Assembly: GCF_009184865.1 (NCBI RefSeq)
Contig: NZ_CP045096.1
Coordinates: 8,742,001-8,806,000 of the forward strand
DNA length: 64,000 bases
DNA from: Streptomyces phaeolivaceus
Lineage (GTDB): Bacteria > Actinomycetota > Actinomycetes > Streptomycetales > Streptomycetaceae
Direction: 5' to 3'
A program made the translations under genes and the position numbers. The notes beneath the pieces were generated by a model. The model ran no database searches and was not told where the DNA came from. It worked only from the letters and a program-made list of their open reading frames with translations. Below are positions 1-64,000 of the stretch, in pieces; the stretch's first letter is position 1; each line of letters starts with the position of its first letter.

Positions 1-1
1 C

Positions 2-262
2 TGCGTCCTCGCCGCCGCGCCCTGGCTCCGGCACGTCCAGATCGAGGACATGCGGCGCGGTGTCCATGAACATCTGCCCCTGGGCGACGGCGAGATCGAC
101 TTCCCGCCCGTGCTGGAAGCCCTGTCCGCCGTCGGCTACCGCGCCCTGACCGTCGTCGAACTGCCCCGCCACTCCCACGCCGGCCCCCACTTCGCCGAAC
201 GGTCCCTCTCCTTCCTGCACCGAGCCACCGGCCGCACGGCCTCTCCCGGGAGCACCCCGTGA
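2..262 (+). CDS. Sugar phosphate isomerase/epimerase-like TIM barrel protein, 3' end only
   Basis: Only the last ~86 codons are in the window; the frame is open to the left edge. The visible part has the C-terminal signature of xylose-isomerase-like TIM barrels: a Q-I-E-D-M strand, then H-L-P-L-G-D-G-E-I-D-F (metal/substrate loop), then a V-V-E-L strand with the terminal metal-binding Glu. Its TGA overlaps the next GTG start (GTGA), so it is translationally coupled to eboA. A TIM-barrel isomerase beside EboA is the usual arrangement in actinobacterial ebo-type clusters. The UbiA-like prenyltransferase and dehydroquinate-synthase-like members would be expected off the left edge. Substrate unknown. 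Confidence 0.8.
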   Translation, partial: CVLAAAPWLRHVQIEDMRRGVHEHLPLGDGEIDFPPVLEALSAVGYRALTVVELPRHSHAGPHFAERSLSFLHRATGRTASPGSTP

Positions 263-921
263 TCCACCACCGCACCCCCACCGACCTGCGCGGCCATCTG
301 AACACCCAGCTGGCGGGCGACGCCCGCGCCTGGCTGGGCCGGGCGCTGGACGAGGCCACCGACCGTCCCGGCCCTCATGGACCCGGGCACCTCCCTGCCT
401 GGGAGCTGCGCCTCGCCGAGGCGGGCCGCCGCTGCGGTACCGAGCACGCCGACGCCGTCCGTGTCCTGATCCTGCACGCGGCCCACGCCGACACCGACGC
501 CCTCACCCGGGTCTACCGCCAGGGCACCGCCGACGAACGCCGGGCCGTCCTGCACGCCCTGCCCCACCTGGTGCCCGGCCCCGACGCGCTGCACCTCGTC
601 GAGGACGCCCTGCGCACCAACGACACCCGTCTGGTCGCCGCCGCCCTCGGCCCGTACGCCGCCCGCCATCTGGCCCCGCACCACTGGCGGCACGCCGTGC
701 TCAAGTGCCTGTTCACCGCGGTGCCCGTCGACGAGATCACCGACCTGACCCGCCGCGCCCCCGGCGACGGCGAACTCGCCCGCATGCTCGGCGACTACGC
801 CGAGGAACGCACCGCCGCGGGCCGTCCCGTACCCGAGGACCTGTACCGCGTCCTGGCCCTGACCGCGTCCCCACCGGCCGACGAGATCGGTATCGACGGC
901 AAGGAGTCCAAGGAGTCCTGA
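259..921 (+). CDS. eboA: EboA domain-containing protein
   Basis: 220 aa starting at a GTG that overlaps the upstream stop. The protein is Ala/Leu/Arg-rich and apparently all helical, with repeated short helices (R-A-V-L-H-A-L-P-H-L type) like HEAT-type repeats. There is no signal peptide and no recognisable catalytic motif. Length, composition and position, directly before a TatD-family hydrolase and EboE, match EboA of ebo clusters. Those clusters are reported to be needed for moving secondary-metabolite precursors to the periplasm (scytonemin monomer in cyanobacteria) and occur in Pseudomonas as edb. The molecular role of EboA itself is unknown. Its stop overlaps the next start by one base (TGATG). 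Confidence 0.82.
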   Translation: MIHHRTPTDLRGHLNTQLAGDARAWLGRALDEATDRPGPHGPGHLPAWELRLAEAGRRCGTEHADAVRVLILHAAHADTDALTRVYRQGTADERRAVLHALPHLVPGPDALHLVEDALRTNDTRLVAAALGPYAARHLAPHHWRHAVLKCLFTAVPVDEITDLTRRAPGDGELARMLGDYAEERTAAGRPVPEDLYRVLALTASPPADEIGIDGKESKES

Positions 922-1769
922 TGCGCATCTTCGATCCCCACATCCATATGACGTCTCGCACCACCGACGACTACGAGGCGATGCGTGACGCGGGTGTCCG
1001 CGCGGTCGTCGAGCCGGCCTTCTGGCTGGGCCAGCCCCGCACCTCGCCCGACTCCTTCATCGACTACTTCGACTCCCTGCTGGGCTGGGAGCCCTTCCGC
1101 GCCGCCCAGTACGGCATCGCCCACCACTGCGCCCTCGCCCTCAACCCCAAGGAGGCGAACGACCCGCGCTGCACGCCCGTCCTCGACCGGTTGCCCCACT
1201 ACCTCCTCAAGGACCGGGTGGTGGCCGTCGGAGAGATCGGCTACGACTCCATGACCCCGGCCGAGGACCACGCCCTCGAACACCAGCTGCAACTGGCCGC
1301 CGACCACGGCCTGCCCGCCCTCGTGCACACCCCGCACCGGGACAAGCTCGCCGGTCTGCGCCGCACCCTCGACGCCGTACGGGCCTCCGCCCTGCCCGTC
1401 GACCGGGTGCTGCTCGACCACCTCAACGAGACCACCGTCGAGGAGGCCAGGGACAGCGGCGCCTGGCTCGGCTTCTCCGTCTATCCCGACACCAAGATGG
1501 ACGAGGAGCGGATGGTCGCCGTCCTCAAGGAGTTCGGCCCGGAGAAGGTGCTCGTCAACTCCGCCGCCGACTGGGGCAGAAGCGACCCCCTCAAGACCCG
1601 CCGGGTCGCCGACGCCCTCCTCGCCGCCGGGTTCGACGAGGACACCGTGGACCTGGTGCTCTGGCGCAACCCCGTCGCCTTCTACGGGCTCGGCGGACGC
1701 CTCGTCCTCGACGCCGCCACCACCGGCCCCACCCACGAGGGCAACAGCATCCTGCGCGGCGGTGAGTGA
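921..1769 (+). CDS. TatD family metal-dependent hydrolase (Ebo cluster)
   Basis: 282 aa from the ATG at 921, one base overlapping eboA. It begins M-R-I-F-D-P-H-I-H-M, the N-terminal H-x-H metal motif of TatD/amidohydrolase barrels. Later come G-E-I-G-Y-D (metal Glu/Asp after strand 4), L-V-H-T-P-H and D-H-L-N-E (His ligands), and N-S-A-A-D-W-G (C-terminal Asp). The ligand set therefore looks complete. Ebo clusters carry a TatD-like member at this position (EboB in cyanobacterial naming). The reaction is unknown; TatD relatives are nucleases or amidohydrolases. The gene sits in a tight operon, with three bases to the next start. Confidence 0.85.
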   Translation: MRIFDPHIHMTSRTTDDYEAMRDAGVRAVVEPAFWLGQPRTSPDSFIDYFDSLLGWEPFRAAQYGIAHHCALALNPKEANDPRCTPVLDRLPHYLLKDRVVAVGEIGYDSMTPAEDHALEHQLQLAADHGLPALVHTPHRDKLAGLRRTLDAVRASALPVDRVLLDHLNETTVEEARDSGAWLGFSVYPDTKMDEERMVAVLKEFGPEKVLVNSAADWGRSDPLKTRRVADALLAAGFDEDTVDLVLWRNPVAFYGLGGRLVLDAATTGPTHEGNSILRGGE

Positions 1770-1772
1770 CCC

Positions 1773-2942
1773 ATGCGCTTCCGCCACCCCGACGGCTCGA
1801 CCGTCCACCTCGCCTACTGCACTAATGTGCACCCGGCCGAGACCCTCGACGGTGTCCTCGCCCAACTCCGCGACCACTGCGCGCCCGTACGCCGCCGCCT
1901 CGGCCGCGACCGCCTCGGCATCGGCCTGTGGCTGGCCAAGGACGCCGCCGCGGCCCTGGTCACCGACCCGTCCGCCCTGCGCGGCCTGCGCACCGAACTC
2001 GACCGGCGCGGCCTGGAGGTCGTCACCCTCAACGGCTTCCCCTATCAGGGCTTCGGCGCCGAAGAGGTCAAGTACCGCGTCTACCAGCCGGACTGGGCCG
2101 ACCCCGAGCGCCTCGACCACACCACCTCCCTCGCCCGTGTCCTCGCCCGGCTCCTCCCGGACGACGTCACCGAGGGCACCATCTCCACCCTGCCGCTGGC
2201 CTGGCGCACCGCCCACGACGACACCCGCGCCGCCCGCGCCCGCACGGCCCTGCGCACCCTCGCCGAACGCCTCGACGCCGTCGCCGAGTTGACCGGCCGC
2301 TCCATCCGCGTCGGCCTGGAACCCGAGCCCGGCTGCACCGTCGAGACCACCGCCGACGCCATCGGCCCGCTCACCGACATCGGCCACGACCGCATCGGCG
2401 TCTGCGTCGACACCTGCCATCTCGCCACCTCCTTCGAAGACCCGCACACCGCCCTGGACGCGCTCACCCGAGCCGGCGTCCCCATCGTCAAATCCCAGCT
2501 CTCGGCCGCCCTGCACGCCGAGCACCCGCACCTCCCCGAGGTCCGCGAAGCCCTCGCCGCCTTCGACGAGCCCCGCTTCCTCCACCAGACCCGCACGTCC
2601 ACCACCGCCGGCCTGCGCGGCACCGACGACCTGGCCGAGGCCCTGGGCGGCGACGCCCTGCCCGACGCCTCACCCTGGCGCGCCCACTTCCACGTCCCGC
2701 TCCACGCGGCCCCCACCGCACCCCTCACCTCCACCCTTCCGGTCCTCCAAGCCGCCCTCACCCGTCTCGTCGGCGGCGCCCACCCCCTCACCCACCACCT
2801 GGAGGTCGAGACCTACACCTGGCAGGCCCTCCCGGCCGAGCTGCGCCCCAGCACCCGCGTCCAGCTCGCCGACGGGATCGCCGCCGAACTCGCCCTCGCC
2901 CGCGACCTGTTGACCGACCTCGGCCTCAAGGAGCTGCCGTGA
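1773..2942 (+). CDS. eboE: Metabolite traffic protein EboE (TIM-barrel)
   Basis: 389 aa. The ATG lies three bases after the TatD-like stop. The opening, with a C-T-N-V-H-P-A-E-T motif, is characteristic of EboE, a xylose-isomerase-like barrel of ebo clusters. Other signatures are T-L-N-G-F-P-Y, G-L-E-P-E-P-G (metal Glu), C-V-D-T-C-H-L (Asp/His) and the end H-L-E-V-E-T-Y-T-W. Established knowledge is limited to its membership in the cluster linked to precursor export; the chemical reaction is unknown. Its TGA overlaps the GTG of the phosphatase-fold gene (GTGA), so coupled translation is likely. Confidence 0.88.
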   Translation: MRFRHPDGSTVHLAYCTNVHPAETLDGVLAQLRDHCAPVRRRLGRDRLGIGLWLAKDAAAALVTDPSALRGLRTELDRRGLEVVTLNGFPYQGFGAEEVKYRVYQPDWADPERLDHTTSLARVLARLLPDDVTEGTISTLPLAWRTAHDDTRAARARTALRTLAERLDAVAELTGRSIRVGLEPEPGCTVETTADAIGPLTDIGHDRIGVCVDTCHLATSFEDPHTALDALTRAGVPIVKSQLSAALHAEHPHLPEVREALAAFDEPRFLHQTRTSTTAGLRGTDDLAEALGGDALPDASPWRAHFHVPLHAAPTAPLTSTLPVLQAALTRLVGGAHPLTHHLEVETYTWQALPAELRPSTRVQLADGIAAELALARDLLTDLGLKELP

Positions 2943-4336
2943 GCCCGCGCCCCGAAGCGGGGCGGCCCACCCCTCTCCTCGTCCTGGACGTCGTCGGCCT
3001 CACCCCCCGTCTCCTGGACCACATGCCCCACCTCAAGGCCCTCGGCCAGTCCGGCTCCCGCGCCCCGCTGGGCACCGTCCTGCCCGCCGTCACCTGCGCC
3101 GCCCAGTCCACGTTCCTGACCGGCACACTCCCCGCCGAGCACGGCATCGTCGGCAACGGCTGGTACTTCCGTGAACTCGGCGACGTCCTGCTGTGGCGCC
3201 AGCACAACGGTCTCGTCGCCGGTGACAAACTCTGGGACGCCGCCCGCCGCGCCCACCCCGGCTACACGGTCGCCAATATCTGCTGGTGGTACGCCATGGG
3301 CGCCGACACCGACATCACCATCACCCCCCGTCCGATCTACTACTCCGACGGCCGCAAGGAACCCGACTGCTACACCCGGCCCCCGGCGCTGCACGACGAA
3401 CTCACCGCGAAACTCGGCACGTTCCCCCTGTTCCACTTCTGGGGACCGGGCGCCGACCTGGTCTCCAGCCGCTGGATCATCGACGCGACCCGCCACATCC
3501 TCCGCACCCGCCGACCCGACCTGGCCCTGTGCTACCTCCCCCATCTCGACTACGACCCGCAGCGCTTCGGCCCCGACGACCCGCGCTCCCTGAAAGCCGC
3601 CGCCGACCTGGACAGGGCCGTGGCGCCCCTGCTCGACGACGCCCGCGCGGAGGGCCGTACCGTCGTCGCGCTCTCCGAGTACGGCATCACCCGCGCCGAG
3701 CGGCCCGTCGACATCAACCGCGCCCTGCGCCGCGCCGGCCTCCTCGACGTACACACCCAGGACGGCATGGAGTACCTGGACCCGATGGCCTCACGTGCCT
3801 TCGCGGTCGCCGATCACCAGATCGCCCATGTGTATGTACGCCGCCCCGAGGACCTGGACGCCACCCGGGAAGCCCTCGCGGATCTGCCCGGGATCGACCA
3901 ACTCCTCGACGACGAGGGCAAGAAGGCCCATCACCTCGACCATCCGCGCTCCGGCGAGTTCGTTGCCGTCGCGGAGCCGGACGCCTGGTTCACGTACTAC
4001 TACTGGCTCGACGACGACCGCGCGCCCGACTTCGCGCGACTGGTCGAGATCCACCGCAAACCCGGCTACGACCCGGTCGAGCTGTTCATGGACCCGCTCG
4101 ACCCGCTGGTGAAGCTCAAGGCGGCCACGGCACTGGCCCGCAAGAAACTCGGCATGCGCTACCGCATGGCGGTCGTGCCGCTGCACCCCTCGCCTATTCG
4201 AGGCAGCCACGGCCGCCTTCCCGCGAGCGACGACGACGGTCCGCTCATCATCTGCTCCACCCCCCGAGCCGTCGGTGACCGTGTGGCGGCCACCGATGTG
4301 AAAGCACTCCTGCTCCGACTTGCCGGTCTCTCCTGA
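2939..4336 (+). CDS. Alkaline phosphatase superfamily / nucleotide pyrophosphatase-like protein (Ebo cluster)
   Basis: 465 aa from the GTG at 2939, which overlaps the eboE stop. The N-terminus L-L-V-L-D-V-V-G-L-T gives the first metal Asp. The P-A-V-T-C-A-A-Q-S-T-F-L-T-G-T segment supplies the Thr nucleophile region of nucleotide pyrophosphatase/phosphodiesterases. Further metal-site motifs are Y-L-P-H-L-D-Y and L-S-E-Y-G-I-T, and a D-H-Q-I-A-H-V-Y motif is also present. No signal peptide or TM segment is evident. A phosphodiesterase/phosphatase of this family is a standard ebo component (EboF-like), presumably acting on a phosphorylated or prenyl-linked intermediate; that substrate is inference. 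Longer upstream frames covering this gene are eboE shadows. Confidence 0.85.
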   Translation: MSPRPEAGRPTPLLVLDVVGLTPRLLDHMPHLKALGQSGSRAPLGTVLPAVTCAAQSTFLTGTLPAEHGIVGNGWYFRELGDVLLWRQHNGLVAGDKLWDAARRAHPGYTVANICWWYAMGADTDITITPRPIYYSDGRKEPDCYTRPPALHDELTAKLGTFPLFHFWGPGADLVSSRWIIDATRHILRTRRPDLALCYLPHLDYDPQRFGPDDPRSLKAAADLDRAVAPLLDDARAEGRTVVALSEYGITRAERPVDINRALRRAGLLDVHTQDGMEYLDPMASRAFAVADHQIAHVYVRRPEDLDATREALADLPGIDQLLDDEGKKAHHLDHPRSGEFVAVAEPDAWFTYYYWLDDDRAPDFARLVEIHRKPGYDPVELFMDPLDPLVKLKAATALARKKLGMRYRMAVVPLHPSPIRGSHGRLPASDDDGPLIICSTPRAVGDRVAATDVKALLLRLAGLS

Positions 4337-4422
4337 CCGGTGCCCAGGACCCACAGGTCCTGACTGGTCACAAGTGAAGCACTCACCACTGACAACGCCC
4401 GCCCACCCGGAGGAGTTCCAGC

Positions 4423-5466
4423 ATGAGCCGCATCCACCAGCCGGATCCCGAACTGACCCACCGCCTCAGCAGACGAGGCATGCTCGGCGTCGCCGCGGGC
4501 GCCACCGTCGCCGCCCTGCTGGGCACGGCCGCCCCCGCCGAGGCCGCCGCGGGCACCGAGTCCGCCGCCGCGGGCAAGGGCCGGGGCCGCCCCGTCCTGC
4601 CGCCCGGCCGCCTCGGCATCCAGCTCTACAGCCTCCGCGACAAGGTCTCCACCCTCGGCTTCGCCCCCGTCTTCGCCGAGTTGGAGAAGTACGGCTACGA
4701 CGAGGTCGAGTTCGCCGGCTACACGCAGGGCTCGGCCGGCCCCATCACCCTCGCCCAGCTGAAGCGACTGGCCCGCGACCACGGGCTCACCCCGATCGGC
4801 AGCCACGTCGGCTACTACGCGAACGACCCCAACGCGTACACCTTCGCCCAGAACCTCACCAAGGTCCTCGACGACGCCCAGGCCCTCGGCCTCAAGCACA
4901 TAGGCACCGCCTCGGGTCCCTTCCGCTACGGCATGACCGTCGACGCGATGAAGCGAGCCGCCCACGAGTTCAACACCTACGGCGCGGCGGCCAGGGCGCG
5001 CGGCATGAAGTTCTACCAGCACAACCACAGCGAGGAGTTCTCCTTCGCCACCGACAACCCCAAGGTCCGCCTCTACGACGTCCTGCTCCGCGAGACCGAC
5101 CCCGACCTGGTCTTCCTGGAGATGGACATCTTCTGGGCGTACGTGGCCCAGTTCCGCTTCTCCAAGCGCCCCGACGGCACCGCCGCACCCTTCGAGCCCC
5201 TCGACTACGTCCTGCGCCGCCCGAACCGCTACCCGCTCTTCCATGTCAAGGACGGCGAGAGCGACCCGTCGAACCCGTTCGGCTACCGCATGACGGACGT
5301 CGGTGACGGTGACATCGACTACCAGAAGTTCATCTCGGCCGTGACCCGGCTGAAGGGCCACCGTCTCGCCCACCACTGGCAGGCCGAGCACGACAACCCC
5401 ACCGAGTCCTTCACCTTCGCCCGCCGCTCCAGCGAGCATCTGCACTCGCTGCGGGAGAAGTGCTGA
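4423..5466 (+). CDS. Tat-exported sugar phosphate isomerase/epimerase-like TIM barrel protein
   Basis: 347 aa with a GGAGG-type RBS about ten bases before the ATG. Residues 15-45 form a twin-arginine signal (S-R-R-G-M-L followed by an Ala/Gly-rich hydrophobic stretch ending A-E-A-A-A), so export of a folded protein by Tat is predicted. The mature part is a xylose-isomerase-like barrel: L-G-I-Q-L-Y-S-L-R-D at the start, E-F-A-G-Y, G-S-H-V-G, Y-Q-H-N-H, F-L-E-M-D-I-F-W and F-H-V-K-D. It lies 86 bases after the ebo operon on the same strand and ends at a strong terminator. It may act on the exported product of the upstream cluster (inference). Confidence 0.87.
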   Translation: MSRIHQPDPELTHRLSRRGMLGVAAGATVAALLGTAAPAEAAAGTESAAAGKGRGRPVLPPGRLGIQLYSLRDKVSTLGFAPVFAELEKYGYDEVEFAGYTQGSAGPITLAQLKRLARDHGLTPIGSHVGYYANDPNAYTFAQNLTKVLDDAQALGLKHIGTASGPFRYGMTVDAMKRAAHEFNTYGAAARARGMKFYQHNHSEEFSFATDNPKVRLYDVLLRETDPDLVFLEMDIFWAYVAQFRFSKRPDGTAAPFEPLDYVLRRPNRYPLFHVKDGESDPSNPFGYRMTDVGDGDIDYQKFISAVTRLKGHRLAHHWQAEHDNPTESFTFARRSSEHLHSLREKC

Positions 5467-5482
5467 CCGAGCCGGACGACAA

Positions 5483-5537
5483 CGGCAGCAGGCGACCGCC
5501 CCGTGGTGCGGGACCACGGGGCGGTCGCCTGCTGCCG
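5483..5537. terminator. Bidirectional terminator hairpin
   Basis: A 25-bp perfect inverted repeat (arms 5483-5507 and 5513-5537, 5-base loop) lies between two convergent genes. It ends 12 bases before the stop of the OxlT-like gene, so it should terminate transcription from both sides. Confidence 0.9.
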
Positions 5538-5549
5538 TACGCCTGGGCG

Positions 5550-6938
5550 TCAGGCCACTTCGTCACCGAGCGGACGGGGGTTGGGAGCGATGCGCCGGGG
5601 GCGGGGCCGCCCCGGCGGGTGCAGGAACGTGGCCACACAGCCCGCGAAGAGGGAGATCGTGCCGGCCAGGACGAACGCGCCGGAGTAGTCCCAGGCGGAG
5701 ACCACGACCGCGCCCATGCCGGAACCGAGCAGACCCGACACCAGCTTCGACGAGTACACCAGGCCGTAGTTGGAGGCGTTGTTGTTCTCACCGAAGTAGT
5801 CCGCGGTCATCGCGGCGAACATCGGGAAGATGGCGCCGCCGCCGAAGCCGGAGATGGACGAGAACAGCAGGAAGAGCGGCAGGTTCCCGATGTTCCCGGA
5901 GAACAGGATGCCGTACTGCGACAGTCCGAGGACGATGCAGACGAAGATCAGGCACTGCTTGCGGCCGTACCGGTCGGAGAGCCAGCCGATGACACCGCGG
6001 CCGGTGCCGTTGACGATCGCCTTCAGGGACATCGCGGTCGCCACGATGCCGCCCGCGAAGCCCGCCTCGTCACCGAAGGGCACCTGGAACGCGATGCCGA
6101 AGATGTTCACACCGGAGGTGCACAGCAGACAGAACCACATGAGGGCCACCCGGCCCGTCCTCCACGCCTCCCTGGGGGTGTACTGGTGCACGGCGGGCGG
6201 GTTCTTCTCCATCGCGCGCCGGGCGCGCGCGTCGGTGGGCTTCTTCAGCGGGTCGACCTCGGCCGGCCACCAGTTCTTCGGCGGGTCCCGGAAGAAGTAG
6301 CCCGCCACCGCCACGACGGAGGCCAGGAAGACACCCACCGCGACGAGCACCCAGCGGAAGTTCGTGAGGTCCATGTAGCCGGTGAAGATGAAGACGAACG
6401 GCACCGAACCGTAGGCGAAACCACCGTTCACGAAGCCGGTCTTGCCGCCCTTGCGCTCCGGGTACCACTTGGCGACCATGTTCACGCAGGTCGCGTAGAC
6501 CATGCCCGCGCCCATGCCGCTGAACATGCCGAAGCCGATGTAGGCGACGATCACATGCGGCGCGAACGCCAGCGAGAGATAGCCGAGCAGGGTGCCGACG
6601 GCGCCGCACATCATCGCCCAGCGCGCCGGGAGCCTGCCGCTCTCCCGCAGCTTGCCGGCGGGGAAGGCCACGGCCGCCTGGAAGAATACCCAGACGCCCA
6701 GCATCCAGAAGATGTGCGCGCTGCTCCAGCTGTGCGCGGTGTGCAGCGTGTCCTCGGCGGACGCGAACGCGTACTCCGCCGAGCTGATGCCCATCATGCC
6801 CACCCACGGCAGGATGACCATCCACTTGCGTTTGCGTCCCATGATGTCCAGGTCGGACTCGCCGATCCGGTACATCCGGCCGTTGGCGTCCGTCACCTCC
6901 CGGTAGGGGACGGGTGTGGAGATGTCAGTTGTTGCCAT
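5550..6938 (-). CDS. MFS transporter, OxlT-like oxalate/formate antiporter
   Basis: 462 aa from the ATG at 6938; an in-frame extension to 7097 has no RBS and is composed of upstream spacer. About 12 hydrophobic segments are visible, with MFS loop motifs such as G-W-L-S-D-R-Y-G-R-K between helices. The context decides the substrate: it is the distal gene of the minus-strand group oxc-frc-acyl-CoA synthetase, the enzymes of oxalate breakdown. Members of the OFA family next to oxc/frc exchange oxalate for formate. It ends at a 25-bp terminator. Transport of another dicarboxylate cannot be excluded. Confidence 0.82.
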   Translation of the reverse strand: MATTDISTPVPYREVTDANGRMYRIGESDLDIMGRKRKWMVILPWVGMMGISSAEYAFASAEDTLHTAHSWSSAHIFWMLGVWVFFQAAVAFPAGKLRESGRLPARWAMMCGAVGTLLGYLSLAFAPHVIVAYIGFGMFSGMGAGMVYATCVNMVAKWYPERKGGKTGFVNGGFAYGSVPFVFIFTGYMDLTNFRWVLVAVGVFLASVVAVAGYFFRDPPKNWWPAEVDPLKKPTDARARRAMEKNPPAVHQYTPREAWRTGRVALMWFCLLCTSGVNIFGIAFQVPFGDEAGFAGGIVATAMSLKAIVNGTGRGVIGWLSDRYGRKQCLIFVCIVLGLSQYGILFSGNIGNLPLFLLFSSISGFGGGAIFPMFAAMTADYFGENNNASNYGLVYSSKLVSGLLGSGMGAVVVSAWDYSGAFVLAGTISLFAGCVATFLHPPGRPRPRRIAPNPRPLGDEVA

Positions 6939-7051
6939 GTCGATCGAACCCTCCGCGTGGAAGAAGTCTGGCCAGCGCCCCCTGTCCGTGCTTCTCTGCG
7001 CCGGGGCCCGCGGTGAGCGGTCGCCGCGGACCCCGTGGTTCGAGCCGTCGC

Positions 7052-9202
7052 TCAGCTCATCGACCGCCCCCCCGACAACCCCGCCGCCCGCGCCCACCGG
7101 TACTTGGCGCCGAGCACCGCCACCGGCTTCTCGGTCGTGTACGGGTACGCCACGACCCCCCGCTCGAAGAGGTACTGGCAGGCCTCCTCCACCTCGACAT
7201 CGCCCGCGAGAGACGCGACCACGGGCTTCTCGATGCCGCGCTCCCGGAACTCGGCCACCACGCGCGCGGTCAGCTCCGCGAAGACCATCGGGGGAGTGAC
7301 GATGGTGTGCCAGTAGCCGAGGACGAGCGCGTGGACGCGCGGGTCCTCCAGGCCCAGCCGGATCGTCGCCTCGTACGTCGACGGCGGCTCGCCCCCGGTG
7401 ATGTCGACCGGGTTGCCGGCGGCCCCGAACGGCGGGATGAACGTCCGGAAGGACGCGTCCAGGTCCGGCGGGATCTCCATCAGGGAGAGCCCGTTGTCCG
7501 TCACCGCGTCCGACAGCAGTACGCCGCTGCCGCCCGCGCCCGTGATGATCACGATGTTGTCGCCCTGGGGAGCCGGAAGCACCGGCAACGCGCGCGCGTA
7601 CTCAAGCATTTCGTTCAGCCCAGGGGCCCTGATGACACCGGCCTGCTTGAGGACGTCCTCGTACACGGCGTCGTCGCCCGCCAGCGCGCCCGTGTGCGAC
7701 CCCGCCGCCTTCGCCCCCGCCGCCGTACGGCCCGCCTTCAGGACCACCACCGGCTTCTTGGGGACGGTCGCCCGCGCGGCCTCCACGAAGGCCCGCCCGT
7801 CCTTGAGGTCCTCCAGGTGCATCGCGATGCACTCGGTGTGCGGGTCCTCGCCGAACCAGGTCAGCAGATCGTCCTCGTCCAGGTCCGACTTGTTGCCGAG
7901 CCCGACGATCGCCGACACACCCGTCCTCGTGGTCCGCGCGAAGCCCAGGATGGCCATCCCGATCCCGCCGGACTGCGAGGTGAGCGCCACCCCGCCCTTG
8001 ACGTCGTACGGCGTGCAGAACGTGGCGCAGAGGTCCTGCCAGGTCGAGTAGTAGCCGTAGATGTTCGGCCCCAGCAGCCGGACGCCGTGCCGTTCGGCGA
8101 TGGCGACGATCTCGTCCTGGAGCGCGTGCTCGCCGGTCTCCGCGAAACCCGACGGGATCAGTACGGCGTTGGGGACGCCCTTGCGGCCCACCTCCTCCAG
8201 CGCCGCGGCCACGAACTTGGCGGGGATCGCGAAGACCGCCACATCCACCTCACCGGGAACGTCCGTGACACTCTTGTACGCCTTGCGGCCCAGGATGTCA
8301 TCGGCCTTGGGGTTCACCGGATGGATCTCCCCGGCGAAACCGCCGTCGATGAGGTTGCGCATCACCGAATTGCCGATCTTGCCCTGCTCGTTGGAGGCCC
8401 CGATCACGGCCACCGACGAGGGCTGCATCAGCCGGCGCATCGAGACGAGGATCTCGTCCCTGGTGTACGTCCGCCGGGGCTTCGGCACCGACTCCGCGAG
8501 GATCACCCGGATGTCCGCCGCGACCGCCCCCTCCGGGGTCGCGATCACCGGGTTGAGGTCCACCTCGGCGATCTCCGGGAAGTCCGCGACGAGTTCGGAG
8601 ACCCGCCGGATCTGCTCGGCGATCGCCCACCGGTCCACGGGAGGCGCCCCGCGCACCCCGCGCAGGATCTCCGCCGCGCGGATCGAGTCCAGCATGGAGA
8701 GCGCCTCGTCCGCGTCGACCGGCGCGAGCCGGAACGTCACGTCCTTGAGGACCTCGACCAGCACCCCGCCGAGCCCGAAGGCGACGACTTTCCCAAACGT
8801 CTGGTCGGTGACCGCCCCGACGATGACCTCCTGCCCCTTCGGCAGCAGCTCCTGCACCTGGACACCCTCGATACGGGCGTCCGGCGCGTACGCCCGCGCG
8901 TTGTCGACGATCGTGTGGAACGCGGCCCGCACATCGGCTGCGCCCTCCACTCCGACGATCACACCGCCCGCGTCGGTCTTGTGGAGGATGTCCGGCGACA
9001 CGATCTTCATCACCACGGGTCCGCCGAAGCGCGCCGCGAACGACACCGCCTCGTCGACGTCCCGCGCCAACTCCTCGCCGGGTACGGCGATCCCGTACGC
9101 GTCGGCGATCACCTTGCCCTCCGGCGCGGTCAGCGCGCTGCGGCCCTCGGCCCGTACGGCGTCGAGGAGTCCACGCACCCTCAGCACCCGGTCTTCGGCC
9201 AT
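7052..9202 (-). CDS. Acetate--CoA ligase family protein (ADP-forming acyl-CoA synthetase)
   Basis: 716 aa from the ATG at 9202; a TTG at 9205 is better spaced from GGAG and is an alternative. Domain order is permuted: an ATP-grasp domain first (roughly residues 10-230, with V-M-K-I-V-S-P-D-I-L-H-K-T-D). A CoA-binding Rossmann domain follows (V-A-V-I-G-A-S from about residue 265), then succinyl-CoA-ligase-like domains. The A-G-S-H-T-G-A-L-A-G loop carries the phospho-His. It makes a CoA thioester from an acid, ATP and CoA. Located between frc and the antiporter, it may generate oxalyl-CoA or prime the CoA cycle of oxalate degradation (inference). It starts three bases after the frc stop. Confidence 0.85.
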   Translation of the reverse strand: MAEDRVLRVRGLLDAVRAEGRSALTAPEGKVIADAYGIAVPGEELARDVDEAVSFAARFGGPVVMKIVSPDILHKTDAGGVIVGVEGAADVRAAFHTIVDNARAYAPDARIEGVQVQELLPKGQEVIVGAVTDQTFGKVVAFGLGGVLVEVLKDVTFRLAPVDADEALSMLDSIRAAEILRGVRGAPPVDRWAIAEQIRRVSELVADFPEIAEVDLNPVIATPEGAVAADIRVILAESVPKPRRTYTRDEILVSMRRLMQPSSVAVIGASNEQGKIGNSVMRNLIDGGFAGEIHPVNPKADDILGRKAYKSVTDVPGEVDVAVFAIPAKFVAAALEEVGRKGVPNAVLIPSGFAETGEHALQDEIVAIAERHGVRLLGPNIYGYYSTWQDLCATFCTPYDVKGGVALTSQSGGIGMAILGFARTTRTGVSAIVGLGNKSDLDEDDLLTWFGEDPHTECIAMHLEDLKDGRAFVEAARATVPKKPVVVLKAGRTAAGAKAAGSHTGALAGDDAVYEDVLKQAGVIRAPGLNEMLEYARALPVLPAPQGDNIVIITGAGGSGVLLSDAVTDNGLSLMEIPPDLDASFRTFIPPFGAAGNPVDITGGEPPSTYEATIRLGLEDPRVHALVLGYWHTIVTPPMVFAELTARVVAEFRERGIEKPVVASLAGDVEVEEACQYLFERGVVAYPYTTEKPVAVLGAKYRWARAAGLSGGRSMS

Positions 9203-9205
9203 CAA

Positions 9206-10471
9206 TCAGATCACTCCGTTCGACTTGAGCAGCCGCAGTTCCTCGTCACCGAGGCCCAGCTCGCCGACGTAGACCTCTTCGTTGTGCTCGCCGAGCAGGG
9301 GTGAACTGGTCACGTCCACGGGAGAGTCGGACAGCTTCAGCGGGCTGCCGACGGTCACGAAGTCGCCGCGCTCGGGGTGCGGGACGGTGACGACCATCTC
9401 GTTGGAGACCAGGGACTCGTCCTCGATGATCTCCTTGGTGGAGAGGATCGGCCCGCACGGGATGTTGTGGGCGTTGAGCCGCTCCAGCACCTCCCACTTG
9501 GGCAGCGTGGAGGACCACTCCTCGATCAGCTGGAACATCTTGTCGAGCTTGGGCAGCCGGGCCTCCGGCGTCGCCCACTCGGGGTCGTCCGCCAGTTCGG
9601 GCCGGCCGATCAGCTCGCTCATCGGCTGCCAGCCCACCGGCTGCACGATGACGTAGACGTAGTCGTTCGGGCCGCCCGGCGCGCACTTCACGGCCCAGCC
9701 GGGCTGACCGCCGCCGGACGCGTTCCCGGACCTGGGAACCTCGTCGCCGAAGTCGTCGTTGGGATATTCACGGAGCGGGCCATGTGCCAGGCGCTGCTGA
9801 TCCCTCAGCTTCACCCGACAGAGGTTGAGGACGGCATGCTGCATGGCCACATTGACCCGCTGGCCACGCCCGGTGTTCTCCCGCTGGTACAGCGCCGCGA
9901 GAATCCCCGCCACGGCGTGGATGCCCGTGCCCGAGTCCCCGATCTGGGCCCCCGTCGCCAGCGGCGGCCCGTCCTCGAAGCCGGTGGTCGCCATGGACCC
10001 GCCCATGGCCTGCGCCACGACCTCGTACGCCTTGAAGTTGGTGTACGGACCGTCCCCGAACCCCTTGATGGAGGCATAGACGATACGCGGATTGATCTCC
10101 TGGATACGGTCCCAGGTGAAGCCCATCCGGTCGACCGCGCCGGGTCCGAAGTTCTCGACCATGACGTCCGAGCGCCGGATCAGCTCGGTGAGGATCTCCT
10201 TGCCGCGTTCGGTCTTGGTGTTGAGGGTGATGCTCCGCTTGTTGCAGTTGAGCATCGTGAAGTAGAGGGAGTCGACGTCCGGGAGGTCGCGCAGCTGCTT
10301 GCGCGTGATGTCCCCGCTCGGCGCCTCCAGCTTCACCACGTCCGCGCCCAGCCAGGCGAGCAGTTGGGTGGCGGACGGGCCGGACTGGACGTGGGTCATG
10401 TCCAGGACACGGATGCCTTCGAGAGCCTTGGCCGACGTTCCTGCGCCGGACGTTCCTGCGATAGGGGTCAT
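9206..10471 (-). CDS. frc: Formyl-CoA:oxalate CoA-transferase (family III)
   Basis: 421 aa. The ATG at 10471 has GAGG eight bases upstream; the GTG at 10480 would overlap that site. Family III CoA-transferase features are clear: G-I-R-V-L-D-M-T near the start, [14 protein letters not shown] and Y-A-S-I-K-G-F-G. The catalytic Asp lies in Q-I-G-D-S-G-T-G. Length and adjacency to oxc identify it as formyl-CoA:oxalate transferase, which moves CoA from formyl-CoA to oxalate. Transcribed after oxc with a ~10-base gap. A generic CaiB/BaiF transferase is the only serious alternative. Confidence 0.9.
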
Positions 10472-10481
10472 CGGGGGCACC

Positions 10482-12167
10482 TCACTTGTACATCGTCTGG
10501 TTCATGGTTCCGGGGGCGTACGCGTCCGGGTCGACCCAGACGTTGATCAGCGACGGCTTGCCCGACTCCCGGGCGCGCCGGAGCGCGGGGCCGATGTCGG
10601 CGGGGTCGCGGACCTCCTCGCCGTGACCGCCCAGCATCTGGGCGAACTTGTCGTAGTGGACGTCGCCGAGGGTGTTGCCGATCCGCTCGCGCTCCAGGCC
10701 GTACTTCTGGGCCTGGCCGTAACGGATCTGGTTCATGGAGGAGTTGTTGCCGATGATCCCGACGAAGGGGAGGTCGTAGCGGACGAGGGTCTCGAAGTCC
10801 CAGCCGGTGAGGGAGAAGGCACCGTCACCGAAGAGGGCCACCACCTCCTTGTCGGGCCGCGCCTTCTTCGCGGCCAGCACGAAGGGGACGCCGACGCCGA
10901 GCGTGCCGAGGGGGCCCGGGTCCATCCAGTGCCCGGGTGACTTGGGCTGCACGACCTGCCCGGAGAAGGTGACGATGTCGCCGCCGTCGCCGATGTAGAG
11001 GGAGTCCTCGGTGAGGAAGTCGTTGATCTCGCTGACCAGCCGGTAGGGGTGGATCGGGGAGGCGTCGGACTTCAGGCTGGGCAGCCGCTTCTCGATGGCC
11101 ACCTGCTCGGCGGCGCGCAGCTCGTCCAGCCACTCCTTGCGCCGCGACGCGCCCCCGTTGACGCGTCCGGAGGCCGCCTCCGTCACCGACTTGAGCACGA
11201 GGCCCGCGTCGCCGACGATCCCGAGGTCGATGTCGCGGTTCTTGCCGACGGTCCGGTAGTCGAGGTCGATCTGCACGACGGTCGCGTCCGGCGACAGCCG
11301 CTTGCCGTAGCCCATGCGGAAGTCGAAGGGCGTACCGACGATGACGATGACGTCGGCGTGGGAGAAGGCGTACCGGCGGGAGAGCTGGAAGTGGTGCGGG
11401 TCGCCGGGCGGTAGGGTGCCGCGTCCCGCGCCGTTCATGTACGCCGGGATGTTCAGCGTGCGCACCAGGTCGATGGCGGACCCGGTGCCCCGGGTCGTCC
11501 ACACCTGGCTGCCCAGCAGGATCGCGGGCTTCTCGGCGTGCACCAGCAGATCGGCGAGCTTCTCGATGGCCTCGGGGTCGCCGGCCGAGCGGGTCGAGGC
11601 CCGGTAGGCGCCGGCCTTCGGCACCCGTGCCTTCTCCACGGGCACCTTGGCGTCGAGGACGTCACGCGGGATCTCCAGGAAGGAGGGGCCGGGGGCGCCG
11701 TGGTAGCACTCGCGGAACGCCATCGACACCATGTCGGCGGCGCGAGCCGTGTCCGGCACGGTCGCCGCGAACTTGGTGATCGGCGTCATCATGTCGACGT
11801 GCGGCAGGTCCTGGAGGGACCCCATCTTGTGCTGGGTGTGCGCGCCCTGGCCGCCGATCAGCAGCATCGGGGACTCGGCGCGGAAGGCGTTGGCGACACC
11901 GGTGACGGCGTCGGTCGTACCGGGGCCGGCGGTGACGACCGCGCAGCCGGGCTTGCCGGTGATCCGGGCGTAGCCGTCGGCGGCGTGGGCGGCGACCTGC
12001 TCGTGGCGTACGTCGACGACCTCGATGCCCTCGTCCACGCAGCCGTCGTAGATATCGATGATGTGGCCGCCGCACAGGGTGTAGATGACCTCCACACCCT
12101 CCGCTTTGAGTGCCTTGGCGACGAGGTGACCACCGGAGATGAGTTCCTGGCTGTTGCCGTCGGGCAT
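10482..12167 (-). CDS. oxc: Oxalyl-CoA decarboxylase (ThDP-dependent)
   Basis: 561 aa from the ATG at 12167, with AGGA about seven bases upstream; the frame extends to 12260 but that part lies in the operator/promoter region. ThDP-enzyme architecture: the N-terminal Pyr domain has [12 protein letters not shown], with the conserved Glu in Y-T-L-C-G-G/R-H-E-Q. The central domain follows, then the PP domain with G-D-G-A-F-S and a downstream N-N cofactor motif. Oxc converts oxalyl-CoA to formyl-CoA and CO2. It is first of the oxc-frc-ligase-antiporter operon and divergent from sucCD. Its size matches Oxc; glyoxylate carboligase is less likely given frc next door. Confidence 0.9.
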
Positions 12168-12218
12168 GGCGAAGTCCTGTCCCTTCGTAGGGGATTGGAG
12201 TGCTCTCGCGGTTGATTG

Positions 12219-12242
12219 CATACAGTCGACGAATACTGTATG
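12219..12242. promoter_or_regulatory. Palindromic operator between oxc and sucC
   Basis: Perfect inverted repeat CATACAGT-N8-ACTGTATG (arms 12219-12226 and 12235-12242). It lies in the 144-base divergent region, 52 bases before the oxc start and 70 before sucC. Position and symmetry fit a dimeric GntR/FadR- or IclR-type repressor controlling both divergent operons. No regulator gene is in the immediate cluster, so the binder is encoded elsewhere. Confidence 0.65.
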
Positions 12243-12311
12243 AAGCTTGTTATCCCGCATCCGGTGGGTGGTGTCCAGGGGGCGTGCGGCACTCTTGAGT
12301 CAGGAGCCGGA

Positions 12312-13442
12312 ATGGACCTTTTCGAGCACCAGGCAAGGCAACTCTTCGAAGAACACGGCATCTTGGTGCCACGGGCCGAGGTCGCCGACTCGCCCAAGGA
12401 GGCCCGCGAGATCGCCCGCAGGCTGGGCGGACGCGTCGTCGTCAAGGCCCAGGTGAAGGCCGGCGGACGCGGCAAGGCGGGCGGGGTGAAGCTCGCCGCC
12501 GACCCCGCCGCCACCGAACTGACGGCACGGCAGATCCTCGGAATGGACATCAAGGGCCACACCGTCCACACGGTGATGGTCGCCGAACCCGTCGCGATCG
12601 AGAGCGAGTTCTACGTCTCGTACGTCCTCGACCGCGCGGCCGGCCGCTTCCTCGCGATCGCCTCGGCCGAGGGCGGCATGGAGATCGAGGAGGTCGCCGC
12701 GACCCGGCCGGAGGCCGTGGCCCGTATCCCCATCGACCCCGCCGAGGGCGTCACCCCGGCGAAGGCGGCCGAGATCGCCGACGCGGCGGGCCTGCCCGCG
12801 CAGACCGTCGACGTCCTCGTACGACTGTGGGGGGTGCTGACCCGCGAAGACGCTGTCCTCGTCGAGGTGAACCCCCTCGTCCGCACCGCACAGGGCCGGA
12901 TCCTCGCCCTCGACGGCAAGGTCACCCTCGACGACAACGCGAGCTTCCGGCAGACCCGTTGGGGCGACGAGGGCTTCGCGCACGACGACCCGCTGGAGGC
13001 GGCAGCGGCGGCCAAGGGCCTCAACTACGTGAAGCTGGACGGCGAGGTCGGAATCATCGGCAACGGCGCCGGACTCGTCATGTCCACCCTCGACGTCGTC
13101 GCGGGCTGCGGCGCGCGCCCCGCGAACTTCCTCGACATCGGCGGCGGCGCCTCCGCCCAGATCATGGCCGACGGCCTCTCCGTCATCCTCTCCGACCCCG
13201 ACGTGAAGTCCGTCCTCGTCAACGTCTTCGGCGGGATCACCGCCTGCGACGCGGTCGCCGACGGCATCGTGCGGGCCCTGGACAGGGTGGACTTGACCAA
13301 ACGTTTGGTAGTCCGCCTGGACGGCAACAACGCCGCCCGCGGCCGGGCCGTCCTCGACGACCGCGACCACCCCCTCGTCCACCAGGCCACCACCATGGAC
13401 GGCGCCGCGCGCCGCGCCGCCGACCTCGCCCACGCGAACTGA
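12312..13442 (+). CDS. sucC: Succinyl-CoA ligase-like beta subunit (SucC paralogue)
   Basis: 376 aa; AGGAG lies five bases before the ATG at 12312. It begins with the SucC signature [15 protein letters not shown]-grasp motifs include [22 protein letters not shown] and N-V-F-G-G-I-T near the C-terminus. With SucD it forms the ADP-forming CoA ligase. Streptomyces normally has a housekeeping sucCD elsewhere. This copy, divergent from oxc and sharing an operator, is likely a specialised paralogue feeding succinate or another acid through CoA thioesters (inference). Confidence 0.87.
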
Positions 13443-13452
13443 GGAGCCGGAC

Positions 13453-14337
13453 ATGGCCATCTACCTCACCAAGGAGAGCAAGGTCCTGGTCCAGGGCATG
13501 ACCGGCGGCGAGGGCATGAAGCACACCCGCCGCATGCTCGCCGCCGGCACGAACGTCGTCGGCGGCGTCAACCCTCGCAAGGCGGGCCGCACCGTCGACT
13601 TCGACGACCGTGCCGTCCCCGTCCTCGGCTCCGTCGCCGAGGGCATCGAGGTCACCGGCGCCGACGTGACCGTCGTCTTCGTCCCGCCCGCCTTCGCCAA
13701 GGCGGCCGTCACCGAGGCCGCAGACGCGGGCATCGGCCTCGCGGTCGTCATCACCGAGGGCATCCCCGTCCACGACTCCGTCGCCTTCACCGCGTACGCC
13801 CGGTCCAAGGGCACCCGGATCATCGGCCCCAACTGCCCCGGCCTGATCACCCCCGGCCAGTCCGACGCGGGCATCATCCCCGCCGACATCACCAAACCGG
13901 GCCGCATCGGCCTGGTCTCCAAGTCCGGCACCCTCACCTACCAACTCATGTACGAACTGCGGGACATCGGCTTCTCCACCTGCGTCGGCATCGGCGGCGA
14001 CCCCGTCGGCGGCACCACCCACATCGACTGCCTCGCCGCCTTCCAGGACGACCCCGACACCGAACTGATCGTCCTCATCGGCGAGATCGGCGGCGACGCC
14101 GAGGAACGGGCCGCCGCGTACATCCGCGACCACGTCACCAAACCCGTCGTCGGCTACATCGCCGGATTCACCGCCCCCGAGGGCAGGACGATGGGCCACG
14201 CCGGGGCGATCGTCTCCGGCTCCTCCGGTACCGCGCAGGCCAAGAAGGAGGCCCTGGAAGCGGTCGGGGTGCGGGTCGGCGGCACACCCACGGAGACGGC
14301 CCGGCTCGTGCTGGCCGCCCTGGAAGCCGGGGCCTGA
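13453..14337 (+). CDS. sucD: Succinyl-CoA ligase-like alpha subunit (SucD paralogue)
   Basis: 294 aa, ten bases after sucC, with GAGGAG just before the start. The CoA-binding N-terminal Rossmann domain shows Q-G-M-T-G-G-E-G and [17 protein letters not shown] and K-S-G-T-L-T-Y follow. The phosphorylated active-site His is in G-H-A-G-A-I-V-S-G at about residue 250. All elements for an active alpha subunit are present. The loop after the His (S-S-G-T-A-Q) differs from the usual G-G-K-G-T-A, compatible with altered specificity but not proof of it. Cotranscribed with sucC and probably with the aldehyde dehydrogenase. Confidence 0.87.
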
Positions 14338-14396
14338 CCGCACCCCTGGCCCATGCACCACCCGCCCCCGACTGTGCACCGAGAGCGGAGCAACGT

Positions 14397-15947
14397 ATGG
14401 CATCCACCCTCACCCTCAAATCCGGCAGCGCCTGGACCGACGCCTGGCGGCGCTGTCTCGCCGTCGCCCCCGAGGCCTTCCGGGACGACCGGGTCCTCAA
14501 CCTCTGGAACGGCACCTGGCAGGCCGACGGCCGGGCACTGCCCGCCACCACCCCCGTCGACGGCAGCCCCGTCGACGGCCCGCCCCGCCTGGACGGCACC
14601 ACCGCTCACCGCGCGGTACGCGCCTCCCTCGACCAGCACCGGGCCTGGCGCCACGTCCCCCTCGACGAACGCCGCGCCCGCGTCGCCGCCACCCTCGACG
14701 CCCTCACCCAGCACCGTGAACTGCTCGCCCTGCTCCTCGTCTGGGAGATCGGCAAACCCTGGCGCCTCGCGCGGGCGGACGTGGACCGGGCCATCGACGG
14801 CGCCCGCTGGTACGTCGACGGCATCGAACCCATGGTCGAGGGGCGCGTCCCCCTCGACGGCCCGGTCTCCAACATCGCCAGCTGGAACTACCCGATGAGC
14901 GCGCTCGTCCACGCCATGCTGGTCCAGGCCCTGGCCGGCAACGCGGTCATCGCCAAGACGCCCACCGACGGCGGCGTGGCCTGCCTGACCCTGGCCGCCG
15001 CGCCCGCCACCCGCGAGGGCATCCCGGTCACCCTGGTCAGCGGCAGCGGACGCGAACTGTCCGAGGCACTGGTCCGCGCCCCCGAGATCGGCTGCGTCTC
15101 CTTCGTGGGCGGCCGGGACACCGGCGCCGCCGTGGCCACCGCCGTCGCCGACCTGGGCAAACGCCATGTCCTGGAACAGGAGGGCCTGAACACCTGGGGT
15201 ATCTGGAACCACACCGACTGGGACATCCTGACCGACGTCGTCCCCAAGCTCTTCGACTACGGCAAACAGCGCTGCACCGCCTACCCGCGCTTCGTCGTGC
15301 AGCGCGAGTCCTTCGACGACTTCCTCGCCGCGTACCTCCCGGCGGTCCGCACCCTCCGCGTCGGCCACCCGCTGGCCGTGGAGCACCCCGACGACCCCTG
15401 CCCGAGCCTGGACTTCGGGCCCGTCATCAACGCCGCCAAGGCCAAGGAGCTGACCGACCAGGTCGCCGAGGCCGTCGACCGGGGCGCCGTCCCCCTGCAC
15501 CGGGGCAGGCTCGCCGACGCGCGCTTCCTGCCCGGCCAGGACACCGGCGCGTACGTCCGGCCCGTCACCCTCCTCAACCCGCCGCCCTCCTCCCCGCTCC
15601 ACCACGCGGAACCCTTCGGCCCGGTCGACAGGATCGTCCTGGTCGACACCGAGGCCGAACTGCTCGCCGCCATGAACGCCTCCAACGGCGCGCTCGTCGC
15701 CACCCTCTCCACCGACGACCGGGCGACGTACGAGCGGCTGGCACCCCAGACCCGGGCGTTCAAGATCGGCCATGGCACACCCCGCTCGCGCGGCGACCGC
15801 GAGGAACTCTTCGGCGGCTTCGGCGCGTCCTGGCGGGGCGCCTTCGTCGGCGGCGAGCTGCTGGTGAAGGCCGTGACCTACGGCCCGGCGGGGGAGCGGT
15901 TGCCGGGCAACTTCCCCGAGTACCACCTCATGCCCTCCGCGGCCTGA
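14397..15947 (+). CDS. Aldehyde dehydrogenase family protein
   Basis: 516 aa, 59 bases after sucD behind a GGAG site. ALDH superfamily features: V-S-N-I-A-S-W-N-Y-P near the cofactor site, A-L-A-G-N-A-V-I-A-K-T-P, F-V-G-G-R and the general-base Glu in L-E-Q-E-G. The catalytic Cys is in G-K-Q-R-C-T-A. The L-E-Q-E-G motif departs from the usual L-E-L-G-G. In an oxalate island it might oxidise glyoxylate or another short aldehyde, or act on a CoA thioester (inference). It is the last gene before a hairpin and the tRNA. Confidence 0.8.
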   Translation: MASTLTLKSGSAWTDAWRRCLAVAPEAFRDDRVLNLWNGTWQADGRALPATTPVDGSPVDGPPRLDGTTAHRAVRASLDQHRAWRHVPLDERRARVAATLDALTQHRELLALLLVWEIGKPWRLARADVDRAIDGARWYVDGIEPMVEGRVPLDGPVSNIASWNYPMSALVHAMLVQALAGNAVIAKTPTDGGVACLTLAAAPATREGIPVTLVSGSGRELSEALVRAPEIGCVSFVGGRDTGAAVATAVADLGKRHVLEQEGLNTWGIWNHTDWDILTDVVPKLFDYGKQRCTAYPRFVVQRESFDDFLAAYLPAVRTLRVGHPLAVEHPDDPCPSLDFGPVINAAKAKELTDQVAEAVDRGAVPLHRGRLADARFLPGQDTGAYVRPVTLLNPPPSSPLHHAEPFGPVDRIVLVDTEAELLAAMNASNGALVATLSTDDRATYERLAPQTRAFKIGHGTPRSRGDREELFGGFGASWRGAFVGGELLVKAVTYGPAGERLPGNFPEYHLMPSAA

Positions 15948-15977
15948 CCTGGCCGGATCGTGACCGTCCGATCACCC

Positions 15978-16030
15978 TCCGGAGGGTCGTAAGGGCCCGC
16001 GCGCCGAGGCCCGCACGACCCCCTCCGGAG
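15978..16030 (+). terminator. Terminator after the sucCD-ALDH operon
   Basis: Inverted repeat of about 14 bp, CTCCGGAGGGTCGT against ACGACCCCCTCCGGAG, with a two-base bulge and a GC-rich loop. It starts 30 bases after the aldehyde dehydrogenase stop and before the tRNA gene. Confidence 0.6.
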
Positions 16031-16121
16031 CCCGGATATGCAGGTGAAGGGCGCTCCGAAACCTTGGTATTGTTGTCCATGTCGCCGCCGGGAACACTCC
16101 CGGCCAGGCGGCAGACACCTG

Positions 16122-16206
16122 GTCCGGGTGGCGGAATGGCAGACGCGCTAGCTTGAGGTGCTAGTGCCCTTTATCGGGCGTGGGGGTTCAAGTCCCCCCT
16201 CGGACA
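16122..16206 (+). tRNA. tRNA-Leu (anticodon GAG)
   Basis: 85 nt, class II tRNA. The acceptor is GTCCGGG paired with CTCGGAC. The D arm contains GGCGGAATGGCAGACGC. The anticodon stem CTAGC/GCTAG encloses loop TTGAGGT, giving anticodon GAG, which reads CTC and CTT. A long variable arm (TGCCCTTTATCGGGCG) and a T arm with GTTCAAG follow. CCA is not encoded. It lies between convergent hairpins in the same direction as its neighbours. Confidence 0.95.
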
Positions 16207-16210
16207 CATC

Positions 16211-16245
16211 AACCCCATCCACCGGGTTTCCGGTCGGTGGGGTTT
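16211..16245 (+). terminator. tRNA-Leu terminator
   Basis: Imperfect inverted repeat AACCCCATCCACCGG/CCGGTCGGTGGGGTT, followed by TTTCTCG, immediately downstream of the tRNA. It has the shape of a Rho-independent terminator. Confidence 0.7.
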
Positions 16246-16358
16246 CTCGTCGTCCGGGGCCGTCGAGGCACTTCGGGGGCCGCGAAAAAATGCGGTGCCC
16301 CGAGCTGATCCTTTCCCTAAGCTCACCTCATCGAACGACGAGAGAGGGGAGCCCGGCC

Positions 16359-16475
16359 ATGCGTGAGCGCACCGCTGTCGTCGTTCCCCGTTCCCTCTAC
16401 GACGTGATCCTCGTGTCCTCGTCCGGCCGGTGCCCGCTGCGCGGCCGGTACCGGACGCCCGTGACGTACGCCTGA
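16359..16475 (+). CDS. Small ORF (38 aa), possible leader peptide of the EF-G-like gene
   Basis: ATG preceded by GAGGGGAG at good spacing; the stop is 80 bases before the elongation factor start. The peptide is basic, with M-R-E-R-T-A-V-V-V-P at the N-terminus and R-G-R-Y-R near the end. No domain is recognised. The strong RBS, position and small size suggest a leader that might couple ribosome stalling to expression of the downstream GTPase. It could also be a chance ORF; I have no homology support. Confidence 0.35.
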   Translation: MRERTAVVVPRSLYDVILVSSSGRCPLRGRYRTPVTYA

Positions 16476-16555
16476 CGCCTTCTGACGTCTTCGCTCGGCG
16501 CCCTCGCACGGGAATCGCGCTGCCCTGAAACAGCTCAGCTGAAAGGCCATGGGCC

Positions 16556-18688
<2,133 letters not shown>

Positions 18689-18752
18689 GGTGGGGGCGGG
18701 TGGGGGTGCGCGTGGGGTTGGTCGCCCCCGCCGCCCCTACCCGTCCCATCCT

Positions 18753-18842
18753 CAAGGGGCTGTGCCCCTTTGACCCCCGTCCGCGGGTCGGCGGGGGTTC
18801 TCGCGCAGTTCCCCGCGCCCCTGACGGGGCGCGGGGAACTGC
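18753..18842. terminator. Tandem intergenic hairpins between convergent genes
   Basis: Two hairpins. A short one (18753-18772) is AAGGGGC/GCCCCTT. A strong 17-bp perfect one has arms 18805-18821 and 18826-18842 and a TGAC loop. They sit between the EF-G-like stop and the minus-strand glycosidase stop, so they can serve both directions. The left arm of the second recurs at 57118-57139. Confidence 0.85.
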
Positions 18843-18849
18843 TTCGCCG

Positions 18850-20232
18850 TCACGCCCAGGGGCTCACCGCCGTGAAGGAGCTGTCGGCTCGGAAGGTGTC
18901 CGTGGCCTGGTACACGTCCAGGCGGAGTTCGTAGTTGTAGTGGCGGATGTAGCGGCCGGGGTAGTTGTACGACTCCAGGCGGACCGAGCCGGAGGCCGTG
19001 CCGGGGCGGGCGCAGTACGTGGCGTCCTTGTCGAAGACGGTCGTGCCGTCGTCCGTGGCGAAGCGGACGCGGTAGTCCCAGTGCCGCAGATAGCGGCCCG
19101 ACGAGTCACGGAAGGAGTAGCAGTTGGCGTCCGCGAGGCCGGGCACGATCGTGAAGGTCGCGCTCTGCTTGACGGCGGTGGTGCTGGCGGAGGTCACCGG
19201 GTCGACATAACCGAGGCTGTCGGAGCGGACCACGGCGTAGCGGCCCGTGTAGTTGACGGACTGGAGGGAGCGGGTGGTGTTGGTGGGGAGGGTGACCCCG
19301 CCGGAGACCGTCTCCTTGAGGACCGTCAGATGGCGTACGAAGCCGGTGAGACCGGGGAGTTCGGTCGGCGTCGACCAGGTGGCGAAGTTGTCGTAGCTGT
19401 CGCTGTACCAGTATTTCCCGGCGCCGTAGGCGTCGTAGTAGATCCGCCAGCCGCCGTTGTCGAGCTGGACGAGTGCCGGGCCCTCCATACCGGAGCCGAA
19501 GCCGGCCCAGTTGCCCGTCTTCTGGATGGTGTACGGGCCGGTGAGGCTGGAGGCGGTGGCGTACTCGATGTACTTCGTCGTCTCGTTCTTGGTGAACGCG
19601 TGGTAGGTGGAGCCGACCTTGACGACGAAGGTGTCGATGTAGTTCGGGCTGATGCCGGAGAGCACGGTCGGGGCGGACCAGGCGGTGAGCGCGGAGTTGG
19701 TGGCCGTCAGCTTGTACGGCTTGAAGATCCACTCGCCGTCGGCCGCGATGGACGCGGACAGGATGATGTTGACGCTGCCGTTGCTGTCGACGAACCACTC
19801 GGGCGCCCAGGCGCGCTGCAGACCGCTGATCGGGACCGTGTAGTCGTACAGGAAGGTCCAGTTGAGGCGGTCGGTGGAGCGGGCGAAGCCGATGGTGGTG
19901 GAGAGCGCCGACCAGGTGCGGGTGGTGTACGTCAGGTAGTAGTAGCCGTCCGTGTGCTTGAAGATGCTGGGGTCACGGATCAGGCCGGAGGGCGGGGTGT
20001 ACGCCGGGCCCTTCTGGAGGGTGAAGCCGGTCGCGTCCGGCGAGTCGTAGACGTACATGTTCGACTCGCTGCTGTTGGTGAACGCGGTCATCGTGTAGCG
20101 CGTGGCCTGCCCGGCCGCCGGGTGAGCGGCTCCGGCCGGGGCTGCGAGGGCGGTGGCCAGGCCCAGTAGGGCGGCCACCGAGGTGAGGAGGGCGAGGACC
20201 GCCCTGAGGGTTCTGTTCAACGCTCGTCCCAT
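18850..20232 (-). CDS. Secreted GH43-like glycosidase with C-terminal AbfB (arabinose-binding) domain
   Basis: 460 aa. The N-terminus is a Sec signal (R-R/T-R, long Leu/Ala core, A-P-A-G-A-A-H-P-A cleavage region). The catalytic part (about 45-310) is a five-bladed propeller type: I-R-D-P-S-I-F gives the base Asp, W-A-P-E-W carries an acidic residue typical of GH43 blades, and G-M-E-G-P-A-L a further Glu. The last ~140 residues repeat the beta-trefoil AbfB pattern (S-V-N-Y-T-G-R-Y, R-H-W-D-Y, Y-N-Y-P-G-R-Y-I-R-H). Predicted extracellular arabinan/arabinoxylan-active enzyme. Single gene with convergent terminator. Confidence 0.82.
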   Translation of the reverse strand: MGRALNRTLRAVLALLTSVAALLGLATALAAPAGAAHPAAGQATRYTMTAFTNSSESNMYVYDSPDATGFTLQKGPAYTPPSGLIRDPSIFKHTDGYYYLTYTTRTWSALSTTIGFARSTDRLNWTFLYDYTVPISGLQRAWAPEWFVDSNGSVNIILSASIAADGEWIFKPYKLTATNSALTAWSAPTVLSGISPNYIDTFVVKVGSTYHAFTKNETTKYIEYATASSLTGPYTIQKTGNWAGFGSGMEGPALVQLDNGGWRIYYDAYGAGKYWYSDSYDNFATWSTPTELPGLTGFVRHLTVLKETVSGGVTLPTNTTRSLQSVNYTGRYAVVRSDSLGYVDPVTSASTTAVKQSATFTIVPGLADANCYSFRDSSGRYLRHWDYRVRFATDDGTTVFDKDATYCARPGTASGSVRLESYNYPGRYIRHYNYELRLDVYQATDTFRADSSFTAVSPWA

Positions 20233-20628
20233 CTACGCGTGAACTGCCCTGAGGCGTGGGATGTTGTTCGAAATATCGGCTCTTGTGCGGAAGTTCGATC
20301 AGAAGATAAGAGTGGGGCATGTTCGCGTCAATGGATTGAGCCAGGCTTTCTGCGAAGCGGGATTCCGCTTTGGGTCCGCCATGACTCCGCTGTGCTGTCG
20401 CTGTGTCCGCCGACCGTCGGCCCCCGTTCCGCTCCGGCGTTGGTCCCGCGTACCGCTCCGGCGTTGCCTTCGATGCCGCGTTTCCGCAGCTCATCCCCCG
20501 TTTCCCGGACGCCGCACAGGAGGGCAACAGGAAACCCGTCGACCCCGGTGAGCGGCGGGGCAACTCTGGATTCGTCAGCGACGGCGGAACCCGGCGACGG
20601 GACGGACGAGGCCAGGGGGGTGGAGACC
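20233..20628. other. Intergenic region between divergent secreted-protein genes
   Basis: About 396 bases. The part nearest the glycosidase (20260-20330) is relatively AT-rich and probably holds its promoter. Around 20430-20465 a CGCTCCGGCGTTG-type motif occurs twice. The rightward frame stays open across the stretch, but its composition is not coding-like. No gene is supported here. Confidence 0.5.
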
Positions 20629-21558
20629 ATGAGACGGGCGCTCAAGTCTCTGTGTGTGGTCATGGCGGCCACCGCGGCCGTCACGACCGGTTGCGCCGGC
20701 GGGGACAGCGGCGACGGGGGCCGGGAGCGGGCGGACCGGAAGCCGCGTCCCGAGGCGCTCACCTGGCAGCAGGAACTGCGCAACAGCGACGCCCAGCAGC
20801 ACCTGACCGCCGAGTGCATGCGACGCCAGGGCTTCATCTACTGGGAGGACCGCACGCTGACCCTCCAGGAGAGCCGTCCGGTGCGGTACGTCCAGGACGA
20901 CGTGGCGTGGGCCCGTGCCCACGGCTACGGCGGACGGATCGACGCCAAGAGCCAGCGGGCCCGCGAGGACAACCCGCTCGGCGCCTACCGCCAGCGCCTC
21001 TCCGCGTCCCGGCGCGCCGCCTTCGACACCGCGCTCGACGGCGGCGGCGACGCCCGCACGCTCACGGCACCGCTCCCGGGCGGCGGGGAGATCCGCAAAC
21101 GCAGCGGCGGCTGCATGGAGGAGGCCGAACGCGAGCTGTACGGCGACCCGGCCGAATGGTTCCGCACCGGCAAGATCGCCACGGGCCTCAACGCCCTCTA
21201 CGGCGGTGACCTGATGAAGGACCCCCAGCTCACCGACCGGCTCCGGGCGTGGGCCCGCTGCATGAAGAAGGCGGGGCAGCCCTACGACGACCCCCAGGCG
21301 GCCCGCGACGCCGTCCGCGTCGACACCAGCCGGCTGGGCACCGCCCGCGCCGACGAGGCGTTCGCCGCCGAGCGGAGGACCGCCGTCGCGGACGCGACCT
21401 GCGCCCGCGAGACCTCCCTCAAGGCCGTGGCCTCGGCCCGGGAGACGTACTACCAGGACCGCCTGCGCGACCGGTTCGGCGAGGACGTCGACACCTACCG
21501 CGGCCTCGGCCGGCAGGCCTACGACCGGGCGGTGCGCATCGTCCCGGAGCGCGACTGA
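20629..21558 (+). CDS. Putative secreted lipoprotein, unknown function
   Basis: 309 aa from the ATG at 20629, behind AGGGGGGTGGAG; a GTG at 20620 is also possible. Upstream in-frame sequence is non-coding in composition and was excluded. The N-terminus is a lipoprotein signal: M-R-R-A-L-K, a hydrophobic stretch, then T-T-G-C-A-G-G with the lipobox Cys at about residue 21. The mature protein is charged and mostly helical, with several Cys residues (E-C-M-R-R-Q-G-F, G-G-C-M, A-R-C-M-K, D-A-T-C-A) in a pattern common in streptomycete hypothetical lipoproteins. Function unknown. It may be cotranscribed with the following I36-type gene. Confidence 0.75.
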   Translation: MRRALKSLCVVMAATAAVTTGCAGGDSGDGGRERADRKPRPEALTWQQELRNSDAQQHLTAECMRRQGFIYWEDRTLTLQESRPVRYVQDDVAWARAHGYGGRIDAKSQRAREDNPLGAYRQRLSASRRAAFDTALDGGGDARTLTAPLPGGGEIRKRSGGCMEEAERELYGDPAEWFRTGKIATGLNALYGGDLMKDPQLTDRLRAWARCMKKAGQPYDDPQAARDAVRVDTSRLGTARADEAFAAERRTAVADATCARETSLKAVASARETYYQDRLRDRFGEDVDTYRGLGRQAYDRAVRIVPERD

Positions 21559-21608
21559 CCACCGCGCGCCTCCGGCGCACACCGTCCACGGGGGGCCTTC
21601 GGGCGCAC

Positions 21609-21656
21609 ACCGACCAACCGCAGTACCGACCAACCGCAGTACCGACCAACCGCAGT
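21609..21656 (+). repeat. Three perfect 16-bp tandem repeats
   Basis: The unit ACCGACCAACCGCAGT occurs at 21609-21624, 21625-21640 and 21641-21656, with a degenerate fourth copy after it. The array lies in the 147-base gap before the I36-type gene. It could be a slipped-strand VNTR or a set of regulator half-sites. Confidence 0.9.
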
Positions 21657-21705
21657 ACCGACCTGTCGCAGCACCAAGAAAACAAAGAAAACGAGGGGAA
21701 ACACC

Positions 21706-22149
21706 ATGCGCAAGTTCACCGCCACGGCAGCGCTTCTCGGGCTCGCCGCCCTGGGCGTTCTCGTACCCGCCGCCACCTCGCAGGCCGCCGTCGCCGGTCC
21801 CGGCTGCGACAGCAAGTGGGGCCCGCGCAACGGCAACATGTACGCCTGGCAGGACCTGGACTGCTCCGGCACACAGCTGATCGTCGCCGCGGGCAACAGC
21901 GCCAACTGGGGCGCCGGCTCCAACGACAAGGCCACGTCCGTCATGAACCGCGGCTTCACCGGCGGCCTCGACCACGTCGCGTTCTACGAGCACGACAACT
22001 TCGGGGGCGGCCACGCCTGTCTCGCCCCGGGCGAGCTGTACGCCGACAACCTGACCGACAACCGCCTCACCAGCGGCGTGGGAGCCAACGACAGCATCAC
22101 CTCGCACCGCTGGGTGGCCAGGAGCGCCTGCGGCGCCTTCCTGACCTGA
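21706..22149 (+). CDS. Peptidase inhibitor family I36 / beta-gamma-crystallin-like secreted protein
   Basis: 147 aa. Sec signal at residues 1-28 (M-R-K-F, Ala/Leu core, cleavage near S-Q-A-A-V-A). The mature protein is about 120 residues with crystallin-like strands: M-Y-A-W-Q-D-L-D-C-S-G, W-G-A-G-S-N-D-K-A-T-S-V, F-Y-E-H-D-N-F-G-G-G-H and N-D-S-I-T-S-H. Those motifs are typical of Streptomyces I36 (SMI-type) metalloprotease inhibitors. The inhibitor function is a family inference. GGGGAA lies upstream, and a 16-bp hairpin follows the stop. Confidence 0.8.
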   Translation: MRKFTATAALLGLAALGVLVPAATSQAAVAGPGCDSKWGPRNGNMYAWQDLDCSGTQLIVAAGNSANWGAGSNDKATSVMNRGFTGGLDHVAFYEHDNFGGGHACLAPGELYADNLTDNRLTSGVGANDSITSHRWVARSACGAFLT

Positions 22150-22160
22150 TCCCCCCACCG

Positions 22161-22201
22161 GCACGGGCGGCCCGGGACCGACCACCCCGGGCCGCCCGTG
22201 C
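22161..22201 (+). terminator. Terminator after the I36-type gene
   Basis: 16-bp perfect inverted repeat (arms 22161-22176 and 22186-22201) with a 9-base loop, starting 12 bases after the stop codon. Confidence 0.85.
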
Positions 22202-22219
22202 CCGACCGGGAGCCTCGTA

Positions 22220-22256
22220 CGAACGTCCGGAACCGCACCAGGGTTCCGGACGTTCG
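22220..22256. promoter_or_regulatory. Second hairpin/operator-like inverted repeat
   Basis: 15-bp perfect inverted repeat CGAACGTCCGGAACC-N7-GGTTCCGGACGTTCG followed by GGTTTT. It may be a second terminator or, being upstream of the STAND gene, an operator. Confidence 0.5.
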
Positions 22257-22413
22257 GGTTTTCGCCACTCCGGGTGAAAGTCATGGCTGCCCCGACCACC
22301 CCGACAGTAGCCTGGGCATCTGCCGTAGCACGGCCAGTACTGCCTTGGGGGACACCTTGGGGGACCCGCGGCCCGGAGACGATCCGGACCCTCGCGAAGA
22401 CCGGGAGCGGACC

Positions 22414-25400
22414 GTGCCGACCACGCGATCCCTCCCCGCACAACAGTCCTTCCCCGCCCAGCTGAGACGACTGCGGCGGGAGCGCGGACTGTCGCTCACC
22501 GACCTGGCACGCCAGACCCACTACAGCAAGGGCTATCTCAGCAAGATCGAGACCGGTACGAAACGCGCCACCGTCGACGTCGCCCGCCTCTGCGACCAAG
22601 TCCTGCGCGCGGACGGCGAATTGCTGCGGCTGGTGCGGCAGGCGCCAGCCGGTGAGGGGGACGGGGACCGTCTGCCCGAGAACGACTCCGTGCCCCGGCA
22701 GCCGGGCGGGACATGCCCCTACCGCGGGCTGTCGGCGTTCACCCCACAGGACGCGGAATGGTTCTTCGGCCGGGACCGCGCGACGGCCGCGCTGGTGGAA
22801 CGGATCTTCGAACGGATCGGCGGCGGACCGCTGATGCTGGTCGCCCCCTCGGGCGCCGGCAAGTCGTCCCTGCTCAACGCCGGCCTCGTCCCGGCCCTGC
22901 GGCGCGGCGACCTCCCGATGCCGGGCGCCGACCGCTGGCCGGTGGTGCTGCTCACCCCCACCTCACGCCCCCTGGACGAGCTGCTGGAGCGCACCGCCAA
23001 GGCCCTCGGCGGGGATCTCGGCCTCACCCCCGAGGAGGTGCGGGAGAACCCGGCGGCCCTGCTCGACGCCGTCCAGGTCGCGACCGCACCGGCGGCGGCC
23101 CCGCCCCCGCCGGCCGCGCGCGCGATGTCGGGCGACGGCCCGCCGACCGTCCCCCCGCCGGCCGCCCCGGGGGACCGCGAACCCCCGCCCCCTCGGCCCG
23201 TCCTGATCGTGGACCAGTTCGAGGAGCTGTTCACCCTCTGCTCCGACGACGAGGAGCGGCGCGCCTTCGTCCGGGTGCTCCGCGCCCTGTCCACCGCCGG
23301 GACGGAACCGGACACCCGCCCCCCTGCCGTCGTGGTCCTCGGCGTACGCGCCGACTTCACCGGCAGCTGTCTGGGCCTGCCCGAACTGACCCCGGTCCTC
23401 ACCGACGGCCTGTTCGTCCTGGCCCCGATGTCCGTGACGGAACTGCGGGAGTCGATCACCCGTCCCGCCGCACTCGCCGGCGTCACCCTCGAACCCGGCC
23501 TCCTCCCCCTCCTCCTGCGCGACGCCGGACTGCGCGACGAACCGGGCAGTACGTCCCCCGACACCGCGCGGACCAGCGGGATCGGCGCCCACGAGACACC
23601 GTCCGGCGCCCTCCCCCTGGTCTCCCACGCACTGCTCGCCACCTGGCAGCGCCGCACGGACTCCGCGCTCCTGACCGTCGACGGGTACGAACGGGCCGGC
23701 GGCATACAGGGCGCCATCGCCCGCACCGCCGAGACCGTGTTCGCCGGGCTGTACCAGGCCGAGCAGCGGACGATCCGCCGCATCCTGTCCCGGCTGGTGC
23801 TGGTCGCCGACGGCGCCGGCGCGACCCGCCGCCGGATGAGCCGGACCGCCCTGATGGAACAGCTCGGCGACGCCGACGGCACGGCCGCCGCCCTCGACGC
23901 CTTCGTACGGGCCCGGCTCATCACCCTGGACAGCGACACCGTCCAGATCACCCACGAGGCGCTGCTGCACGCCTGGCCCCGGCTGCGCGACTGGATCCAC
24001 GCCGACCTCGCCGGACTCCTCCTCCACCAGCAACTCGCCCACGCGGCGGCCGAATGGGGACGCGAGGACCACGACCCGTCCGCCCTCTACCGGGGCACCC
24101 GGCTGGACACCGTACGGTCCTGGGCCGACGAGTCGGACGGCTGGAGCCGCCTCGGGCCCGGCGAGGAGGCCTTCCTGAGGGCGAGTCAGGCCGAGGAGGA
24201 CAGCCGCCGCAGACAGGCCGGACGCCAGGTCCGGCTGCGGCAGTCCCTGCTCGCCACGCTCGTCGTCCTGCTCGGCCTCGCCGTCACCGCCGGCGGCCTC
24301 GCCTACCAGCAGCGGGAGGGCGCACTCGAACAGGAGCGCGCCGCCCGCTCGCAGGCTCTCGCCGTGCGCTCCGCCTCCCTCGCCGGGGGACAGCCGGAGG
24401 CGTCGATGCTGCTCGCGGGGGAGGCCTACCGCGCCGACACCACCGCCGAGGCACGTGGCGCCCTGCTCTCCACCCAGTCCCAGCCGTTCTCCGCCCGCCT
24501 CGACGGCTACCGGGGACCGGTCAACGCGGTCGCCTTCGCCCCGGACGACCGGACGCTCGCCACGGCCAGCTCCGACGGCACCGTGACCCTGCGCGCCACG
24601 GGCGGCGACCACCGGACGCTCGCCACCTTCAGCGTCCCCGGCCGCGTCCGCTCGGTCGCCTTCAGCCCCGACGGCCTCACCCTCGCGGCCACCTCGACGG
24701 ACGGACCCGTCACCCTCTGGGACATCGCCGACCGCCGCCGCACGGCCCTCCTCTCCGCCGACACCCAGGGCGCCCGCGCGGTGGCCTTCGACCCGCGCGG
24801 CGGGGCCCTCGCCGTCGCCACCCCCGACGGCACGGTCCAGCTCTGGAACACCGGGCGCACACCCCGGCGCACCGCCTCCCTCACCGGCCACGACGGCACG
24901 CTCCACGCGCTGGCGTACGCCCCTGACGGCCGGACGCTCGTCTCCGCCGGCGCCGACCGGACCGTACGCCTGTGGGACACCGACCGCGCCCGGCGGATCA
25001 CCGTCCTCAAGGGCCACACCGACGAGGTGCTGGGCGTCGCGTTCTCCCCGGACGGACGGCAGGTCGTCTCCGGCGGCGTCGACCGGACCGTCCGGCTGTG
25101 GGACGTGCGCGAACGCCGGACGGCCGCGACGTTCACCGGCAGCAGCGACGACATCAACGCCGTCGCCTACACCCCCGACGGCGCGACCGTGATAGGGGCG
25201 GTCGGCGACGGCACGACCCGGCTGTGGGACGTGCGCGGCGGCCGGCAGACCGCCGTTCTCGCCGGACACACCGACTACGTCATGGGCGTCGCCGTCACCT
25301 CCGACGGCGCCCTGCTGGCCACGGCCGGCTTCGACCAGTCCGTCGTCCTCTGGGAGCTGGGCGGACCGGTGTTGACGGCACGTCCGTTCACGGAGGTGTG

Positions 25401-26358
25401 GCAGGCGGTGTACAGCCCCGACGGGTCACTGCTGGCCACGGCCGACACCGACCACACCGTGCGGCTCTGGGACGCCCGCGCGCACCGGCTCCTCGAACGG
25501 CTCGTCGGCCACACCGAGACCGTCTTCTCGGTGGCCTTCGCGCCCGACGGGAAGACCCTCGCCTCGGCGGGTTCCGACGGCACGATCCGCCTCTGGGACG
25601 TGGCCGCGCGCAAGCCACTGGACACGCTCACCGGCCACACCGGGGAGGTCTTCTCGGTGGCCTTCGCGCCCGACGGGAAGACCCTCGCCTCGGCCGGCGC
25701 CGACCGCACGGTCCGCCTCTGGGACCTCGCCTCACGGCACGGCGTCGCCACCTTCGAGGGCCACGAGGACTACGCCAACGCCGTCGCGTTCAGCCCCGAC
25801 GGCCGCACCCTGGCGAGCGCCGGCGACGACCTGACCGTACGGCTCTGGGACGTCCGCTCGCACCGGGCCCTCGCCGCACTGACCGGCCACACCGGCGCGG
25901 TACGGGGAGTCACCTTCTCACCGGACGGCCGCACCCTCGCCAGCAGCGGCAACGACGGCACCGTCCGCCTGTGGGACGTCCGCGGGCGCCGCTTCGAGAC
26001 CGCCCTCACCGGCCACACCGGCTCCGCGCGCGGCATCGCCTACTCCCCGGACGGCCGGATGCTCGCCAGCAGCGGCAACGACCGTACGGTCCGCCTCTGG
26101 GACGTCACCGCCCGGCGCCCGTGGGCGACCCTGACCGGTCACACCAACGCCGTGTGGGGCGTGGACTTCGCCCCCGACGGCCGGACGGTCGCCAGCAGCA
26201 GCACCGACGGCACGGTACGGCTGTGGGACCTCGACCCCGGCGCCAGACTGGCGGAGATCTGCCGGCTGAGCGCCGGGATAGGCCCCGACGAGCGGGACGT
26301 CCTGCTCCCGGGGGTCCCCGTGTCGTCGGACGCGGAACAGGCCTGCGCCCGTAGCTGA
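22414..26358 (+). CDS. HTH-nSTAND NTPase with transmembrane helix and 14 WD40 repeats
   Basis: 1314 aa from the GTG at 22414 (GGGAG upstream); the frame is open further left through a hairpin, so that part is excluded. Domains: XRE-type HTH (about 13-68); nSTAND P-loop ATPase with F-F-G-R-D, Walker A P-S-G-A-G-K-S-S (~143-151) and Walker B L-I-V-D-Q-F-E-E-L (~263). A winged-helix-like region follows, then one hydrophobic segment at ~610-632 ([17 protein letters not shown]), then 14 WD40 repeats (~700-1290), enough for two seven-bladed propellers. STAND proteins are signal-switched ATPases; ligand and output are unknown. Blades 9 and 10 share 47 identical bases. Confidence 0.87.
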   Translation: MPTTRSLPAQQSFPAQLRRLRRERGLSLTDLARQTHYSKGYLSKIETGTKRATVDVARLCDQVLRADGELLRLVRQAPAGEGDGDRLPENDSVPRQPGGTCPYRGLSAFTPQDAEWFFGRDRATAALVERIFERIGGGPLMLVAPSGAGKSSLLNAGLVPALRRGDLPMPGADRWPVVLLTPTSRPLDELLERTAKALGGDLGLTPEEVRENPAALLDAVQVATAPAAAPPPPAARAMSGDGPPTVPPPAAPGDREPPPPRPVLIVDQFEELFTLCSDDEERRAFVRVLRALSTAGTEPDTRPPAVVVLGVRADFTGSCLGLPELTPVLTDGLFVLAPMSVTELRESITRPAALAGVTLEPGLLPLLLRDAGLRDEPGSTSPDTARTSGIGAHETPSGALPLVSHALLATWQRRTDSALLTVDGYERAGGIQGAIARTAETVFAGLYQAEQRTIRRILSRLVLVADGAGATRRRMSRTALMEQLGDADGTAAALDAFVRARLITLDSDTVQITHEALLHAWPRLRDWIHADLAGLLLHQQLAHAAAEWGREDHDPSALYRGTRLDTVRSWADESDGWSRLGPGEEAFLRASQAEEDSRRRQAGRQVRLRQSLLATLVVLLGLAVTAGGLAYQQREGALEQERAARSQALAVRSASLAGGQPEASMLLAGEAYRADTTAEARGALLSTQSQPFSARLDGYRGPVNAVAFAPDDRTLATASSDGTVTLRATGGDHRTLATFSVPGRVRSVAFSPDGLTLAATSTDGPVTLWDIADRRRTALLSADTQGARAVAFDPRGGALAVATPDGTVQLWNTGRTPRRTASLTGHDGTLHALAYAPDGRTLVSAGADRTVRLWDTDRARRITVLKGHTDEVLGVAFSPDGRQVVSGGVDRTVRLWDVRERRTAATFTGSSDDINAVAYTPDGATVIGAVGDGTTRLWDVRGGRQTAVLAGHTDYVMGVAVTSDGALLATAGFDQSVVLWELGGPVLTARPFTEVWQAVYSPDGSLLATADTDHTVRLWDARAHRLLERLVGHTETVFSVAFAPDGKTLASAGSDGTIRLWDVAARKPLDTLTGHTGEVFSVAFAPDGKTLASAGADRTVRLWDLASRHGVATFEGHEDYANAVAFSPDGRTLASAGDDLTVRLWDVRSHRALAALTGHTGAVRGVTFSPDGRTLASSGNDGTVRLWDVRGRRFETALTGHTGSARGIAYSPDGRMLASSGNDRTVRLWDVTARRPWATLTGHTNAVWGVDFAPDGRTVASSSTDGTVRLWDLDPGARLAEICRLSAGIGPDERDVLLPGVPVSSDAEQACARS

Positions 26359-26503
26359 CTTCCCTGTTCGGAGGGGGTTTCCCAGGTGTTTCCCGGTTGC
26401 CCGTTCGGGTGGGGCGACACCCGGATCTCGACGCACGGGGAGCCTCACCAGCAGGCTGCCGTACGACCACAGCATCACCGAGACAGGAAACGGGGGTCCC
26501 GGC

Positions 26504-27409
26504 ATGGTGAGCCGGACCGCACGCACGCGCACACTCATCCGCACACTCATCCGCGCACTGATCACACTGCTGGCCGTCCTCCTCTGGGCGCCGGTGTCCC
26601 TGGGGGCGACCGCGCACGCGGCACCGGCCGCTCCCGCCGCCGACTGCCGCGCCCTGGCGCCCGGCGCGTCCGCCGCCGCCGAGCGGGCCATCGCCGCCGC
26701 CTGCGCCGAGGTCGCGGCCGGCACCTGGTACACCTGGGGCGGCGGCCACGGCGCCCAGCCCGGCGCCACGTACGGGCAGGTCGACCCCACCGACCCGGCC
26801 AGTGAACACGACCCCGAGCGGCGCGGCTTCGACTGCTCAGGCCTGGTCCGGTACGCCTACGCGCAGGCCGCCGGCTCGGACATCCTCAACGGCGTCGCCA
26901 GCCAGCAGTACTACACGCACCGCGCCGCCGCCCGCTTCACCGCCGCCCAGGGCCTCGCCCCGCTCCTCCCCGGCGACCTCCTCGCCTACGGCACCTCCAA
27001 GGACCTGCACCACATCGCCATGTACCTCGGCGCGGGCAAGATGGTCGAGGCCAGGCAGTCCGGCACCAAGCTGATGGTGAGCGACGTCCGCCTGGGCAGC
27101 GGCTACTTCGGCGCGGTCCGCGTCAACACCGGCCAGGTCACCGGCCACATCCACCAGACCTGGGGCACCGGCGTCTGGACCAAGGCCGAGCCCCGCCTCG
27201 CGTCCGACCGCGTCTACGCCTTCCCCTACTCCACCACCATCCGCGTCCACTGCCAGAAACACGCGGAACGGGTCTCCGCCGAGGGCTACGAGAACGACGT
27301 CTGGTCCTACCTCCCCGACTACAAGGCCTGGGTCACCAACATCTACATCAAGGGCCCGGCATGGCTGGAGGGGGTGCCCGACTGCGGGGACAAACCTCCT
27401 GCGGCTTGA
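26504..27409 (+). CDS. Secreted NlpC/P60 (C40) family cell-wall hydrolase
   Basis: 301 aa. N-terminal signal with an unusual imperfect Arg/Thr/Leu/Ile repeat (T-L-I-R-T-L-I-R-A-L-I), then a hydrophobic core ending A-H-A-A-P-A. The papain-like NlpC/P60 domain (about 60-195) has the Cys nucleophile in F-D-C-S-G-L-V and the His in H-H-I-A-M-Y-L-G. The C-terminal ~100 residues are an SH3-like module (W-T-K-A-E-P-R-L-A-S, W-S-Y-L-P-D-Y-K-A-W-V). Predicted endopeptidase cutting peptidoglycan stems. Monocistronic, with a terminator 38 bases after its stop. Confidence 0.83.
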   Translation: MVSRTARTRTLIRTLIRALITLLAVLLWAPVSLGATAHAAPAAPAADCRALAPGASAAAERAIAAACAEVAAGTWYTWGGGHGAQPGATYGQVDPTDPASEHDPERRGFDCSGLVRYAYAQAAGSDILNGVASQQYYTHRAAARFTAAQGLAPLLPGDLLAYGTSKDLHHIAMYLGAGKMVEARQSGTKLMVSDVRLGSGYFGAVRVNTGQVTGHIHQTWGTGVWTKAEPRLASDRVYAFPYSTTIRVHCQKHAERVSAEGYENDVWSYLPDYKAWVTNIYIKGPAWLEGVPDCGDKPPAA

Positions 27410-27446
27410 CCGTTCCCGAGCCATGACGTCATCCGCACCATGAACG

Positions 27447-27493
27447 CCGCTCGCGCCGGTGACCGCCAGGGGGACGGTCGCCGGCGCGAGCGG
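27447..27493. terminator. Bidirectional terminator hairpin
   Basis: 19-bp inverted repeat with one G-U pair (arms 27447-27465 and 27475-27493, 9-base loop) between the convergent NlpC/P60 and inositol-dehydrogenase-like genes. Confidence 0.85.
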
Positions 27494-27525
27494 TTCGGTT
27501 CGTGTGTCGGCTGCCGCCGGAGAAG

Positions 27526-28536
27526 CTAGGAAACCGTCTTGCGTACCTCGTCCAGCGACACCGGTCGGTGTTCCGCCACCGACAGGGTCGCGGCCTCGGC
27601 GATCCAGCTGGCCTCGATGGCGTCGGCGACCGTGCAGGGGGAGGTGCGGGTGCCGGCGACGACCTCGGTGAAGGCGGTGAGTTCGGCGCGGTAGGCGGGG
27701 GCGAAGCGGTCCATGAAGAAGTTGTGCGGGACGCCCGCGGGGAAGGTGACGCCCGGTTCGGCGGAGCGGAGGGGGAGTTGGGTGTCGAGGCCTGCCGCGA
27801 TGCTGTCCTTCATGCCGTGGAGTTCCAGGCGGACGTCGTAACCGCGTGCGTTGTGGCGGGAGTTGGAGATGACGCCGATCGTGCCGTCGTCGAAGGTGAG
27901 GAGCGCGGAGGCCGTGTCCACGTCACCCGCCTCCTTGATGTAGGCCGCACCCCGGTTGCCGCCGGTCGCGTAGACCTCCACGACCTCCCGGCCCGTCGCC
28001 CAGCGGACCACGTCGAAGTCGTGCACCGCGCAGTCCCGGAAGATGCCGCCGGAGGACGCCACGTACCCGGCTGGCGGGGGCGCCGGGTCCAGGGTGGTCG
28101 AGCGTACGGTGTGCAGATCGCCGAGTTCGCCGTTCAGGAACGCGTCCCTCGCCGCCACGCAGCCCGCGTCGAAGCGGCGGTTGAAGCCGATCTGGACCTG
28201 TACGTCGCCGTTCTCGACGGCGCGCAGCACGGCGAGGCTCTCCTCGATCGTCTTCGCCACCGGCTTCTCGCAGAACACCGGGATGCCCGCCTCGACCGCC
28301 GCCAGGATCAGCCCGGGGTGCGCGTCCGTCGCGGCGGTGACCACGACGCCGTCGATCCCGGAGGCGAACACGGCCTCGGGGGAGTCGGCCACGGTCGCGC
28401 CGAACTTCTCGGCGGCGGCCTGCGCCGCGGCGGCCAGCGGGTCGGAGACCACCAGCTGCTCGACGACGTCGAGCCCGGCCAGGGTCCCGGCATGGAAGGC
28501 GCCGATACGGCCCAGCCCCAGGATGCCAATACGCAT
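27526..28536 (-). CDS. iolG: Inositol 2-dehydrogenase-like oxidoreductase (Gfo/Idh/MocA family)
   Basis: 336 aa; AAGGGA precedes the ATG at 28536. The Rossmann motif G-L-G-R-I-G is at residues 6-11, then D-P near the second strand and the family hallmark C-E-K-P (~93-96). Q-I-G-F-N-R-R-F-D and D-C-A-V-H-D-F-D-V-V-R supply the catalytic Asp/His typical of IolG. It oxidises myo-inositol or a related sugar/cyclitol with NAD(P). It lies downstream of an SDR and is divergent from a LacI regulator, a usual arrangement for inositol or sugar-acid catabolism. Other iol genes are absent here, so the exact substrate is uncertain. Confidence 0.8.
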   Translation of the reverse strand: MRIGILGLGRIGAFHAGTLAGLDVVEQLVVSDPLAAAAQAAAEKFGATVADSPEAVFASGIDGVVVTAATDAHPGLILAAVEAGIPVFCEKPVAKTIEESLAVLRAVENGDVQVQIGFNRRFDAGCVAARDAFLNGELGDLHTVRSTTLDPAPPPAGYVASSGGIFRDCAVHDFDVVRWATGREVVEVYATGGNRGAAYIKEAGDVDTASALLTFDDGTIGVISNSRHNARGYDVRLELHGMKDSIAAGLDTQLPLRSAEPGVTFPAGVPHNFFMDRFAPAYRAELTAFTEVVAGTRTSPCTVADAIEASWIAEAATLSVAEHRPVSLDEVRKTVS

Positions 28537-28589
28537 GACGAGTGTCCCTTTCGGAAGTGCGGATGTCTCGGGTGGGAGGGGACGGAGGG

Positions 28590-28645
28590 AGGTCTACGGA
28601 AGGAGGTCTACGGAAGGAGGTCTACGGAAGGAGGTCTACGGAAGG
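28590..28645. repeat. Four 14-bp tandem repeats between SDR and iolG
   Basis: The unit AGGTCTACGGAAGG is repeated perfectly four times (28590-28603, 28604-28617, 28618-28631, 28632-28645), ending three bases before the SDR stop codon. Both flanking genes run leftwards, so the array is in their shared spacer. Confidence 0.92.
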
Positions 28646-28648
28646 AGG

Positions 28649-29410
28649 TCAGTCGGTGGTGCCCAGGACGTTCTGGTCCCAGTCGAGCACCGAACCGGTC
28701 ACCACGCCGCTGCGGTCGGACAGCAGGAAGACCACGAAGTCGGCGATCTCGTCGACCTGGCCGAGCTTGCCCATCGGCAGGGTCTCGGCGGCCCGTTCGC
28801 GCCAGTCGTCGCCCGCGCCGTGGAACTCGCGCTGGACGGCGTCCTCGCCCTCGGTCTCCGTCCAGCCGATGTTGAGGTCGTTGATCCGGACGCGGTCCCA
28901 GCGGTGGGCGTGGGCGGCGTTGCGGGTGAGGCCCGCGAGACCGGCCTTCGCGGCGGAGTAGGGGGCCAGATACGGCTGGCCGCCGTGCCCGCTGGTCGAA
29001 CCGATGTTGACGATCGTGCCCGGCGCCTCGCGGGCGATCAGATGCGCGACCACGGCCTGCATCGCGAAGAAGGGCGCGCGCAGGTTGATCGCGATGTGCG
29101 CGTCGAAGAGTGCGGGCGAGGTGTCGAGGAGCGAGCCCCGGGAGGTCAGGCCGGCGGCGTTGACGAGGCTGTCGACCCGGCCGTGGGCCGCGATCACCTC
29201 TTCCACCGCGCCGCGCACCCGTGCCGGGTCCGCCAGGTCGGCCCGTACGAAGGTCGCGCCCGTCTCGGCCGCGAGATTCTCGCCGACCTCGGCACGGCGC
29301 CCGGTGAACGCGACGGTCGCGCCCTCGCGCAGGGCCGCCCGGACGATGCCCGCGCCGACGCCCTGACTGCCGCCGTTGACGAGGACGACCCTGTCCTCCA
29401 GTAGTGCCAT
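28649..29410 (-). CDS. SDR family oxidoreductase
   Basis: 253 aa from the ATG at 29410; the frame continues antisense through the LacI gene, which is a shadow. Classical SDR motifs: V-V-L-V-N-G-G-S-Q-G-V-G (NAD(P) binding, ~8-19), N-A-A-G (~86) and the catalytic tetrad with I-G-S-T-S, Y-S-A-A-K and an Asn. The C-terminus G-S-V-L-D-W-D-Q matches sugar/polyol dehydrogenases. Likely cotranscribed with iolG and repressed by the divergent LacI protein. Substrate not determinable. Confidence 0.83.
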   Translation of the reverse strand: MALLEDRVVLVNGGSQGVGAGIVRAALREGATVAFTGRRAEVGENLAAETGATFVRADLADPARVRGAVEEVIAAHGRVDSLVNAAGLTSRGSLLDTSPALFDAHIAINLRAPFFAMQAVVAHLIAREAPGTIVNIGSTSGHGGQPYLAPYSAAKAGLAGLTRNAAHAHRWDRVRINDLNIGWTETEGEDAVQREFHGAGDDWRERAAETLPMGKLGQVDEIADFVVFLLSDRSGVVTGSVLDWDQNVLGTTD

Positions 29411-29596
29411 GTGGGGGTGTTTCCTTTCGGTCCGCTCGGCGGGTGCCGCGCGCGCCGCTTCCGGCCGGGACGACAGGCCTGGTCGCGGGAGCTTTCGCGG
29501 CGGCTTCGCCTCTGTCAGTCTTGGGGCGCGAGGGCCCTCGTACAACCCGCAGAGGACCATCAAAAACCCATCATCCGGCCCAGGGAGCACCCCCCC

Positions 29597-30637
29597 ATGG
29601 CACACCCCTACACGATCCGTGAGATCGCCCGTCAGGCCGGGCTGAGTCAGGCCACGGTCGACCGGGTGCTCAACGGCCGGGGCGGGGTGCGGGAGAGCAC
29701 CGCCCGCGAGGTGCGGCAGGCCGTGCAGGACCTGGACCGGCAGCGGACGCAGGTGCGCATCGGCGGCCGTACGTTCATGGTCGACATCGTGATGCAGACC
29801 CCGGACCGGTTCTCCACGGCGGTCCGGGAGGCGCTGGAGGCGGAGCTGCCGTCCCTGCACCCGGCGGTCGTACGGTCCCGGTTCCACTTCCGGGAGACCG
29901 GGTCGGCCTCGGAGATGGTGCGGGTGCTCGACCGGATCGGGCGGCGCGGTTCGCAGGGCGTGATCCTCAAGGCGCCGGACGTCCCGGAGGTCACCGCCGC
30001 CGTGGAGCGGCTGGTCGCGGCCGGGATTCCCGTGGTCACGTTCGTGACGGACCTGCCGAGCAGCCCGCGCGGCGCGTACGTCGGCATAGACAACCGGGCC
30101 GCCGGGGCCACCGCCGCGTATCTGCTCCGGCAGTGGCTGGGCGACCGGCCGGGGGCCGTGCTGGTGACGCTCAGCCGCAGCTTCTACCGCAACGAGGAGG
30201 AGCGCGAGATGGGGTTCCGGGGTGTGATGCGGGCCGTCGCACCGGCGCGGACGCTCGTGGAGGTCACCGACAGCGACGGCCTCGACGCCACCCAGCGGGA
30301 CCTGGTTCTCGACGCGCTGCGGCGGGAGCCGGGGATCGCCGCCGTCTACTCGATCGGCGGCGGCAACACCGCGACGCTCGACGCCTTCGCCGCGCTCGAG
30401 CGCGAGCCGCACGTCTTCGTCGCCCACGATCTCGACCACGACAACACCCGGCTGCTGCGCGAGCACCGGCTCTCCGCCGTGCTCCACCACGATCTGCGCC
30501 AGGACGTGCGCCGCGCCTGCCAGACCATCATGCGCGCCCACCACGCCCTCCCCGACGAGGGTCCGTTCCTCCCGTCGGCGATCCAGGTCGTGACTCCGTA
30601 CAACATGCCGCCGGGGGCGGGCACGGTCACCGGCTAG
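29597..30637 (+). CDS. LacI family transcriptional regulator
   Basis: 346 aa; GGGAG lies nine bases before the ATG at 29597. HTH at residues 4-30 (Y-T-I-R-E-I-A-R-Q-A-G-L-S-Q-A-T-V-D-R-V-L-N-G-R), followed by a hinge and a periplasmic-binding-protein-like effector domain. It contains G-V-I-L-K-A-P-D-V, V-G-I-D-N-R-A-A-G and a C-terminal H-D-L-R-Q-D. This is close to the LacI subgroup that regulates inositol or sugar operons and has a long effector domain. Divergent from the SDR-iolG operon across 186 bases, which it most likely represses. A small gene for an MDR-like tail follows 14 bases after its stop. Confidence 0.85.
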   Translation: MAHPYTIREIARQAGLSQATVDRVLNGRGGVRESTAREVRQAVQDLDRQRTQVRIGGRTFMVDIVMQTPDRFSTAVREALEAELPSLHPAVVRSRFHFRETGSASEMVRVLDRIGRRGSQGVILKAPDVPEVTAAVERLVAAGIPVVTFVTDLPSSPRGAYVGIDNRAAGATAAYLLRQWLGDRPGAVLVTLSRSFYRNEEEREMGFRGVMRAVAPARTLVEVTDSDGLDATQRDLVLDALRREPGIAAVYSIGGGNTATLDAFAALEREPHVFVAHDLDHDNTRLLREHRLSAVLHHDLRQDVRRACQTIMRAHHALPDEGPFLPSAIQVVTPYNMPPGAGTVTG

Positions 30638-30651
30638 CCGAGGAGGGCGCG

Positions 30652-30864
30652 GTGGCCCCGCCCGGAACACCGGCCCTGCCGGGAACACCGGCCCTGCCGG
30701 GAACACCGGCCCCGCCGGGAGCGTCCGCCCGGCCCGCAGCATCCGCCCCCGCCCGGCTGCGCGCGCTGATCGACGCGACCTTCCCGCTCGCCGAGGCGGC
30801 CAAGGCGCACGCCCACGGGGAGACCGACCGGACCACCGGGAAGATCGTCCTCACGGTCCGCTGA
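30652..30864 (+). pseudogene. C-terminal fragment of an MDR/quinone-oxidoreductase-type dehydrogenase
   Basis: A 70-residue frame starts with GTG behind GAGGAGG. The last ~35 residues (A-T-F-P-L-A-E-A-A-K-A-H then G-K-I-V-L-T-V) match the C-terminal end of zinc-binding alcohol dehydrogenase/quinone reductase proteins. The catalytic and Rossmann parts are missing. The N-terminal half is a Pro/Gly/Thr/Ala low-complexity stretch from an 18-bp tandem repeat. It looks like a gene remnant, although the good RBS means a short peptide could still be made. Confidence 0.6.
30664..30717 (+). repeat. Three 18-bp tandem repeats
   Basis: The unit GGAACACCGGCCCTGCCG occurs at 30664-30681, 30682-30699 and 30700-30717 (last copy one substitution). 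It encodes a G-T-P-A-L-P repeat in the dehydrogenase remnant. Confidence 0.88.
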
Positions 30865-30904
30865 GCCGGGCGAGCCGGCGACAGCGACCGCTCTCGTAAG
30901 CACG

Positions 30905-30950
30905 ACCGCTCTCGTACGGGGCCCCTGAGCCAGGCCCGTACGAGAGCGGT
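30905..30950. terminator. Terminator between convergent genes
   Basis: 16-bp perfect inverted repeat (ACCGCTCTCGTACGGG at 30905-30920; complement at 30935-30950). It lies between the MDR fragment and the minus-strand CDP-alcohol phosphatidyltransferase. A partial copy of the left arm precedes it at about 30887-30898. Confidence 0.82.
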
Positions 30951-30978
30951 TCGCGGAGAGTCCGCCGGGTCGGCCGCG

Positions 30979-31794
30979 TCAGCTGGTGACGAGCTCGGGC
31001 GCCCGGCGGTCGATGGAGGACTCCACCGACACGGTCACGGTCACCGCCTCGGACGCGACCGCGGTGGCCGCCCCGCCCCGGCCCTCCCGGTTGCGGAACA
31101 GCCAGGCGATGTCCCGGCCGAACGACCAGAGCAGCGAGCCCAGCGCCAGCGCGACCAGGCCGAAGCCGACGGCGTACGGCAGCAGACCGGAGGCCGCGAC
31201 CAGCAGGAACACACCCTGGACCGCGGCGACCGTCTTGCGGGCCATGCTGTGCGGGAGGGAGTTGTTCAGCCACGGGGCGACCTTCGCGGCGGCCACGAAG
31301 ACGTACCGCATGAGGCCGATCAGCATGACCCACGGGCCCATCGACAAGGACACGTACACGCTCAGCACCAGGATCAGGAACGCGTCGACCTCCATGTCGA
31401 AGCGGGCGCCCAGCGCGGTCGAGGTGTTCGTGCGGCGGGCCACCTTGCCGTCGACGCCGTCGAGGATCAGCGCCACGGCCGTCAGACCGACGAACAGCGA
31501 GACGGGAGGCGAGCTCTGGAAGGAGTCGGCGACCAGGGCGGTGACGGCGCCGACGAGTATCGCCCGGCCGAGCGTGACGCGGTTGGCGGGGCCGAAGGTA
31601 CGGGTCCGGGTGCGCAGCAGGGCGCGGTTGAGGACGGCCCAGGTGGCGAGCCCGAAGGCGAGCCCGGTCAGCCAGCCCGCGGGTCCCAGTCCGATCGCCG
31701 TGCCCAGGAAGGCGAGGAGCAGGACCTGGGCACCCGCGCCCACGGTCGTCTCCGAGAGCAACAGCCGGCCGTCGTATGTGTTGATCAGGGCCAC
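30979..31794 (-). CDS. CDP-alcohol phosphatidyltransferase family membrane protein
   Basis: 271 aa from the GTG at 31794, which has GGAAGG six bases upstream. Longer frames reach into the divergent dehydrogenase and lack an RBS. The diagnostic CDP-OH-P motif is present: D-G-V-D-G-K-V-A-R-R followed by G-A-R-F-D-M-E-V-D, all four Asp included. There are about five to six hydrophobic helices. The family joins a CDP-activated lipid or polyol to an alcohol phosphate. Divergent from the BchC-like dehydrogenase across 112 bases, it borders the GTP-cyclohydrolase/PTPS-like block. I infer it supplies a phospholipid-type or inositol/glycerol head-group step. It could equally be general phospholipid metabolism. 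Confidence 0.82.
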   Translation of the reverse strand: MALINTYDGRLLLSETTVGAGAQVLLLAFLGTAIGLGPAGWLTGLAFGLATWAVLNRALLRTRTRTFGPANRVTLGRAILVGAVTALVADSFQSSPPVSLFVGLTAVALILDGVDGKVARRTNTSTALGARFDMEVDAFLILVLSVYVSLSMGPWVMLIGLMRYVFVAAAKVAPWLNNSLPHSMARKTVAAVQGVFLLVAASGLLPYAVGFGLVALALGSLLWSFGRDIAWLFRNREGRGGAATAVASEAVTVTVSVESSIDRRAPELVTS

Positions 31795-31906
31795 CGCGAA
31801 CCTTCCGAACGTGTGTGTGACAGAAACGATCATCGCCGCGTACCGTGAAGCGCGACTCCCACCGCTGCGTACGTGGAGAATCGCCGGACCGTTCACGGAG
31901 ACGCAC

Positions 31907-32887
31907 ATGAAACCGACAGCCAACGCCTTCTGGCTACGCTCCCCCGGGCGGGGCGAGATCCGCGAGGAGACCCTCGCCGCGCCCGCCGACGGCGAGGTCC
32001 TGGTCCGCGCGCTGTACTCAGGAGTCAGCCGGGGCACCGAGACACTCGTGTTCCGCGGCCGAGTGCCCGAGAACCAGTACGCGACCATGCGCGCGCCCTT
32101 CCAGGAGGGCGAGTTCCCCGCTCCCGTGAAGTACGGCTATCTCAGCGTGGGGCTGGTGGAAGAGGGGCCGGACGCACTGGTCGGCAGGACCGTCTTCTGC
32201 CTGTATCCGCACCAGAGCCGCTACGTCGTTCCCGTGAGCGCCGTCACCGTCGTGCCCGACTCCGTCCCCGCCGCGCGGGCGGTCCTGGCCGGGACCGTGG
32301 AGACCGCCGTCAACGCCCTGTGGGACGCGGCCCCCCTCGTCGGGGACCGGATCGCCGTCGTCGGCGGCGGCATGGTCGGCTGCTCGGTCGCCGCGCTCCT
32401 CGCCCGCTACCCCGGCGTACGCGTCCAGCTCGTCGACGCGGACCCGGCGCGCGCCGACATCGCCCGCGCACTCGGTGTCGACTTCGCGCTACCGGGGGAC
32501 GCCCTCGGCGAGTGCGACCTCGTCGTGCACGCCAGCGCGAACGAACAGGGCCTCGTGCGCTCCCTGGAACTCCTCGCCTCCGAGGGCACGGTCGTCGAAC
32601 TCAGCTGGTACGGCGACCGCCGGATCGCCCTGCCGCTCGGCGAGGCCTTCCACTCGCGCCGGCTCACCATCCGCAGCAGCCAGGTCGGAACCGTCTCCCC
32701 GGCCGGACGCGTCGGACGTACGTACGCGGACCGGTTGGCACTCGCCCTCGAACTCCTCGCCGACGCCCGCTTCGACGCGCTGGTCACCGGAGAGTGCGCC
32801 TTCGAGGAACTCCCGGACGTCCTGCCGAAGCTGGCGAGCGGCGAGCTGCCGGGGATGTGCCACCGGGTGCGCTACGACGCCGAGTGA
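31907..32887 (+). CDS. Zinc-binding-type alcohol dehydrogenase (MDR), BchC-like
   Basis: 326 aa from the ATG at 31907 with GGAG upstream. MDR fold: N-terminal GroES-like domain with S-G-V-S-R-G-T-E-T-L-V-F (in place of the usual catalytic Cys/His motif) and a Rossmann domain with V-V-G-G-G-M-V-G (~150). The S-R-G-T-E motif and overall length resemble the BchC/threonine-dehydrogenase-like subgroup. The canonical C-G zinc ligand and G-H-E motif are not seen, so a classic zinc-alcohol mechanism is doubtful. First gene of the rightward run leading to the PTPS-like, glycosyltransferase, methyltransferase and membrane-protein genes. Confidence 0.8.
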   Translation: MKPTANAFWLRSPGRGEIREETLAAPADGEVLVRALYSGVSRGTETLVFRGRVPENQYATMRAPFQEGEFPAPVKYGYLSVGLVEEGPDALVGRTVFCLYPHQSRYVVPVSAVTVVPDSVPAARAVLAGTVETAVNALWDAAPLVGDRIAVVGGGMVGCSVAALLARYPGVRVQLVDADPARADIARALGVDFALPGDALGECDLVVHASANEQGLVRSLELLASEGTVVELSWYGDRRIALPLGEAFHSRRLTIRSSQVGTVSPAGRVGRTYADRLALALELLADARFDALVTGECAFEELPDVLPKLASGELPGMCHRVRYDAE

Positions 32888-33056
32888 GCCCAGAGGTTGA
32901 GCGTTCCGGGTCGCCCCACCCGCCCCTGAACTGCCCGAACGGAACGCTGACCTCCAAAGAAACCGCAAAACTCGGCTGAACAACGGGTAGGGAGCAGCCG
33001 TACTACACGGCATGCCCCGGCCCGGGGGCAGACGCACCGCACTGGAGGGTCGTCCG

Positions 33057-33455
33057 TTGTTCAGCATCACCGTCCGCGATCACATCATGATCGCCCACAG
33101 CTTCCGCGGGGAGGTCTTCGGACCCGCGCAGCGCCTCCACGGCGCCACCTTCCTCGTGGACGCCACCTTCCGGCGCGCCGAACTGGACGACGACAACATC
33201 GTCGTAGACATCGGGCTGGCCACCCAGGAGCTGGGTGCCGTGGTGAGCGAGTTGAACTATCGCAACCTCGACAACGAGCCCGCCTTCGCCCACACGAACA
33301 CCTCCACGGAGTTCCTGGCCAAGGTGATCGCCGACCGTCTCGCCGAGCGGATCCACAAGGGCGGCCTCGGGGAGAACGCCAAGGGCATCGCGAACCTCAC
33401 GGTCACCCTGCACGAGTCGCACATCGCCTGGGCGAGTTACGAGCGTGCCCTGTGA
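33057..33455 (+). CDS. 6-pyruvoyltetrahydropterin synthase/QueD-like protein with substituted catalytic residues
   Basis: 132 aa from a TTG at 33057, which has GGAGGG exactly seven bases upstream; an ATG at 33012 lacks an RBS. Length and pattern match the T-fold PTPS/QueD family: first zinc His in I-A-H-S-F (H14), second in L-H-G (H28), T-S-T-E-F-L-A (for P-T-A-E-N-L-A) and the substrate-binding Glu in L-H-E-S. The catalytic Cys four residues before H28 is Ala24. The third zinc His (HGH) is Ala30. The L-D-H catalytic His is Tyr68. The protein may therefore bind a pterin-like compound or do different chemistry. The stop overlaps the next GTG frame (GTGA). Confidence 0.8.
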
Positions 33456-33502
33456 CCGACGTGACCATCGACCGGGCGACCGTGGGCACCACCACCGCTC
33501 CG

Positions 33503-33556
33503 GCGAACGGGGGAGAGCAAGTGCGGCTCGCGAACGGGGGAGAGCAAGTGAGGCTC
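33503..33556 (+). repeat. 27-bp tandem duplication carrying an RBS and GTG start
   Basis: Copies 33503-33529 and 33530-33556 differ at one base. Each holds GGGGGAG, a five-base spacer and GTG (33521 and 33548) in the glycosyltransferase frame, so the gene has two equivalent translation start modules. Confidence 0.85.
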
Positions 33557-34705
33557 GGCTATGTGCCCGTGCAGAACGCGGCGCTGAAGAACGCGGCGAT
33601 CGTTCCCATGTCGCTGCGTTCGATGCACTTCGTGATGCCCGGTGGCGTGGACGACCTGGCCCGGCCCAGCGGCGGCAACGCCTACGACCGCCGGATCTGC
33701 CTGGACCTGCCCGGCTTCGGCTGGCAGGTGCACAAGCACGCGATCGGCGGCAGCTGGCCGCGCCCGGACGAGACGGCACGCGCCGAACTCGCCCGTACGC
33801 TGCGTGAACTCCCCGACGGCACGGTCGTCCTGCTCGACGGTCTGGTCGCCTGCGGGGTCCCCGAGATCATCCTTCCCGAGGCCGAACGCCTCTGCCTGGC
33901 GGTGCTGGTGCATCTGCCGCTCGGCGACGAGACGGGCCTGGAGCCCGAACTCGCCGCCGAACTCGACGCCAAGGAGCGGACCACCCTGCGGGGCGTGTCC
34001 GCGGTGATCGCGACCAGTGACTGGGCGGTCCGCAGACTCGTGTCACACCACGGGCTCGCCCCCGAGCGGGTCCATGTCGCCGCCCCCGGCGCCGACATCG
34101 CGCCCCTCGCCTCCGGCACCGACGGGGTCTCCCGGCTGCTGTGCGTGGCCGCGGTCACCCCGCGCAAGGGGCAGCACCGGCTGGTGGAGGCACTCGCGAC
34201 CGTCACCGAACTGCGCTGGAGCTGCGTGCTGGTGGGCGGCCTCGACCAGGACCCCGAGTACGTCGACCACATCCGCACGCTGATCGCGAAGTTCGGCCTG
34301 GAGGACCGTTTGCACCTGGCCGGACCGCAGGCGGGCGCGCGGCTCGACGCCAGCTACGCCTCCGCCGACCTCATGGTCCTCACCTCCTACGCCGAGACGT
34401 ACGGCATGGCGGTCACCGAGGCCCTCGCGCGCGGTATCCCGGTCCTGGCCACGGATGTCGGCGGTCTCCCCGAGGCCGTCGGGCGCGCCCCCGACGGCGG
34501 CGTCCCCGGCATCCTCGTCCCGCCGGAGAACCCCGCGGCCATCGCGGCGGAGCTGCGCGGCTGGTTCGGGGAGGCCGACGTACGGCGTCGGCTGAAGGCG
34601 GCGGCGCGCGGGCGCCGGGCCGCGCTGGACGGGTGGGCGACCACGGCCCGCAGCCTCGCCCATGTACTGGGCCGGCTGCGGCACGAACCTCGGAGGGCCG
34701 CATGA
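33548..34705 (+). CDS. Glycosyltransferase family 4
   Basis: 385 aa from the GTG at 33548; in-frame GTGs at 33521 (same RBS, duplicated) and 33452 (overlaps the PTPS-like stop, weak RBS) are alternatives. I prefer 33548 because the conserved-looking N-terminus M-R-L-G-Y-V-P-V starts there. GT-B fold: acceptor domain, then V-A-A-V-T-P-R-K-G-Q-H-R-L at the donor-domain start and V-L-V-G-G-L. The E-x7-E region is S-Y-A-E-T-Y-G-M-A-V-T-E-A-L-A-R-G, with V-G-G-L-P-E. Predicted retaining transferase using an NDP-sugar; the acceptor is unknown, plausibly the GTP-derived product of this locus. The stop overlaps the methyltransferase start (ATGA). Confidence 0.85.
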   Translation: MRLGYVPVQNAALKNAAIVPMSLRSMHFVMPGGVDDLARPSGGNAYDRRICLDLPGFGWQVHKHAIGGSWPRPDETARAELARTLRELPDGTVVLLDGLVACGVPEIILPEAERLCLAVLVHLPLGDETGLEPELAAELDAKERTTLRGVSAVIATSDWAVRRLVSHHGLAPERVHVAAPGADIAPLASGTDGVSRLLCVAAVTPRKGQHRLVEALATVTELRWSCVLVGGLDQDPEYVDHIRTLIAKFGLEDRLHLAGPQAGARLDASYASADLMVLTSYAETYGMAVTEALARGIPVLATDVGGLPEAVGRAPDGGVPGILVPPENPAAIAAELRGWFGEADVRRRLKAAARGRRAALDGWATTARSLAHVLGRLRHEPRRAA

Positions 34706-35685
34706 CCACTTCAGCCGATATGACCACGTCCGCGGCGGCCGGGCCGGGCGGTGCCGCGGGTGCCGCCGCCGGTGGGGCCGAGGCCGCCGCCGGGTCCGCC
34801 TCCGCCGGGGCGCTGAGCATGGCGGGGCGCGGTGGTGACACACCGGCGCCCGAGGGGCACCAGTACGCGCCGCAGTGGCTGGAGTTGCGCGAGAGCGCCG
34901 ACGCGGACGCCCGCGCGGCGGAGCTGCTGGACCCGCTGCGCATCCGCCTCGCGAACCTGCCCGGCCGGGCCACCGGGCTGGTCGTCCACGACCTGGGCTG
35001 CGGCACCGGCTCGATGGGCCGCTGGCTCGCGCCCCGGCTGGACGGCGCCCAGCGGTGGATCCTGCACGACCAGGACCCGAACCTGCTGCGGCTGGCCGTC
35101 GCACGGGCGCCGCGCGCGGCGGCCGACGGCAGCCCCGTCACGGTCACCACGCGGCGCGGCGACATCGGCCGGCTGACGGCGGACGACCTCGCCGGGGCCT
35201 CGCTGGTCACCGCGTCCGCGCTGCTCGACGTCCTCACCCGTGAGGAGATCGAGGCGCTCGCGGCGGCCTGCGCGGGCGCCGGGGTCCCCGCCCTGCTGAC
35301 ACTCTCGGTCGTGGGACGCGTGGACCTGGTCCCCGCCCACCCCATGGACGCCGAGATCGCCGAGGCGTTCAACGCCCACCAGCGCGCGAGCGAACTGCTC
35401 GGCCCGGACGCGATCACCACGGCCTGCGAGGCGTTCGCCCAGCAGGGCGCGACCGTCCGGGTCCACCCGAGCCCCTGGCAGCTCGACACCCGGCACACCG
35501 CCCTCACCGAGGAGTGGCTGCGCGGCTGGGTCGGCGCCGCGTGCGAACAGCGCCCCGAACTCGCCGAGCGCGCCGACGCCTACCTCCGCGACCGGCTGGC
35601 CGCCAACACGGCCGGTGAACTCCGCGCCGTCGTCCACCACAGCGACGTACTGGCCCTGCCCCGGCCGACGGGCGGAGTGTCATGA
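34702..35685 (+). CDS. Class I SAM-dependent methyltransferase
   Basis: 327 aa; GGAGGG precedes the ATG, which overlaps the glycosyltransferase stop by four bases. An Ala/Gly-rich low-complexity N-terminus of about 45 residues is followed by the SAM domain: motif I V-H-D-L-G-C-G-T-G-S-M-G (~100), H-D-Q-D-P as motif II and a downstream A-S-A-L-L-D-V-L. The methyl acceptor is unknown. Tight coupling to the glycosyltransferase and flippase-like genes makes a role in tailoring the same metabolite likely (inference). The stop overlaps the next ATG by four bases. Confidence 0.84.
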   Translation: MTTSADMTTSAAAGPGGAAGAAAGGAEAAAGSASAGALSMAGRGGDTPAPEGHQYAPQWLELRESADADARAAELLDPLRIRLANLPGRATGLVVHDLGCGTGSMGRWLAPRLDGAQRWILHDQDPNLLRLAVARAPRAAADGSPVTVTTRRGDIGRLTADDLAGASLVTASALLDVLTREEIEALAAACAGAGVPALLTLSVVGRVDLVPAHPMDAEIAEAFNAHQRASELLGPDAITTACEAFAQQGATVRVHPSPWQLDTRHTALTEEWLRGWVGAACEQRPELAERADAYLRDRLAANTAGELRAVVHHSDVLALPRPTGGVS

Positions 35686-37154
35686 CGGCGCCGGTGGAGG
35701 AGACGGTCGAGACCCACCCGCCGACACCGGGCGACCGCATACGCGTACGCCCGCGCGGCGTACGCGCCCGAGTGATGGCGGGTACGCCGGGAGCGCGGGC
35801 GAGAGTACGCGCCCTCACCCCCACCGGCACCCCCCGTGGACTCCCGCCCGTCCCGGCGGTACCGGGCACGCGCGCGCCGGACGGCCGTACGGCCGTGGCG
35901 GAGCCGGTGGACGCGGCGTACGACCAGGTCGGCGGCCGGAGCCGGGACGGGGCCGCCGCGGCGCCCTCCCAGGCAGCCCCGACCGGTGCCCCCGCCGAGC
36001 CCCCGACCGAGTCCCGCACGACACCGGACACCGGGTCCCGCCTCTCCTCCCGGTTCACCCGCGCCCTGCGCGCCCACTTCGGCACGCTTGCCGGAACGGT
36101 CATCCTCGCCGTCGTGTTCTGGCGGATGGGGACCGGCGTGTTCGTGGACGGGCTGCGGCGGATCGACGGCGGGACGCTCGCGGCGGCGGTCGGGATCGGC
36201 GTGCTGACCACGGTGTTCAGCGCGTGGCGCTGGTGCGCGGTGACCCGGGCCCTCGGGCTCCGGCTGCCGCTCGGCCCGGCCGTCGCGGACTACTACCGCG
36301 CGCTCTTCCTCAACGCGGCCCTGCCCGGCGGAGTCCTCGGCGATGTGCACCGGGCGGTGCGCCACGGACAGAGCTCCGGCGACATGGGCCGGGGCGTGCG
36401 CGCGGTGGTGATCGAGCGCACCGCGGGCCAGTTGGTGCTGGCCGTCGTGGGCGTAACGGTCCTGCTGGTGCTGCCGTCCCCGGTGCTGGAGCAGACCCGG
36501 CACGTCGCCGGCATCACGACGCTCGCCGCGCTGGGCGCCCTGGCGATCTGGGCGGCGGTCCGTATGGGCCGCAGGCCGAGCACCGCCGGGGGCAGGGGCC
36601 GCCGGGTCCGCGCCGCCCTCGTCGAGGCGCGCGGTGTACTGCTGAACCGCGACAGCGGCCCCGCCGTACTGGTCTCGTCGGTGGCGGTCCTGGCCGGATA
36701 CGTGGTGACGTTCCTGTTCGCCGCCCGCGTCGCCGGATCCACCGCGGGCGCGGCGCGACTGCTGCCCCTCGCGCTGCTGGCCCTGATCGCCATGAGCCTG
36801 CCGCTCAACGTCGGCGGCTGGGGCCCCCGCGAGGGCGTCACCGCCTGGTCGTTCGGCGCCGCGGGTCTGGGCGCATCCCAGGGGCTCACCGTCGCCGTCG
36901 TCTACGGTGTCCTCAGCTTCGCGGCGGCCCTGCCGGGAGCCCTCGTGCTCGTCGGACGCTGGTACGGCTCCCTGCGTGCCCGCCGTCAGTCGTCCACGGG
37001 GAAGACCGGCGCCGGAACCGTATCCGTGCCCCAGGCGTCCGAGGTGACCAACGAGAAGTACGCCCCGAAGGAATCCACGAACCCTGCCAGCAACTCCTTC
37101 CCCTTCGCGGCGGACGCCAGGGACGGACGGCCGATGACACCGGAATCGGTGTAG
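35682..37154 (+). CDS. Lysylphosphatidylglycerol synthase/flippase-like transmembrane protein (UPF0104)
   Basis: 490 aa. Residues 1-125 are Arg/Pro/Thr-rich and disordered. From ~130 to ~430 there are about eight TM helices in the pattern of the LPG_synthase_TM family, including F-L-N-A-A-L-P-G-G-V-L-G-D and I-E-R-T-A-G-Q. The conserved P-L-N-V-G-G-W-G-P-R-E-G motif follows. The aminoacyl-transferase domain of MprF is absent, so this is only the membrane (flippase-like) part. The last ~56 residues are read antisense to the 3' end of the creatininase-like gene, which suggests a lost stop. Predicted to move or handle a lipid-linked product of the block. Confidence 0.8.
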   Translation: MTAPVEETVETHPPTPGDRIRVRPRGVRARVMAGTPGARARVRALTPTGTPRGLPPVPAVPGTRAPDGRTAVAEPVDAAYDQVGGRSRDGAAAAPSQAAPTGAPAEPPTESRTTPDTGSRLSSRFTRALRAHFGTLAGTVILAVVFWRMGTGVFVDGLRRIDGGTLAAAVGIGVLTTVFSAWRWCAVTRALGLRLPLGPAVADYYRALFLNAALPGGVLGDVHRAVRHGQSSGDMGRGVRAVVIERTAGQLVLAVVGVTVLLVLPSPVLEQTRHVAGITTLAALGALAIWAAVRMGRRPSTAGGRGRRVRAALVEARGVLLNRDSGPAVLVSSVAVLAGYVVTFLFAARVAGSTAGAARLLPLALLALIAMSLPLNVGGWGPREGVTAWSFGAAGLGASQGLTVAVVYGVLSFAAALPGALVLVGRWYGSLRARRQSSTGKTGAGTVSVPQASEVTNEKYAPKESTNPASNSFPFAADARDGRPMTPESV

Positions 37155-37777
37155 GCCGACATACCGAGGGAGAGGAGATGACGGCGGTCGTCGGCAAGGA
37201 AATCGGTGGTCTCGTGACCGGGCCGGACCAATTCGGGATGGCAATGCAGAAGTATGGAGGTCTCTATTTCTCCCGCATGCATATCACTGAGCAACGAGGT
37301 CTGTACGCCCGCCCGTTGACGCGCGGCGTCCCAGTCCTCCATCGCCGGGAAAAGCGCCATTCGATGTCCCGCCGCGGTGGATTCCTGGACGACATTGCCC
37401 AGAACGTAATTACCGCCGTGTCCGTTCACCACCACCAGCGCCTCGACGCCCGACCGGCGCAGGGACGCGGCGATATCGCTCACCACCGCGTGCAGCGTCG
37501 TCGCGGAAATGCTGACGGTGCCCGGCCAGGCCGCGTGCTCGTGCGAGCAGGCGATGGTCACGGGCGGCAGGAGGCGCACCGGGTACGCGGCGGCGATCTC
37601 GCCGGCGATCGCGCAGGCGACGAGCGTGTCGGTGGCCAGCGGCAGATATGGGCCGTGCTGCTCGTAGCTCCCGACCGGGAGCACCGCGACCTGTCGGCCG
37701 GCCTCCGCTCCCCGCGCCCGGACGTCCGCGGTGGTGTCCGTCGGTACAAGGGTCCGTACAGAACTCGAACTGCTCAT
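36986..37777 (-). CDS. Creatininase-family amidohydrolase (possible FAPy formamide hydrolase)
   Basis: 263 aa from the ATG at 37777. The family metal site is complete: P-V-G-S-Y-E-Q-H-G-P-Y-L-P-L-A-T-D (Glu, His, Asp), S-H-E-H, V-N-G-H-G-G-N and D-M-H-A-G-E-I-E-T-S. The creatininase fold includes ArfB-type formamide hydrolases that deformylate FAPy nucleotides. Here the gene is divergent by 78 bases from a GTP cyclohydrolase II paralogue predicted to stop at FAPy, so a FAPy deformylase role is the best hypothesis (inference). Its 3' end overlaps the flippase-like gene by 169 bases on the opposite strand. Confidence 0.85.
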   Translation of the reverse strand: MSSSSSVRTLVPTDTTADVRARGAEAGRQVAVLPVGSYEQHGPYLPLATDTLVACAIAGEIAAAYPVRLLPPVTIACSHEHAAWPGTVSISATTLHAVVSDIAASLRRSGVEALVVVNGHGGNYVLGNVVQESTAAGHRMALFPAMEDWDAARQRAGVQTSLLSDMHAGEIETSILLHCHPELVRPGHETTDFLADDRRHLLSLGMSAYTDSGVIGRPSLASAAKGKELLAGFVDSFGAYFSLVTSDAWGTDTVPAPVFPVDD

Positions 37778-37855
37778 CTTTTCCCGGCCTTTCGTCTCTG
37801 CTGATGCTCCGTCATTTTCGCATGACGTCAGGACTCACCAGATAGGAACCAGATC
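37778..37855. promoter_or_regulatory. Divergent promoter region between creatininase-like gene and ribA paralogue
   Basis: 78 bases, relatively AT-rich for the window (for example around 37801-37850). It must contain both promoters and favours co-regulation of the two enzymes. I see no clear palindrome. Confidence 0.5.
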
Positions 37856-38515
37856 ATGACAGAAAATGTTGGTGTACTCGGCACGAATGCCCAGTCCTCC
37901 GGCGCCGTACGCGTGGTGAACGCTCCTCTGCCCACGACCTACGGCGACTTCGAGGCCGTAGGTTATCTCGACCAGGACCGCGGCGAGGAACAAGTGGCGC
38001 TGGTGTACGGCGACATCAGCGGCGGTGCGGGAATTCTCATCCGGCTGCACTCGGAGTGCCTGACCGGTGACGCGTTCGGCTCCCAGCACTGCGAATGCGG
38101 TGAACAGCTCGACAGCGCGCTCCGGGCGATAGTCGCCGAGGGCCGCGGCATTCTCGTGTATCTCCGAGGCCACGAGGGACGCGGTATCGGTCTGCTCGCC
38201 AAGCTGCAGGCGATGAAACTCCAGGCGGAGGGCCTGGACACCGTCGAGGCCAATCTCGCCCTCGGTCTGCCGGTGGACGCCCGGGACTACCGGGTGGCCG
38301 CCGAGATGCTGCACGACCTCGGCGTCCGCTCGGTCCGGCTGATGTCGAACAACCCGCGCAAGCGGGAGGCGCTGCTGCGCCACGGCATCGACGTCGCCGA
38401 ACAGGTGCCGCTGCTGATCACGCCGTGCGAGGACAACATCACCTATCTGCGCACCAAGCGCGAGCGGCTCGACCACCTCCTGCCGCACCTGGACGCGGTG
38501 GTCCACTCGTCCTGA
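37856..38515 (+). CDS. ribA: GTP cyclohydrolase II paralogue with Tyr-to-Met active-site change
   Basis: 219 aa. Zinc ligands C68, C79 and C81 (S-E-C-L-T-G-D, H-C-E-C-G) are present, as are R-G-H-E-G-R-G-I-G-L and S-N-N-P-R-K. In canonical enzymes the next motif is K-(I/L)-x-A-Y-x-L-Q (Tyr105 of E. coli RibA). Here it is K-L-Q-A-M-K-L-Q with Met120. From the literature as I recall it, S. coelicolor SCO6655 carries this substitution and releases the formylated intermediate FAPy. There is no fused DHBP synthase domain and no riboflavin genes nearby, so it is not the housekeeping riboflavin enzyme. AGGAA lies upstream of the ATG. Confidence 0.88.
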   Translation: MTENVGVLGTNAQSSGAVRVVNAPLPTTYGDFEAVGYLDQDRGEEQVALVYGDISGGAGILIRLHSECLTGDAFGSQHCECGEQLDSALRAIVAEGRGILVYLRGHEGRGIGLLAKLQAMKLQAEGLDTVEANLALGLPVDARDYRVAAEMLHDLGVRSVRLMSNNPRKREALLRHGIDVAEQVPLLITPCEDNITYLRTKRERLDHLLPHLDAVVHSS

Positions 38516-38725
38516 GGGCCGGGGTTCGCGCGGCGGCCGACCCGGAGACGCTCGACTCCGACGACTCCGACACCGGCCGCCGTGCCCGCCCGGGGTACCG
38601 CACACCCCGCCCCCGTCCGCTGCCCCTTCGGGCAAGTAAGCGGGCGCTCCGCATGAACGTTCGTCTGTGGTGGAAGACCTGACTCCGTCGGGCAATCCGA
38701 CCACGGTCGGACGAAGGGAGCGTTC

Positions 38726-39871
38726 GTGATCCGCAGCGCACGGGTCGTCGTCATCGGCGGAGGAGTCATCGGGACGAGCATCGCCTACCACCTGGCCGCC
38801 GCCGGAGTGGACGACGTCGTCCTCGTCGAACGCGACGAACTGGCCTCCGGATCCACCGCGAAAGCCGCCGGCGGGATCCGCGCGCAGTTCTCCGACGAAC
38901 TCAACATCCAGCTCGGCGCCCGCAGCCTGGAGGCGTTCGACCGCTTCAAGCAGGAGCTGGGCCACGACATCGGACTCCACCGGGTCGGCTATCTCTTCCT
39001 CCTGACGACCCCCGACGAGGTCGCCCAGTTCGAGGCCGGCGTCCAGCTCCAGAACGACCTGGGCGTGCCCAGCCGTATGGTCGACCCCGCCGAGGCCCGG
39101 CGGCTCTCCCCGCTGATCTCCACAGAGGGCCTGCTCGCCGCCGCCTTCTCGCCCGACGACGGGCACTGCACGCCGGAGTCCGTGGTCCACGGGTACGCCG
39201 CCGGGGCCCGCCGCCGCGGGGCGACCGTGCTGCGCGACTGCGAGGTCCTCGGCATCGAGACCTGGCGGGACACCATCACCGCCGTGGTCACCAGCAGGGG
39301 CCGTATCGTCACGGACACGGTCGTCTGCGCGGCCGGCGCCTGGTCCCGGTCCGTCGGCGCCATGGTCGGCGTCGACCTCCCGGTGGAACCCCTGCGCCGC
39401 CAGATCGCCGTCACGGAACCGGTCCCCGGCCTCCCGCCGAGCCTCCCCATGACGATCGACTTCACCAGCAGTCTCTACTTCCACACCGAGGGCCCCGGCC
39501 TCCTCGTCGGCATGTCCGACCCCGACGAACGGCCCGGCTTCGCCACCGACACCCACGACCGCTGGATCCCCCGCCTCTACGAGGCCATGGAGCGCCGCGC
39601 GCCCGGCCTGCTCGACCTGCGCCGCACGGGCGGCTGGGCGGGCCTGTACGAGATCACCCCGGACCACAACGCCCTGATCGGCGAGGCCGGTTCGTGCTCC
39701 CGCTTCCTGTACGCGACCGGGTTCTCCGGCCATGGGTTCCTCCAGGGCCCGGCGGTCGGCGAGGTGGTCCGCGACCTGTACCTGGGCCGCGTACCCTTCG
39801 TCGACATCAGCCCCTTGAACGTCGACCGGTTCACGGCCGACGCGTTGCGCCCGGAGGCCAACCTCGTATGA
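38726..39871 (+). CDS. FAD-dependent oxidoreductase (DAO/sarcosine oxidase-like)
   Basis: 381 aa from a GTG with GAAGGGAG upstream. FAD-binding motif V-V-V-I-G-G-G-V-I-G-T-S-I-A-Y-H (8-23), E-R near the second strand, S-T-A-K-A-A-G-G-I-R and C-A-A-G-A-W-S. The C-terminal G-L-Y-E-I-T-P-D and A-T-G-F-S-G-H-G-F-L-Q-G-P motifs define the DAO family. It oxidises the C-N bond of an amino acid or imino acid. First gene of an operon with two saccharopine-dehydrogenase-like genes (ATGA overlap with the next), so an amine near lysine, pipecolate or saccharopine is a likely substrate (inference). Confidence 0.84.
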   Translation: MIRSARVVVIGGGVIGTSIAYHLAAAGVDDVVLVERDELASGSTAKAAGGIRAQFSDELNIQLGARSLEAFDRFKQELGHDIGLHRVGYLFLLTTPDEVAQFEAGVQLQNDLGVPSRMVDPAEARRLSPLISTEGLLAAAFSPDDGHCTPESVVHGYAAGARRRGATVLRDCEVLGIETWRDTITAVVTSRGRIVTDTVVCAAGAWSRSVGAMVGVDLPVEPLRRQIAVTEPVPGLPPSLPMTIDFTSSLYFHTEGPGLLVGMSDPDERPGFATDTHDRWIPRLYEAMERRAPGLLDLRRTGGWAGLYEITPDHNALIGEAGSCSRFLYATGFSGHGFLQGPAVGEVVRDLYLGRVPFVDISPLNVDRFTADALRPEANLV

Positions 39872-40908
39872 CCGATCTCCACTTGTGGCTGCGCCACGAG
39901 ACCCGCACCACCGAACGCCGCACCCCGATCGTGCCGTCCGACGCCCGACGGCTCGTCGCGAGCGGCGTACGGATCACCGTCGAGGAATCCCCCCAGCGGA
40001 TCTTCCCCGTGGAGGCGTACGAGGAGGCCGGCTGCCAGGTCGCCGACCCCGGCTCATGGGTGTCGGCCTCGGCCCGAGCGGTGATCGTAGGCCTCAAGGA
40101 ACTCCCGGACGCGCCCGCCGAACTGACTCACCGTCACATCTTCTTCGGGCACGCCTACAAGGGGCAGCCCGGCGCTCAGGCCCTGCTGCGCAGGTTCGCC
40201 GCCGGGGGCGGGGCGCTGCTCGACCTGGAGTACCTGGTGGACGACCAGGGCCGCAGGCTCGCCGCCTTCGGCTTCTGGGCGGGCTATCTGGGCGCGGCCC
40301 TCGCCGTGCTCCACCACAGGGGCGCGCTGCGGGCCCCGCTCGTCCCCACCACCAAGGAGGAGATGGAGGCCGAACTCCGCGCCTCCGAGGGCGACTTGAC
40401 CGCGCTGGTGATCGGCGCCCTGGGCCGCAGCGGCCGGGGAGCGCGCACGGCGCTCGACGAGGCGGGCGTCGAACCGACCTGCTGGGACCTGCCGGAGACC
40501 CGCGATCTGGACCGGCCGGCCCTGCTGGCACACGACCTGATGGTCAACACCGTCCTGACCACCAGCCCCGTCCCGCCGTTCCTGACGGACAAGGACCTCG
40601 ACGGCCCGGACCGCCGTCTGAGGACCCTCTCCGATGTCACCGTCGACGTCGGCTCACCCATGAACGTCCTGCCCGTCTACGACACGACGACGGAATGGGA
40701 CCACCCCGTGCGGCGGCTGCGCGAACAGCCTCCGCTCGATCTCATCGCCATCGACAACCTGCCCTCCCTCCTGCCTCGCGAGGCGAGCACCGACTTCTCG
40801 GCCGCGCTGCTGCCGCAGCTGCTGGACTTCGAGACCAGCGGGGCCTGGGGCCGCTGCCTGGACCGGTTCCGTCGGGTGAGCGGCGAACTGGGCCTCACGG
40901 AAAGGTAG
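39868..40908 (+). CDS. Saccharopine dehydrogenase (NAD, lysine-forming type, LYS1-like)
   Basis: 346 aa; the ATG overlaps the oxidoreductase stop by four bases. The N-terminal half has the LYS1/alanine-dehydrogenase pattern: R-x-E-T-R...E-R-R-T-P, G-L-K-E-L-P and F-F-G-H-A-Y-K-G-Q-P-G. R-F-A-A-G-G-G-A-L-L-D-L-E-Y-L then D-x-x-G-R-R-L-A-A-F-G follow. The Rossmann part carries G-A-L-G-R-S-G-R-G. Fungal LYS1 interconverts saccharopine with lysine and 2-oxoglutarate; bacterial members also serve lysine degradation. Next to a second saccharopine-type enzyme, lysine catabolism by the saccharopine route is plausible. Confidence 0.85.
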   Translation: MTDLHLWLRHETRTTERRTPIVPSDARRLVASGVRITVEESPQRIFPVEAYEEAGCQVADPGSWVSASARAVIVGLKELPDAPAELTHRHIFFGHAYKGQPGAQALLRRFAAGGGALLDLEYLVDDQGRRLAAFGFWAGYLGAALAVLHHRGALRAPLVPTTKEEMEAELRASEGDLTALVIGALGRSGRGARTALDEAGVEPTCWDLPETRDLDRPALLAHDLMVNTVLTTSPVPPFLTDKDLDGPDRRLRTLSDVTVDVGSPMNVLPVYDTTTEWDHPVRRLREQPPLDLIAIDNLPSLLPREASTDFSAALLPQLLDFETSGAWGRCLDRFRRVSGELGLTER

Positions 40909-40915
40909 TTGCCCG

Positions 40916-42070
40916 ATGACAGAGGTGGTCCCCGCGAGCGGCACCGTCCACTGGATCGGCGCCGGCCTGTCCACGGGCAGCGGCCTGGCGGCACTGTGCG
41001 ACACCGCCGCCCGGGTACGGCTGTGGCACCGCACCGAGGAGCGCGCCGAACAGGCCCTGGCCGCGCTGGGGCTGGCGGGCCGCGCCGAGCCCCGCGCGTA
41101 CACGCCGTCGGCGCTGGCGGCCGAGCTGGCACCCGGAGACATCGTGGTCTCGATGCTCCCGGCGCCGGAGCACGGTCCGCTGCTCGCCGCCTGCGTCGGC
41201 GCGCGGGCCCACTTCGCCTGCTCCAGCTATGTCTCGGACGCCGTGCTGGAGCGGGTACCGGCGGCCGAGGCGGCGGGGATCACCGTCCTCACCGAGACGG
41301 GTCTCGACCCGGGCATCGACCACCTCTTCGCGCACAGCCTGATCGCGCGGGCGACGGAGGCGATCGGCCCGGGGACCGCCGCCTCGTACACCCTCACCTC
41401 GTACTGCGGCGGCGTCCCCGCCGTCCCCAACGACTTCCGGTACCGCTTCAGCTGGGCCCCCGTCGGTGTGCTCAACGCCCTGCGCTCGCCCGCCCGTTAC
41501 ATCGAGGACGGCGCGGAGACGACGGCCGACCGCCCCTGGACGGTCACCCGCCCCCATGTCATCGACGGCGAGACCTTCGAGGCCTACCCCAACCGTGACA
41601 GCGTCCCCTTCGTCACCCAGTACGGTCTGCCCCCGGCCTGGAAGCCGCTGACCTTCGTCCGCGGCACCCTCCGCCTCGACGGCTGGCTCACCGCGTGGGC
41701 CCCGGTCTTCGCGGAACTGGAGCAGGGCGACGACCGGCGCATCGCCTCCCTGGCACGGGAGTTGGCGACCCGCTACCCCACCACCGACGCCGACCGTGAC
41801 CGGGTCGTCCTCGCCGTCTCCCTCGACGTCCACACAGGTCCGGACGAGCACTGGTCCGGCCGCTACCTCCTCGACATGGTCGGCACGAAGGAGGAGAGCG
41901 CCATGGCCCGCCTGGTGTCCCGCCCCCTGGCCCTCGGGGTGGGACACATCCTGGACGGTTCACTGCCGGCGGGTCTGAGCAGGGGGGCGGAGACCGGGGA
42001 GCGGTCGGAGGTGTGGCTGCGCGAACTGGGGCGGGAGGGCTTGCAGTTCGGGTTGTGGGTCGAGGGGTGA
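40916..42070 (+). CDS. Saccharopine dehydrogenase family protein (glutamate-forming type)
   Basis: 384 aa, seven bases after the LYS1-like gene. N-terminal Rossmann fold (W-I-G-A-G-L-S-T-G-S, V-S-M-L-P-A at the strand-4 edge, C-S-S-Y-V-S), then T-E-T-G-L-D-P-G-I-D-H and S-Y-C-G-G-V-P-A-V. Those motifs are characteristic of LYS9-type saccharopine reductases. It would handle the aminoadipate-semialdehyde/glutamate half of the pathway. It ends at a bidirectional terminator. Spermidine- or homospermidine-related dehydrogenases of the same fold are an alternative. Confidence 0.83.
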   Translation: MTEVVPASGTVHWIGAGLSTGSGLAALCDTAARVRLWHRTEERAEQALAALGLAGRAEPRAYTPSALAAELAPGDIVVSMLPAPEHGPLLAACVGARAHFACSSYVSDAVLERVPAAEAAGITVLTETGLDPGIDHLFAHSLIARATEAIGPGTAASYTLTSYCGGVPAVPNDFRYRFSWAPVGVLNALRSPARYIEDGAETTADRPWTVTRPHVIDGETFEAYPNRDSVPFVTQYGLPPAWKPLTFVRGTLRLDGWLTAWAPVFAELEQGDDRRIASLARELATRYPTTDADRDRVVLAVSLDVHTGPDEHWSGRYLLDMVGTKEESAMARLVSRPLALGVGHILDGSLPAGLSRGAETGERSEVWLRELGREGLQFGLWVEG

Positions 42071-42076
42071 GAGGGG

Positions 42077-42102
42077 TGGGGGCGGTTGAGGAGCCGCCCC
42101 CA
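42077..42102. terminator. Bidirectional terminator
   Basis: 9-bp inverted repeat TGGGGGCGG/CCGCCCCCA with an 8-base loop, between the saccharopine operon and the small minus-strand gene. Confidence 0.72.
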
Positions 42103-42109
42103 GGGTTGG

Positions 42110-42235
42110 TCAGGCGGCTGGCGCCACGAACTTGTTGTACACCTCGATCAGCGTCGGGATGCACGTGAAGGTTGCTATTGCAAACTTCACATACTTGCGT
42201 CGCGCGGAATCAGTCACCTTGGGGATCGTTCTCAA
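42110..42235 (-). CDS. Small protein (41 aa), unknown function
   Basis: The frame begins at a TTG (42235) with GGAGAGG six bases upstream and ends at TGA (42110). The N-terminus is basic (R-T-I-P-K, S-A-R-R-K-Y-V-K), followed by a hydrophobic/amphipathic stretch (F-A-I-A-T-F-T-C-I-P-T-L-I). Codon use is atypical for the window (AGA, ATA, GCA, TTT). It lies downstream of the SARP gene and is preceded by a 13-bp inverted repeat. Not a family I recognise; the RBS and placement are the main support. Confidence 0.5.
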   Translation of the reverse strand: MRTIPKVTDSARRKYVKFAIATFTCIPTLIEVYNKFVAPAA

Positions 42236-42259
42236 CGCACACCTCTCCAGGCGGGGTTG

Positions 42260-42292
42260 GAACACTTGTTCCTGAAATGGGAACCAGTGTTC
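42260..42292. promoter_or_regulatory. Inverted repeat upstream of the small gene
   Basis: GAACACTTGTTCC-N7-GGAACCAGTGTTC, 13-bp arms with one mismatch, 25 bases before the small gene's start and 76 after the SARP stop. It could be an operator or the SARP terminator. Confidence 0.55.
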
Positions 42293-42367
42293 GTTGCGTG
42301 AGAAACCTTAGTGATTCCCTGTGTGCGTGCGCATCCAAGATCATGAATTTGTCGATCATGTTCGCGG

Positions 42368-45300
42368 TTACGTACGCAACCTATCAAACTCGATCAGTTG
42401 TGAGCGGATGCGTTCCAGCTCGGCCTTGGCTCGTGCTTCCTCCTCATCGGCATGGATGCGCCGGGCCGCCTCCAGCGCGGACCTGAAGAGGTGTTCGGCC
42501 GCTGTCGTCCGTCCGCGTACGAGCGCGCAGTCACCCAGGGCCAGCTGAGCCTGGACCTCCTCCAGTGCCGCGCCGATGCTCTCGGCCAGGGTGAGCGCGC
42601 GTCGGATGAGGTCCTCGGCCCGATCGGGGTCGGACAAGGCGTGGTATGCCCGCCCCAGCCGGGTGAGGGCGATCGCCTCGTTCTTGCGGGCGCCCATGCT
42701 GTGGAAGACCGGAATCGCTGCCCGGCACAGTGAGACCGCGGCGGGAGCGTCACCCGTGGCCAGGTGGATCTCCGCGATGTTGATCTGCAGGATCGCCCGG
42801 TCCGACGGGCTTCCCGTGCGTTCCGCGAGACGCATGGAGTGCTCGGAGGTTTGCCGGGCGCCTTCCGGATCCCCGGTCCGGAGATACAGATGGCCGAGGT
42901 TGTTGAGGGTCTTCAGGAGCATGCGTTGGTCGTCCGTGGCCTCGAACCCCGCGAGCGCGTCCTGAAACCAGGAGAGCGCGTCCTCGTGTTCACCGAGGTA
43001 GAGCAGACAGATGGCGACGTTGTTCTGGCAACGGGCCTCGCGCCAGCGGTCCCCCGTCGCGACGCTGAGCGCCAGAGACTCTTTCTGAAAGGCCAGCGCC
43101 TGTTGGTTCTGGCCCAGGTGCCAGTGCAGTATGCCCAGTTCACGCAGTGCTTCGGCCTGCGTGTCCCGGTCGCCGACGGCCCGCGCCCGGGAGAGTGCCT
43201 CCCTGGCGGTCCGGTCCGTTTCCGGGAACCGGCCGGTCGCCATGTACGCCGTACTCAGATCCAACAGAGCATGGCACAGGCCCTCCTCGTGCTCGACCGT
43301 GCGCCAGTACTCGGTGGCGGTCTCGTGCAGCCGCACCGAATCCGTCCAGTAGCACTCGCCGTCGAGGAACCCCGCCAGAGCGTGGCTCAGCAGGGCGGCA
43401 CGTTCCCGCGATCCTCGCTGCCGCAGCTGGTTCTCGGTGCTCAGCAGGTTCTGTCGCTCGGTGGTGAACCAGGACAGGGCGTCGTCGGCGTTGTGAGGTT
43501 CGGGGCCACGCGACGCGGTGGTGTTCATCGCTGCGGCCCGGGTCGGAGCCGTGTCGGGGACGGCCAGGCGTATCCGGCGCGGATAAAGCAGTCGGTCGCA
43601 GTGGTCCGCCGTACGGAGGTAGTGGTCGGCGAGCCGAGACCGTGCCGCCTCGCGGTGTGTGTCGGAGTCCTGGGCTGCGCAGAGGAGATGGGCGTATTCG
43701 CCCAACAGGTCGTGGAAGCGGAAGCGGTTGGGAACCGGTTCCTGGAGTACGTGGCATTGCAGGAGTGACTCCAGGAGGCGTTCGGTCTCGTCGAAGGGGC
43801 GGCCGAGGAGTGCGGCGGCCGCACAGGGGCCGAATTCGGGGCCCGGATGCAGGCTCAGTAGGCGGAAGGCGGACTGCTCGTCGCGGGAGAGGGTCTGGTA
43901 CGAGACCTCGAAGGCGCGAGCGATCTCCGAGTAGCCGTCGCGGATCTGTGAGAGGCGGTCGGCGGGCCGGGAGAGCAACTCGCGCAGGACGGTCAGGTCC
44001 CAGGACGGATGCGCGCTCAGCCGGTTGGCCGCGATCTCGATCGCGAGGGGCAGATGGCCGCAGAGCCGCACAATACGCTCGATCTCGGCTGTGTCGTCCG
44101 ACCCGCCCTGCTCATCGGGACCGCGGAGCTCTTCCAACCCCGCGAACTCGCGGAACAGCGCTATCGCGTCCGCCGTGGGCAGCACGTCCAGCGCCAGGGA
44201 GCGCCCGCGCGGCAGGCCGACCAGCCGACGGCGGCTGGTGATGAGGACAAAGCATTCCGTCGTGCCGGGCAGGAGAGGTCGTACCTGCTCGGGATCCGCC
44301 GCGTCGTCGAGGACGATCAGTGCTCGCCGGTGGCCCAGCGCCCGGCGCCAGAGCGTTGCCCGTTCCTCGATGTCGGAGGGGATGGACTGCGGGGGTACTC
44401 CCACGTGGCGGAGGAGGGTCGCCAGGGCCGCAGTCGGCGCGAGGGGTTCCTGGCCCTGGGCGTGGGCACGTAGATTGAGGTAGATCGAGCCTTCGGGGAA
44501 GCGATCACAGAACTCGTGAGCCGCGCGGATCGCCAGCGCGGACTTGCCGACCCCGGCCATCCCCGAGATGGACTCCAGTGTGACGACCGCACCGTCGCGG
44601 GAAGCTGTGTCGATGGCCGCGCGGATTCGGTCCATCTCGGCGCGGCGGCCGACGAGTCGTGCCTGGCGGGGGAGATGGTCGGGCGCAGGGCGTGGTCGGG
44701 CCGGCTCCACAGCGGGCGGCGGGATCCGACTGTCCGGTGGGCGTCGGGTGAGTTCGTGGACGGGACCCCTGGCGAGGATGTGCCGGTGGATGCGGGTCAG
44801 TTCCTCTCCGGGGTCGGTCCCGAACTCGGATCTCAGGATGCCGCGGACGCTCTGATGGACGTGCAAGGCCTCCGCATGCCGTCCCCCGCCGTAGTAGGCG
44901 GTCATGAGCCGGCCGGCGAGGGTCTCGTCGCCGCGGTACTCGTCGACCAGAGGTGCCAGTTCGCCCACCACCTCGGCGAACCGACCGAGGCGGAGTTCCA
45001 CGTCGGTGCGCGCCATGACCACCGCGCGTCTCCGCTCAGTGAGGGTGCTCCTCATCCGCGTGGCCCACAAGCCGGGAAGGCCGGCCAGTGGCTCCTCCCA
45101 GAGGTCCTCGGCTTCCCGGAACAGCTCCGCCGCCCCCGCGTCGTCGCCTTCCGCCGCGACGGTCCCGGCCCGGTCGGCGAGCCGGAGGAAGCGATGCCAG
45201 TCGACGGTCCGGGGATCGGCGATCAGGGTGTATGTGTGGGTGCGTTGGGCCACGGAGGGAGCCGTCGAGCCCGGCGCCACCGTTCGGATCGCCCTGCGCA

Positions 45301-45502
45301 GGCGGGACACATACGTGTGGACGTTCTCCCTGGCCCGTGCCGGAGGGTCGTCCCAGAGCCGGTCGACCAGGGTGTCCAGAGACACGGGGCGCCCCACGTC
45401 GAGGGCAAGGGCAGCCGTGAGCAGCTGTAATTTGACGGAGCCGACACCCAGCCGACGCTCCGGGGAGCCGAGGCCGACGGAGCCGAGAACATGGATCTCC
45501 AC
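42368..45502 (-). CDS. AfsR/SARP family transcriptional regulator (BTAD-NB-ARC-TPR)
   Basis: 1044 aa from the GTG at 45502, which has AGAGGA six bases upstream; the ATG at 45523 lies before that RBS. Domains: winged-helix DNA-binding region (~1-90), BTAD (~95-245) and a Pro-rich linker. NB-ARC follows, with Walker A G-M-A-G-V-G-K-S at ~315 and Walker B A-L-I-V-L-D-D. At least six TPR motifs lie from ~720 to the end. Large SARPs activate secondary metabolism on nucleotide- and ligand-dependent switching. Codon 25 is TTA, so translation should need the bldA leucyl-tRNA and be developmentally timed. No biosynthetic core genes are adjacent. Confidence 0.9.
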   Translation of the reverse strand: MEIHVLGSVGLGSPERRLGVGSVKLQLLTAALALDVGRPVSLDTLVDRLWDDPPARARENVHTYVSRLRRAIRTVAPGSTAPSVAQRTHTYTLIADPRTVDWHRFLRLADRAGTVAAEGDDAGAAELFREAEDLWEEPLAGLPGLWATRMRSTLTERRRAVVMARTDVELRLGRFAEVVGELAPLVDEYRGDETLAGRLMTAYYGGGRHAEALHVHQSVRGILRSEFGTDPGEELTRIHRHILARGPVHELTRRPPDSRIPPPAVEPARPRPAPDHLPRQARLVGRRAEMDRIRAAIDTASRDGAVVTLESISGMAGVGKSALAIRAAHEFCDRFPEGSIYLNLRAHAQGQEPLAPTAALATLLRHVGVPPQSIPSDIEERATLWRRALGHRRALIVLDDAADPEQVRPLLPGTTECFVLITSRRRLVGLPRGRSLALDVLPTADAIALFREFAGLEELRGPDEQGGSDDTAEIERIVRLCGHLPLAIEIAANRLSAHPSWDLTVLRELLSRPADRLSQIRDGYSEIARAFEVSYQTLSRDEQSAFRLLSLHPGPEFGPCAAAALLGRPFDETERLLESLLQCHVLQEPVPNRFRFHDLLGEYAHLLCAAQDSDTHREAARSRLADHYLRTADHCDRLLYPRRIRLAVPDTAPTRAAAMNTTASRGPEPHNADDALSWFTTERQNLLSTENQLRQRGSRERAALLSHALAGFLDGECYWTDSVRLHETATEYWRTVEHEEGLCHALLDLSTAYMATGRFPETDRTAREALSRARAVGDRDTQAEALRELGILHWHLGQNQQALAFQKESLALSVATGDRWREARCQNNVAICLLYLGEHEDALSWFQDALAGFEATDDQRMLLKTLNNLGHLYLRTGDPEGARQTSEHSMRLAERTGSPSDRAILQINIAEIHLATGDAPAAVSLCRAAIPVFHSMGARKNEAIALTRLGRAYHALSDPDRAEDLIRRALTLAESIGAALEEVQAQLALGDCALVRGRTTAAEHLFRSALEAARRIHADEEEARAKAELERIRSQLIEFDRLRT
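45428..45430 (-). promoter_or_regulatory. TTA leucine codon (bldA checkpoint) at SARP codon 25
   Basis: With the GTG start at 45502, codon 25 (45430-45428) is TTA, in frame within V-K-L-Q-L-L. TTA is rare in Streptomyces and read only by the bldA tRNA. Confidence 0.85.
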
Positions 45503-45714
45503 CAGCGTTCCTCTCGCCGGCATACCCGTTCCTGGACCGCGCAGATTGCACAGGATGACACCTCGTCACCTGGGAAACCAGACATCCATCGAACTGTTGG
45601 CCGAATCATTGTCCTTTGTGCGGGGGTGATGGCGGGTAGACCACCTCCGATGTGTGTAGGCGCCACATTTCGGTGCCCGTCGTGGGCTCGGATTCGACCA
45701 CGGAGGCGGAGAAC

Positions 45715-47832
45715 ATGAGCGGCGGCGAGGAAGGCAACGGCGGCCACGGCAACATCATCGGCGGAGCCGCTCAGGTGTGGGGCGGCGTGGTCCAGACGGG
45801 TGATGTGTACGGCGACATCCACACCCATGTGTCCCCACCCGCCGCGCCGGTCACCCCTGTGCCTGCCCCTCGTCAACTGCCCCCTGCTGTACGTCACTTC
45901 ACGGACAGAGAAGGCGACCTTGCCGCACTCGGGCGGTTGCTTTCGCGCCGCGTCGGGCTGATCGTGGTGTCCGGGCAGGCCGGGGTGGGCAAGTCCTCTC
46001 TGGTGAACCGGTGGCTCCGCCGCATCGGCGACGACTTTCCCGACGGGCAGCTCTACGCCGACCTGCGCGGCCACGACCTTGCCGACGCGGCCCGGCCGGG
46101 TGAGATCCTCGGACGATTCCTCCGCTCGCTGTACTCCGGCCCGGTGCCGGCCGACACGGCCGAACAGAGCGCGTTGTGGCGCTCCCTCACCTCCGGCATG
46201 CGCCTCGCCATCCTGCTCGACAACGCCTGCACCGCAGCTCAGGCCCGGCCGCTCCTGCCGGGCTCCGACGAGAGCCTCGTCGTCGTCACCGGCCGCCGTA
46301 GGCTGTCCGGGCTCGGAATCGACGGAGCGGTGTTCCACACCCTGGACGTGATGCCGCCCGACGCGGCGGAGGAACTGCTGAGCAGAGCCGTCGGCCGGGA
46401 GCGAGTGGCCGACGACCCGGCAGCCGCGCGTGAAGTGGTCAGCCTGTGCGCGGGTCTGCCCCTCGCGGTGTGCGTGGCATCGGCCCGGCTGGCTGCCCGC
46501 CCACGGCAGCCTCTGCGAGCCCTGGCGGAGGCGCTGGCCCGACCCGACGACCGACTGGCCGTCCTGGCCGTTGAGGGAGAGGCAGCGGTGCGCGGAGCCC
46601 TTGACGAGTCCTACCGGGTCCTGCCTGCCCCGGCTGCGCGGCTCTACCGCCTGCTGGGGCAACTGCCCACACCCGATCTGGACAGCAGGCTCGCCGCGGC
46701 GGCCGGTGCCCTCACCCTCGACGAAGCGGACGGGCTGCTCGACGTCCTCGTCGAGTCCCACCTCCTCCAGGACCTCGGCGAGGACCGCTACCGCTTCCAC
46801 GACCTCATCCGGCTGCACGCCCGTCAGCGCGGAGTCGGCAACGAACGCGACGAGGCGTTGCGCCGGTCGGCCGATTGGTATGTGGCGGCTGCCACCACCG
46901 CTGAACGGCTCATCACTCCCGCGCAGTCCACCCTGGAGCGCGCCGACGAGCGCCGACCGGATCCCGAAGCGCCGTTCACCGACGAACCGGGTGCCCTGAC
47001 CTGGTTGGACCGGCACCGCGCGAATCTGATGGCCGTACTGCGTGCCTCCGCCGAACGCCAATGGTCCACACTGACCTGGCAGCTAGTCGACGCCATGTGG
47101 CCACTCTTCCTCCGTCTGCGTCCCTACGATCTGTGGATCGAAGCCCATGAACTGGGCCTCGCCGCCGCGCGGTGTGCCGGGCATGCCGAGGCGGAGCGCC
47201 AGATGCTCAACTCCGGTGCCATCGGACTGAGCGCGGCCCGCCGTACCGATGAGGCCATCACCTGGTACGCCGCCTCGCGCGACGCCGCACGGGCGGCCGG
47301 TGACCGCAGGGACGAAGGGCAGGCGCTGCTCGGTCTGGGAGCGGTCCACTACGAGACCGGGCGTCTCACCGAAGCCGTCCCGTACTTGGAGGAGGCCATC
47401 TCCCTGTGGGAGGACGTCGGTTATCCGCGTGGCACGGGACTGGCTCGCACGGTGCTCGGCGAGATCGCCATGGCCTCGGGTGAACTGACTTCGGCCGTCC
47501 GGCACTTCGAGAGCGCGTATGCCATCCTCATGGCCGTGCGGGACGCGCACGATGCCGCGCGTGCGCTGGCCTTCCTGGGGAGGGCGCGAGCCCGTTCCGG
47601 CGAGACGGAGGGCATGGAGCAACTCCGCCTCGCTCTGGGGACGTTCGAGCGCTCAGGTGCGGTGCACTGGCAGGCACGCACCCTGGAGATGCTGGGACAG
47701 TCCGCGCAGGACGCGGGCGACCTGGAGGCCGCCCGCGAGCACTATCAGCGGGCGCTGCCGTTGTCCACGACGGTCAGTGTGGACGACGCGCGCCGGGTGA
47801 GTGCGCGACTCGACAGCCTGTCGGGTGGTTGA
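45715..47832 (+). CDS. NB-ARC/tetratricopeptide STAND protein
   Basis: 705 aa from the ATG at 45715 behind GGAGGCGGAG. A Gly/Val-rich N-terminus (N-I-I-G-G-A-A-Q, G-V-V-Q-T-G-D-V-Y-G-D-I-H) of the kind seen in streptomycete STAND proteins leads into NB-ARC. Walker A is G-Q-A-G-V-G-K-S-S (~85-93), followed by L-A-I-L-L-D-N and G-L-P-L-A-V. The C-terminal ~280 residues contain TPRs. Homologous in its core to the divergent SARP gene but without the DNA-binding/BTAD part. It may act as a sensor switch or a partner of the SARP (inference). Its 3' end overlaps a small minus-strand gene. Confidence 0.85.
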   Translation: MSGGEEGNGGHGNIIGGAAQVWGGVVQTGDVYGDIHTHVSPPAAPVTPVPAPRQLPPAVRHFTDREGDLAALGRLLSRRVGLIVVSGQAGVGKSSLVNRWLRRIGDDFPDGQLYADLRGHDLADAARPGEILGRFLRSLYSGPVPADTAEQSALWRSLTSGMRLAILLDNACTAAQARPLLPGSDESLVVVTGRRRLSGLGIDGAVFHTLDVMPPDAAEELLSRAVGRERVADDPAAAREVVSLCAGLPLAVCVASARLAARPRQPLRALAEALARPDDRLAVLAVEGEAAVRGALDESYRVLPAPAARLYRLLGQLPTPDLDSRLAAAAGALTLDEADGLLDVLVESHLLQDLGEDRYRFHDLIRLHARQRGVGNERDEALRRSADWYVAAATTAERLITPAQSTLERADERRPDPEAPFTDEPGALTWLDRHRANLMAVLRASAERQWSTLTWQLVDAMWPLFLRLRPYDLWIEAHELGLAAARCAGHAEAERQMLNSGAIGLSAARRTDEAITWYAASRDAARAAGDRRDEGQALLGLGAVHYETGRLTEAVPYLEEAISLWEDVGYPRGTGLARTVLGEIAMASGELTSAVRHFESAYAILMAVRDAHDAARALAFLGRARARSGETEGMEQLRLALGTFERSGAVHWQARTLEMLGQSAQDAGDLEAAREHYQRALPLSTTVSVDDARRVSARLDSLSGG

Positions 47833-48161
47833 CGCGTCCGGGTAACGGTCAGCCATGCCGCACCCGTCAACCGCAGGACCACCAGGAGACAGCCGGGGTA
47901 CGCGGCCAGAAGAACGCTCGCTTCCCGGACCGCCACCTCGAGGCTCGGCCTCGGCCGGCCACCGAGGAGCACGTCCGCCAGATCGCGGCGGCAGGCGAGG
48001 TCATCAACGTCGCCCCACAGGCACTCGGCGAACCATGTGTGACAGGTCGGCCTGGGCTCGTGGCTGGTCCGGGGCCGCACAAGGACGTGGGTGACCGGGC
48101 TGGAGACGATTGTCCGGGATCGGTCACCCGACTCCTCACGGCTCCTCCTGGACGCGGTCAT
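47745..48161 (-). CDS. Hypothetical protein coupled to the GT-B-like gene
   Basis: 138 aa. The ATG overlaps the upstream gene's TGA (ATGA) and has GGGAG about eight bases before it. Arg/Ser-rich N-terminus, a central H-T-W-F-A-E-C-L-W-G-D-V-D-D-L stretch, and one hydrophobic segment A-S-V-L-L-A-A-Y-P-G-C-L-L-V-V-L. No family recognised. The 3' end runs 88 bases antisense into the NB-ARC gene. Support is the RBS and coupling; it fills what would otherwise be a 325-base gap. Confidence 0.5.
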   Translation of the reverse strand: MTASRRSREESGDRSRTIVSSPVTHVLVRPRTSHEPRPTCHTWFAECLWGDVDDLACRRDLADVLLGGRPRPSLEVAVREASVLLAAYPGCLLVVLRLTGAAWLTVTRTRQPPDRLSSRALTRRASSTLTVVDNGSAR

Positions 48162-49402
48162 GCCGATACTCCCAGGTCGGCGTCGGGCCAGATCCTTGCG
48201 GCGTCGGGTACGGGAAGGATCCGGGTCGCCGGAGCGTGGGCCGGCTGGCCAAGTCCCAGCAGCCGGTAAAGCAGCGCCCGCATATTGCGGTTGAAGCATC
48301 CCGGTTGCGAGGTGATGCGGGCCGCGATCGGCTCGTACGCGGAGCGGCGGTACTCGGTGGTCGCGTACGCGAACTGCCCGGTCAAGGGATGGAACGGCGA
48401 GAGGACCGGAGCCACCAGGGCCAGGTCGGCTGCCGGTGAGGCAGGGTTGGTCTCGTTCTCCGACGCACCTGCCAGAAGGATCGGGGCCTGCGTGAGTGTG
48501 CTGTACAGGGTCACCGAGCCGTGGTCCCCCACTACGAGGTCGGCGGCGCAGAGGACCGGACGCCAGTCCATGTCGGGGGGTACGACCCCCAGGCCGCGTT
48601 CGGTCCAGGAGGCGAGCCAGGCGCGTACCTGACGGGAGCCGTGGCCGGACCATACGTTGGGATGGACGAGGGCGACGAGGCGATCGCCGCCGTCGCGAAG
48701 CTCGTCCACGAGGCGAGGCAGGAGATTCTCGAAGTGGGCGAAGGCCGACTCGGGGCCCCAGGTCGAAGCAACCGCGATCATGCGCCGGCTGTCGTGGAGC
48801 CCCAACGCCCGCCGGTAGGCATCCCGTTCGGGCAGGCTGGCGGCGATGCGGTCGTGCGCCGGGTCTCCGACCACATGGGCGACGGGCAGCGCTTCGGGGC
48901 AGGAGCGGGCAAGTGCGTCACGATCGCCCTCGTGGGCCAGGACCACAGCGGCCGGGGGCTCGCCCCCGGGGCACAGGTCCTCCCGGCGCAACCCGAAGAC
49001 CGGTGAGTCCGCCACTCCGGCGAAGCGCTTCAGGAAGCGGGCGCCGTGCGGCAACAGCACCACACGGGCCCGCACACGCTCCATCGCGCGGGGACCCGCG
49101 GCGACCGCGAGGTCGAAGTCGGTGCGCGCCGCCTCCTTCCAGGGCAGAACCATGCCGCCCGTCTGCCTGAGGTAGCGGACGGTGCCGTCGCTGAGTTCGT
49201 GCGGCGGGACGGTGAAGACGACCTGGATGCGGAAGTCCGATTCCAGCAACGCGACGACGTCCAGGAGACGCTTGACGTACGTGACCGTGTGCGCGACCAC
49301 CAGGACGGTTCTGCGCCCGGTCAGTGTCAGCCACTGCCGGGCCGGGGCCCTGTGGATCCGCGGGAGGCGCGAGGACTGAGCGGGTGTACTGAATGCCGAC
49401 AT
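48158..49402 (-). CDS. CDP-glycerol glycerophosphotransferase/GT-B-like protein
   Basis: 414 aa from the ATG at 49402 (GGGGG upstream). A Rossmann-like N-terminal half starts V-L-V-V-A-H-T-V-T-Y-V-K-R-L-L-D. The C-terminal half has V-A-L-V-H-P-N-V-W, then A-A-D-L-V-V-G-D-H-G-S-V-T-L-Y-S, which resembles the D-x-S-S nucleotide/phosphate site of TagB/TagF enzymes. This suggests transfer of a nucleotide-activated group, but the acceptor and donor are unknown and some such proteins are only annotated hypothetical. First gene of a two-gene minus-strand unit with the 138-aa protein. Confidence 0.65.
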   Translation of the reverse strand: MSAFSTPAQSSRLPRIHRAPARQWLTLTGRRTVLVVAHTVTYVKRLLDVVALLESDFRIQVVFTVPPHELSDGTVRYLRQTGGMVLPWKEAARTDFDLAVAAGPRAMERVRARVVLLPHGARFLKRFAGVADSPVFGLRREDLCPGGEPPAAVVLAHEGDRDALARSCPEALPVAHVVGDPAHDRIAASLPERDAYRRALGLHDSRRMIAVASTWGPESAFAHFENLLPRLVDELRDGGDRLVALVHPNVWSGHGSRQVRAWLASWTERGLGVVPPDMDWRPVLCAADLVVGDHGSVTLYSTLTQAPILLAGASENETNPASPAADLALVAPVLSPFHPLTGQFAYATTEYRRSAYEPIAARITSQPGCFNRNMRALLYRLLGLGQPAHAPATRILPVPDAARIWPDADLGVSA

Positions 49403-49534
49403 GACATCCCCCGTGTCGTACAGCCGATTGGATACGAGCACTCGTTCCCGCGCGACCGGACACCGCCCTTGCCGGTTCCTTGCAGAATCCTTGCCCGGCC
49501 GCGGAGACGGTCGGACGTCGCTCCGATTTCGGTC

Positions 49535-50761
49535 TCAGCCCACCACGGCCTCATGCACCAACCGCTTCAACTCCGGATACACCGAGAACGAAGACCGCCG
49601 TCGCACCTGCGTCATGAACTGCACCGTCAGATCCCGCCGGGGATCCACCCAGAAGACCGTCGTCGCGGCCCCGGTCCACCCGAACGTGCCGAGGGAGGAA
49701 GGGCATTCCGTCGCCGTCGGGTCGATCACCACGGACACCCCGAGGCCGAACCCGATGCCCGTATTGCCCGACTGCCGGTGGGTCGGACTGCCGTACGTAC
49801 GGATGTCCGCACCCCCCGGCAGCTGATTCGTGGCCATCATGGCGACCGACTCGGCGGACAGCAGCCGCACACCGTCGAGTTCACCGCGCCGCCGCAGGAA
49901 CTCGGCGAACCGGTGGTAGTCGTGGGCCGAGGCGACCATGCCGCCGCTGCCGGACAGGAAGCGCGGACGCCCGCGCACCGGGAGACCGGGGACGGGAGCG
50001 ATCGAGCCGTCCTCCTGTTCGCCGTACAACTCGGCGAGCCGCTCGCCCTGTTCGGGGGTGATCTGGAACCCCGCGTCCGTCATCCCCAACGGCCCGAGGA
50101 TACGCTCGGCGAAGAACACGTCGAGGTCCTGCCCCGACACGACCTCGACGATCCGGCCGAGGACGTTGGTGGAGACGGAGTAGTTCCACTGCGAGCCCGG
50201 CTCGAACTGCAGGGGCAGGCTCGCGTACTCCGCGCATGTCTGCGCGAGGGTGGCACCCGGGCGGACGGAGTTCTCCAGGCCCGCGTCGCGGTACAGCGCG
50301 TCCACGGGGTGGTCGTAGTAGAAGCCGAAGGTCAGGCCCGAGGTGTGGGTCATCAGATGACGGACGAGAATCGGCTGCTCGGCCGGACGGGTCCGGACGT
50401 CGGCGCCCGCACCGGACTCGTACACGCGCGGCTCGGCGAACTCCGGGAGGTAGCGGGAGACCGGGTCCGTGAGCGACAGCCGCCCCTCCTCGATCAGTAT
50501 CAGCGCGGCGACCGAGGTGACGGGCTTCGTCATGGAGTAGACCCGCCACAACGTGTCCGTCCCGACGGGGAGTCCGGCCTTGCGGTCGCGCTGTCCGTAC
50601 GTCGTGAGGTGGGCGACGCGCCCGCCGCGGGCCAGTGACAGCAGATAGCCGGGCAGCCGGCCCTCGTCGACCTGGAGGGCCAGGTACTCGTCCAGACGGG
50701 CCAGGGTCCTGGGGTCGAGGCCGGCCTCGCGCGGCTCTGTCTCTCGGCGCAGTCGTTCCAT
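49535..50761 (-). CDS. Serine hydrolase, beta-lactamase/class C esterase family
   Basis: 408 aa; GGAGGAG lies upstream of the ATG at 50761. Serine beta-lactamase-fold motifs: S-M-T-K (nucleophile Ser and Lys), Y-S-V in W-N-Y-S-V-S-T-N, and a C-terminal W-T-G-A-A-T-T in the K/H-T-G position. There is no signal peptide, so it is probably a cytoplasmic esterase/beta-lactamase-like enzyme rather than a secreted resistance enzyme. It starts 26 bases after the MFS exporter and is probably in the same TetR-controlled transcript. Confidence 0.83.
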   Translation of the reverse strand: MERLRRETEPREAGLDPRTLARLDEYLALQVDEGRLPGYLLSLARGGRVAHLTTYGQRDRKAGLPVGTDTLWRVYSMTKPVTSVAALILIEEGRLSLTDPVSRYLPEFAEPRVYESGAGADVRTRPAEQPILVRHLMTHTSGLTFGFYYDHPVDALYRDAGLENSVRPGATLAQTCAEYASLPLQFEPGSQWNYSVSTNVLGRIVEVVSGQDLDVFFAERILGPLGMTDAGFQITPEQGERLAELYGEQEDGSIAPVPGLPVRGRPRFLSGSGGMVASAHDYHRFAEFLRRRGELDGVRLLSAESVAMMATNQLPGGADIRTYGSPTHRQSGNTGIGFGLGVSVVIDPTATECPSSLGTFGWTGAATTVFWVDPRRDLTVQFMTQVRRRSSFSVYPELKRLVHEAVVG

Positions 50762-50786
50762 GGTGGTTCTCCTCCGGTGGCCCGGG

Positions 50787-52265
50787 TCACGGCTCGCGTT
50801 CATGCTTGTCGCCCTCACGCTTCTTGCCTTCATCGTTCCGTACTGATCGCGTTCCATCCCTCGCGGGGCGGGCGGGTCGGGGCATTCGTAGGGCAAGAGG
50901 CGCACCGAGCGCGGCCACACCGGACAGGAGCAGCAGCGCGGTGCCCGTGCCGAGCGGCATCAGCGTGGTCGCGGCGGCCACCCCGAGCGCCGGGCCGACG
51001 TTCATCGCGGTCTGCTGAAGCCCGCCCGCCACCCCCGCCGACTCCGCCGGGGCATGCCGTACGACGACGGCGGTCGCGGTGACCATCAGCGCGCCGAAAC
51101 CGGCCCCCAGCAGCAGGAATCCGCCCCCGATCGACACGGCGGACGATCCCGGGCCGAGTCCGGACAGCGCCAGCACACCGGCGGTGAGCAGCACCGTCCC
51201 CGTGAGGGCCGTGGGCCGGGCGCCCCACCGGCGCAGCAGTACGGCCGACAGCGGCGCTCCGAGCACCATCATCACGCCGCCGGGCAGCGCGACCAGGCTC
51301 GTGCGCAGCGGGTCCATGCCGAGGACGTCCTGGAGGACGAAGCTGCACACGAACAGCGCGCCGAGCATCGCCGCCGACGCTGCCACCAGCACCCCGAGCG
51401 CCGCACGGACGGTGGCCGAGCCCAGCACGGCCGGCGGCAACAGCGGTTCGGGCGTACGGCGTTCATGGCGGACGAGGGCGAAGGCGGAGACGGCGGCGAT
51501 CAGCAGGCCGAGCACACCGGTCACCGTCCAGCCGTGCTCGGGCACCCCGACCAGGGTGTGCACGAGAGCCGCCAGGGCCACGGCGAGAAGGGCGGCGCCG
51601 GGCAGGTCGAGGCGGGTGCCGCGGACCCGTGGCCCGTCCACCGTCTCCGGGGCGCTCACCGCCGGGCGTACCGTCAGCGCCAGCACGCCCATGACCAGCG
51701 CCGGTACGACGTTGAGGAAGAACACCGCCCGCCAGCCGAGCCGCGCGACGAGCACACCGCCGACCAGTGGCCCGGTGGCGACCGCGACCCCGATGGCGCT
51801 GGTCCGCAGCGCGATGGGCATCCCCAGCCGGTCGGGCGGGAACGCGGCCCGCAGCATCCCGAGCGTGGCGGGCTGGAGCAGCGCGCCGAAGACGCCCTGG
51901 ACGACCCGCAACCCGATCACCCAGCCCACACCGGGCGCGAACCCGATCCCGGCGGAGGCGGCGCTGAACCCCAACACCCCCAAGGCGAAGACACGTTGAT
52001 GCCCGAAGCGGTCACCCAGCCGCCCCGCGAACACCAACAGCCCCGCCACCGCGATCAGATACCCCGTGCTGGTCCACTGCACCTCGGTGAGCGACGCGTC
52101 CAGGTCGCGACGCAGCGTCGGCTGGGCGATCGTCAGCACCGTTCCGTCGAGGGCGACGATCACGGCACCGAGCACACTGTTCGCGAGGGTGAGCCGGCGG
52201 CGGGCGGCGGATATCGGGCGGCCCCGCCCCTGGTCGGCCCCGGCCTGCGCGGTGGTGGCCGTCAT
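50787..52265 (-). CDS. MFS drug exporter, 14-TM DHA2 type
   Basis: 492 aa from the ATG at 52265, overlapping the TetR stop (ATGA). About 14 hydrophobic helices. MFS motif A G-R-L-G-D-R-F-G-H-Q-R-V and motif C-like G-P-L-V-G-G in helix 5 mark a drug:proton antiporter. D-G-T-V-L-T-I-A-Q-P-T-L in helix 1 is typical of the DHA2/EmrB group. A charged tail follows the last helix. Cotranscribed with a TetR repressor, a common efflux arrangement. Substrate unknown. Confidence 0.87.
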   Translation of the reverse strand: MTATTAQAGADQGRGRPISAARRRLTLANSVLGAVIVALDGTVLTIAQPTLRRDLDASLTEVQWTSTGYLIAVAGLLVFAGRLGDRFGHQRVFALGVLGFSAASAGIGFAPGVGWVIGLRVVQGVFGALLQPATLGMLRAAFPPDRLGMPIALRTSAIGVAVATGPLVGGVLVARLGWRAVFFLNVVPALVMGVLALTVRPAVSAPETVDGPRVRGTRLDLPGAALLAVALAALVHTLVGVPEHGWTVTGVLGLLIAAVSAFALVRHERRTPEPLLPPAVLGSATVRAALGVLVAASAAMLGALFVCSFVLQDVLGMDPLRTSLVALPGGVMMVLGAPLSAVLLRRWGARPTALTGTVLLTAGVLALSGLGPGSSAVSIGGGFLLLGAGFGALMVTATAVVVRHAPAESAGVAGGLQQTAMNVGPALGVAAATTLMPLGTGTALLLLSGVAALGAPLALRMPRPARPARDGTRSVRNDEGKKREGDKHEREP

Positions 52266-52846
52266 CGGCCCTCGCTCCCCAGATGCGCGTCCAGCGCGGT
52301 GCGCAGCAGGGGTGCGAAGTCGGCGGCGCCGGTGGTGAGTTGGAGGCTGCCCCAGGTCCACAGCTGGGCTATGCCGTAGAGGTTGGCCAGCAACGCGCCC
52401 GCGACCAGCCGGGCGTCGGCGTCGGGCCGGGCCCGTCCGACGAGGTCCACCAGCAGCGAGAAGATCGGCAGACTGGCGTCGCGCAGCCCCAACTCGTTGC
52501 TCTCCAGCAGATCATGACGGAACATCAGCTCGTGCATGCCCCGGTTGGTGAGCGCGAAGTCCAGATACACCCGCCCCAGCGTCGCGATCTGCTCGCGCGG
52601 ACTCCCCGTGCCCTCCCCGAGGGCGGCCGTGCCCCGGTCCGCCAGTTCCTCGAAGCCCCGGCGCGCGATCGCCGACAGCAACTCCAGATGCGTGGGGAAG
52701 TACCGGCGCGGCGCCCCGTGCGACACCCCCGCCCGCCGCGCGATCTCCCGCAGGGACAGCGCCTGCACGCCCTCCGTCGTCACCAACTCGACCCCGACGT
52801 CGACCAGCCGGGCCCGCAGCCCCGCGTTCGGCTCGCTCACAGACAC
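52262..52846 (-). CDS. TetR family repressor of the exporter operon
   Basis: 194 aa; starts GTG at 52846 or GTG at 52840. Neither has a Shine-Dalgarno, so leaderless or weak initiation is possible. HTH at ~28-50 (S-L-R-E-I-A-R-R-A-G-V-S-H-G-A-P-R-R-Y-F). The C-terminal ligand domain resembles the TetR_C (WHG/AcrR-like) groups. Two near-palindromic operators overlap its start, indicating autorepression and coordinate control of the coupled exporter and hydrolase genes. Confidence 0.86.
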   Translation of the reverse strand: MSVSEPNAGLRARLVDVGVELVTTEGVQALSLREIARRAGVSHGAPRRYFPTHLELLSAIARRGFEELADRGTAALGEGTGSPREQIATLGRVYLDFALTNRGMHELMFRHDLLESNELGLRDASLPIFSLLVDLVGRARPDADARLVAGALLANLYGIAQLWTWGSLQLTTGAADFAPLLRTALDAHLGSEGR

Positions 52847-52876
52847 TGTCTACCAGAGAGGCGTAGACAGTGTCTA
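52841..52876. promoter_or_regulatory. Double TetR operator
   Basis: Two copies of AGACA-N-TGTCT (52841-52851, and 52865-52875 within TAGACAGTGTCTA) are placed as a 13-bp inverted repeat of each other. The first overlaps the TetR start codon. Confidence 0.78.
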
Positions 52877-52884
52877 CCGGCCTG

Positions 52885-52938
52885 GTCGAACGGGTCGAAC
52901 GGGGCGGACGGGTCGAACGGGGCGGACGGGGCGGACGG
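52885..52938. repeat. Six 9-bp tandem units (two alternating forms)
   Basis: GTCGAACGG and GGCGGACGG units run from 52885 to 52938 in the spacer between the TetR promoter and the next minus-strand gene. No gene reads through it convincingly. Confidence 0.85.
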
Positions 52939-52971
52939 GTTGCACCGGCTGAACCGGATCCGCTCGCTGAT

Positions 52972-53556
52972 CTACTCCTTGCCGCGGTCGTCCGCCCTCT
53001 CCAGCACGCACAGCCGGCCCTCGTCGGGGTCGCCGATGTACGCCCACAGCACCGGGTTCTTCGACGTTCCCCGTGCCTCGTACTGGCCCCACACCCCGCC
53101 GGGCGTGAAGGTGAGGTGGACCGTCGATACGCGGTCGTCCTCGCCGGTGACGTTCGAGGTGCTGTGTTCCCAGGTGCCCGCGCCGGGGGTCGGGGAGGCG
53201 ACGTCGTCGAAACCGTCGTCGTCGTTGTCGTCGAAGTCGCCGCAGATCCTGGCCGACGTGAACGCCCCGCCCTCCTTCAGCACCAGACGCCCACCCTGCT
53301 CGTCCACCCACGTGCCCGTGACCTCGGCCGCGCTCATGGTCAGGGGCTCGCCGTCGGGGATGGGTGTCGACAGGCGGCTCACGACCATCAGCAGGAGGAA
53401 ACCGCCGATCCCGAGCACGAACAGCAGCCCGCACCCCGCCAGACCGACGAGCGGGACGAGCAGACCGATCCGCCAACGCCGCCTGCTCGTCTCGGCCGAC
53501 GGCCACCCCTGCCATGGCGGCGGAGTGCCTCTGTAAGGGTCCTCGGCGCGCTTCAA
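52972..53556 (-). CDS. Single-pass membrane protein, unknown function
   Basis: 194 aa from a TTG at 53556 with GGGGGA upstream. A short basic cytoplasmic N-terminus (R-R-R-W-R) leads into one TM segment (~30-58, I-G-L-L-V-P-L-V-G-L-A-G-C-G-L-L-F-V-L-G-I). The ~135-residue extracytoplasmic domain has T-G-T-W-V-D-E-Q-G-G-R-L-V-L and an acidic D-F-D-D-N-D-D-D-G-F-D-D stretch. The pattern (V-T-G-T-W...G-G-x-L-x-L) resembles small lipocalin-like secreted domains of Streptomyces hypotheticals. Function unknown; neighbours give no clue. Confidence 0.7.
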   Translation of the reverse strand: MKRAEDPYRGTPPPWQGWPSAETSRRRWRIGLLVPLVGLAGCGLLFVLGIGGFLLLMVVSRLSTPIPDGEPLTMSAAEVTGTWVDEQGGRLVLKEGGAFTSARICGDFDDNDDDGFDDVASPTPGAGTWEHSTSNVTGEDDRVSTVHLTFTPGGVWGQYEARGTSKNPVLWAYIGDPDEGRLCVLERADDRGKE

Positions 53557-53733
53557 GTCTTCCCCCTGATGTGGTGCCGCGTTCTCGCGGCGTTGAGATC
53601 ATCATGCCGCCGAGCTACGCGGGCCCTCGGTGCAGGGTCGTGCTCGGGAGCCTCGTGCCGTCCGGCGTCACGCACGAGTCCCCGGACACCTCATCGGTGG
53701 CCGGGGACTCGGGGTGGGACGCATGGTCGTGGG

Positions 53734-55074
53734 TCAGGCCGCGACGCGTTCCCGGTCGTTCTTCTCGTTCGGGGTGCGGGTGCCGAGGAGTTCGGTGGGG
53801 ATCTTGTGGGTCTCGCGGGCGGTGAGCGCGGCGATGACCGGCGGGATGCACAGGGCCGAGGTGAAGAGGGCCACGGCGAACCAGTCGTCGCCGTCCGGGC
53901 CGGCGATCTGCGCGGCGAAGGTGACGGCGAAACCGGCGATGGCGAAGCCGATCTGGGTGCCGATGGCCATGCCGGACAGCCGGACCCGGGTGGAGAACAT
54001 CTCGCCGTAGAAGGAGGGCCAGATGCCGTTCGCGGCGCTGTAGACGACACCGAAGGTGACGATGCCGAGGGTCAGGATCAGCGGGTAGGCGCCGGTGGAG
54101 ATCGCCCACAGGTAGACGAACATCATCACCGCGCTGCCGGCCGCGCCGATCAGGAAGACGGGGCGGCGGCCGATGCGGTCGGAGAGCGTGGCCCACAGCG
54201 GGATCGCGGCGAGCGCCACCAGGTTGGCGAGCGCGCCCACCCACAGCATCGAGGAACGGGACAGGCCCACCGACTCGCTCGTGCCGTACGCCAGCGCCCA
54301 CACGGTGAAGATCGTGGAGACCGAGGCGACCAGCGCGCCCGCGATCACCCGGAGCACATCCGCCCAGTGCTCGCGCATCAGGATGGCCAGCGGCAGCTTG
54401 GCGACGCCCTCGGACTCGGTCTGCTGGGTGAAGGCCGGGGTCTCGTCCAGGGTGCGGCGGATGACATAGCCGACGACGGCGACCGCGATGCTCATCCAGA
54501 ACGGGACGCGCCAGCCCCAGGAGAGCAGTTGGTCCTCGGGGAGCGCGGCGATCGGGATGAAGACCAGGGTGGCGAGCAGCTGCCCGCCCTGGGTGCCGCT
54601 GAGGGTGAAGCTGGTGAAGAAGCCGCGCCGCTGCGACGGCGCGTGTTCCAGCGTCATGGAGTTGGCGCTCGCCTGCTCACCGGCGGCCGAGATGCCCTGG
54701 AGGACACGGCAGAGCACCAGAAGGACCGGGGCGAGGGTGCCGACCTGGTCGTAGGTGGGGAGGCAGCCGATCAGGAACGTCGACACACCCATCAGGATCA
54801 GCGTGAAGACCATGATCTTCTTACGGCCCAGGCGGTCGCCGTAGTGCCCGAGGAACAGCGCGCCCACCGGCCGTGCCGCGTACGCGACACCGAACGTGGC
54901 CAGCGAGAGCAGGGTCGCGGTGGCCGGGTCGGACTCGGCGAAGAAGACCGTCGGGAAGATCAGGGCGGCGGCGCTGCCGTAGATGAAGAAGTCGTAGTAC
55001 TCCAGGGCGCTGCCGATCCAGGCGGCCGTGGCGGCTTTCTTGGGCTGGCCGGGAGGTGCGGCGGGGACGGACAC
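53734..55074 (-). CDS. MHS-family MFS transporter, probable shikimate/quinate symporter
   Basis: 446 aa from the GTG at 55074, which has AAGGAG six bases upstream; a TTG at 55131 is not supported. Twelve TM helices. The N-terminus S-A-L-E-Y-Y-D-F-F-I-Y-G is the signature of the metabolite:H+ symporter group that includes ShiA and ProP. G-D-R-L-G-R-K-K is the loop 2-3 motif. Immediately beyond lie a TetR regulator, shikimate dehydrogenase and dehydroshikimate dehydratase, so import of shikimate, quinate or a related acid is the best call. Its promoter shares a motif with the shikimate dehydrogenase promoter. Confidence 0.83.
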   Translation of the reverse strand: MSVPAAPPGQPKKAATAAWIGSALEYYDFFIYGSAAALIFPTVFFAESDPATATLLSLATFGVAYAARPVGALFLGHYGDRLGRKKIMVFTLILMGVSTFLIGCLPTYDQVGTLAPVLLVLCRVLQGISAAGEQASANSMTLEHAPSQRRGFFTSFTLSGTQGGQLLATLVFIPIAALPEDQLLSWGWRVPFWMSIAVAVVGYVIRRTLDETPAFTQQTESEGVAKLPLAILMREHWADVLRVIAGALVASVSTIFTVWALAYGTSESVGLSRSSMLWVGALANLVALAAIPLWATLSDRIGRRPVFLIGAAGSAVMMFVYLWAISTGAYPLILTLGIVTFGVVYSAANGIWPSFYGEMFSTRVRLSGMAIGTQIGFAIAGFAVTFAAQIAGPDGDDWFAVALFTSALCIPPVIAALTARETHKIPTELLGTRTPNEKNDRERVAA

Positions 55075-55212
55075 GGCGTGCTCCTTCGAGGGGTCTCCAC
55101 CATGAGAGGGGAGTGAAGCGGAGGAAGGCAAGGCAGGGCGGGGCAGGTCACAGTGGGGGAGGAGCCGATCCCTGGGGGTGACGGGACGGCCGTGCCGGGT
55201 GCTACCCGGCTT

Positions 55213-55236
55213 AATTAACGCACTGGATAGTTAGTA
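55213..55236. promoter_or_regulatory. Putative TetR operator at the MHS transporter promoter
   Basis: AT-rich segment TAACGCACTGG...AGTTAGT shares TAACGyACTrG with the operator at 56121-56146. It lies 139 bases upstream of the transporter start. Confidence 0.5.
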
Positions 55237-55312
55237 GCGGTTGGCTACGGATGTTGCGCCGACGTTTCCCGGGTGTCAAGAGGTGCCGCCGATCCCGCCG
55301 AAGGATTTCGTC

Positions 55313-55384
55313 GCGGAGCGTACGTGCGGGCTCAGCGCGGAGCGTACGTGCGGGCTCAGCGCGGAACGTGTGTGTGGACTCAGT
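55313..55384. repeat. 24-bp tandem repeats at the TetR 3' end
   Basis: Two perfect 24-bp units (55313-55336, 55337-55360) and a degenerate third (55361-55384) lie just downstream of the TetR gene and overlap its stop codon. Each unit holds a CGTACGTG core. The rest of the 305-base spacer (55075-55379) holds the transporter promoter and no gene. Confidence 0.85.
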
Positions 55385-56045
55385 CCGTCGCGCGGTCCGC
55401 CGTCAGATAGGCGATCACCATGTCGCCGAGCATCTGGCGGTAGTGGTCGCGCCGACCGGCGTCGATCAGGTCGCGGCCGAACAGGACACCGAAGGTGTGC
55501 CGGTTGGCGACCCGGAAGAAGCAGAAGGCGCTGATCATCGCGTGCAGGTCGACGGCGTCGACGTCGGCCGTGAACAGGCCCGACTTCTGGCCCGACTCCA
55601 GGATCCGGCGGATCACGTCCAGCGCGGGCGAACCGATCTTGGCGAGCATCTCGGAGGAGGCGATGTGCTCGGCCTCGTGGATGTTCTCGATGCTCACCAG
55701 GCGGATGAAGTCGGGGTGCGCCTCATGGTGGTCGAACGTCACCTCGGCGAGCCGGCGAATGGCCGCGACCGGGTCCAGATGCTCGACGTCCAGGTCCTGC
55801 TCCTGCTGCCGGATCACGGAGTACGCCCGCTCCAGCACGGCGGTGAACAGCTGCTCCTTGCCGCCGAAGTAGTAGTAGATCATCCGCTTCGTGGTGCGGG
55901 TCCGGGCGGCGATCTCGTCGACCCGGGCCCCGGCGAACCCGCTGCGGGCGAACTCCCTGGTCGCGACGTCGAGGATCTCGGCCTTGGTGCGGGCGGCGTC
56001 ACGGATCCGCCCGTTCGGTCGTGCCGGTTCTTCGACGCTGGTCAT
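55380..56045 (-). CDS. TetR family regulator of the shikimate/quinate locus
   Basis: 221 aa from the ATG at 56045. HTH (~32-55): V-D-E-I-A-A-R-T-R-T-T-K-R-M-I-Y-Y-Y-F. The C-terminal TetR_C domain has F-D-H-H-E-A-H-P-D-F-I-R-L and S-A-F-C-F-F-R-V-A-N-R-H-T-F, as in regulators of aromatic and hydroaromatic catabolism. It sits between the transporter and the divergent shikimate dehydrogenase, and palindromic sites occur at both promoters. I infer repression relieved by shikimate, quinate or a downstream intermediate. Confidence 0.84.
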   Translation of the reverse strand: MTSVEEPARPNGRIRDAARTKAEILDVATREFARSGFAGARVDEIAARTRTTKRMIYYYFGGKEQLFTAVLERAYSVIRQQEQDLDVEHLDPVAAIRRLAEVTFDHHEAHPDFIRLVSIENIHEAEHIASSEMLAKIGSPALDVIRRILESGQKSGLFTADVDAVDLHAMISAFCFFRVANRHTFGVLFGRDLIDAGRRDHYRQMLGDMVIAYLTADRATD

Positions 56046-56120
56046 CGCGTTCCTTCGGGCAAGGGGGCAGTGTCCGCGATTGTAGAAGAGGGCTTCCCCT
56101 GCTCGACCACGCCTGCTATG

Positions 56121-56146
56121 ACTAACGTACTAGTTCGTACATTAGT
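56121..56146. promoter_or_regulatory. Palindromic TetR operator between tetR and shikimate dehydrogenase
   Basis: ACTAACGTAC-N6-GTACATTAGT, 10-bp arms with one mismatch, in the 122-base divergent region and 22 bases before the shikimate dehydrogenase start. Confidence 0.75.
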
Positions 56147-56167
56147 GACCGCTCAGGAGGCCCCGCC

Positions 56168-57067
56168 GTGCCCAAGGTCTCGAACCCCCTCTCTCCGGGG
56201 GACTCGTATCTCGTCGGTCTCATCGGCTCCGGAATCGGCCCCTCGCTCAGCCCCGCACTGCATGAGCGCGAGGCCGACCGGCAGGGTCTGCGCTATCTGT
56301 ACCGGCTGATCGACATCGATGAGCTGGGGGTCGGGCCGGAGGCGGTCGGCGATCTCGTGCGCGCCGCCCGGGACCTGGGCTTCGACGGGCTGAACATCAC
56401 CCACCCGTGCAAGCAGCTCGTCATCGAGCACCTCGACGGGCTCGCCCCGCAGGCCGCCGCGCTCGGCGCCGTCAACACCGTCGTCTTCGAGGACGGCCGT
56501 GCCATCGGCCACAACACGGACGTCACCGGCTTCGCCGCGTCCTTCGCCCGCGGGCTGCCCGACGCCCCGCTGGAGAAGGTCGTGCAGCTGGGCGCCGGGG
56601 GCGCGGGCGCGGCCGTCGCGCACGCCACACTCACCCTCGGCGCGGAGCATGTGACCGTCGTCGACGCGATGCCCGACCGGGCGACCGACCTCGCGACCTC
56701 CCTCAACCGCCACTTCGGGCCGGGCCGGGCCGCCGCGGCGACGCCGGACGCGCTGCCGGTGCTGCTGGGCGCGGCCGACGGGGTCGTGCACGCGACGCCC
56801 ACGGGGATGGCGGCGCATCCCGGGCTGCCGTTCGCGGCGGAGTTGCTGCATCCCGGGCTGTGGGTGGCGGAGGTGGTGTACCGGCCGTTGGAGACCGAGT
56901 TGTTGCGGGTCGCCCGGGGGGTTGGCTGCGCCACGCTGGACGGGGGAGGGATGGCGGTGTTCCAGGCGGTGGACGCGTTCCGCTTGTTCACCGGGCGTGA
57001 GCCGGACGCGATTCGGATGTTGGCGGACATCGGCGAGTTGGCCGGGGTCGCGGGCGTCCGTAACTGA
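56168..57067 (+). CDS. Shikimate/quinate dehydrogenase, catabolic (QsuD-like)
   Basis: 299 aa from the GTG at 56168, with AGGAGG nearby. AroE-family motifs: S-L-S-P-A-L-H (substrate), N-I-T-H-P-C-K (catalytic Lys), G-A-V-N-T-V, G-H-N-T-D-V-T-G-F, and cofactor motif G-A-G-G-A-G-A-A-V. After the second strand the residues are V-V-D-A-M-P: an Asp where NADP-dependent AroE has N-R-T. That favours NAD+, as in the catabolic QsuD/quinate dehydrogenases. It would oxidise shikimate and/or quinate to 3-dehydroshikimate or 3-dehydroquinate. The housekeeping aroE is expected elsewhere. Confidence 0.87.
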   Translation: MPKVSNPLSPGDSYLVGLIGSGIGPSLSPALHEREADRQGLRYLYRLIDIDELGVGPEAVGDLVRAARDLGFDGLNITHPCKQLVIEHLDGLAPQAAALGAVNTVVFEDGRAIGHNTDVTGFAASFARGLPDAPLEKVVQLGAGGAGAAVAHATLTLGAEHVTVVDAMPDRATDLATSLNRHFGPGRAAAATPDALPVLLGAADGVVHATPTGMAAHPGLPFAAELLHPGLWVAEVVYRPLETELLRVARGVGCATLDGGGMAVFQAVDAFRLFTGREPDAIRMLADIGELAGVAGVRN

Positions 57068-57117
57068 GCGCCGCGACGGTCGGTCGGCTGTGTTGGCCGC
57101 GGGTTCGTCGTGGCTGG

Positions 57118-57175
57118 TCGCGCAGTTCCCCGCGCCCCTTACGGGACGCGCCCCCCACGGGACGGGCGCGCCCCT
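57118..57175. repeat. Recurring intergenic GC-rich element
   Basis: 22 bases identical to 18801-18822 begin at 57118 in the 127-base spacer before the dehydratase gene. It can form a GC-rich stem with the following GGGACGCG/GGGCGCG tract. Likely a copy of a dispersed Streptomyces intergenic hairpin family. Confidence 0.6.
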
Positions 57176-57194
57176 CGATCCAAGGAGTCCCCCC

Positions 57195-58985
57195 ATGCGT
57201 ACATCCATCGCCACCGTCTCCCTCAGTGGGTCTCTCACCGAGAAGTTGACCGCCGCCGCGCGGGCCGGGTTCGACGGGGTGGAGATCTTCGAGAACGATC
57301 TGCTGGCCAGTCCGCTCACGCCCGAGGAGATCAGGGTCCGGTGCGCGGATCTGGGGCTGAGCATCGATCTCTATCAGCCGATGCGGGACATCGAGGCCGT
57401 GTCGGCGGAGGTGTTCGAGGGGAATCTGCGGCGGGCCCGGCACAAGTTCGAGCTGATGGCGCGGCTCGGCTGCGACACCGTGCTCGTCTGCTCCAGCGTC
57501 CATCCGCTGGCCGAGGACGACGACGCGCTCGCCGCCGACCATCTGCGTCAACTGGCCGCCCAGGCACAGGAGTTCGGGATCCGGGTCGCCTATGAGGCGC
57601 TGGCGTGGGGGCGGCACGTCAGTACGTACGACCACGCGTGGCGGATCGTGGCGGCGGCCGACCATCCGGCGCTCGGGACCTGTCTGGACAGCTTCCACAT
57701 CCTGGCCCGGGGCTCCGACCCCAAGGGCATCGAGGACATCCCCGGCGAGAAGATCTTCTTCCTGCAGCTCGCCGACGCACCGCTGATGGCGATGGACGTG
57801 CTCCAGTGGAGCCGGCACTACCGCTGCTTCCCGGGGCAGGGCGGCTTCGATGTCGCCGGGCTCGTGAGGCATGTGATCGACGCCGGATACGACGGGCCGC
57901 TGTCGCTGGAGGTGTTCAACGACGTCTTCCGGCAGTCCGAGGCCGGGCCCACCGCCGTGGACGCCCACCGCTCGCTGCTGATGCTCCAGGAGGCGGCCGG
58001 GATCGCCGCGCTGCCCGAGCGGGTGGTGCCCACCGGGGTCGCCTTCGCCGAGCTGGTCACCCCCGACGCCGAACCGGTGGGCGCGCTGCTCGGCGCCCTC
58101 GGCTTCGCCCGGACCGCCCGGCACCGCAGCAAGCCGGTGGACCTCTGGTCGCAGGGCGAGGCCCGGGTACTGGTCAACACCGGCCCGGCCGCCCGCCGCG
58201 ACGGCACCCAGCTCGCCGCGATCGGACTGGAGTCACCGGACCCGGCCGGCGCCGCCCGCCGCGCCGAGGCCCTGCTCGCGCCGGTGCTGCCGCGCCGCCG
58301 GGCCGCCGAGGACGCGCCCCTGGACGCGGTCGCCGCGCCCGACGGCACCGAACTCTTCTTCTGTGCCACGGACCGCCCCGAACTCCCCAGCTGGACCGGG
58401 GACTTCCGGCCCGTGGCGCACCCCGGGGCCGCGGGCCACGTCCGGCGCGTCGACCATCTCGCGCTCACCCAGCCCTGGCACCAGTTCGACGAGGCGGCCC
58501 TCTTCCACCGTACGGTGCTCGGACTGCACGCCCGCGACAGCGTCGATGTCGCCGACCCGTACGGCCTGTTCCGCAGCAGGCCGGTGACCAGCGAGGACGG
58601 CGGCGTCCGGATCGCGCTCAGCGTCGGCCCCGCCCCGACCGACACCACCACGCGCGCCCAGCACATCGCCCTCGCCACGGACGACGTCGTCGCCGCGGCC
58701 CGCGCCTTCCGCGCGGCCGGGGGCCGCCTGCTGGCCGTCCCCGCGAACTACTACGACGATCTGGCCGCCCGGTTCGAGTTCGTCGAGGGGGAGTTGGAGT
58801 CGTACCGCGAACTCGGCATCCTCTACGACCGTGACCCGGACGGCGAGTTCCGCCACTGCTACACCGAGACCGTCGGCCGGGTCTTCTTCGAACTCGTCCA
58901 GCGGGACGGCGGGTACAAGGGCTACGGCGCGCAGAACGCCCCCGTGCGGCTCGCCGCCCAGCACGCCCAACGCCCGCTCAGGTAA
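57195..58985 (+). CDS. qsuB: 3-Dehydroshikimate dehydratase fused to a 4-hydroxyphenylpyruvate dioxygenase-like domain
   Basis: 596 aa; AGGAG lies upstream of the ATG at 57195. Residues ~1-275 form a xylose-isomerase-like TIM barrel with the dehydratase pattern: F-D-G-V-E-I-F-E-N-D, Y-E-A-L-A-W-G-R-H, L-D-S-F-H-I-L-A-R and L-S-L-E-V-F-N-D (metal Glu/Asp/His set). Residues ~290-590 form a two-repeat VOC/HPPD-like domain with R-V-D-H-L-A-L, H-I-A-L-A-T-D-D-V and a final V-F-F-E-L-V-Q-R. This QsuB/QuiC architecture converts 3-dehydroshikimate to protocatechuate; the HPPD-like half has no established separate role. It completes the catabolic branch from shikimate. Confidence 0.88.
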   Translation: MRTSIATVSLSGSLTEKLTAAARAGFDGVEIFENDLLASPLTPEEIRVRCADLGLSIDLYQPMRDIEAVSAEVFEGNLRRARHKFELMARLGCDTVLVCSSVHPLAEDDDALAADHLRQLAAQAQEFGIRVAYEALAWGRHVSTYDHAWRIVAAADHPALGTCLDSFHILARGSDPKGIEDIPGEKIFFLQLADAPLMAMDVLQWSRHYRCFPGQGGFDVAGLVRHVIDAGYDGPLSLEVFNDVFRQSEAGPTAVDAHRSLLMLQEAAGIAALPERVVPTGVAFAELVTPDAEPVGALLGALGFARTARHRSKPVDLWSQGEARVLVNTGPAARRDGTQLAAIGLESPDPAGAARRAEALLAPVLPRRRAAEDAPLDAVAAPDGTELFFCATDRPELPSWTGDFRPVAHPGAAGHVRRVDHLALTQPWHQFDEAALFHRTVLGLHARDSVDVADPYGLFRSRPVTSEDGGVRIALSVGPAPTDTTTRAQHIALATDDVVAAARAFRAAGGRLLAVPANYYDDLAARFEFVEGELESYRELGILYDRDPDGEFRHCYTETVGRVFFELVQRDGGYKGYGAQNAPVRLAAQHAQRPLR

Positions 58986-59006
58986 AGGGAGTTCAGTGAT
59001 TCGGGG

Positions 59007-60497
59007 CTACTGGCGGCTGACAGTGCGCGTCACACCGGTGACGACCGTCGTCGCCAGGATCCAGCCCGTGATGACGAGGACGTACGACAGCCACTGGGTC
59101 GCGCCCTCGGGCGCGTACGCCCGCTCCTGCCCGAAGTCGATGATCGGCAGGAGCAGATCGAGGGTGTAGACGACCGGGTTGAAGTCCGGTGCCTCGTCCG
59201 CCTTGAGCGGGCTCGGCGGGCGCACCGCGTACGCCACCGAGCCCACCGCCATCAGCGACAGCAGCCACACGGCCGCGCGCAGCGGGCGGAAGCCGTAGCC
59301 GACGGTGGCGTCCTGGGCGTACCCCCACAGCCGCCCGTACCAGCGGAGTGTGGCGCGATGGCGGCGCTGCTTGGCGAGTTGGACGCGCCGGGCCGCGTCC
59401 TCGTCGCCGATCCTGCGGTACGCGGTGGTCAACTGCTCGTAGGAGTACGGCAGATACGCCTCCCCGTCGCTCTCCAGCATCGGCAGCCGCCGCTCGGCGC
59501 GCTCGTGCGGGATGAGGGAGGTGTAGGTGAGGCTGTTCAGCAGGACCTGCTCCGGCAGCATGTCCGGCTCCACGAACAGCACCTCTATCTGGGCGCGGCG
59601 CAGATTGAGGACGCCCTCCACCGGGGGGCCGTTGCGCAGCCACAGCTCGCTGATGACGCTGCTGCTCACCCGCAGCGCCGTACCGCCGGGGTTCGACAGC
59701 CGGGCGTACGACAGCTCCAGCCAGCCGCCCACCCGGACGCCGCGCAGCTCGACCCGGCCGCTTACGTCCGCGTGGCGCAGGACGACATCGGACTCGGTGA
59801 CGAGCCCCGACGCGCCGAGCGCCGTACCGCCGGGCCGGTGCAGCCGGGCCCGCCTCAGATCGACCGCGCCCGCGACATGGGCCCCGCCGAGCTGGACCTC
59901 GCCGCTCGCCCGCAGCCCGGGGGCGCACAACTCCTCGCCGATCTCCGCCTGGTTGAGCCGTAACGCGGCCTCGTCGTCCGGTGCGGTGAACTCGGCCCGC
60001 TCCATGAACAGGGTCCCGGAGATCTGCGCCCCGGTGAGCCTCACCGGTCCCCGGAACCGGCACGCGGTCAGCCGCAGCCCGCCGTCGACCCGCATCCGTG
60101 CCGAACGCAGGCCGGGCAGCACGGACTTGGTGAGATTGAGGTAGGTGAACCGGGCCCCGGAGAAGTCGGGGACCTCGTCGAAGTGGCAGCCGCTCAGCCT
60201 TACGACGCTGTCCACCGTCGCGTACTTCAGGTCCAGTCCGCCGGTGATCCGGGCGCCCTCGATCTTGAGCGCGGCGACCTCGCCCTCCTCCTGCGGAGCG
60301 GTGAGCAGCAACGCCCGCAGCACCCGGGCCCGTACGGTCCGCTCCGGGCCCCAGCCGGCGCCGTCCGCCGCGTCCTCGGCCACGGCGGACGCGGAGTCCA
60401 CGGCCCGGAAGTCCACCGCCGCGCCGAGCGGAAAGGCGTCCCACACCCGCCGCTCGGCCGCCGTCAGATCGTTGATCATCATCACCGGGAATCTCAC
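59007..60497 (-). CDS. Pentapeptide-repeat-like membrane-associated protein
   Basis: 496 aa; the GTG at 60497 is used, with ATGs at codons 6-7 as alternatives. After ~60 residues comes a long right-handed-helix-like region (~75-330) built of A-x-L-x-L/G-x-x-x-x-G units (L-K-I-E-G-A-R-I-T-G, R-L-T-G-A-Q-I-S-G, V-E-L-R-G-V-R-V-G-G). A helical R-R-I-G-D-E-D-A-A-R-R segment follows, then two TM helices near the C-terminus (~400-420, ~470-490). Matches streptomycete proteins annotated as membrane-associated oxidoreductases, but no redox motif is visible. A TTA codon at 59963-59961 makes it a potential bldA target. Confidence 0.75.
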   Translation of the reverse strand: MRFPVMMINDLTAAERRVWDAFPLGAAVDFRAVDSASAVAEDAADGAGWGPERTVRARVLRALLLTAPQEEGEVAALKIEGARITGGLDLKYATVDSVVRLSGCHFDEVPDFSGARFTYLNLTKSVLPGLRSARMRVDGGLRLTACRFRGPVRLTGAQISGTLFMERAEFTAPDDEAALRLNQAEIGEELCAPGLRASGEVQLGGAHVAGAVDLRRARLHRPGGTALGASGLVTESDVVLRHADVSGRVELRGVRVGGWLELSYARLSNPGGTALRVSSSVISELWLRNGPPVEGVLNLRRAQIEVLFVEPDMLPEQVLLNSLTYTSLIPHERAERRLPMLESDGEAYLPYSYEQLTTAYRRIGDEDAARRVQLAKQRRHRATLRWYGRLWGYAQDATVGYGFRPLRAAVWLLSLMAVGSVAYAVRPPSPLKADEAPDFNPVVYTLDLLLPIIDFGQERAYAPEGATQWLSYVLVITGWILATTVVTGVTRTVSRQ

Positions 60498-60539
60498 CCG
60501 CGATGCTTGTGCCTGTCAACCACACCTACCGGGCCGTCC

Positions 60540-61979
60540 CTAGTGGGCCCAGGCCTCGTCGTGCGACCGGTGCGCGTCCGTGAGCCCGTTCGCGAAGAAC
60601 TGCTCGTAGTACTCGTTCTCCACGTGGTGGACCTGGAGCCACACCCCCGGGACATGGATCGCGTCCGTGTGGGCCGGGAAGCGGCCGTGGGTACGGAGGA
60701 TGTACTCGCAGATGTCGCGGGCGCAGTCGATCACCCGCTCCTCGTACTCGCTCGCCTCCGTCAGATAGCGCTGCCCGTAGTCCTCCCGGTAGATCCGGGC
60801 GAAGACGTCCCGGTCGGTGTAGACACCGTTCCGGCCGAACTTCTCCTGGATGATGGTCTCCACGGCCTCCGACATGCTCCCGTACATCGGCGGGCACGCG
60901 GCGGCGATCAGCGGGGCGCCGCCGTCGGGGGCGGGGAGCCGGACCGGGTGTGAGCGCACCTTCGCGTACTTCGGCAGCGGGATGTGCCAGCGCCAGATGT
61001 CGGCCGGGCGCCAGCGCGGGGTGACGAAGTCGAAGCCGAGCATCCTGCCGTACGCCCGGGAGAACTTCGGGTCGCCGAGGGCGATCTGCGGGTTGATGGT
61101 GGCGTGGATCCAGGCGCCCAGGCCCATCGCCTCGGCCGTGAGCATCAGGTTCTGCAGGAGCAGATCCGCCTCGATCTGGGTGCGCATCGGGCCCAGCGCG
61201 CCGAGGGGCAGCTTCAACTCCCCGTTCAGGAAGCCGTTCTTGACCCACTTCCTCACCCCGGCCGCGCGGTAGAAGTTGCGGTCGTCCACCAGGGTCGGGC
61301 GGGCCCCGTCCGGCTGGGTGAGCAGATACATCAGCGCGTTCACATACTGATGGGAGAGGTCGACCACCGGGAACAGCAGCGTCGTACCGGGCAGGTTGGA
61401 CAGGAAGCGGTTGGAGTCCAGATACGCCGGGAAGTCCCGCTTGTCCGGCGCGACGTCGAGCCGGTGGTCCAGGACCTTCACCTTCGCCCGGCGCGCCCGC
61501 GCCACCAGCGTCGCGGCGTCGAACGGCTCCTCCGGCGCCGGTTCCAGCCTGCGCAGGAAGTAGGTGCCCGAGTCGTTGACGAGGAAGAAGTGCGTGCCCT
61601 GGGCGTTGTCCGGGCTCCCGGCGGTACGGCCCGCCATCGTCAGATTGGGCTTGGACATGATGGGTGTGCCGTTGTCCGGGTCCTCGAAGGGCCGGTCGGG
61701 CATGGTGAGTCCCGTGGTGCCGGTGATCGCGATCAGCACCGCCTCCTCCAGCTCGGAGAGCGGCTGCACCGCGTTGCGGGACGTGTAGGTCATGGTGCCC
61801 GCGGACACCTTGGCGCCCCGGCTCACCCGGTGCGTACGGCGGCGCCACACGGTCCGCAGCAGCGGGCGCGTGAAGAGATCGGCGAGCCCCGGGTGGGGCG
61901 CACCCCCGGCGATGTCGACGGTCGTGCCGGGCTGCGGCTGGATTTCGGGCAGCTCGGAGTGGTTGTCGGTGAACGTCAT
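60540..61979 (-). CDS. Nitroreductase-fold-like protein, partner of haem peroxidase
   Basis: 479 aa from the ATG at 61979 (GGGGGA upstream). The central region has nitroreductase-family features: S-R-N-A-V-Q-P-L-S-E-L-E-E-A-V-L near residue 70 and L-L-L-Q-N-L-M-L-T-A-E-A-M-G-L-G-A-W near 290, the FMN-dimer helix pattern. The remaining parts (Y-I/L-R-T-H-G-R-F-P-A-H-T-D-A-I-H) are not in classical nitroreductases and appear specific to this family. It lies 73 bases downstream of the peroxidase, likely in one transcript. FMN-dependent reduction of a lipid- or quinone-type product is a guess. Confidence 0.6.
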   Translation of the reverse strand: MTFTDNHSELPEIQPQPGTTVDIAGGAPHPGLADLFTRPLLRTVWRRRTHRVSRGAKVSAGTMTYTSRNAVQPLSELEEAVLIAITGTTGLTMPDRPFEDPDNGTPIMSKPNLTMAGRTAGSPDNAQGTHFFLVNDSGTYFLRRLEPAPEEPFDAATLVARARRAKVKVLDHRLDVAPDKRDFPAYLDSNRFLSNLPGTTLLFPVVDLSHQYVNALMYLLTQPDGARPTLVDDRNFYRAAGVRKWVKNGFLNGELKLPLGALGPMRTQIEADLLLQNLMLTAEAMGLGAWIHATINPQIALGDPKFSRAYGRMLGFDFVTPRWRPADIWRWHIPLPKYAKVRSHPVRLPAPDGGAPLIAAACPPMYGSMSEAVETIIQEKFGRNGVYTDRDVFARIYREDYGQRYLTEASEYEERVIDCARDICEYILRTHGRFPAHTDAIHVPGVWLQVHHVENEYYEQFFANGLTDAHRSHDEAWAH

Positions 61980-62052
61980 GCGTGTTTCCCCCGTTTTCCC
62001 CCGTTGTGGTTCGTCGACCCGGGTGTCGCACCCCGGGCCGTGTGTCACGGCG

Positions 62053-63930
62053 TCACGATGAACCGCCGTCGCTCGTAGGACCGTTGCCGCTCGTCCCGCC
62101 GTCGCCGCTCGTCCCGCCGTTGCCCGTGGCCGTAGGCACCGTCCGCCACGGCGCGAACGCGCTCGCGTCGCGCGGCAGCAGGGGTGCCAACTCCGGGCAG
62201 TGGCGCAGGAGTACGGAGTTCATGCCGCCCTTCTCGACCCAGTCGATGCCGAGCGGGGTGTACACCTCAGGCCGGTAGTCCACGGTCAGGAACCGGTCGC
62301 TCTGCAACCGCCTGCTGGCCATCAGGATGAAGACGCGGAACGCGGTGTCGCTGAACCCGAAGCCCTCCGGCGGGTTCTCCGCGAACAGCCCGACCACCGT
62401 GTCGATCTCGTCGACGTCCCGGTAGACGTCCTTCAGCCGCGCCAGCGTCCGCGGGTTCTCGGTCAGCTCCTCGAAGGAACGGATCCGCCCCCGGTGCAGC
62501 CCGGCCCGGAAGTCGTTGTAGCGCGGCACCCCGCGCCGGCGTGTACGGACCAGGTCGACCACCGACAGATCGATGATCTCCCCGTCCCGCTCGAAGCGTT
62601 GCAGCGCACGCGGGAAGTTGTGCGGGGTGATCGCGCCCGGGTGGGCGATGCCGAACGAGTACAGCGCGTTCGCCAGCCCCGTCTTGCGGATCTGCGCCTC
62701 GCCCGCCCCGCCCTGGATGTCCATGAAGCCGACCGTCTCCAGCCGCCGCCCGAACTGGTGCTCCCGCAGCTCGTAGTCGTCCGGGATCAGCGGATGCAGC
62801 CGGTAGACGGTCGTGAAGTCCTCGGTCAGCGAGTACGGCGCCGCGTGGTGGTCCGGCAGTGTCTTCGGGATACCGGTCAGCGAGTGTGCCTCGAACAGCC
62901 ACAGGCCCAGCTGGTTGAGCCAACTCTTCGGCGGGCCCGACCAGTTGGTGTTGAGCGCCAGGTCGATCGCCTCGGTGGCGAGGATCGCCGGGGTCCACTC
63001 CACGGTGTGGATCTTCGCGATCAGCGCCGACACCACGAGCCGGGCCGTGTGGTAGGTCTTCTCCTCGCTCATCGACGGATACGCGGCCCGCAGCGCGTCG
63101 CACACCGCGTTGTGCTCCCGCGCGAACAGCGTGTGCAGCGCGCTGAGCCCCATCCACCAGCTCTCGTTGAACCCGGTGAGCGGAACACCGCTCGCCCCGC
63201 CCGGCAGATGGCCGTCCTCCAGCCGGAGCTTCGCGCCCCCGCCCGGCTCCCGCAGGAACCGTGCGGTCCGCTCGTTCTCGCCGTACACCTCGGAGCCGTC
63301 CCACCAGTGCGAGGCGGAGTTGGCGAACAGGATCGGCGGGCGGCCGGGCACCTCGACGCCCTCGTTCTCCGCGAACCGCATCACCCGCTCGGTGGGCCCG
63401 CCCGGCACGTTCCGCCAGTTTTCGTCGAAGCCGGGCGGCAGCGGCACCTCCACACTGCGGTCACCGGTCTTGTACCGCCGGTGGTTCACCCAGTCGTGCA
63501 CCTGGAACTGTATCCACGCCGCCGCCAGCACATTGAGCGAGGTCGCCGGCACAAAGCTCTCCCGATACAGGAGTTGCCTGCTGACCGTGACCGGGTTCGG
63601 GGTGTCGAAGGTGTCCGGCCGGTGGTCCGGCTTCAGATTCCGCCCGAACGCGGCGCCCACCGCGCCCATGCCCGGCTCCGAGAGATCGTTGTACGTCCCG
63701 TCGTACGACCGTTCCGTGCGCAGCCGTTCCGGGATCGGCTCGGGTGCGGGCTGGGCCTGCGGCGGGGCCTCGCCTATCTCGGTGTCGATCAGATTCAGCC
63801 TGCGCAGCACCTTCCGCAGGAACACCAGGTTCAGCAGGCTCAGGGACAACGGCAGCCGGTGCCATGGCACGACACGGTTCAGCAGCCCGAAGACGGGGCC
63901 CACGAGACGGCCGAGCAGCCTGTTGCGCAC
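62053..63930 (-). CDS. Animal-type haem peroxidase (cyclooxygenase / fatty-acid dioxygenase-like), possibly partial
   Basis: 625 aa from the GTG at 63930. The frame stays open to the window edge without another start codon, so the true start may lie outside. Peroxidase-cyclooxygenase superfamily motifs: distal haem His in Q-V-H-D-W-V-N-H (~145), F-A-R-E-H-N and the proximal His in V-Y-R-L-H-P-L-I-P (~375). The Tyr three residues before that His matches the catalytic radical Tyr of COX and linoleate dioxygenases (Y-x-x-H). A Gly/Ser/Thr-rich tail ends the protein. Predicted oxylipin-type fatty acid oxygenation; no signal peptide seen. Confidence 0.82.
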   Translation of the reverse strand: MRNRLLGRLVGPVFGLLNRVVPWHRLPLSLSLLNLVFLRKVLRRLNLIDTEIGEAPPQAQPAPEPIPERLRTERSYDGTYNDLSEPGMGAVGAAFGRNLKPDHRPDTFDTPNPVTVSRQLLYRESFVPATSLNVLAAAWIQFQVHDWVNHRRYKTGDRSVEVPLPPGFDENWRNVPGGPTERVMRFAENEGVEVPGRPPILFANSASHWWDGSEVYGENERTARFLREPGGGAKLRLEDGHLPGGASGVPLTGFNESWWMGLSALHTLFAREHNAVCDALRAAYPSMSEEKTYHTARLVVSALIAKIHTVEWTPAILATEAIDLALNTNWSGPPKSWLNQLGLWLFEAHSLTGIPKTLPDHHAAPYSLTEDFTTVYRLHPLIPDDYELREHQFGRRLETVGFMDIQGGAGEAQIRKTGLANALYSFGIAHPGAITPHNFPRALQRFERDGEIIDLSVVDLVRTRRRGVPRYNDFRAGLHRGRIRSFEELTENPRTLARLKDVYRDVDEIDTVVGLFAENPPEGFGFSDTAFRVFILMASRRLQSDRFLTVDYRPEVYTPLGIDWVEKGGMNSVLLRHCPELAPLLPRDASAFAPWRTVPTATGNGGTSGDGGTSGNGPTSDGGSS

Positions 63931-64000
63931 GGGTTCCTCGGTGACGAAGCGCTGCCCGAGACGGTGGGCGCCACTTGCCCGATATCCGGCCTTCCGCGCC

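Follow-up and report, generated by a model that had tools for sequence, protein, structure and literature searches.

A widespread gene cluster and a candidate route from ring-opened GTP to a phospholipid head group

Eight genes that lie together in Streptomyces phaeolivaceus form a real conserved unit, recurring beyond chance. We lean towards a widespread pathway in which GTP passes through the formamidopyrimidine FAPy to a diaminopyrimidine, is built into a modified glycoside, and ends as the head group of a phospholipid.

A conserved eight-gene unit

All eight genes are present at positions 30979..38515 of the window, by which we mean the whole 64,000-nucleotide stretch of Streptomyces phaeolivaceus DNA analysed here (Table 1), and, as the first-pass annotation had proposed, they make up one block, which recurs as a unit across Streptomyces loci. 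Three 4-base start/stop overlaps connect the genes from PTPS through GT4 and MT to FLIP, two junctions are divergent (31827/31907 and 37777/37856), and the 3′ end of FLIP overlaps convergently with CREA by 169 bases (36986-37154). Upstream alignments contain conserved promoter-like blocks and no nameable operator common to the loci.

Table 1. Genes of the cluster, with positions in the window.
Product	Positions	Strand	Remark
CDP-alcohol phosphatidyltransferase (CDPOH)	31827-30979	-	start codon uncertain
MDR dehydrogenase	31907-32887	+	
PTPS-like T-fold protein	33012-33455	+	start possibly ~15 codons further in
GT4 glycosyltransferase	33452-34705	+	
SAM-dependent methyltransferase (MT)	34702-35685	+	Pfam Methyltransf_25
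LPG_synthase_TM/UPF0104 membrane protein, flippase-like (FLIP)	35682-37154	+	Pfam 102.4 bits
Creatininase family amidohydrolase (CREA)	37777-36986	-	Pfam 217.5 bits
GTP cyclohydrolase II (GCHII, RIBA)	37856-38515	+	

The PTPS-like gene occurs in 151 of 295 same-genus genomes. Across 20 Streptomyces loci picked by hand from the 151 PTPS-like matches, one of them (L177) cut by its contig, six of the eight genes are present in all 20, and CREA and RIBA in 19. Each of six flanking genes tested is found in at most 7 of these loci, whose stretches extend a few kb beyond the cluster; a flanking FAD oxidase and a saccharopine-dehydrogenase-like gene were rejected as members on this count. The core set of MDR, PTPS-like, GT4 and MT genes recurs in Rubrobacter, Thermomicrobiales, Gemmatimonadota and Proteobacteria. 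Among 80 distant loci retrieved with MDR as the sole query, using an alignment that contains the window's MDR (A1), and including 15 loci shorter than 15 kb, we counted PTPS in 76, GT4 in 68, MT in 66, a RibD_C pyrimidine reductase in 65, CDPOH in 34, GCHII in 27, LtaS-like and flippase-like genes in 19 each, and creatininase in 12. The whole genome (10.2 Mb) holds 3 GCHII and 8 RibD_C matches; at that GCHII density, a 20-kb stretch would contain one by chance in ~0.6% of cases, to be set against the 27 of 80 observed. Co-occurrence across genomes had been chosen beforehand as the check, and the main possibility named as fatal, that the genes do not travel together, is itself refuted. The frame then proposed, Actinobacteria, proved too narrow, as the cluster spans at least four phyla.

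The cluster had also been called uncharacterised. The region is, however, the counterpart of SCO6650-SCO6655 of S. coelicolor, which Spoonamore, Bandarian and colleagues reportedly described in part in 2006 and 2008, as single enzymes in one species. The two regions share a PTPS-like protein, with 115 of 131 residues (88%) of the window's protein identical to PDB 3D7J (SCO6650), and we take SCO6655 to be a GCHII paralogue with Met and the same kind of neighbours. Relative to that region, new here are the wider distribution, the association in Actinobacteria between loss of a cyclohydrolase Tyr and presence of a creatininase, the RibD_C partner, the creatininase-RibD_C and GCHII-RibD_C fusions, an apparently fixed, non-PTPS active site in the PTPS-like proteins and, judging from a model, an LtaS-fold partner beside CDPOH in relatives. 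In the open-access literature searched, we found no paper on this gene combination as a cluster; one review of PTPS paralogues came up. Its proteins, carried by roughly one in two of the same-genus species sampled, are annotated as ‘tetrahydropterin synthase’, ‘creatininase’ or ‘riboflavin’ enzymes, and assigning one member would help to name thousands of proteins (at least 8000 relatives at E<=1e-15).

In the proposed pathway, the Met-type cyclohydrolase likely opens GTP and halts at FAPy, and the creatininase-family protein would remove formate to give 2,5-diamino-6-ribosylamino-4-pyrimidinone 5′-phosphate, the reaction of archaeal ArfB and bacterial BrbF; the association with non-Tyr GCHII and the fusion to RibD_C support this step indirectly. 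As the gene content of relatives suggests, a RibD_C reductase would produce an undeaminated ribitylamino-pyrimidine; in the window's clade, this step may be omitted or carried out by the housekeeping RibD. The MDR dehydrogenase may then oxidise a side-chain hydroxyl, possibly at C2′, and the PTPS-like protein may bind the guanine-like ring and help to close or reshape it, giving a pterin-like or pyrimidine polyol. From their families and fusions, GT4 would add a sugar and MT a methyl group, after which the CDP-alcohol transferase would attach the product to diacylglycerol phosphate and the UPF0104 protein would flip it. Relatives with an LtaS-fold transferase would use it to pass the phospho-headgroup to a glycan on the outside.

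More tentatively, these genes may define a new phospholipid class, its head group made from ring-opened GTP by GCHII (and the formamidase), RibD_C, MDR, a repurposed PTPS, GT4, MT, CDPOH and the LtaS-like enzyme. A pterin-like polyol would then arise from a ribityl-diaminopyrimidine without GTP cyclohydrolase I, through C1′ reduction, C2′ oxidation and ring closure. CDPOH would form its phosphatidyl conjugate, and the LtaS-like enzyme may pass the phospho-headgroup on to glycans of the envelope, which in Proteobacteria and Gemmatimonadota could be periplasmic glucans. Solving the pathway would add a second role for the FAPy route in bacteria and might bring a new envelope molecule to light.

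The putative lipid-directed genes

The first reading of this block as holding tailoring and membrane or lipid genes (GT4, MT, CDPOH and FLIP) is supported. CDPOH matches PF01066 at 57 bits (cut-off 22) and carries DGxDGxxAR(8)GxxxDxxxD, which we take to be the CDP-alcohol phosphatidyltransferase motif; it is predicted to join the product to lipid. In Streptomyces, Gemmatimonadota, Halomonas and several alpha-proteobacteria it lies beside or near MDR, mostly divergently.

In relatives an LtaS-like transferase accompanies CDPOH, and once both are in one open frame; in that of L100, CDPOH reached Pfam and the second domain did not. Searched against the PDB by sequence, the LtaS-like protein gave no useful match; its top Foldseek hits are LtaP and LtaS (E 1.7e-9, TM-score 0.51 by target length), and its N-terminal half is helical. 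The LtaS-like gene has no match in the window's cluster, and two homologues lie elsewhere in the genome. One of the genome's LtaS-like genes, at C2:8.37 Mb, is near a RibD_C-domain gene; this pair was rejected as a second site, its neighbourhood having matched no core queries. An MdoH match falls within the stretches of 18 of the 80 distant loci. The pairing of CDPOH with an extracytoplasmic LtaS-fold enzyme in relatives resembles head-group transfer of the LtaS/OpgB/EptA type; unlike in those systems, the proposed head group would be GTP-derived, and the window has no LtaS-like gene in its cluster.

These observations bear on whether the product reaches a lipid at all. It could be a soluble, exported pyrimidine or pterin glycoside only, with CDPOH and the flippase-like protein serving an unrelated lipid. 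Ten Rubrobacter-like loci have RibD_C, MDR, PTPS and GT4 in all ten and MT in nine, but none gave a match for CDPOH, a flippase-like or an LtaS-like gene; the lipid step therefore seems optional, and CDPOH is in fewer than half of the distant loci. However, the position of CDPOH near MDR across several groups and the frame it once shares with the LtaS-like gene count against this, and we regard the purely soluble product as doubtful.

Proposed ring opening and deformylation of GTP

Alignment with E. coli RibA places Met at the position of Tyr105 in the window's GCHII, as first noted, so it lacks the Tyr of a canonical DARoPP-forming RibA. Equivalents of C54, C65 and C67, which we take to be the zinc-binding Cys residues, and of D126 and R128, presumably the catalytic Asp and Arg of the GCHII domain, are all present. 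From this residue and the cluster context, the enzyme is likely to stop at FAPy; reportedly, a 2006 study of S. coelicolor SCO6655 found that this cyclohydrolase yields FAPy rather than DARoPP from GTP. The 2006 paper is cited in PMC3509567.

In Actinobacteria, 32 of 32 non-Tyr cluster cyclohydrolases (Met, Leu, His or Gln) accompany a creatininase, which in one locus lies ~5 kb past the first stretch taken, and none of the 14 Tyr enzymes does. The significance given to Met holds insofar as the enzyme is of a non-Tyr type, but Met is one of four replacements within a single clade, and the association therefore counts as one event. Drift among M, L, H and Q is as expected if deformylation has been taken over by another protein, and this apparent co-variation with a separate deformylase offers a testable case of an enzyme ceding half its reaction. 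A universal pairing of creatininase with Tyr-less cyclohydrolases was rejected; it is true in the Actinobacteria examined and fails in Proteobacteria and Gemmatimonadota. Outside Actinobacteria, creatininase accompanies a Tyr-type cluster GCHII in 4 of 21 Tyr loci, plus the fragmentary L103. When 10 creatininase-bearing genomes were searched whole, Tyr was found in all 16 readable GCHII matches of 20 (three weak matches without alignment over the position and one with its frame unread were set aside); there the creatininase would be redundant or do something else.

Cluster GCHIIs arise from at least four separate places in the tree, whose rooting and some forks are unsure, so the activity, rather than one gene, seems to have been recruited. 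The tree counts leave out L103 (a split RibA), as well as E. coli RibA and the genome's two other GCHIIs (L001, L003), which are in the tree; L061, L062 and L111 (Tyr, without creatininase; two from Actinomycetota) were counted separately as ‘other’, and L086 was kept despite a very long branch.

In nine cluster creatininases E39, H41, D50, H120 and E172 are invariant, and these are presumably the metal ligands of the superfamily. The modelled fold matches the creatininases 1Q3K, 3LUB and 3NO4, at a mean pLDDT of only 69. The protein is closer to MftE, its nearest NCBIfam model (136 of 172 bits, below cut-off), than to the ArfB model NF033501 (39.3 bits, cut-off 180). The early steps of archaeal riboflavin and F420 synthesis run through ArfA, ArfB and ArfC, and the order proposed here is the same (FAPy opening, deformylation, reduction before deamination); the archaeal route uses GCH III, whereas ours would use the GCHII fold and continue with glycosyl and lipid steps. 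The first two archaeal steps (ArfA, ArfB) are described in PMC9478397. That the creatininase fold includes FAPy deformylases, as had been suggested, is confirmed by BrbF, a creatininase-family protein proven to deformylate FAPy in bacteria (PMC9478397). BrbF (SMc02977, S. meliloti), likened here by description, is also annotated as a creatininase, has the same proposed reaction, and acts between GTP opening and RibD-type reduction, where it serves riboflavin; its gene is beside MarR and CobW genes, whereas the window's creatininase is beside GCHII, MDR, PTPS-like and GT4 genes, and distant BrbF homologues did not complement in S. meliloti (PMC9478397). By this analogy, FAPy formamidase is a reasonable assignment.

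The creatininase might instead hydrolyse a later amide, with the window's lineage making a product that keeps the FAPy formyl group. Its occurrence with Tyr-type GCHII outside Actinobacteria and its best match to MftE fit this idea; we nevertheless judge it unlikely, given the complete association with Tyr loss in the Actinobacterial loci examined, the BrbF precedent (PMC9478397), and the fusion of creatininase to RibD_C in two Gemmatimonadota (L065 and L105), where the RibD_C substrate must be deformylated if the enzyme is ArfC-like.

Riboflavin context, the PTPS-like protein and the predicted glycosyltransferase

RibD_C has no match in the window's cluster and is missing from the window's clade, although clusters of other Streptomyces contain it; the reading that Streptomyces clusters lack it altogether was rejected, and the window's lineage has lost it. 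RibD_C counts made with distant queries were lower than with closer ones. A cyclohydrolase is fused to RibD_C once.

The first-pass annotation held that the two initial enzymes give a diaminopyrimidine that bypasses riboflavin. A conserved GTP-derived route is borne out, but FAPy plus deformylation gives the ordinary precursor DARoPP, so these two enzymes alone fail to explain diversion; the company of RibD_C with MDR, PTPS-like and GT4 genes in relatives suggests it. That the cluster backs up riboflavin supply or serves its secretion, as proposed for the BrbF module of S. meliloti, is improbable, as MDR, PTPS-like, GT4, MT and CDPOH have, to our knowledge, no riboflavin role. A riboflavin locus was also rejected by the position of RibH, sought as the partner of GCHII (RibB and RibE were outside the search): the genome's sole match is at C2:1.40 Mb, adjoining another GCHII, 7.4 Mb from the cluster. 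The backup module has on its side that GCHII plus a formamidase would yield the normal precursor and that BrbF is a riboflavin enzyme (PMC9478397). The genome has a single GCH I match, outside the cluster.

The window's MDR is BchC/polyol-dehydrogenase-like, without recognisable zinc ligands. Across 144 cluster PTPS-like proteins, Glu135, which we take to be the ring-anchoring Glu of a pterin-binding T-fold, is present in 138. We take the Cys and the Asp/His pair of PTPS as catalytic and its three His as zinc-binding; the catalytic Cys is Ala in 137 of 144, the catalytic His is Tyr in 123, and the third zinc His is Ala in 117, whereas six comparison sequences (L048-L053) retain all active-site residues. 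The proteins thus have the features of a pterin-binding T-fold and lack the 6-pyruvoyl/6-carboxytetrahydropterin synthase active site. The description of the window's protein as altered was apt, its Cys, His and zinc-ligand positions being replaced, and the change appears fixed across the cluster proteins. Solving the pathway would settle what SCO6650, with its structure solved in 2008, does. A queuosine/7-deazapurine route with the PTPS-like protein as QueD is highly improbable: databases label many close relatives 6-carboxytetrahydropterin synthase and there is a weak match to QueD (35.3 of 89.25 bits), but the replaced active site led us to reject QueD, and the cluster has a cyclohydrolase of the GCHII rather than the GCH I type.

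No useful PDB match was obtained for the methyltransferase. GT4 scores 103.6 bits against Pfam and 89.1 bits against the MshA model, under that model's cut-off; its closest solved structure is 3c4q (MshA), and it is probably a retaining, MshA-like glycosyltransferase. GT4 and MT are fused in five ORFs of relatives.

Layout and distribution of the cluster

The eight genes that the first-pass annotation placed in one compact block are real and lie exactly where it put them (table). The genome (10.18 Mb, two contigs) contains three matches to GTP cyclohydrolase II (GCHII): one, a 660-aa frame, adjoins the genome's only RibH match (1.40 Mb on contig C2), another adjoins a match to the pyrimidine reductase domain RibD_C at 4.76 Mb, and the cluster copy (RIBA) is the third.

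Features of the cluster and its surroundings, in window positions
Feature	Position	Description
Degenerate repeats	25506-26244	126-base unit; by eye resemble WD40-type propeller coding sequence
Tandem array	28582-28650	14-base unit ACGGAAGGAGGTCT, 4.9 copies; directly upstream of an inositol-dehydrogenase-like gene; source of repetitive ORFs
Eight-gene cluster	30979-38515
PTPS-like protein (PTPS), glycosyltransferase (GT4), methyltransferase (MT), UPF0104/LPG_synthase_TM membrane protein (FLIP)		consecutive, 4-base overlaps
CDP-alcohol phosphatidyltransferase (CDPOH)/dehydrogenase (MDR)		divergent pair
Creatininase-family protein (CREA)/RIBA		divergent pair
FLIP/CREA		convergent, 169-base overlap
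First divergent intergenic region	31827-31907	blocks conserved in many Streptomyces
Second divergent intergenic region	37777-37856	blocks conserved in many Streptomyces
FAD amine oxidase-like gene, then two saccharopine-dehydrogenase-like genes	38726-42070	saccharopine-dehydrogenase-like genes named by eye

The conserved blocks of the two divergent intergenic regions, which read GTGACAGA..CGCCGCGTACC; CGGCCTTTCGTCTC, are perhaps promoters or an operator. The amine oxidase-like gene and the two saccharopine-dehydrogenase-like genes lie beside the cluster in 4/20, 7/20 and 2/20 Streptomyces loci, respectively; they are an accessory neighbour and not a cluster member.

Within the genus, 151 of 295 genomes carry the PTPS-like gene; across the class it is found in 57 of 394 genomes and 25 of 137 genera (E<=1e-20). 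A scan of genome contigs with a profile from an MDR alignment confirmed at least 582 relatives among at least 595 candidate stretches, from which we kept 80 loci in Rubrobacteraceae, other Actinomycetota, Thermomicrobiales, Gemmatimonadota and alpha-, beta- and gamma-Proteobacteria. The expectation that the cluster genes co-occur in other genomes is borne out, with PTPS in 76, GT4 in 68 and MT in 66 of these loci. RibD_C is found in 65, followed by CDPOH (34), GCHII (27), an FkbM methyltransferase (27), an LtaS-like membrane protein (19), FLIP (19), MdoH (18), CREA (12) and FolB (7), all counted by tblastn (E<=1e-5) anywhere in the stretch, a measure that under-counts weakly conserved genes. 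Ten Rubrobacter-like loci all contain FolB, RibD_C, MDR, PTPS and GT4, nine contain MT, and none has a match to GCHII, CREA, CDPOH, FLIP or the LtaS-like gene; GCHII is present in one further Rubrobacter locus. These two sets of counts divide the genes into a core (RibD_C, MDR, PTPS, GT4 and MT), a supply module (GCHII and CREA) and a lipid/export module (CDPOH, FLIP and the LtaS-like gene). No MDR was found in any of the 14 comparison stretches chosen without regard to it, which held the LtaS-like gene alone (six, picked for that gene), PTPS with RibA and RibD_C (three), PTPS alone (three) or nothing (two).

Four gammaproteobacterial loci (L076, L077, L078 and L090) have MDR with no PTPS found nearby. 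Three of them carry the LtaS-like gene and CDPOH as well. The remaining pathway genes may lie elsewhere or have been lost. Loci L048, L049 and L050, from one distant actinobacterial genus, have RibA about 5 kb away from a PTPS that retains the canonical residues, and their stretches also contain RibD_C; this arrangement is unrelated to the MDR cluster.

Cyclohydrolase residue 105 and the creatininase

In a cyclohydrolase/CREATININASE comparison, the GCHIIs of cluster loci were aligned to E. coli RibA. Position 105 is not Tyr in 32 actinobacterial loci (Met in 21, Leu in six, His in four and Gln in one), and every one of these loci has CREA; the apparent exception, genome G932, was resolved when the gene was located about 5 kb outside the stretch initially examined and about 10 kb from FLIP. 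CREA is absent from the stretches of the 14 actinobacterial Tyr loci, and a weaker creatininase relative (37-43% identity) lies elsewhere in three of six Tyr genomes searched whole. The non-Tyr sequences group in a single clade (99/86; tree of 74 rows), which points to a single event with later drift among four residues rather than to many independent events.

Evidence against a general pairing comes from Proteobacteria and Gemmatimonadota, where CREA is also found in 4 of 21 Tyr loci and one long-branch row, L086, has Leu at position 105 without CREA. In the creatininase-bearing genomes searched whole (10 of 11), all 16 GCHIIs readable at that position (of 20 matches) likewise have Tyr. The simplest reading of the sequences is that CREA came first, which would have freed Tyr for loss in Actinobacteria; this order covers both the actinobacterial association and the pairing of Tyr with CREA elsewhere. 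CREA may instead have some other role outside Actinobacteria.

The positions that we take to be the creatininase metal ligands are invariant in nine cluster CREA proteins. According to PMC9478397, the creatininase-annotated BrbF is a proven formamidase acting on FAPy in S. meliloti and B. abortus, and more distant BrbF homologues did not complement in that system. Four Rhizobiaceae/Rhizobiales clusters (L066, L073, L095 and L126) have a long GCHII; the one examined, from L126, belongs to the PRK08815 type. PMC9478397 describes the FAPy-making enzyme of S. meliloti as not identified, and a long GCHII paralogue is a candidate for it, if S. meliloti carries one.

Altered PTPS-like protein, gene fusions and the predicted pathway

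The window's PTPS-like protein is identical at 115 of 131 residues (88%) to PDB 3D7J, 'Uncharacterized protein SCO6650'. Spoonamore, Bandarian and colleagues reportedly found in 2006 that the GCHII SCO6655 stops at FAPy and that a Met-to-Tyr change at its key position matters, and in 2008 they are said to have described a SCO6650 structure without zinc, catalytic triad or PTPS activity. Changed GCHII activities in three Streptomyces isogenes are credited to the 2006 paper in PMC3509567, and SCO6655 has one table entry in PMC2853524. An open-access literature search by gene combination found no publication on the cluster. The pathway is genuine, conserved and uncharacterised; it has been described in part for a single species, and databases misname it.

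Among 144 cluster PTPS sequences, the presumed catalytic Cys is Ala in 137, the presumed catalytic His is Tyr in 123 and Phe in nine, and what we take to be the third Zn-binding His is Ala in 117 and still His in 19, Rubrobacter types among them; the Glu that presumably anchors the ring is retained in 138. Because these replacements are fixed across phyla (GPAQ..HGAT, YRNLD), they speak for a new function rather than decay. Many close relatives bear the database name 6-carboxytetrahydropterin synthase, which the active-site replacements contradict.

In the 80 distant loci and three additional ones, open frames combine GT4 with MT (five), CREA with RibD_C (two, L065 and L105, both Gemmatimonadota), GCHII with RibD_C (one, L111, an Actinomycetota MAG) and CDPOH with the LtaS-like protein (one, L100). 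These frames are open over their full length and encode putative single proteins. Pfam confirmed both domains in L065, L105, L111 and the two GT4-MT frames tested (L041 and L106); in L100 CDPOH alone passed, and the LtaS-like domain did not. The CREA-RibD_C fusion would bring together two successive reactions of the archaeal-type route.

The order GTP to FAPy to DARoPP, the ordinary riboflavin precursor, to a ribitylamino-pyrimidine is supported by the protein families, the fusions and the association of residue 105 with CREA, and these early predicted steps are probable. Deformylated FAPy is the normal riboflavin precursor, so FAPy chemistry gives no ground for the earlier proposal that the product escapes riboflavin synthesis. 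For the putative MDR/PTPS step, RibD_C would first reduce C1', and oxidation at C2' would then allow the 5-amino group to close a pterin ring; the presence of FolB in every one of the ten Rubrobacter-like loci would be consistent with a neopterin-like intermediate. GT4 (MshA-like) and MT would decorate the product, and CDPOH, whose motif looks intact, would make a phosphatidyl conjugate. MdoH, a periplasmic glucan synthase, occurs in the stretches of L065, L067, L106 and 15 other distant loci, in some of them with an MdoG-like gene, which suggests periplasmic glucans as a possible acceptor.

RibD_C and the LtaS-like gene in Streptomyces

Two of these genes are missing from the window's cluster. 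Of 20 Streptomyces loci, ten have RibD_C placed between FLIP and CREA and nine lack it; the remaining one (L177) ends early. In the RIBA tree, the nine group with the window in a single supported ten-member clade (98/90). RibD_C of the type in locus L178 had no match (E<=1e-15) in five genomes of this clade, the window's included, or in G023, a genome outside the RIBA tree; the source genome of L178 and one other, searched as controls, were positive. The LtaS-like gene lies near CDPOH in 5 of 20 Streptomyces loci. Its predicted model (mean pLDDT 85) best matches LtaP and LtaS, and two homologues lie elsewhere in the window's genome.
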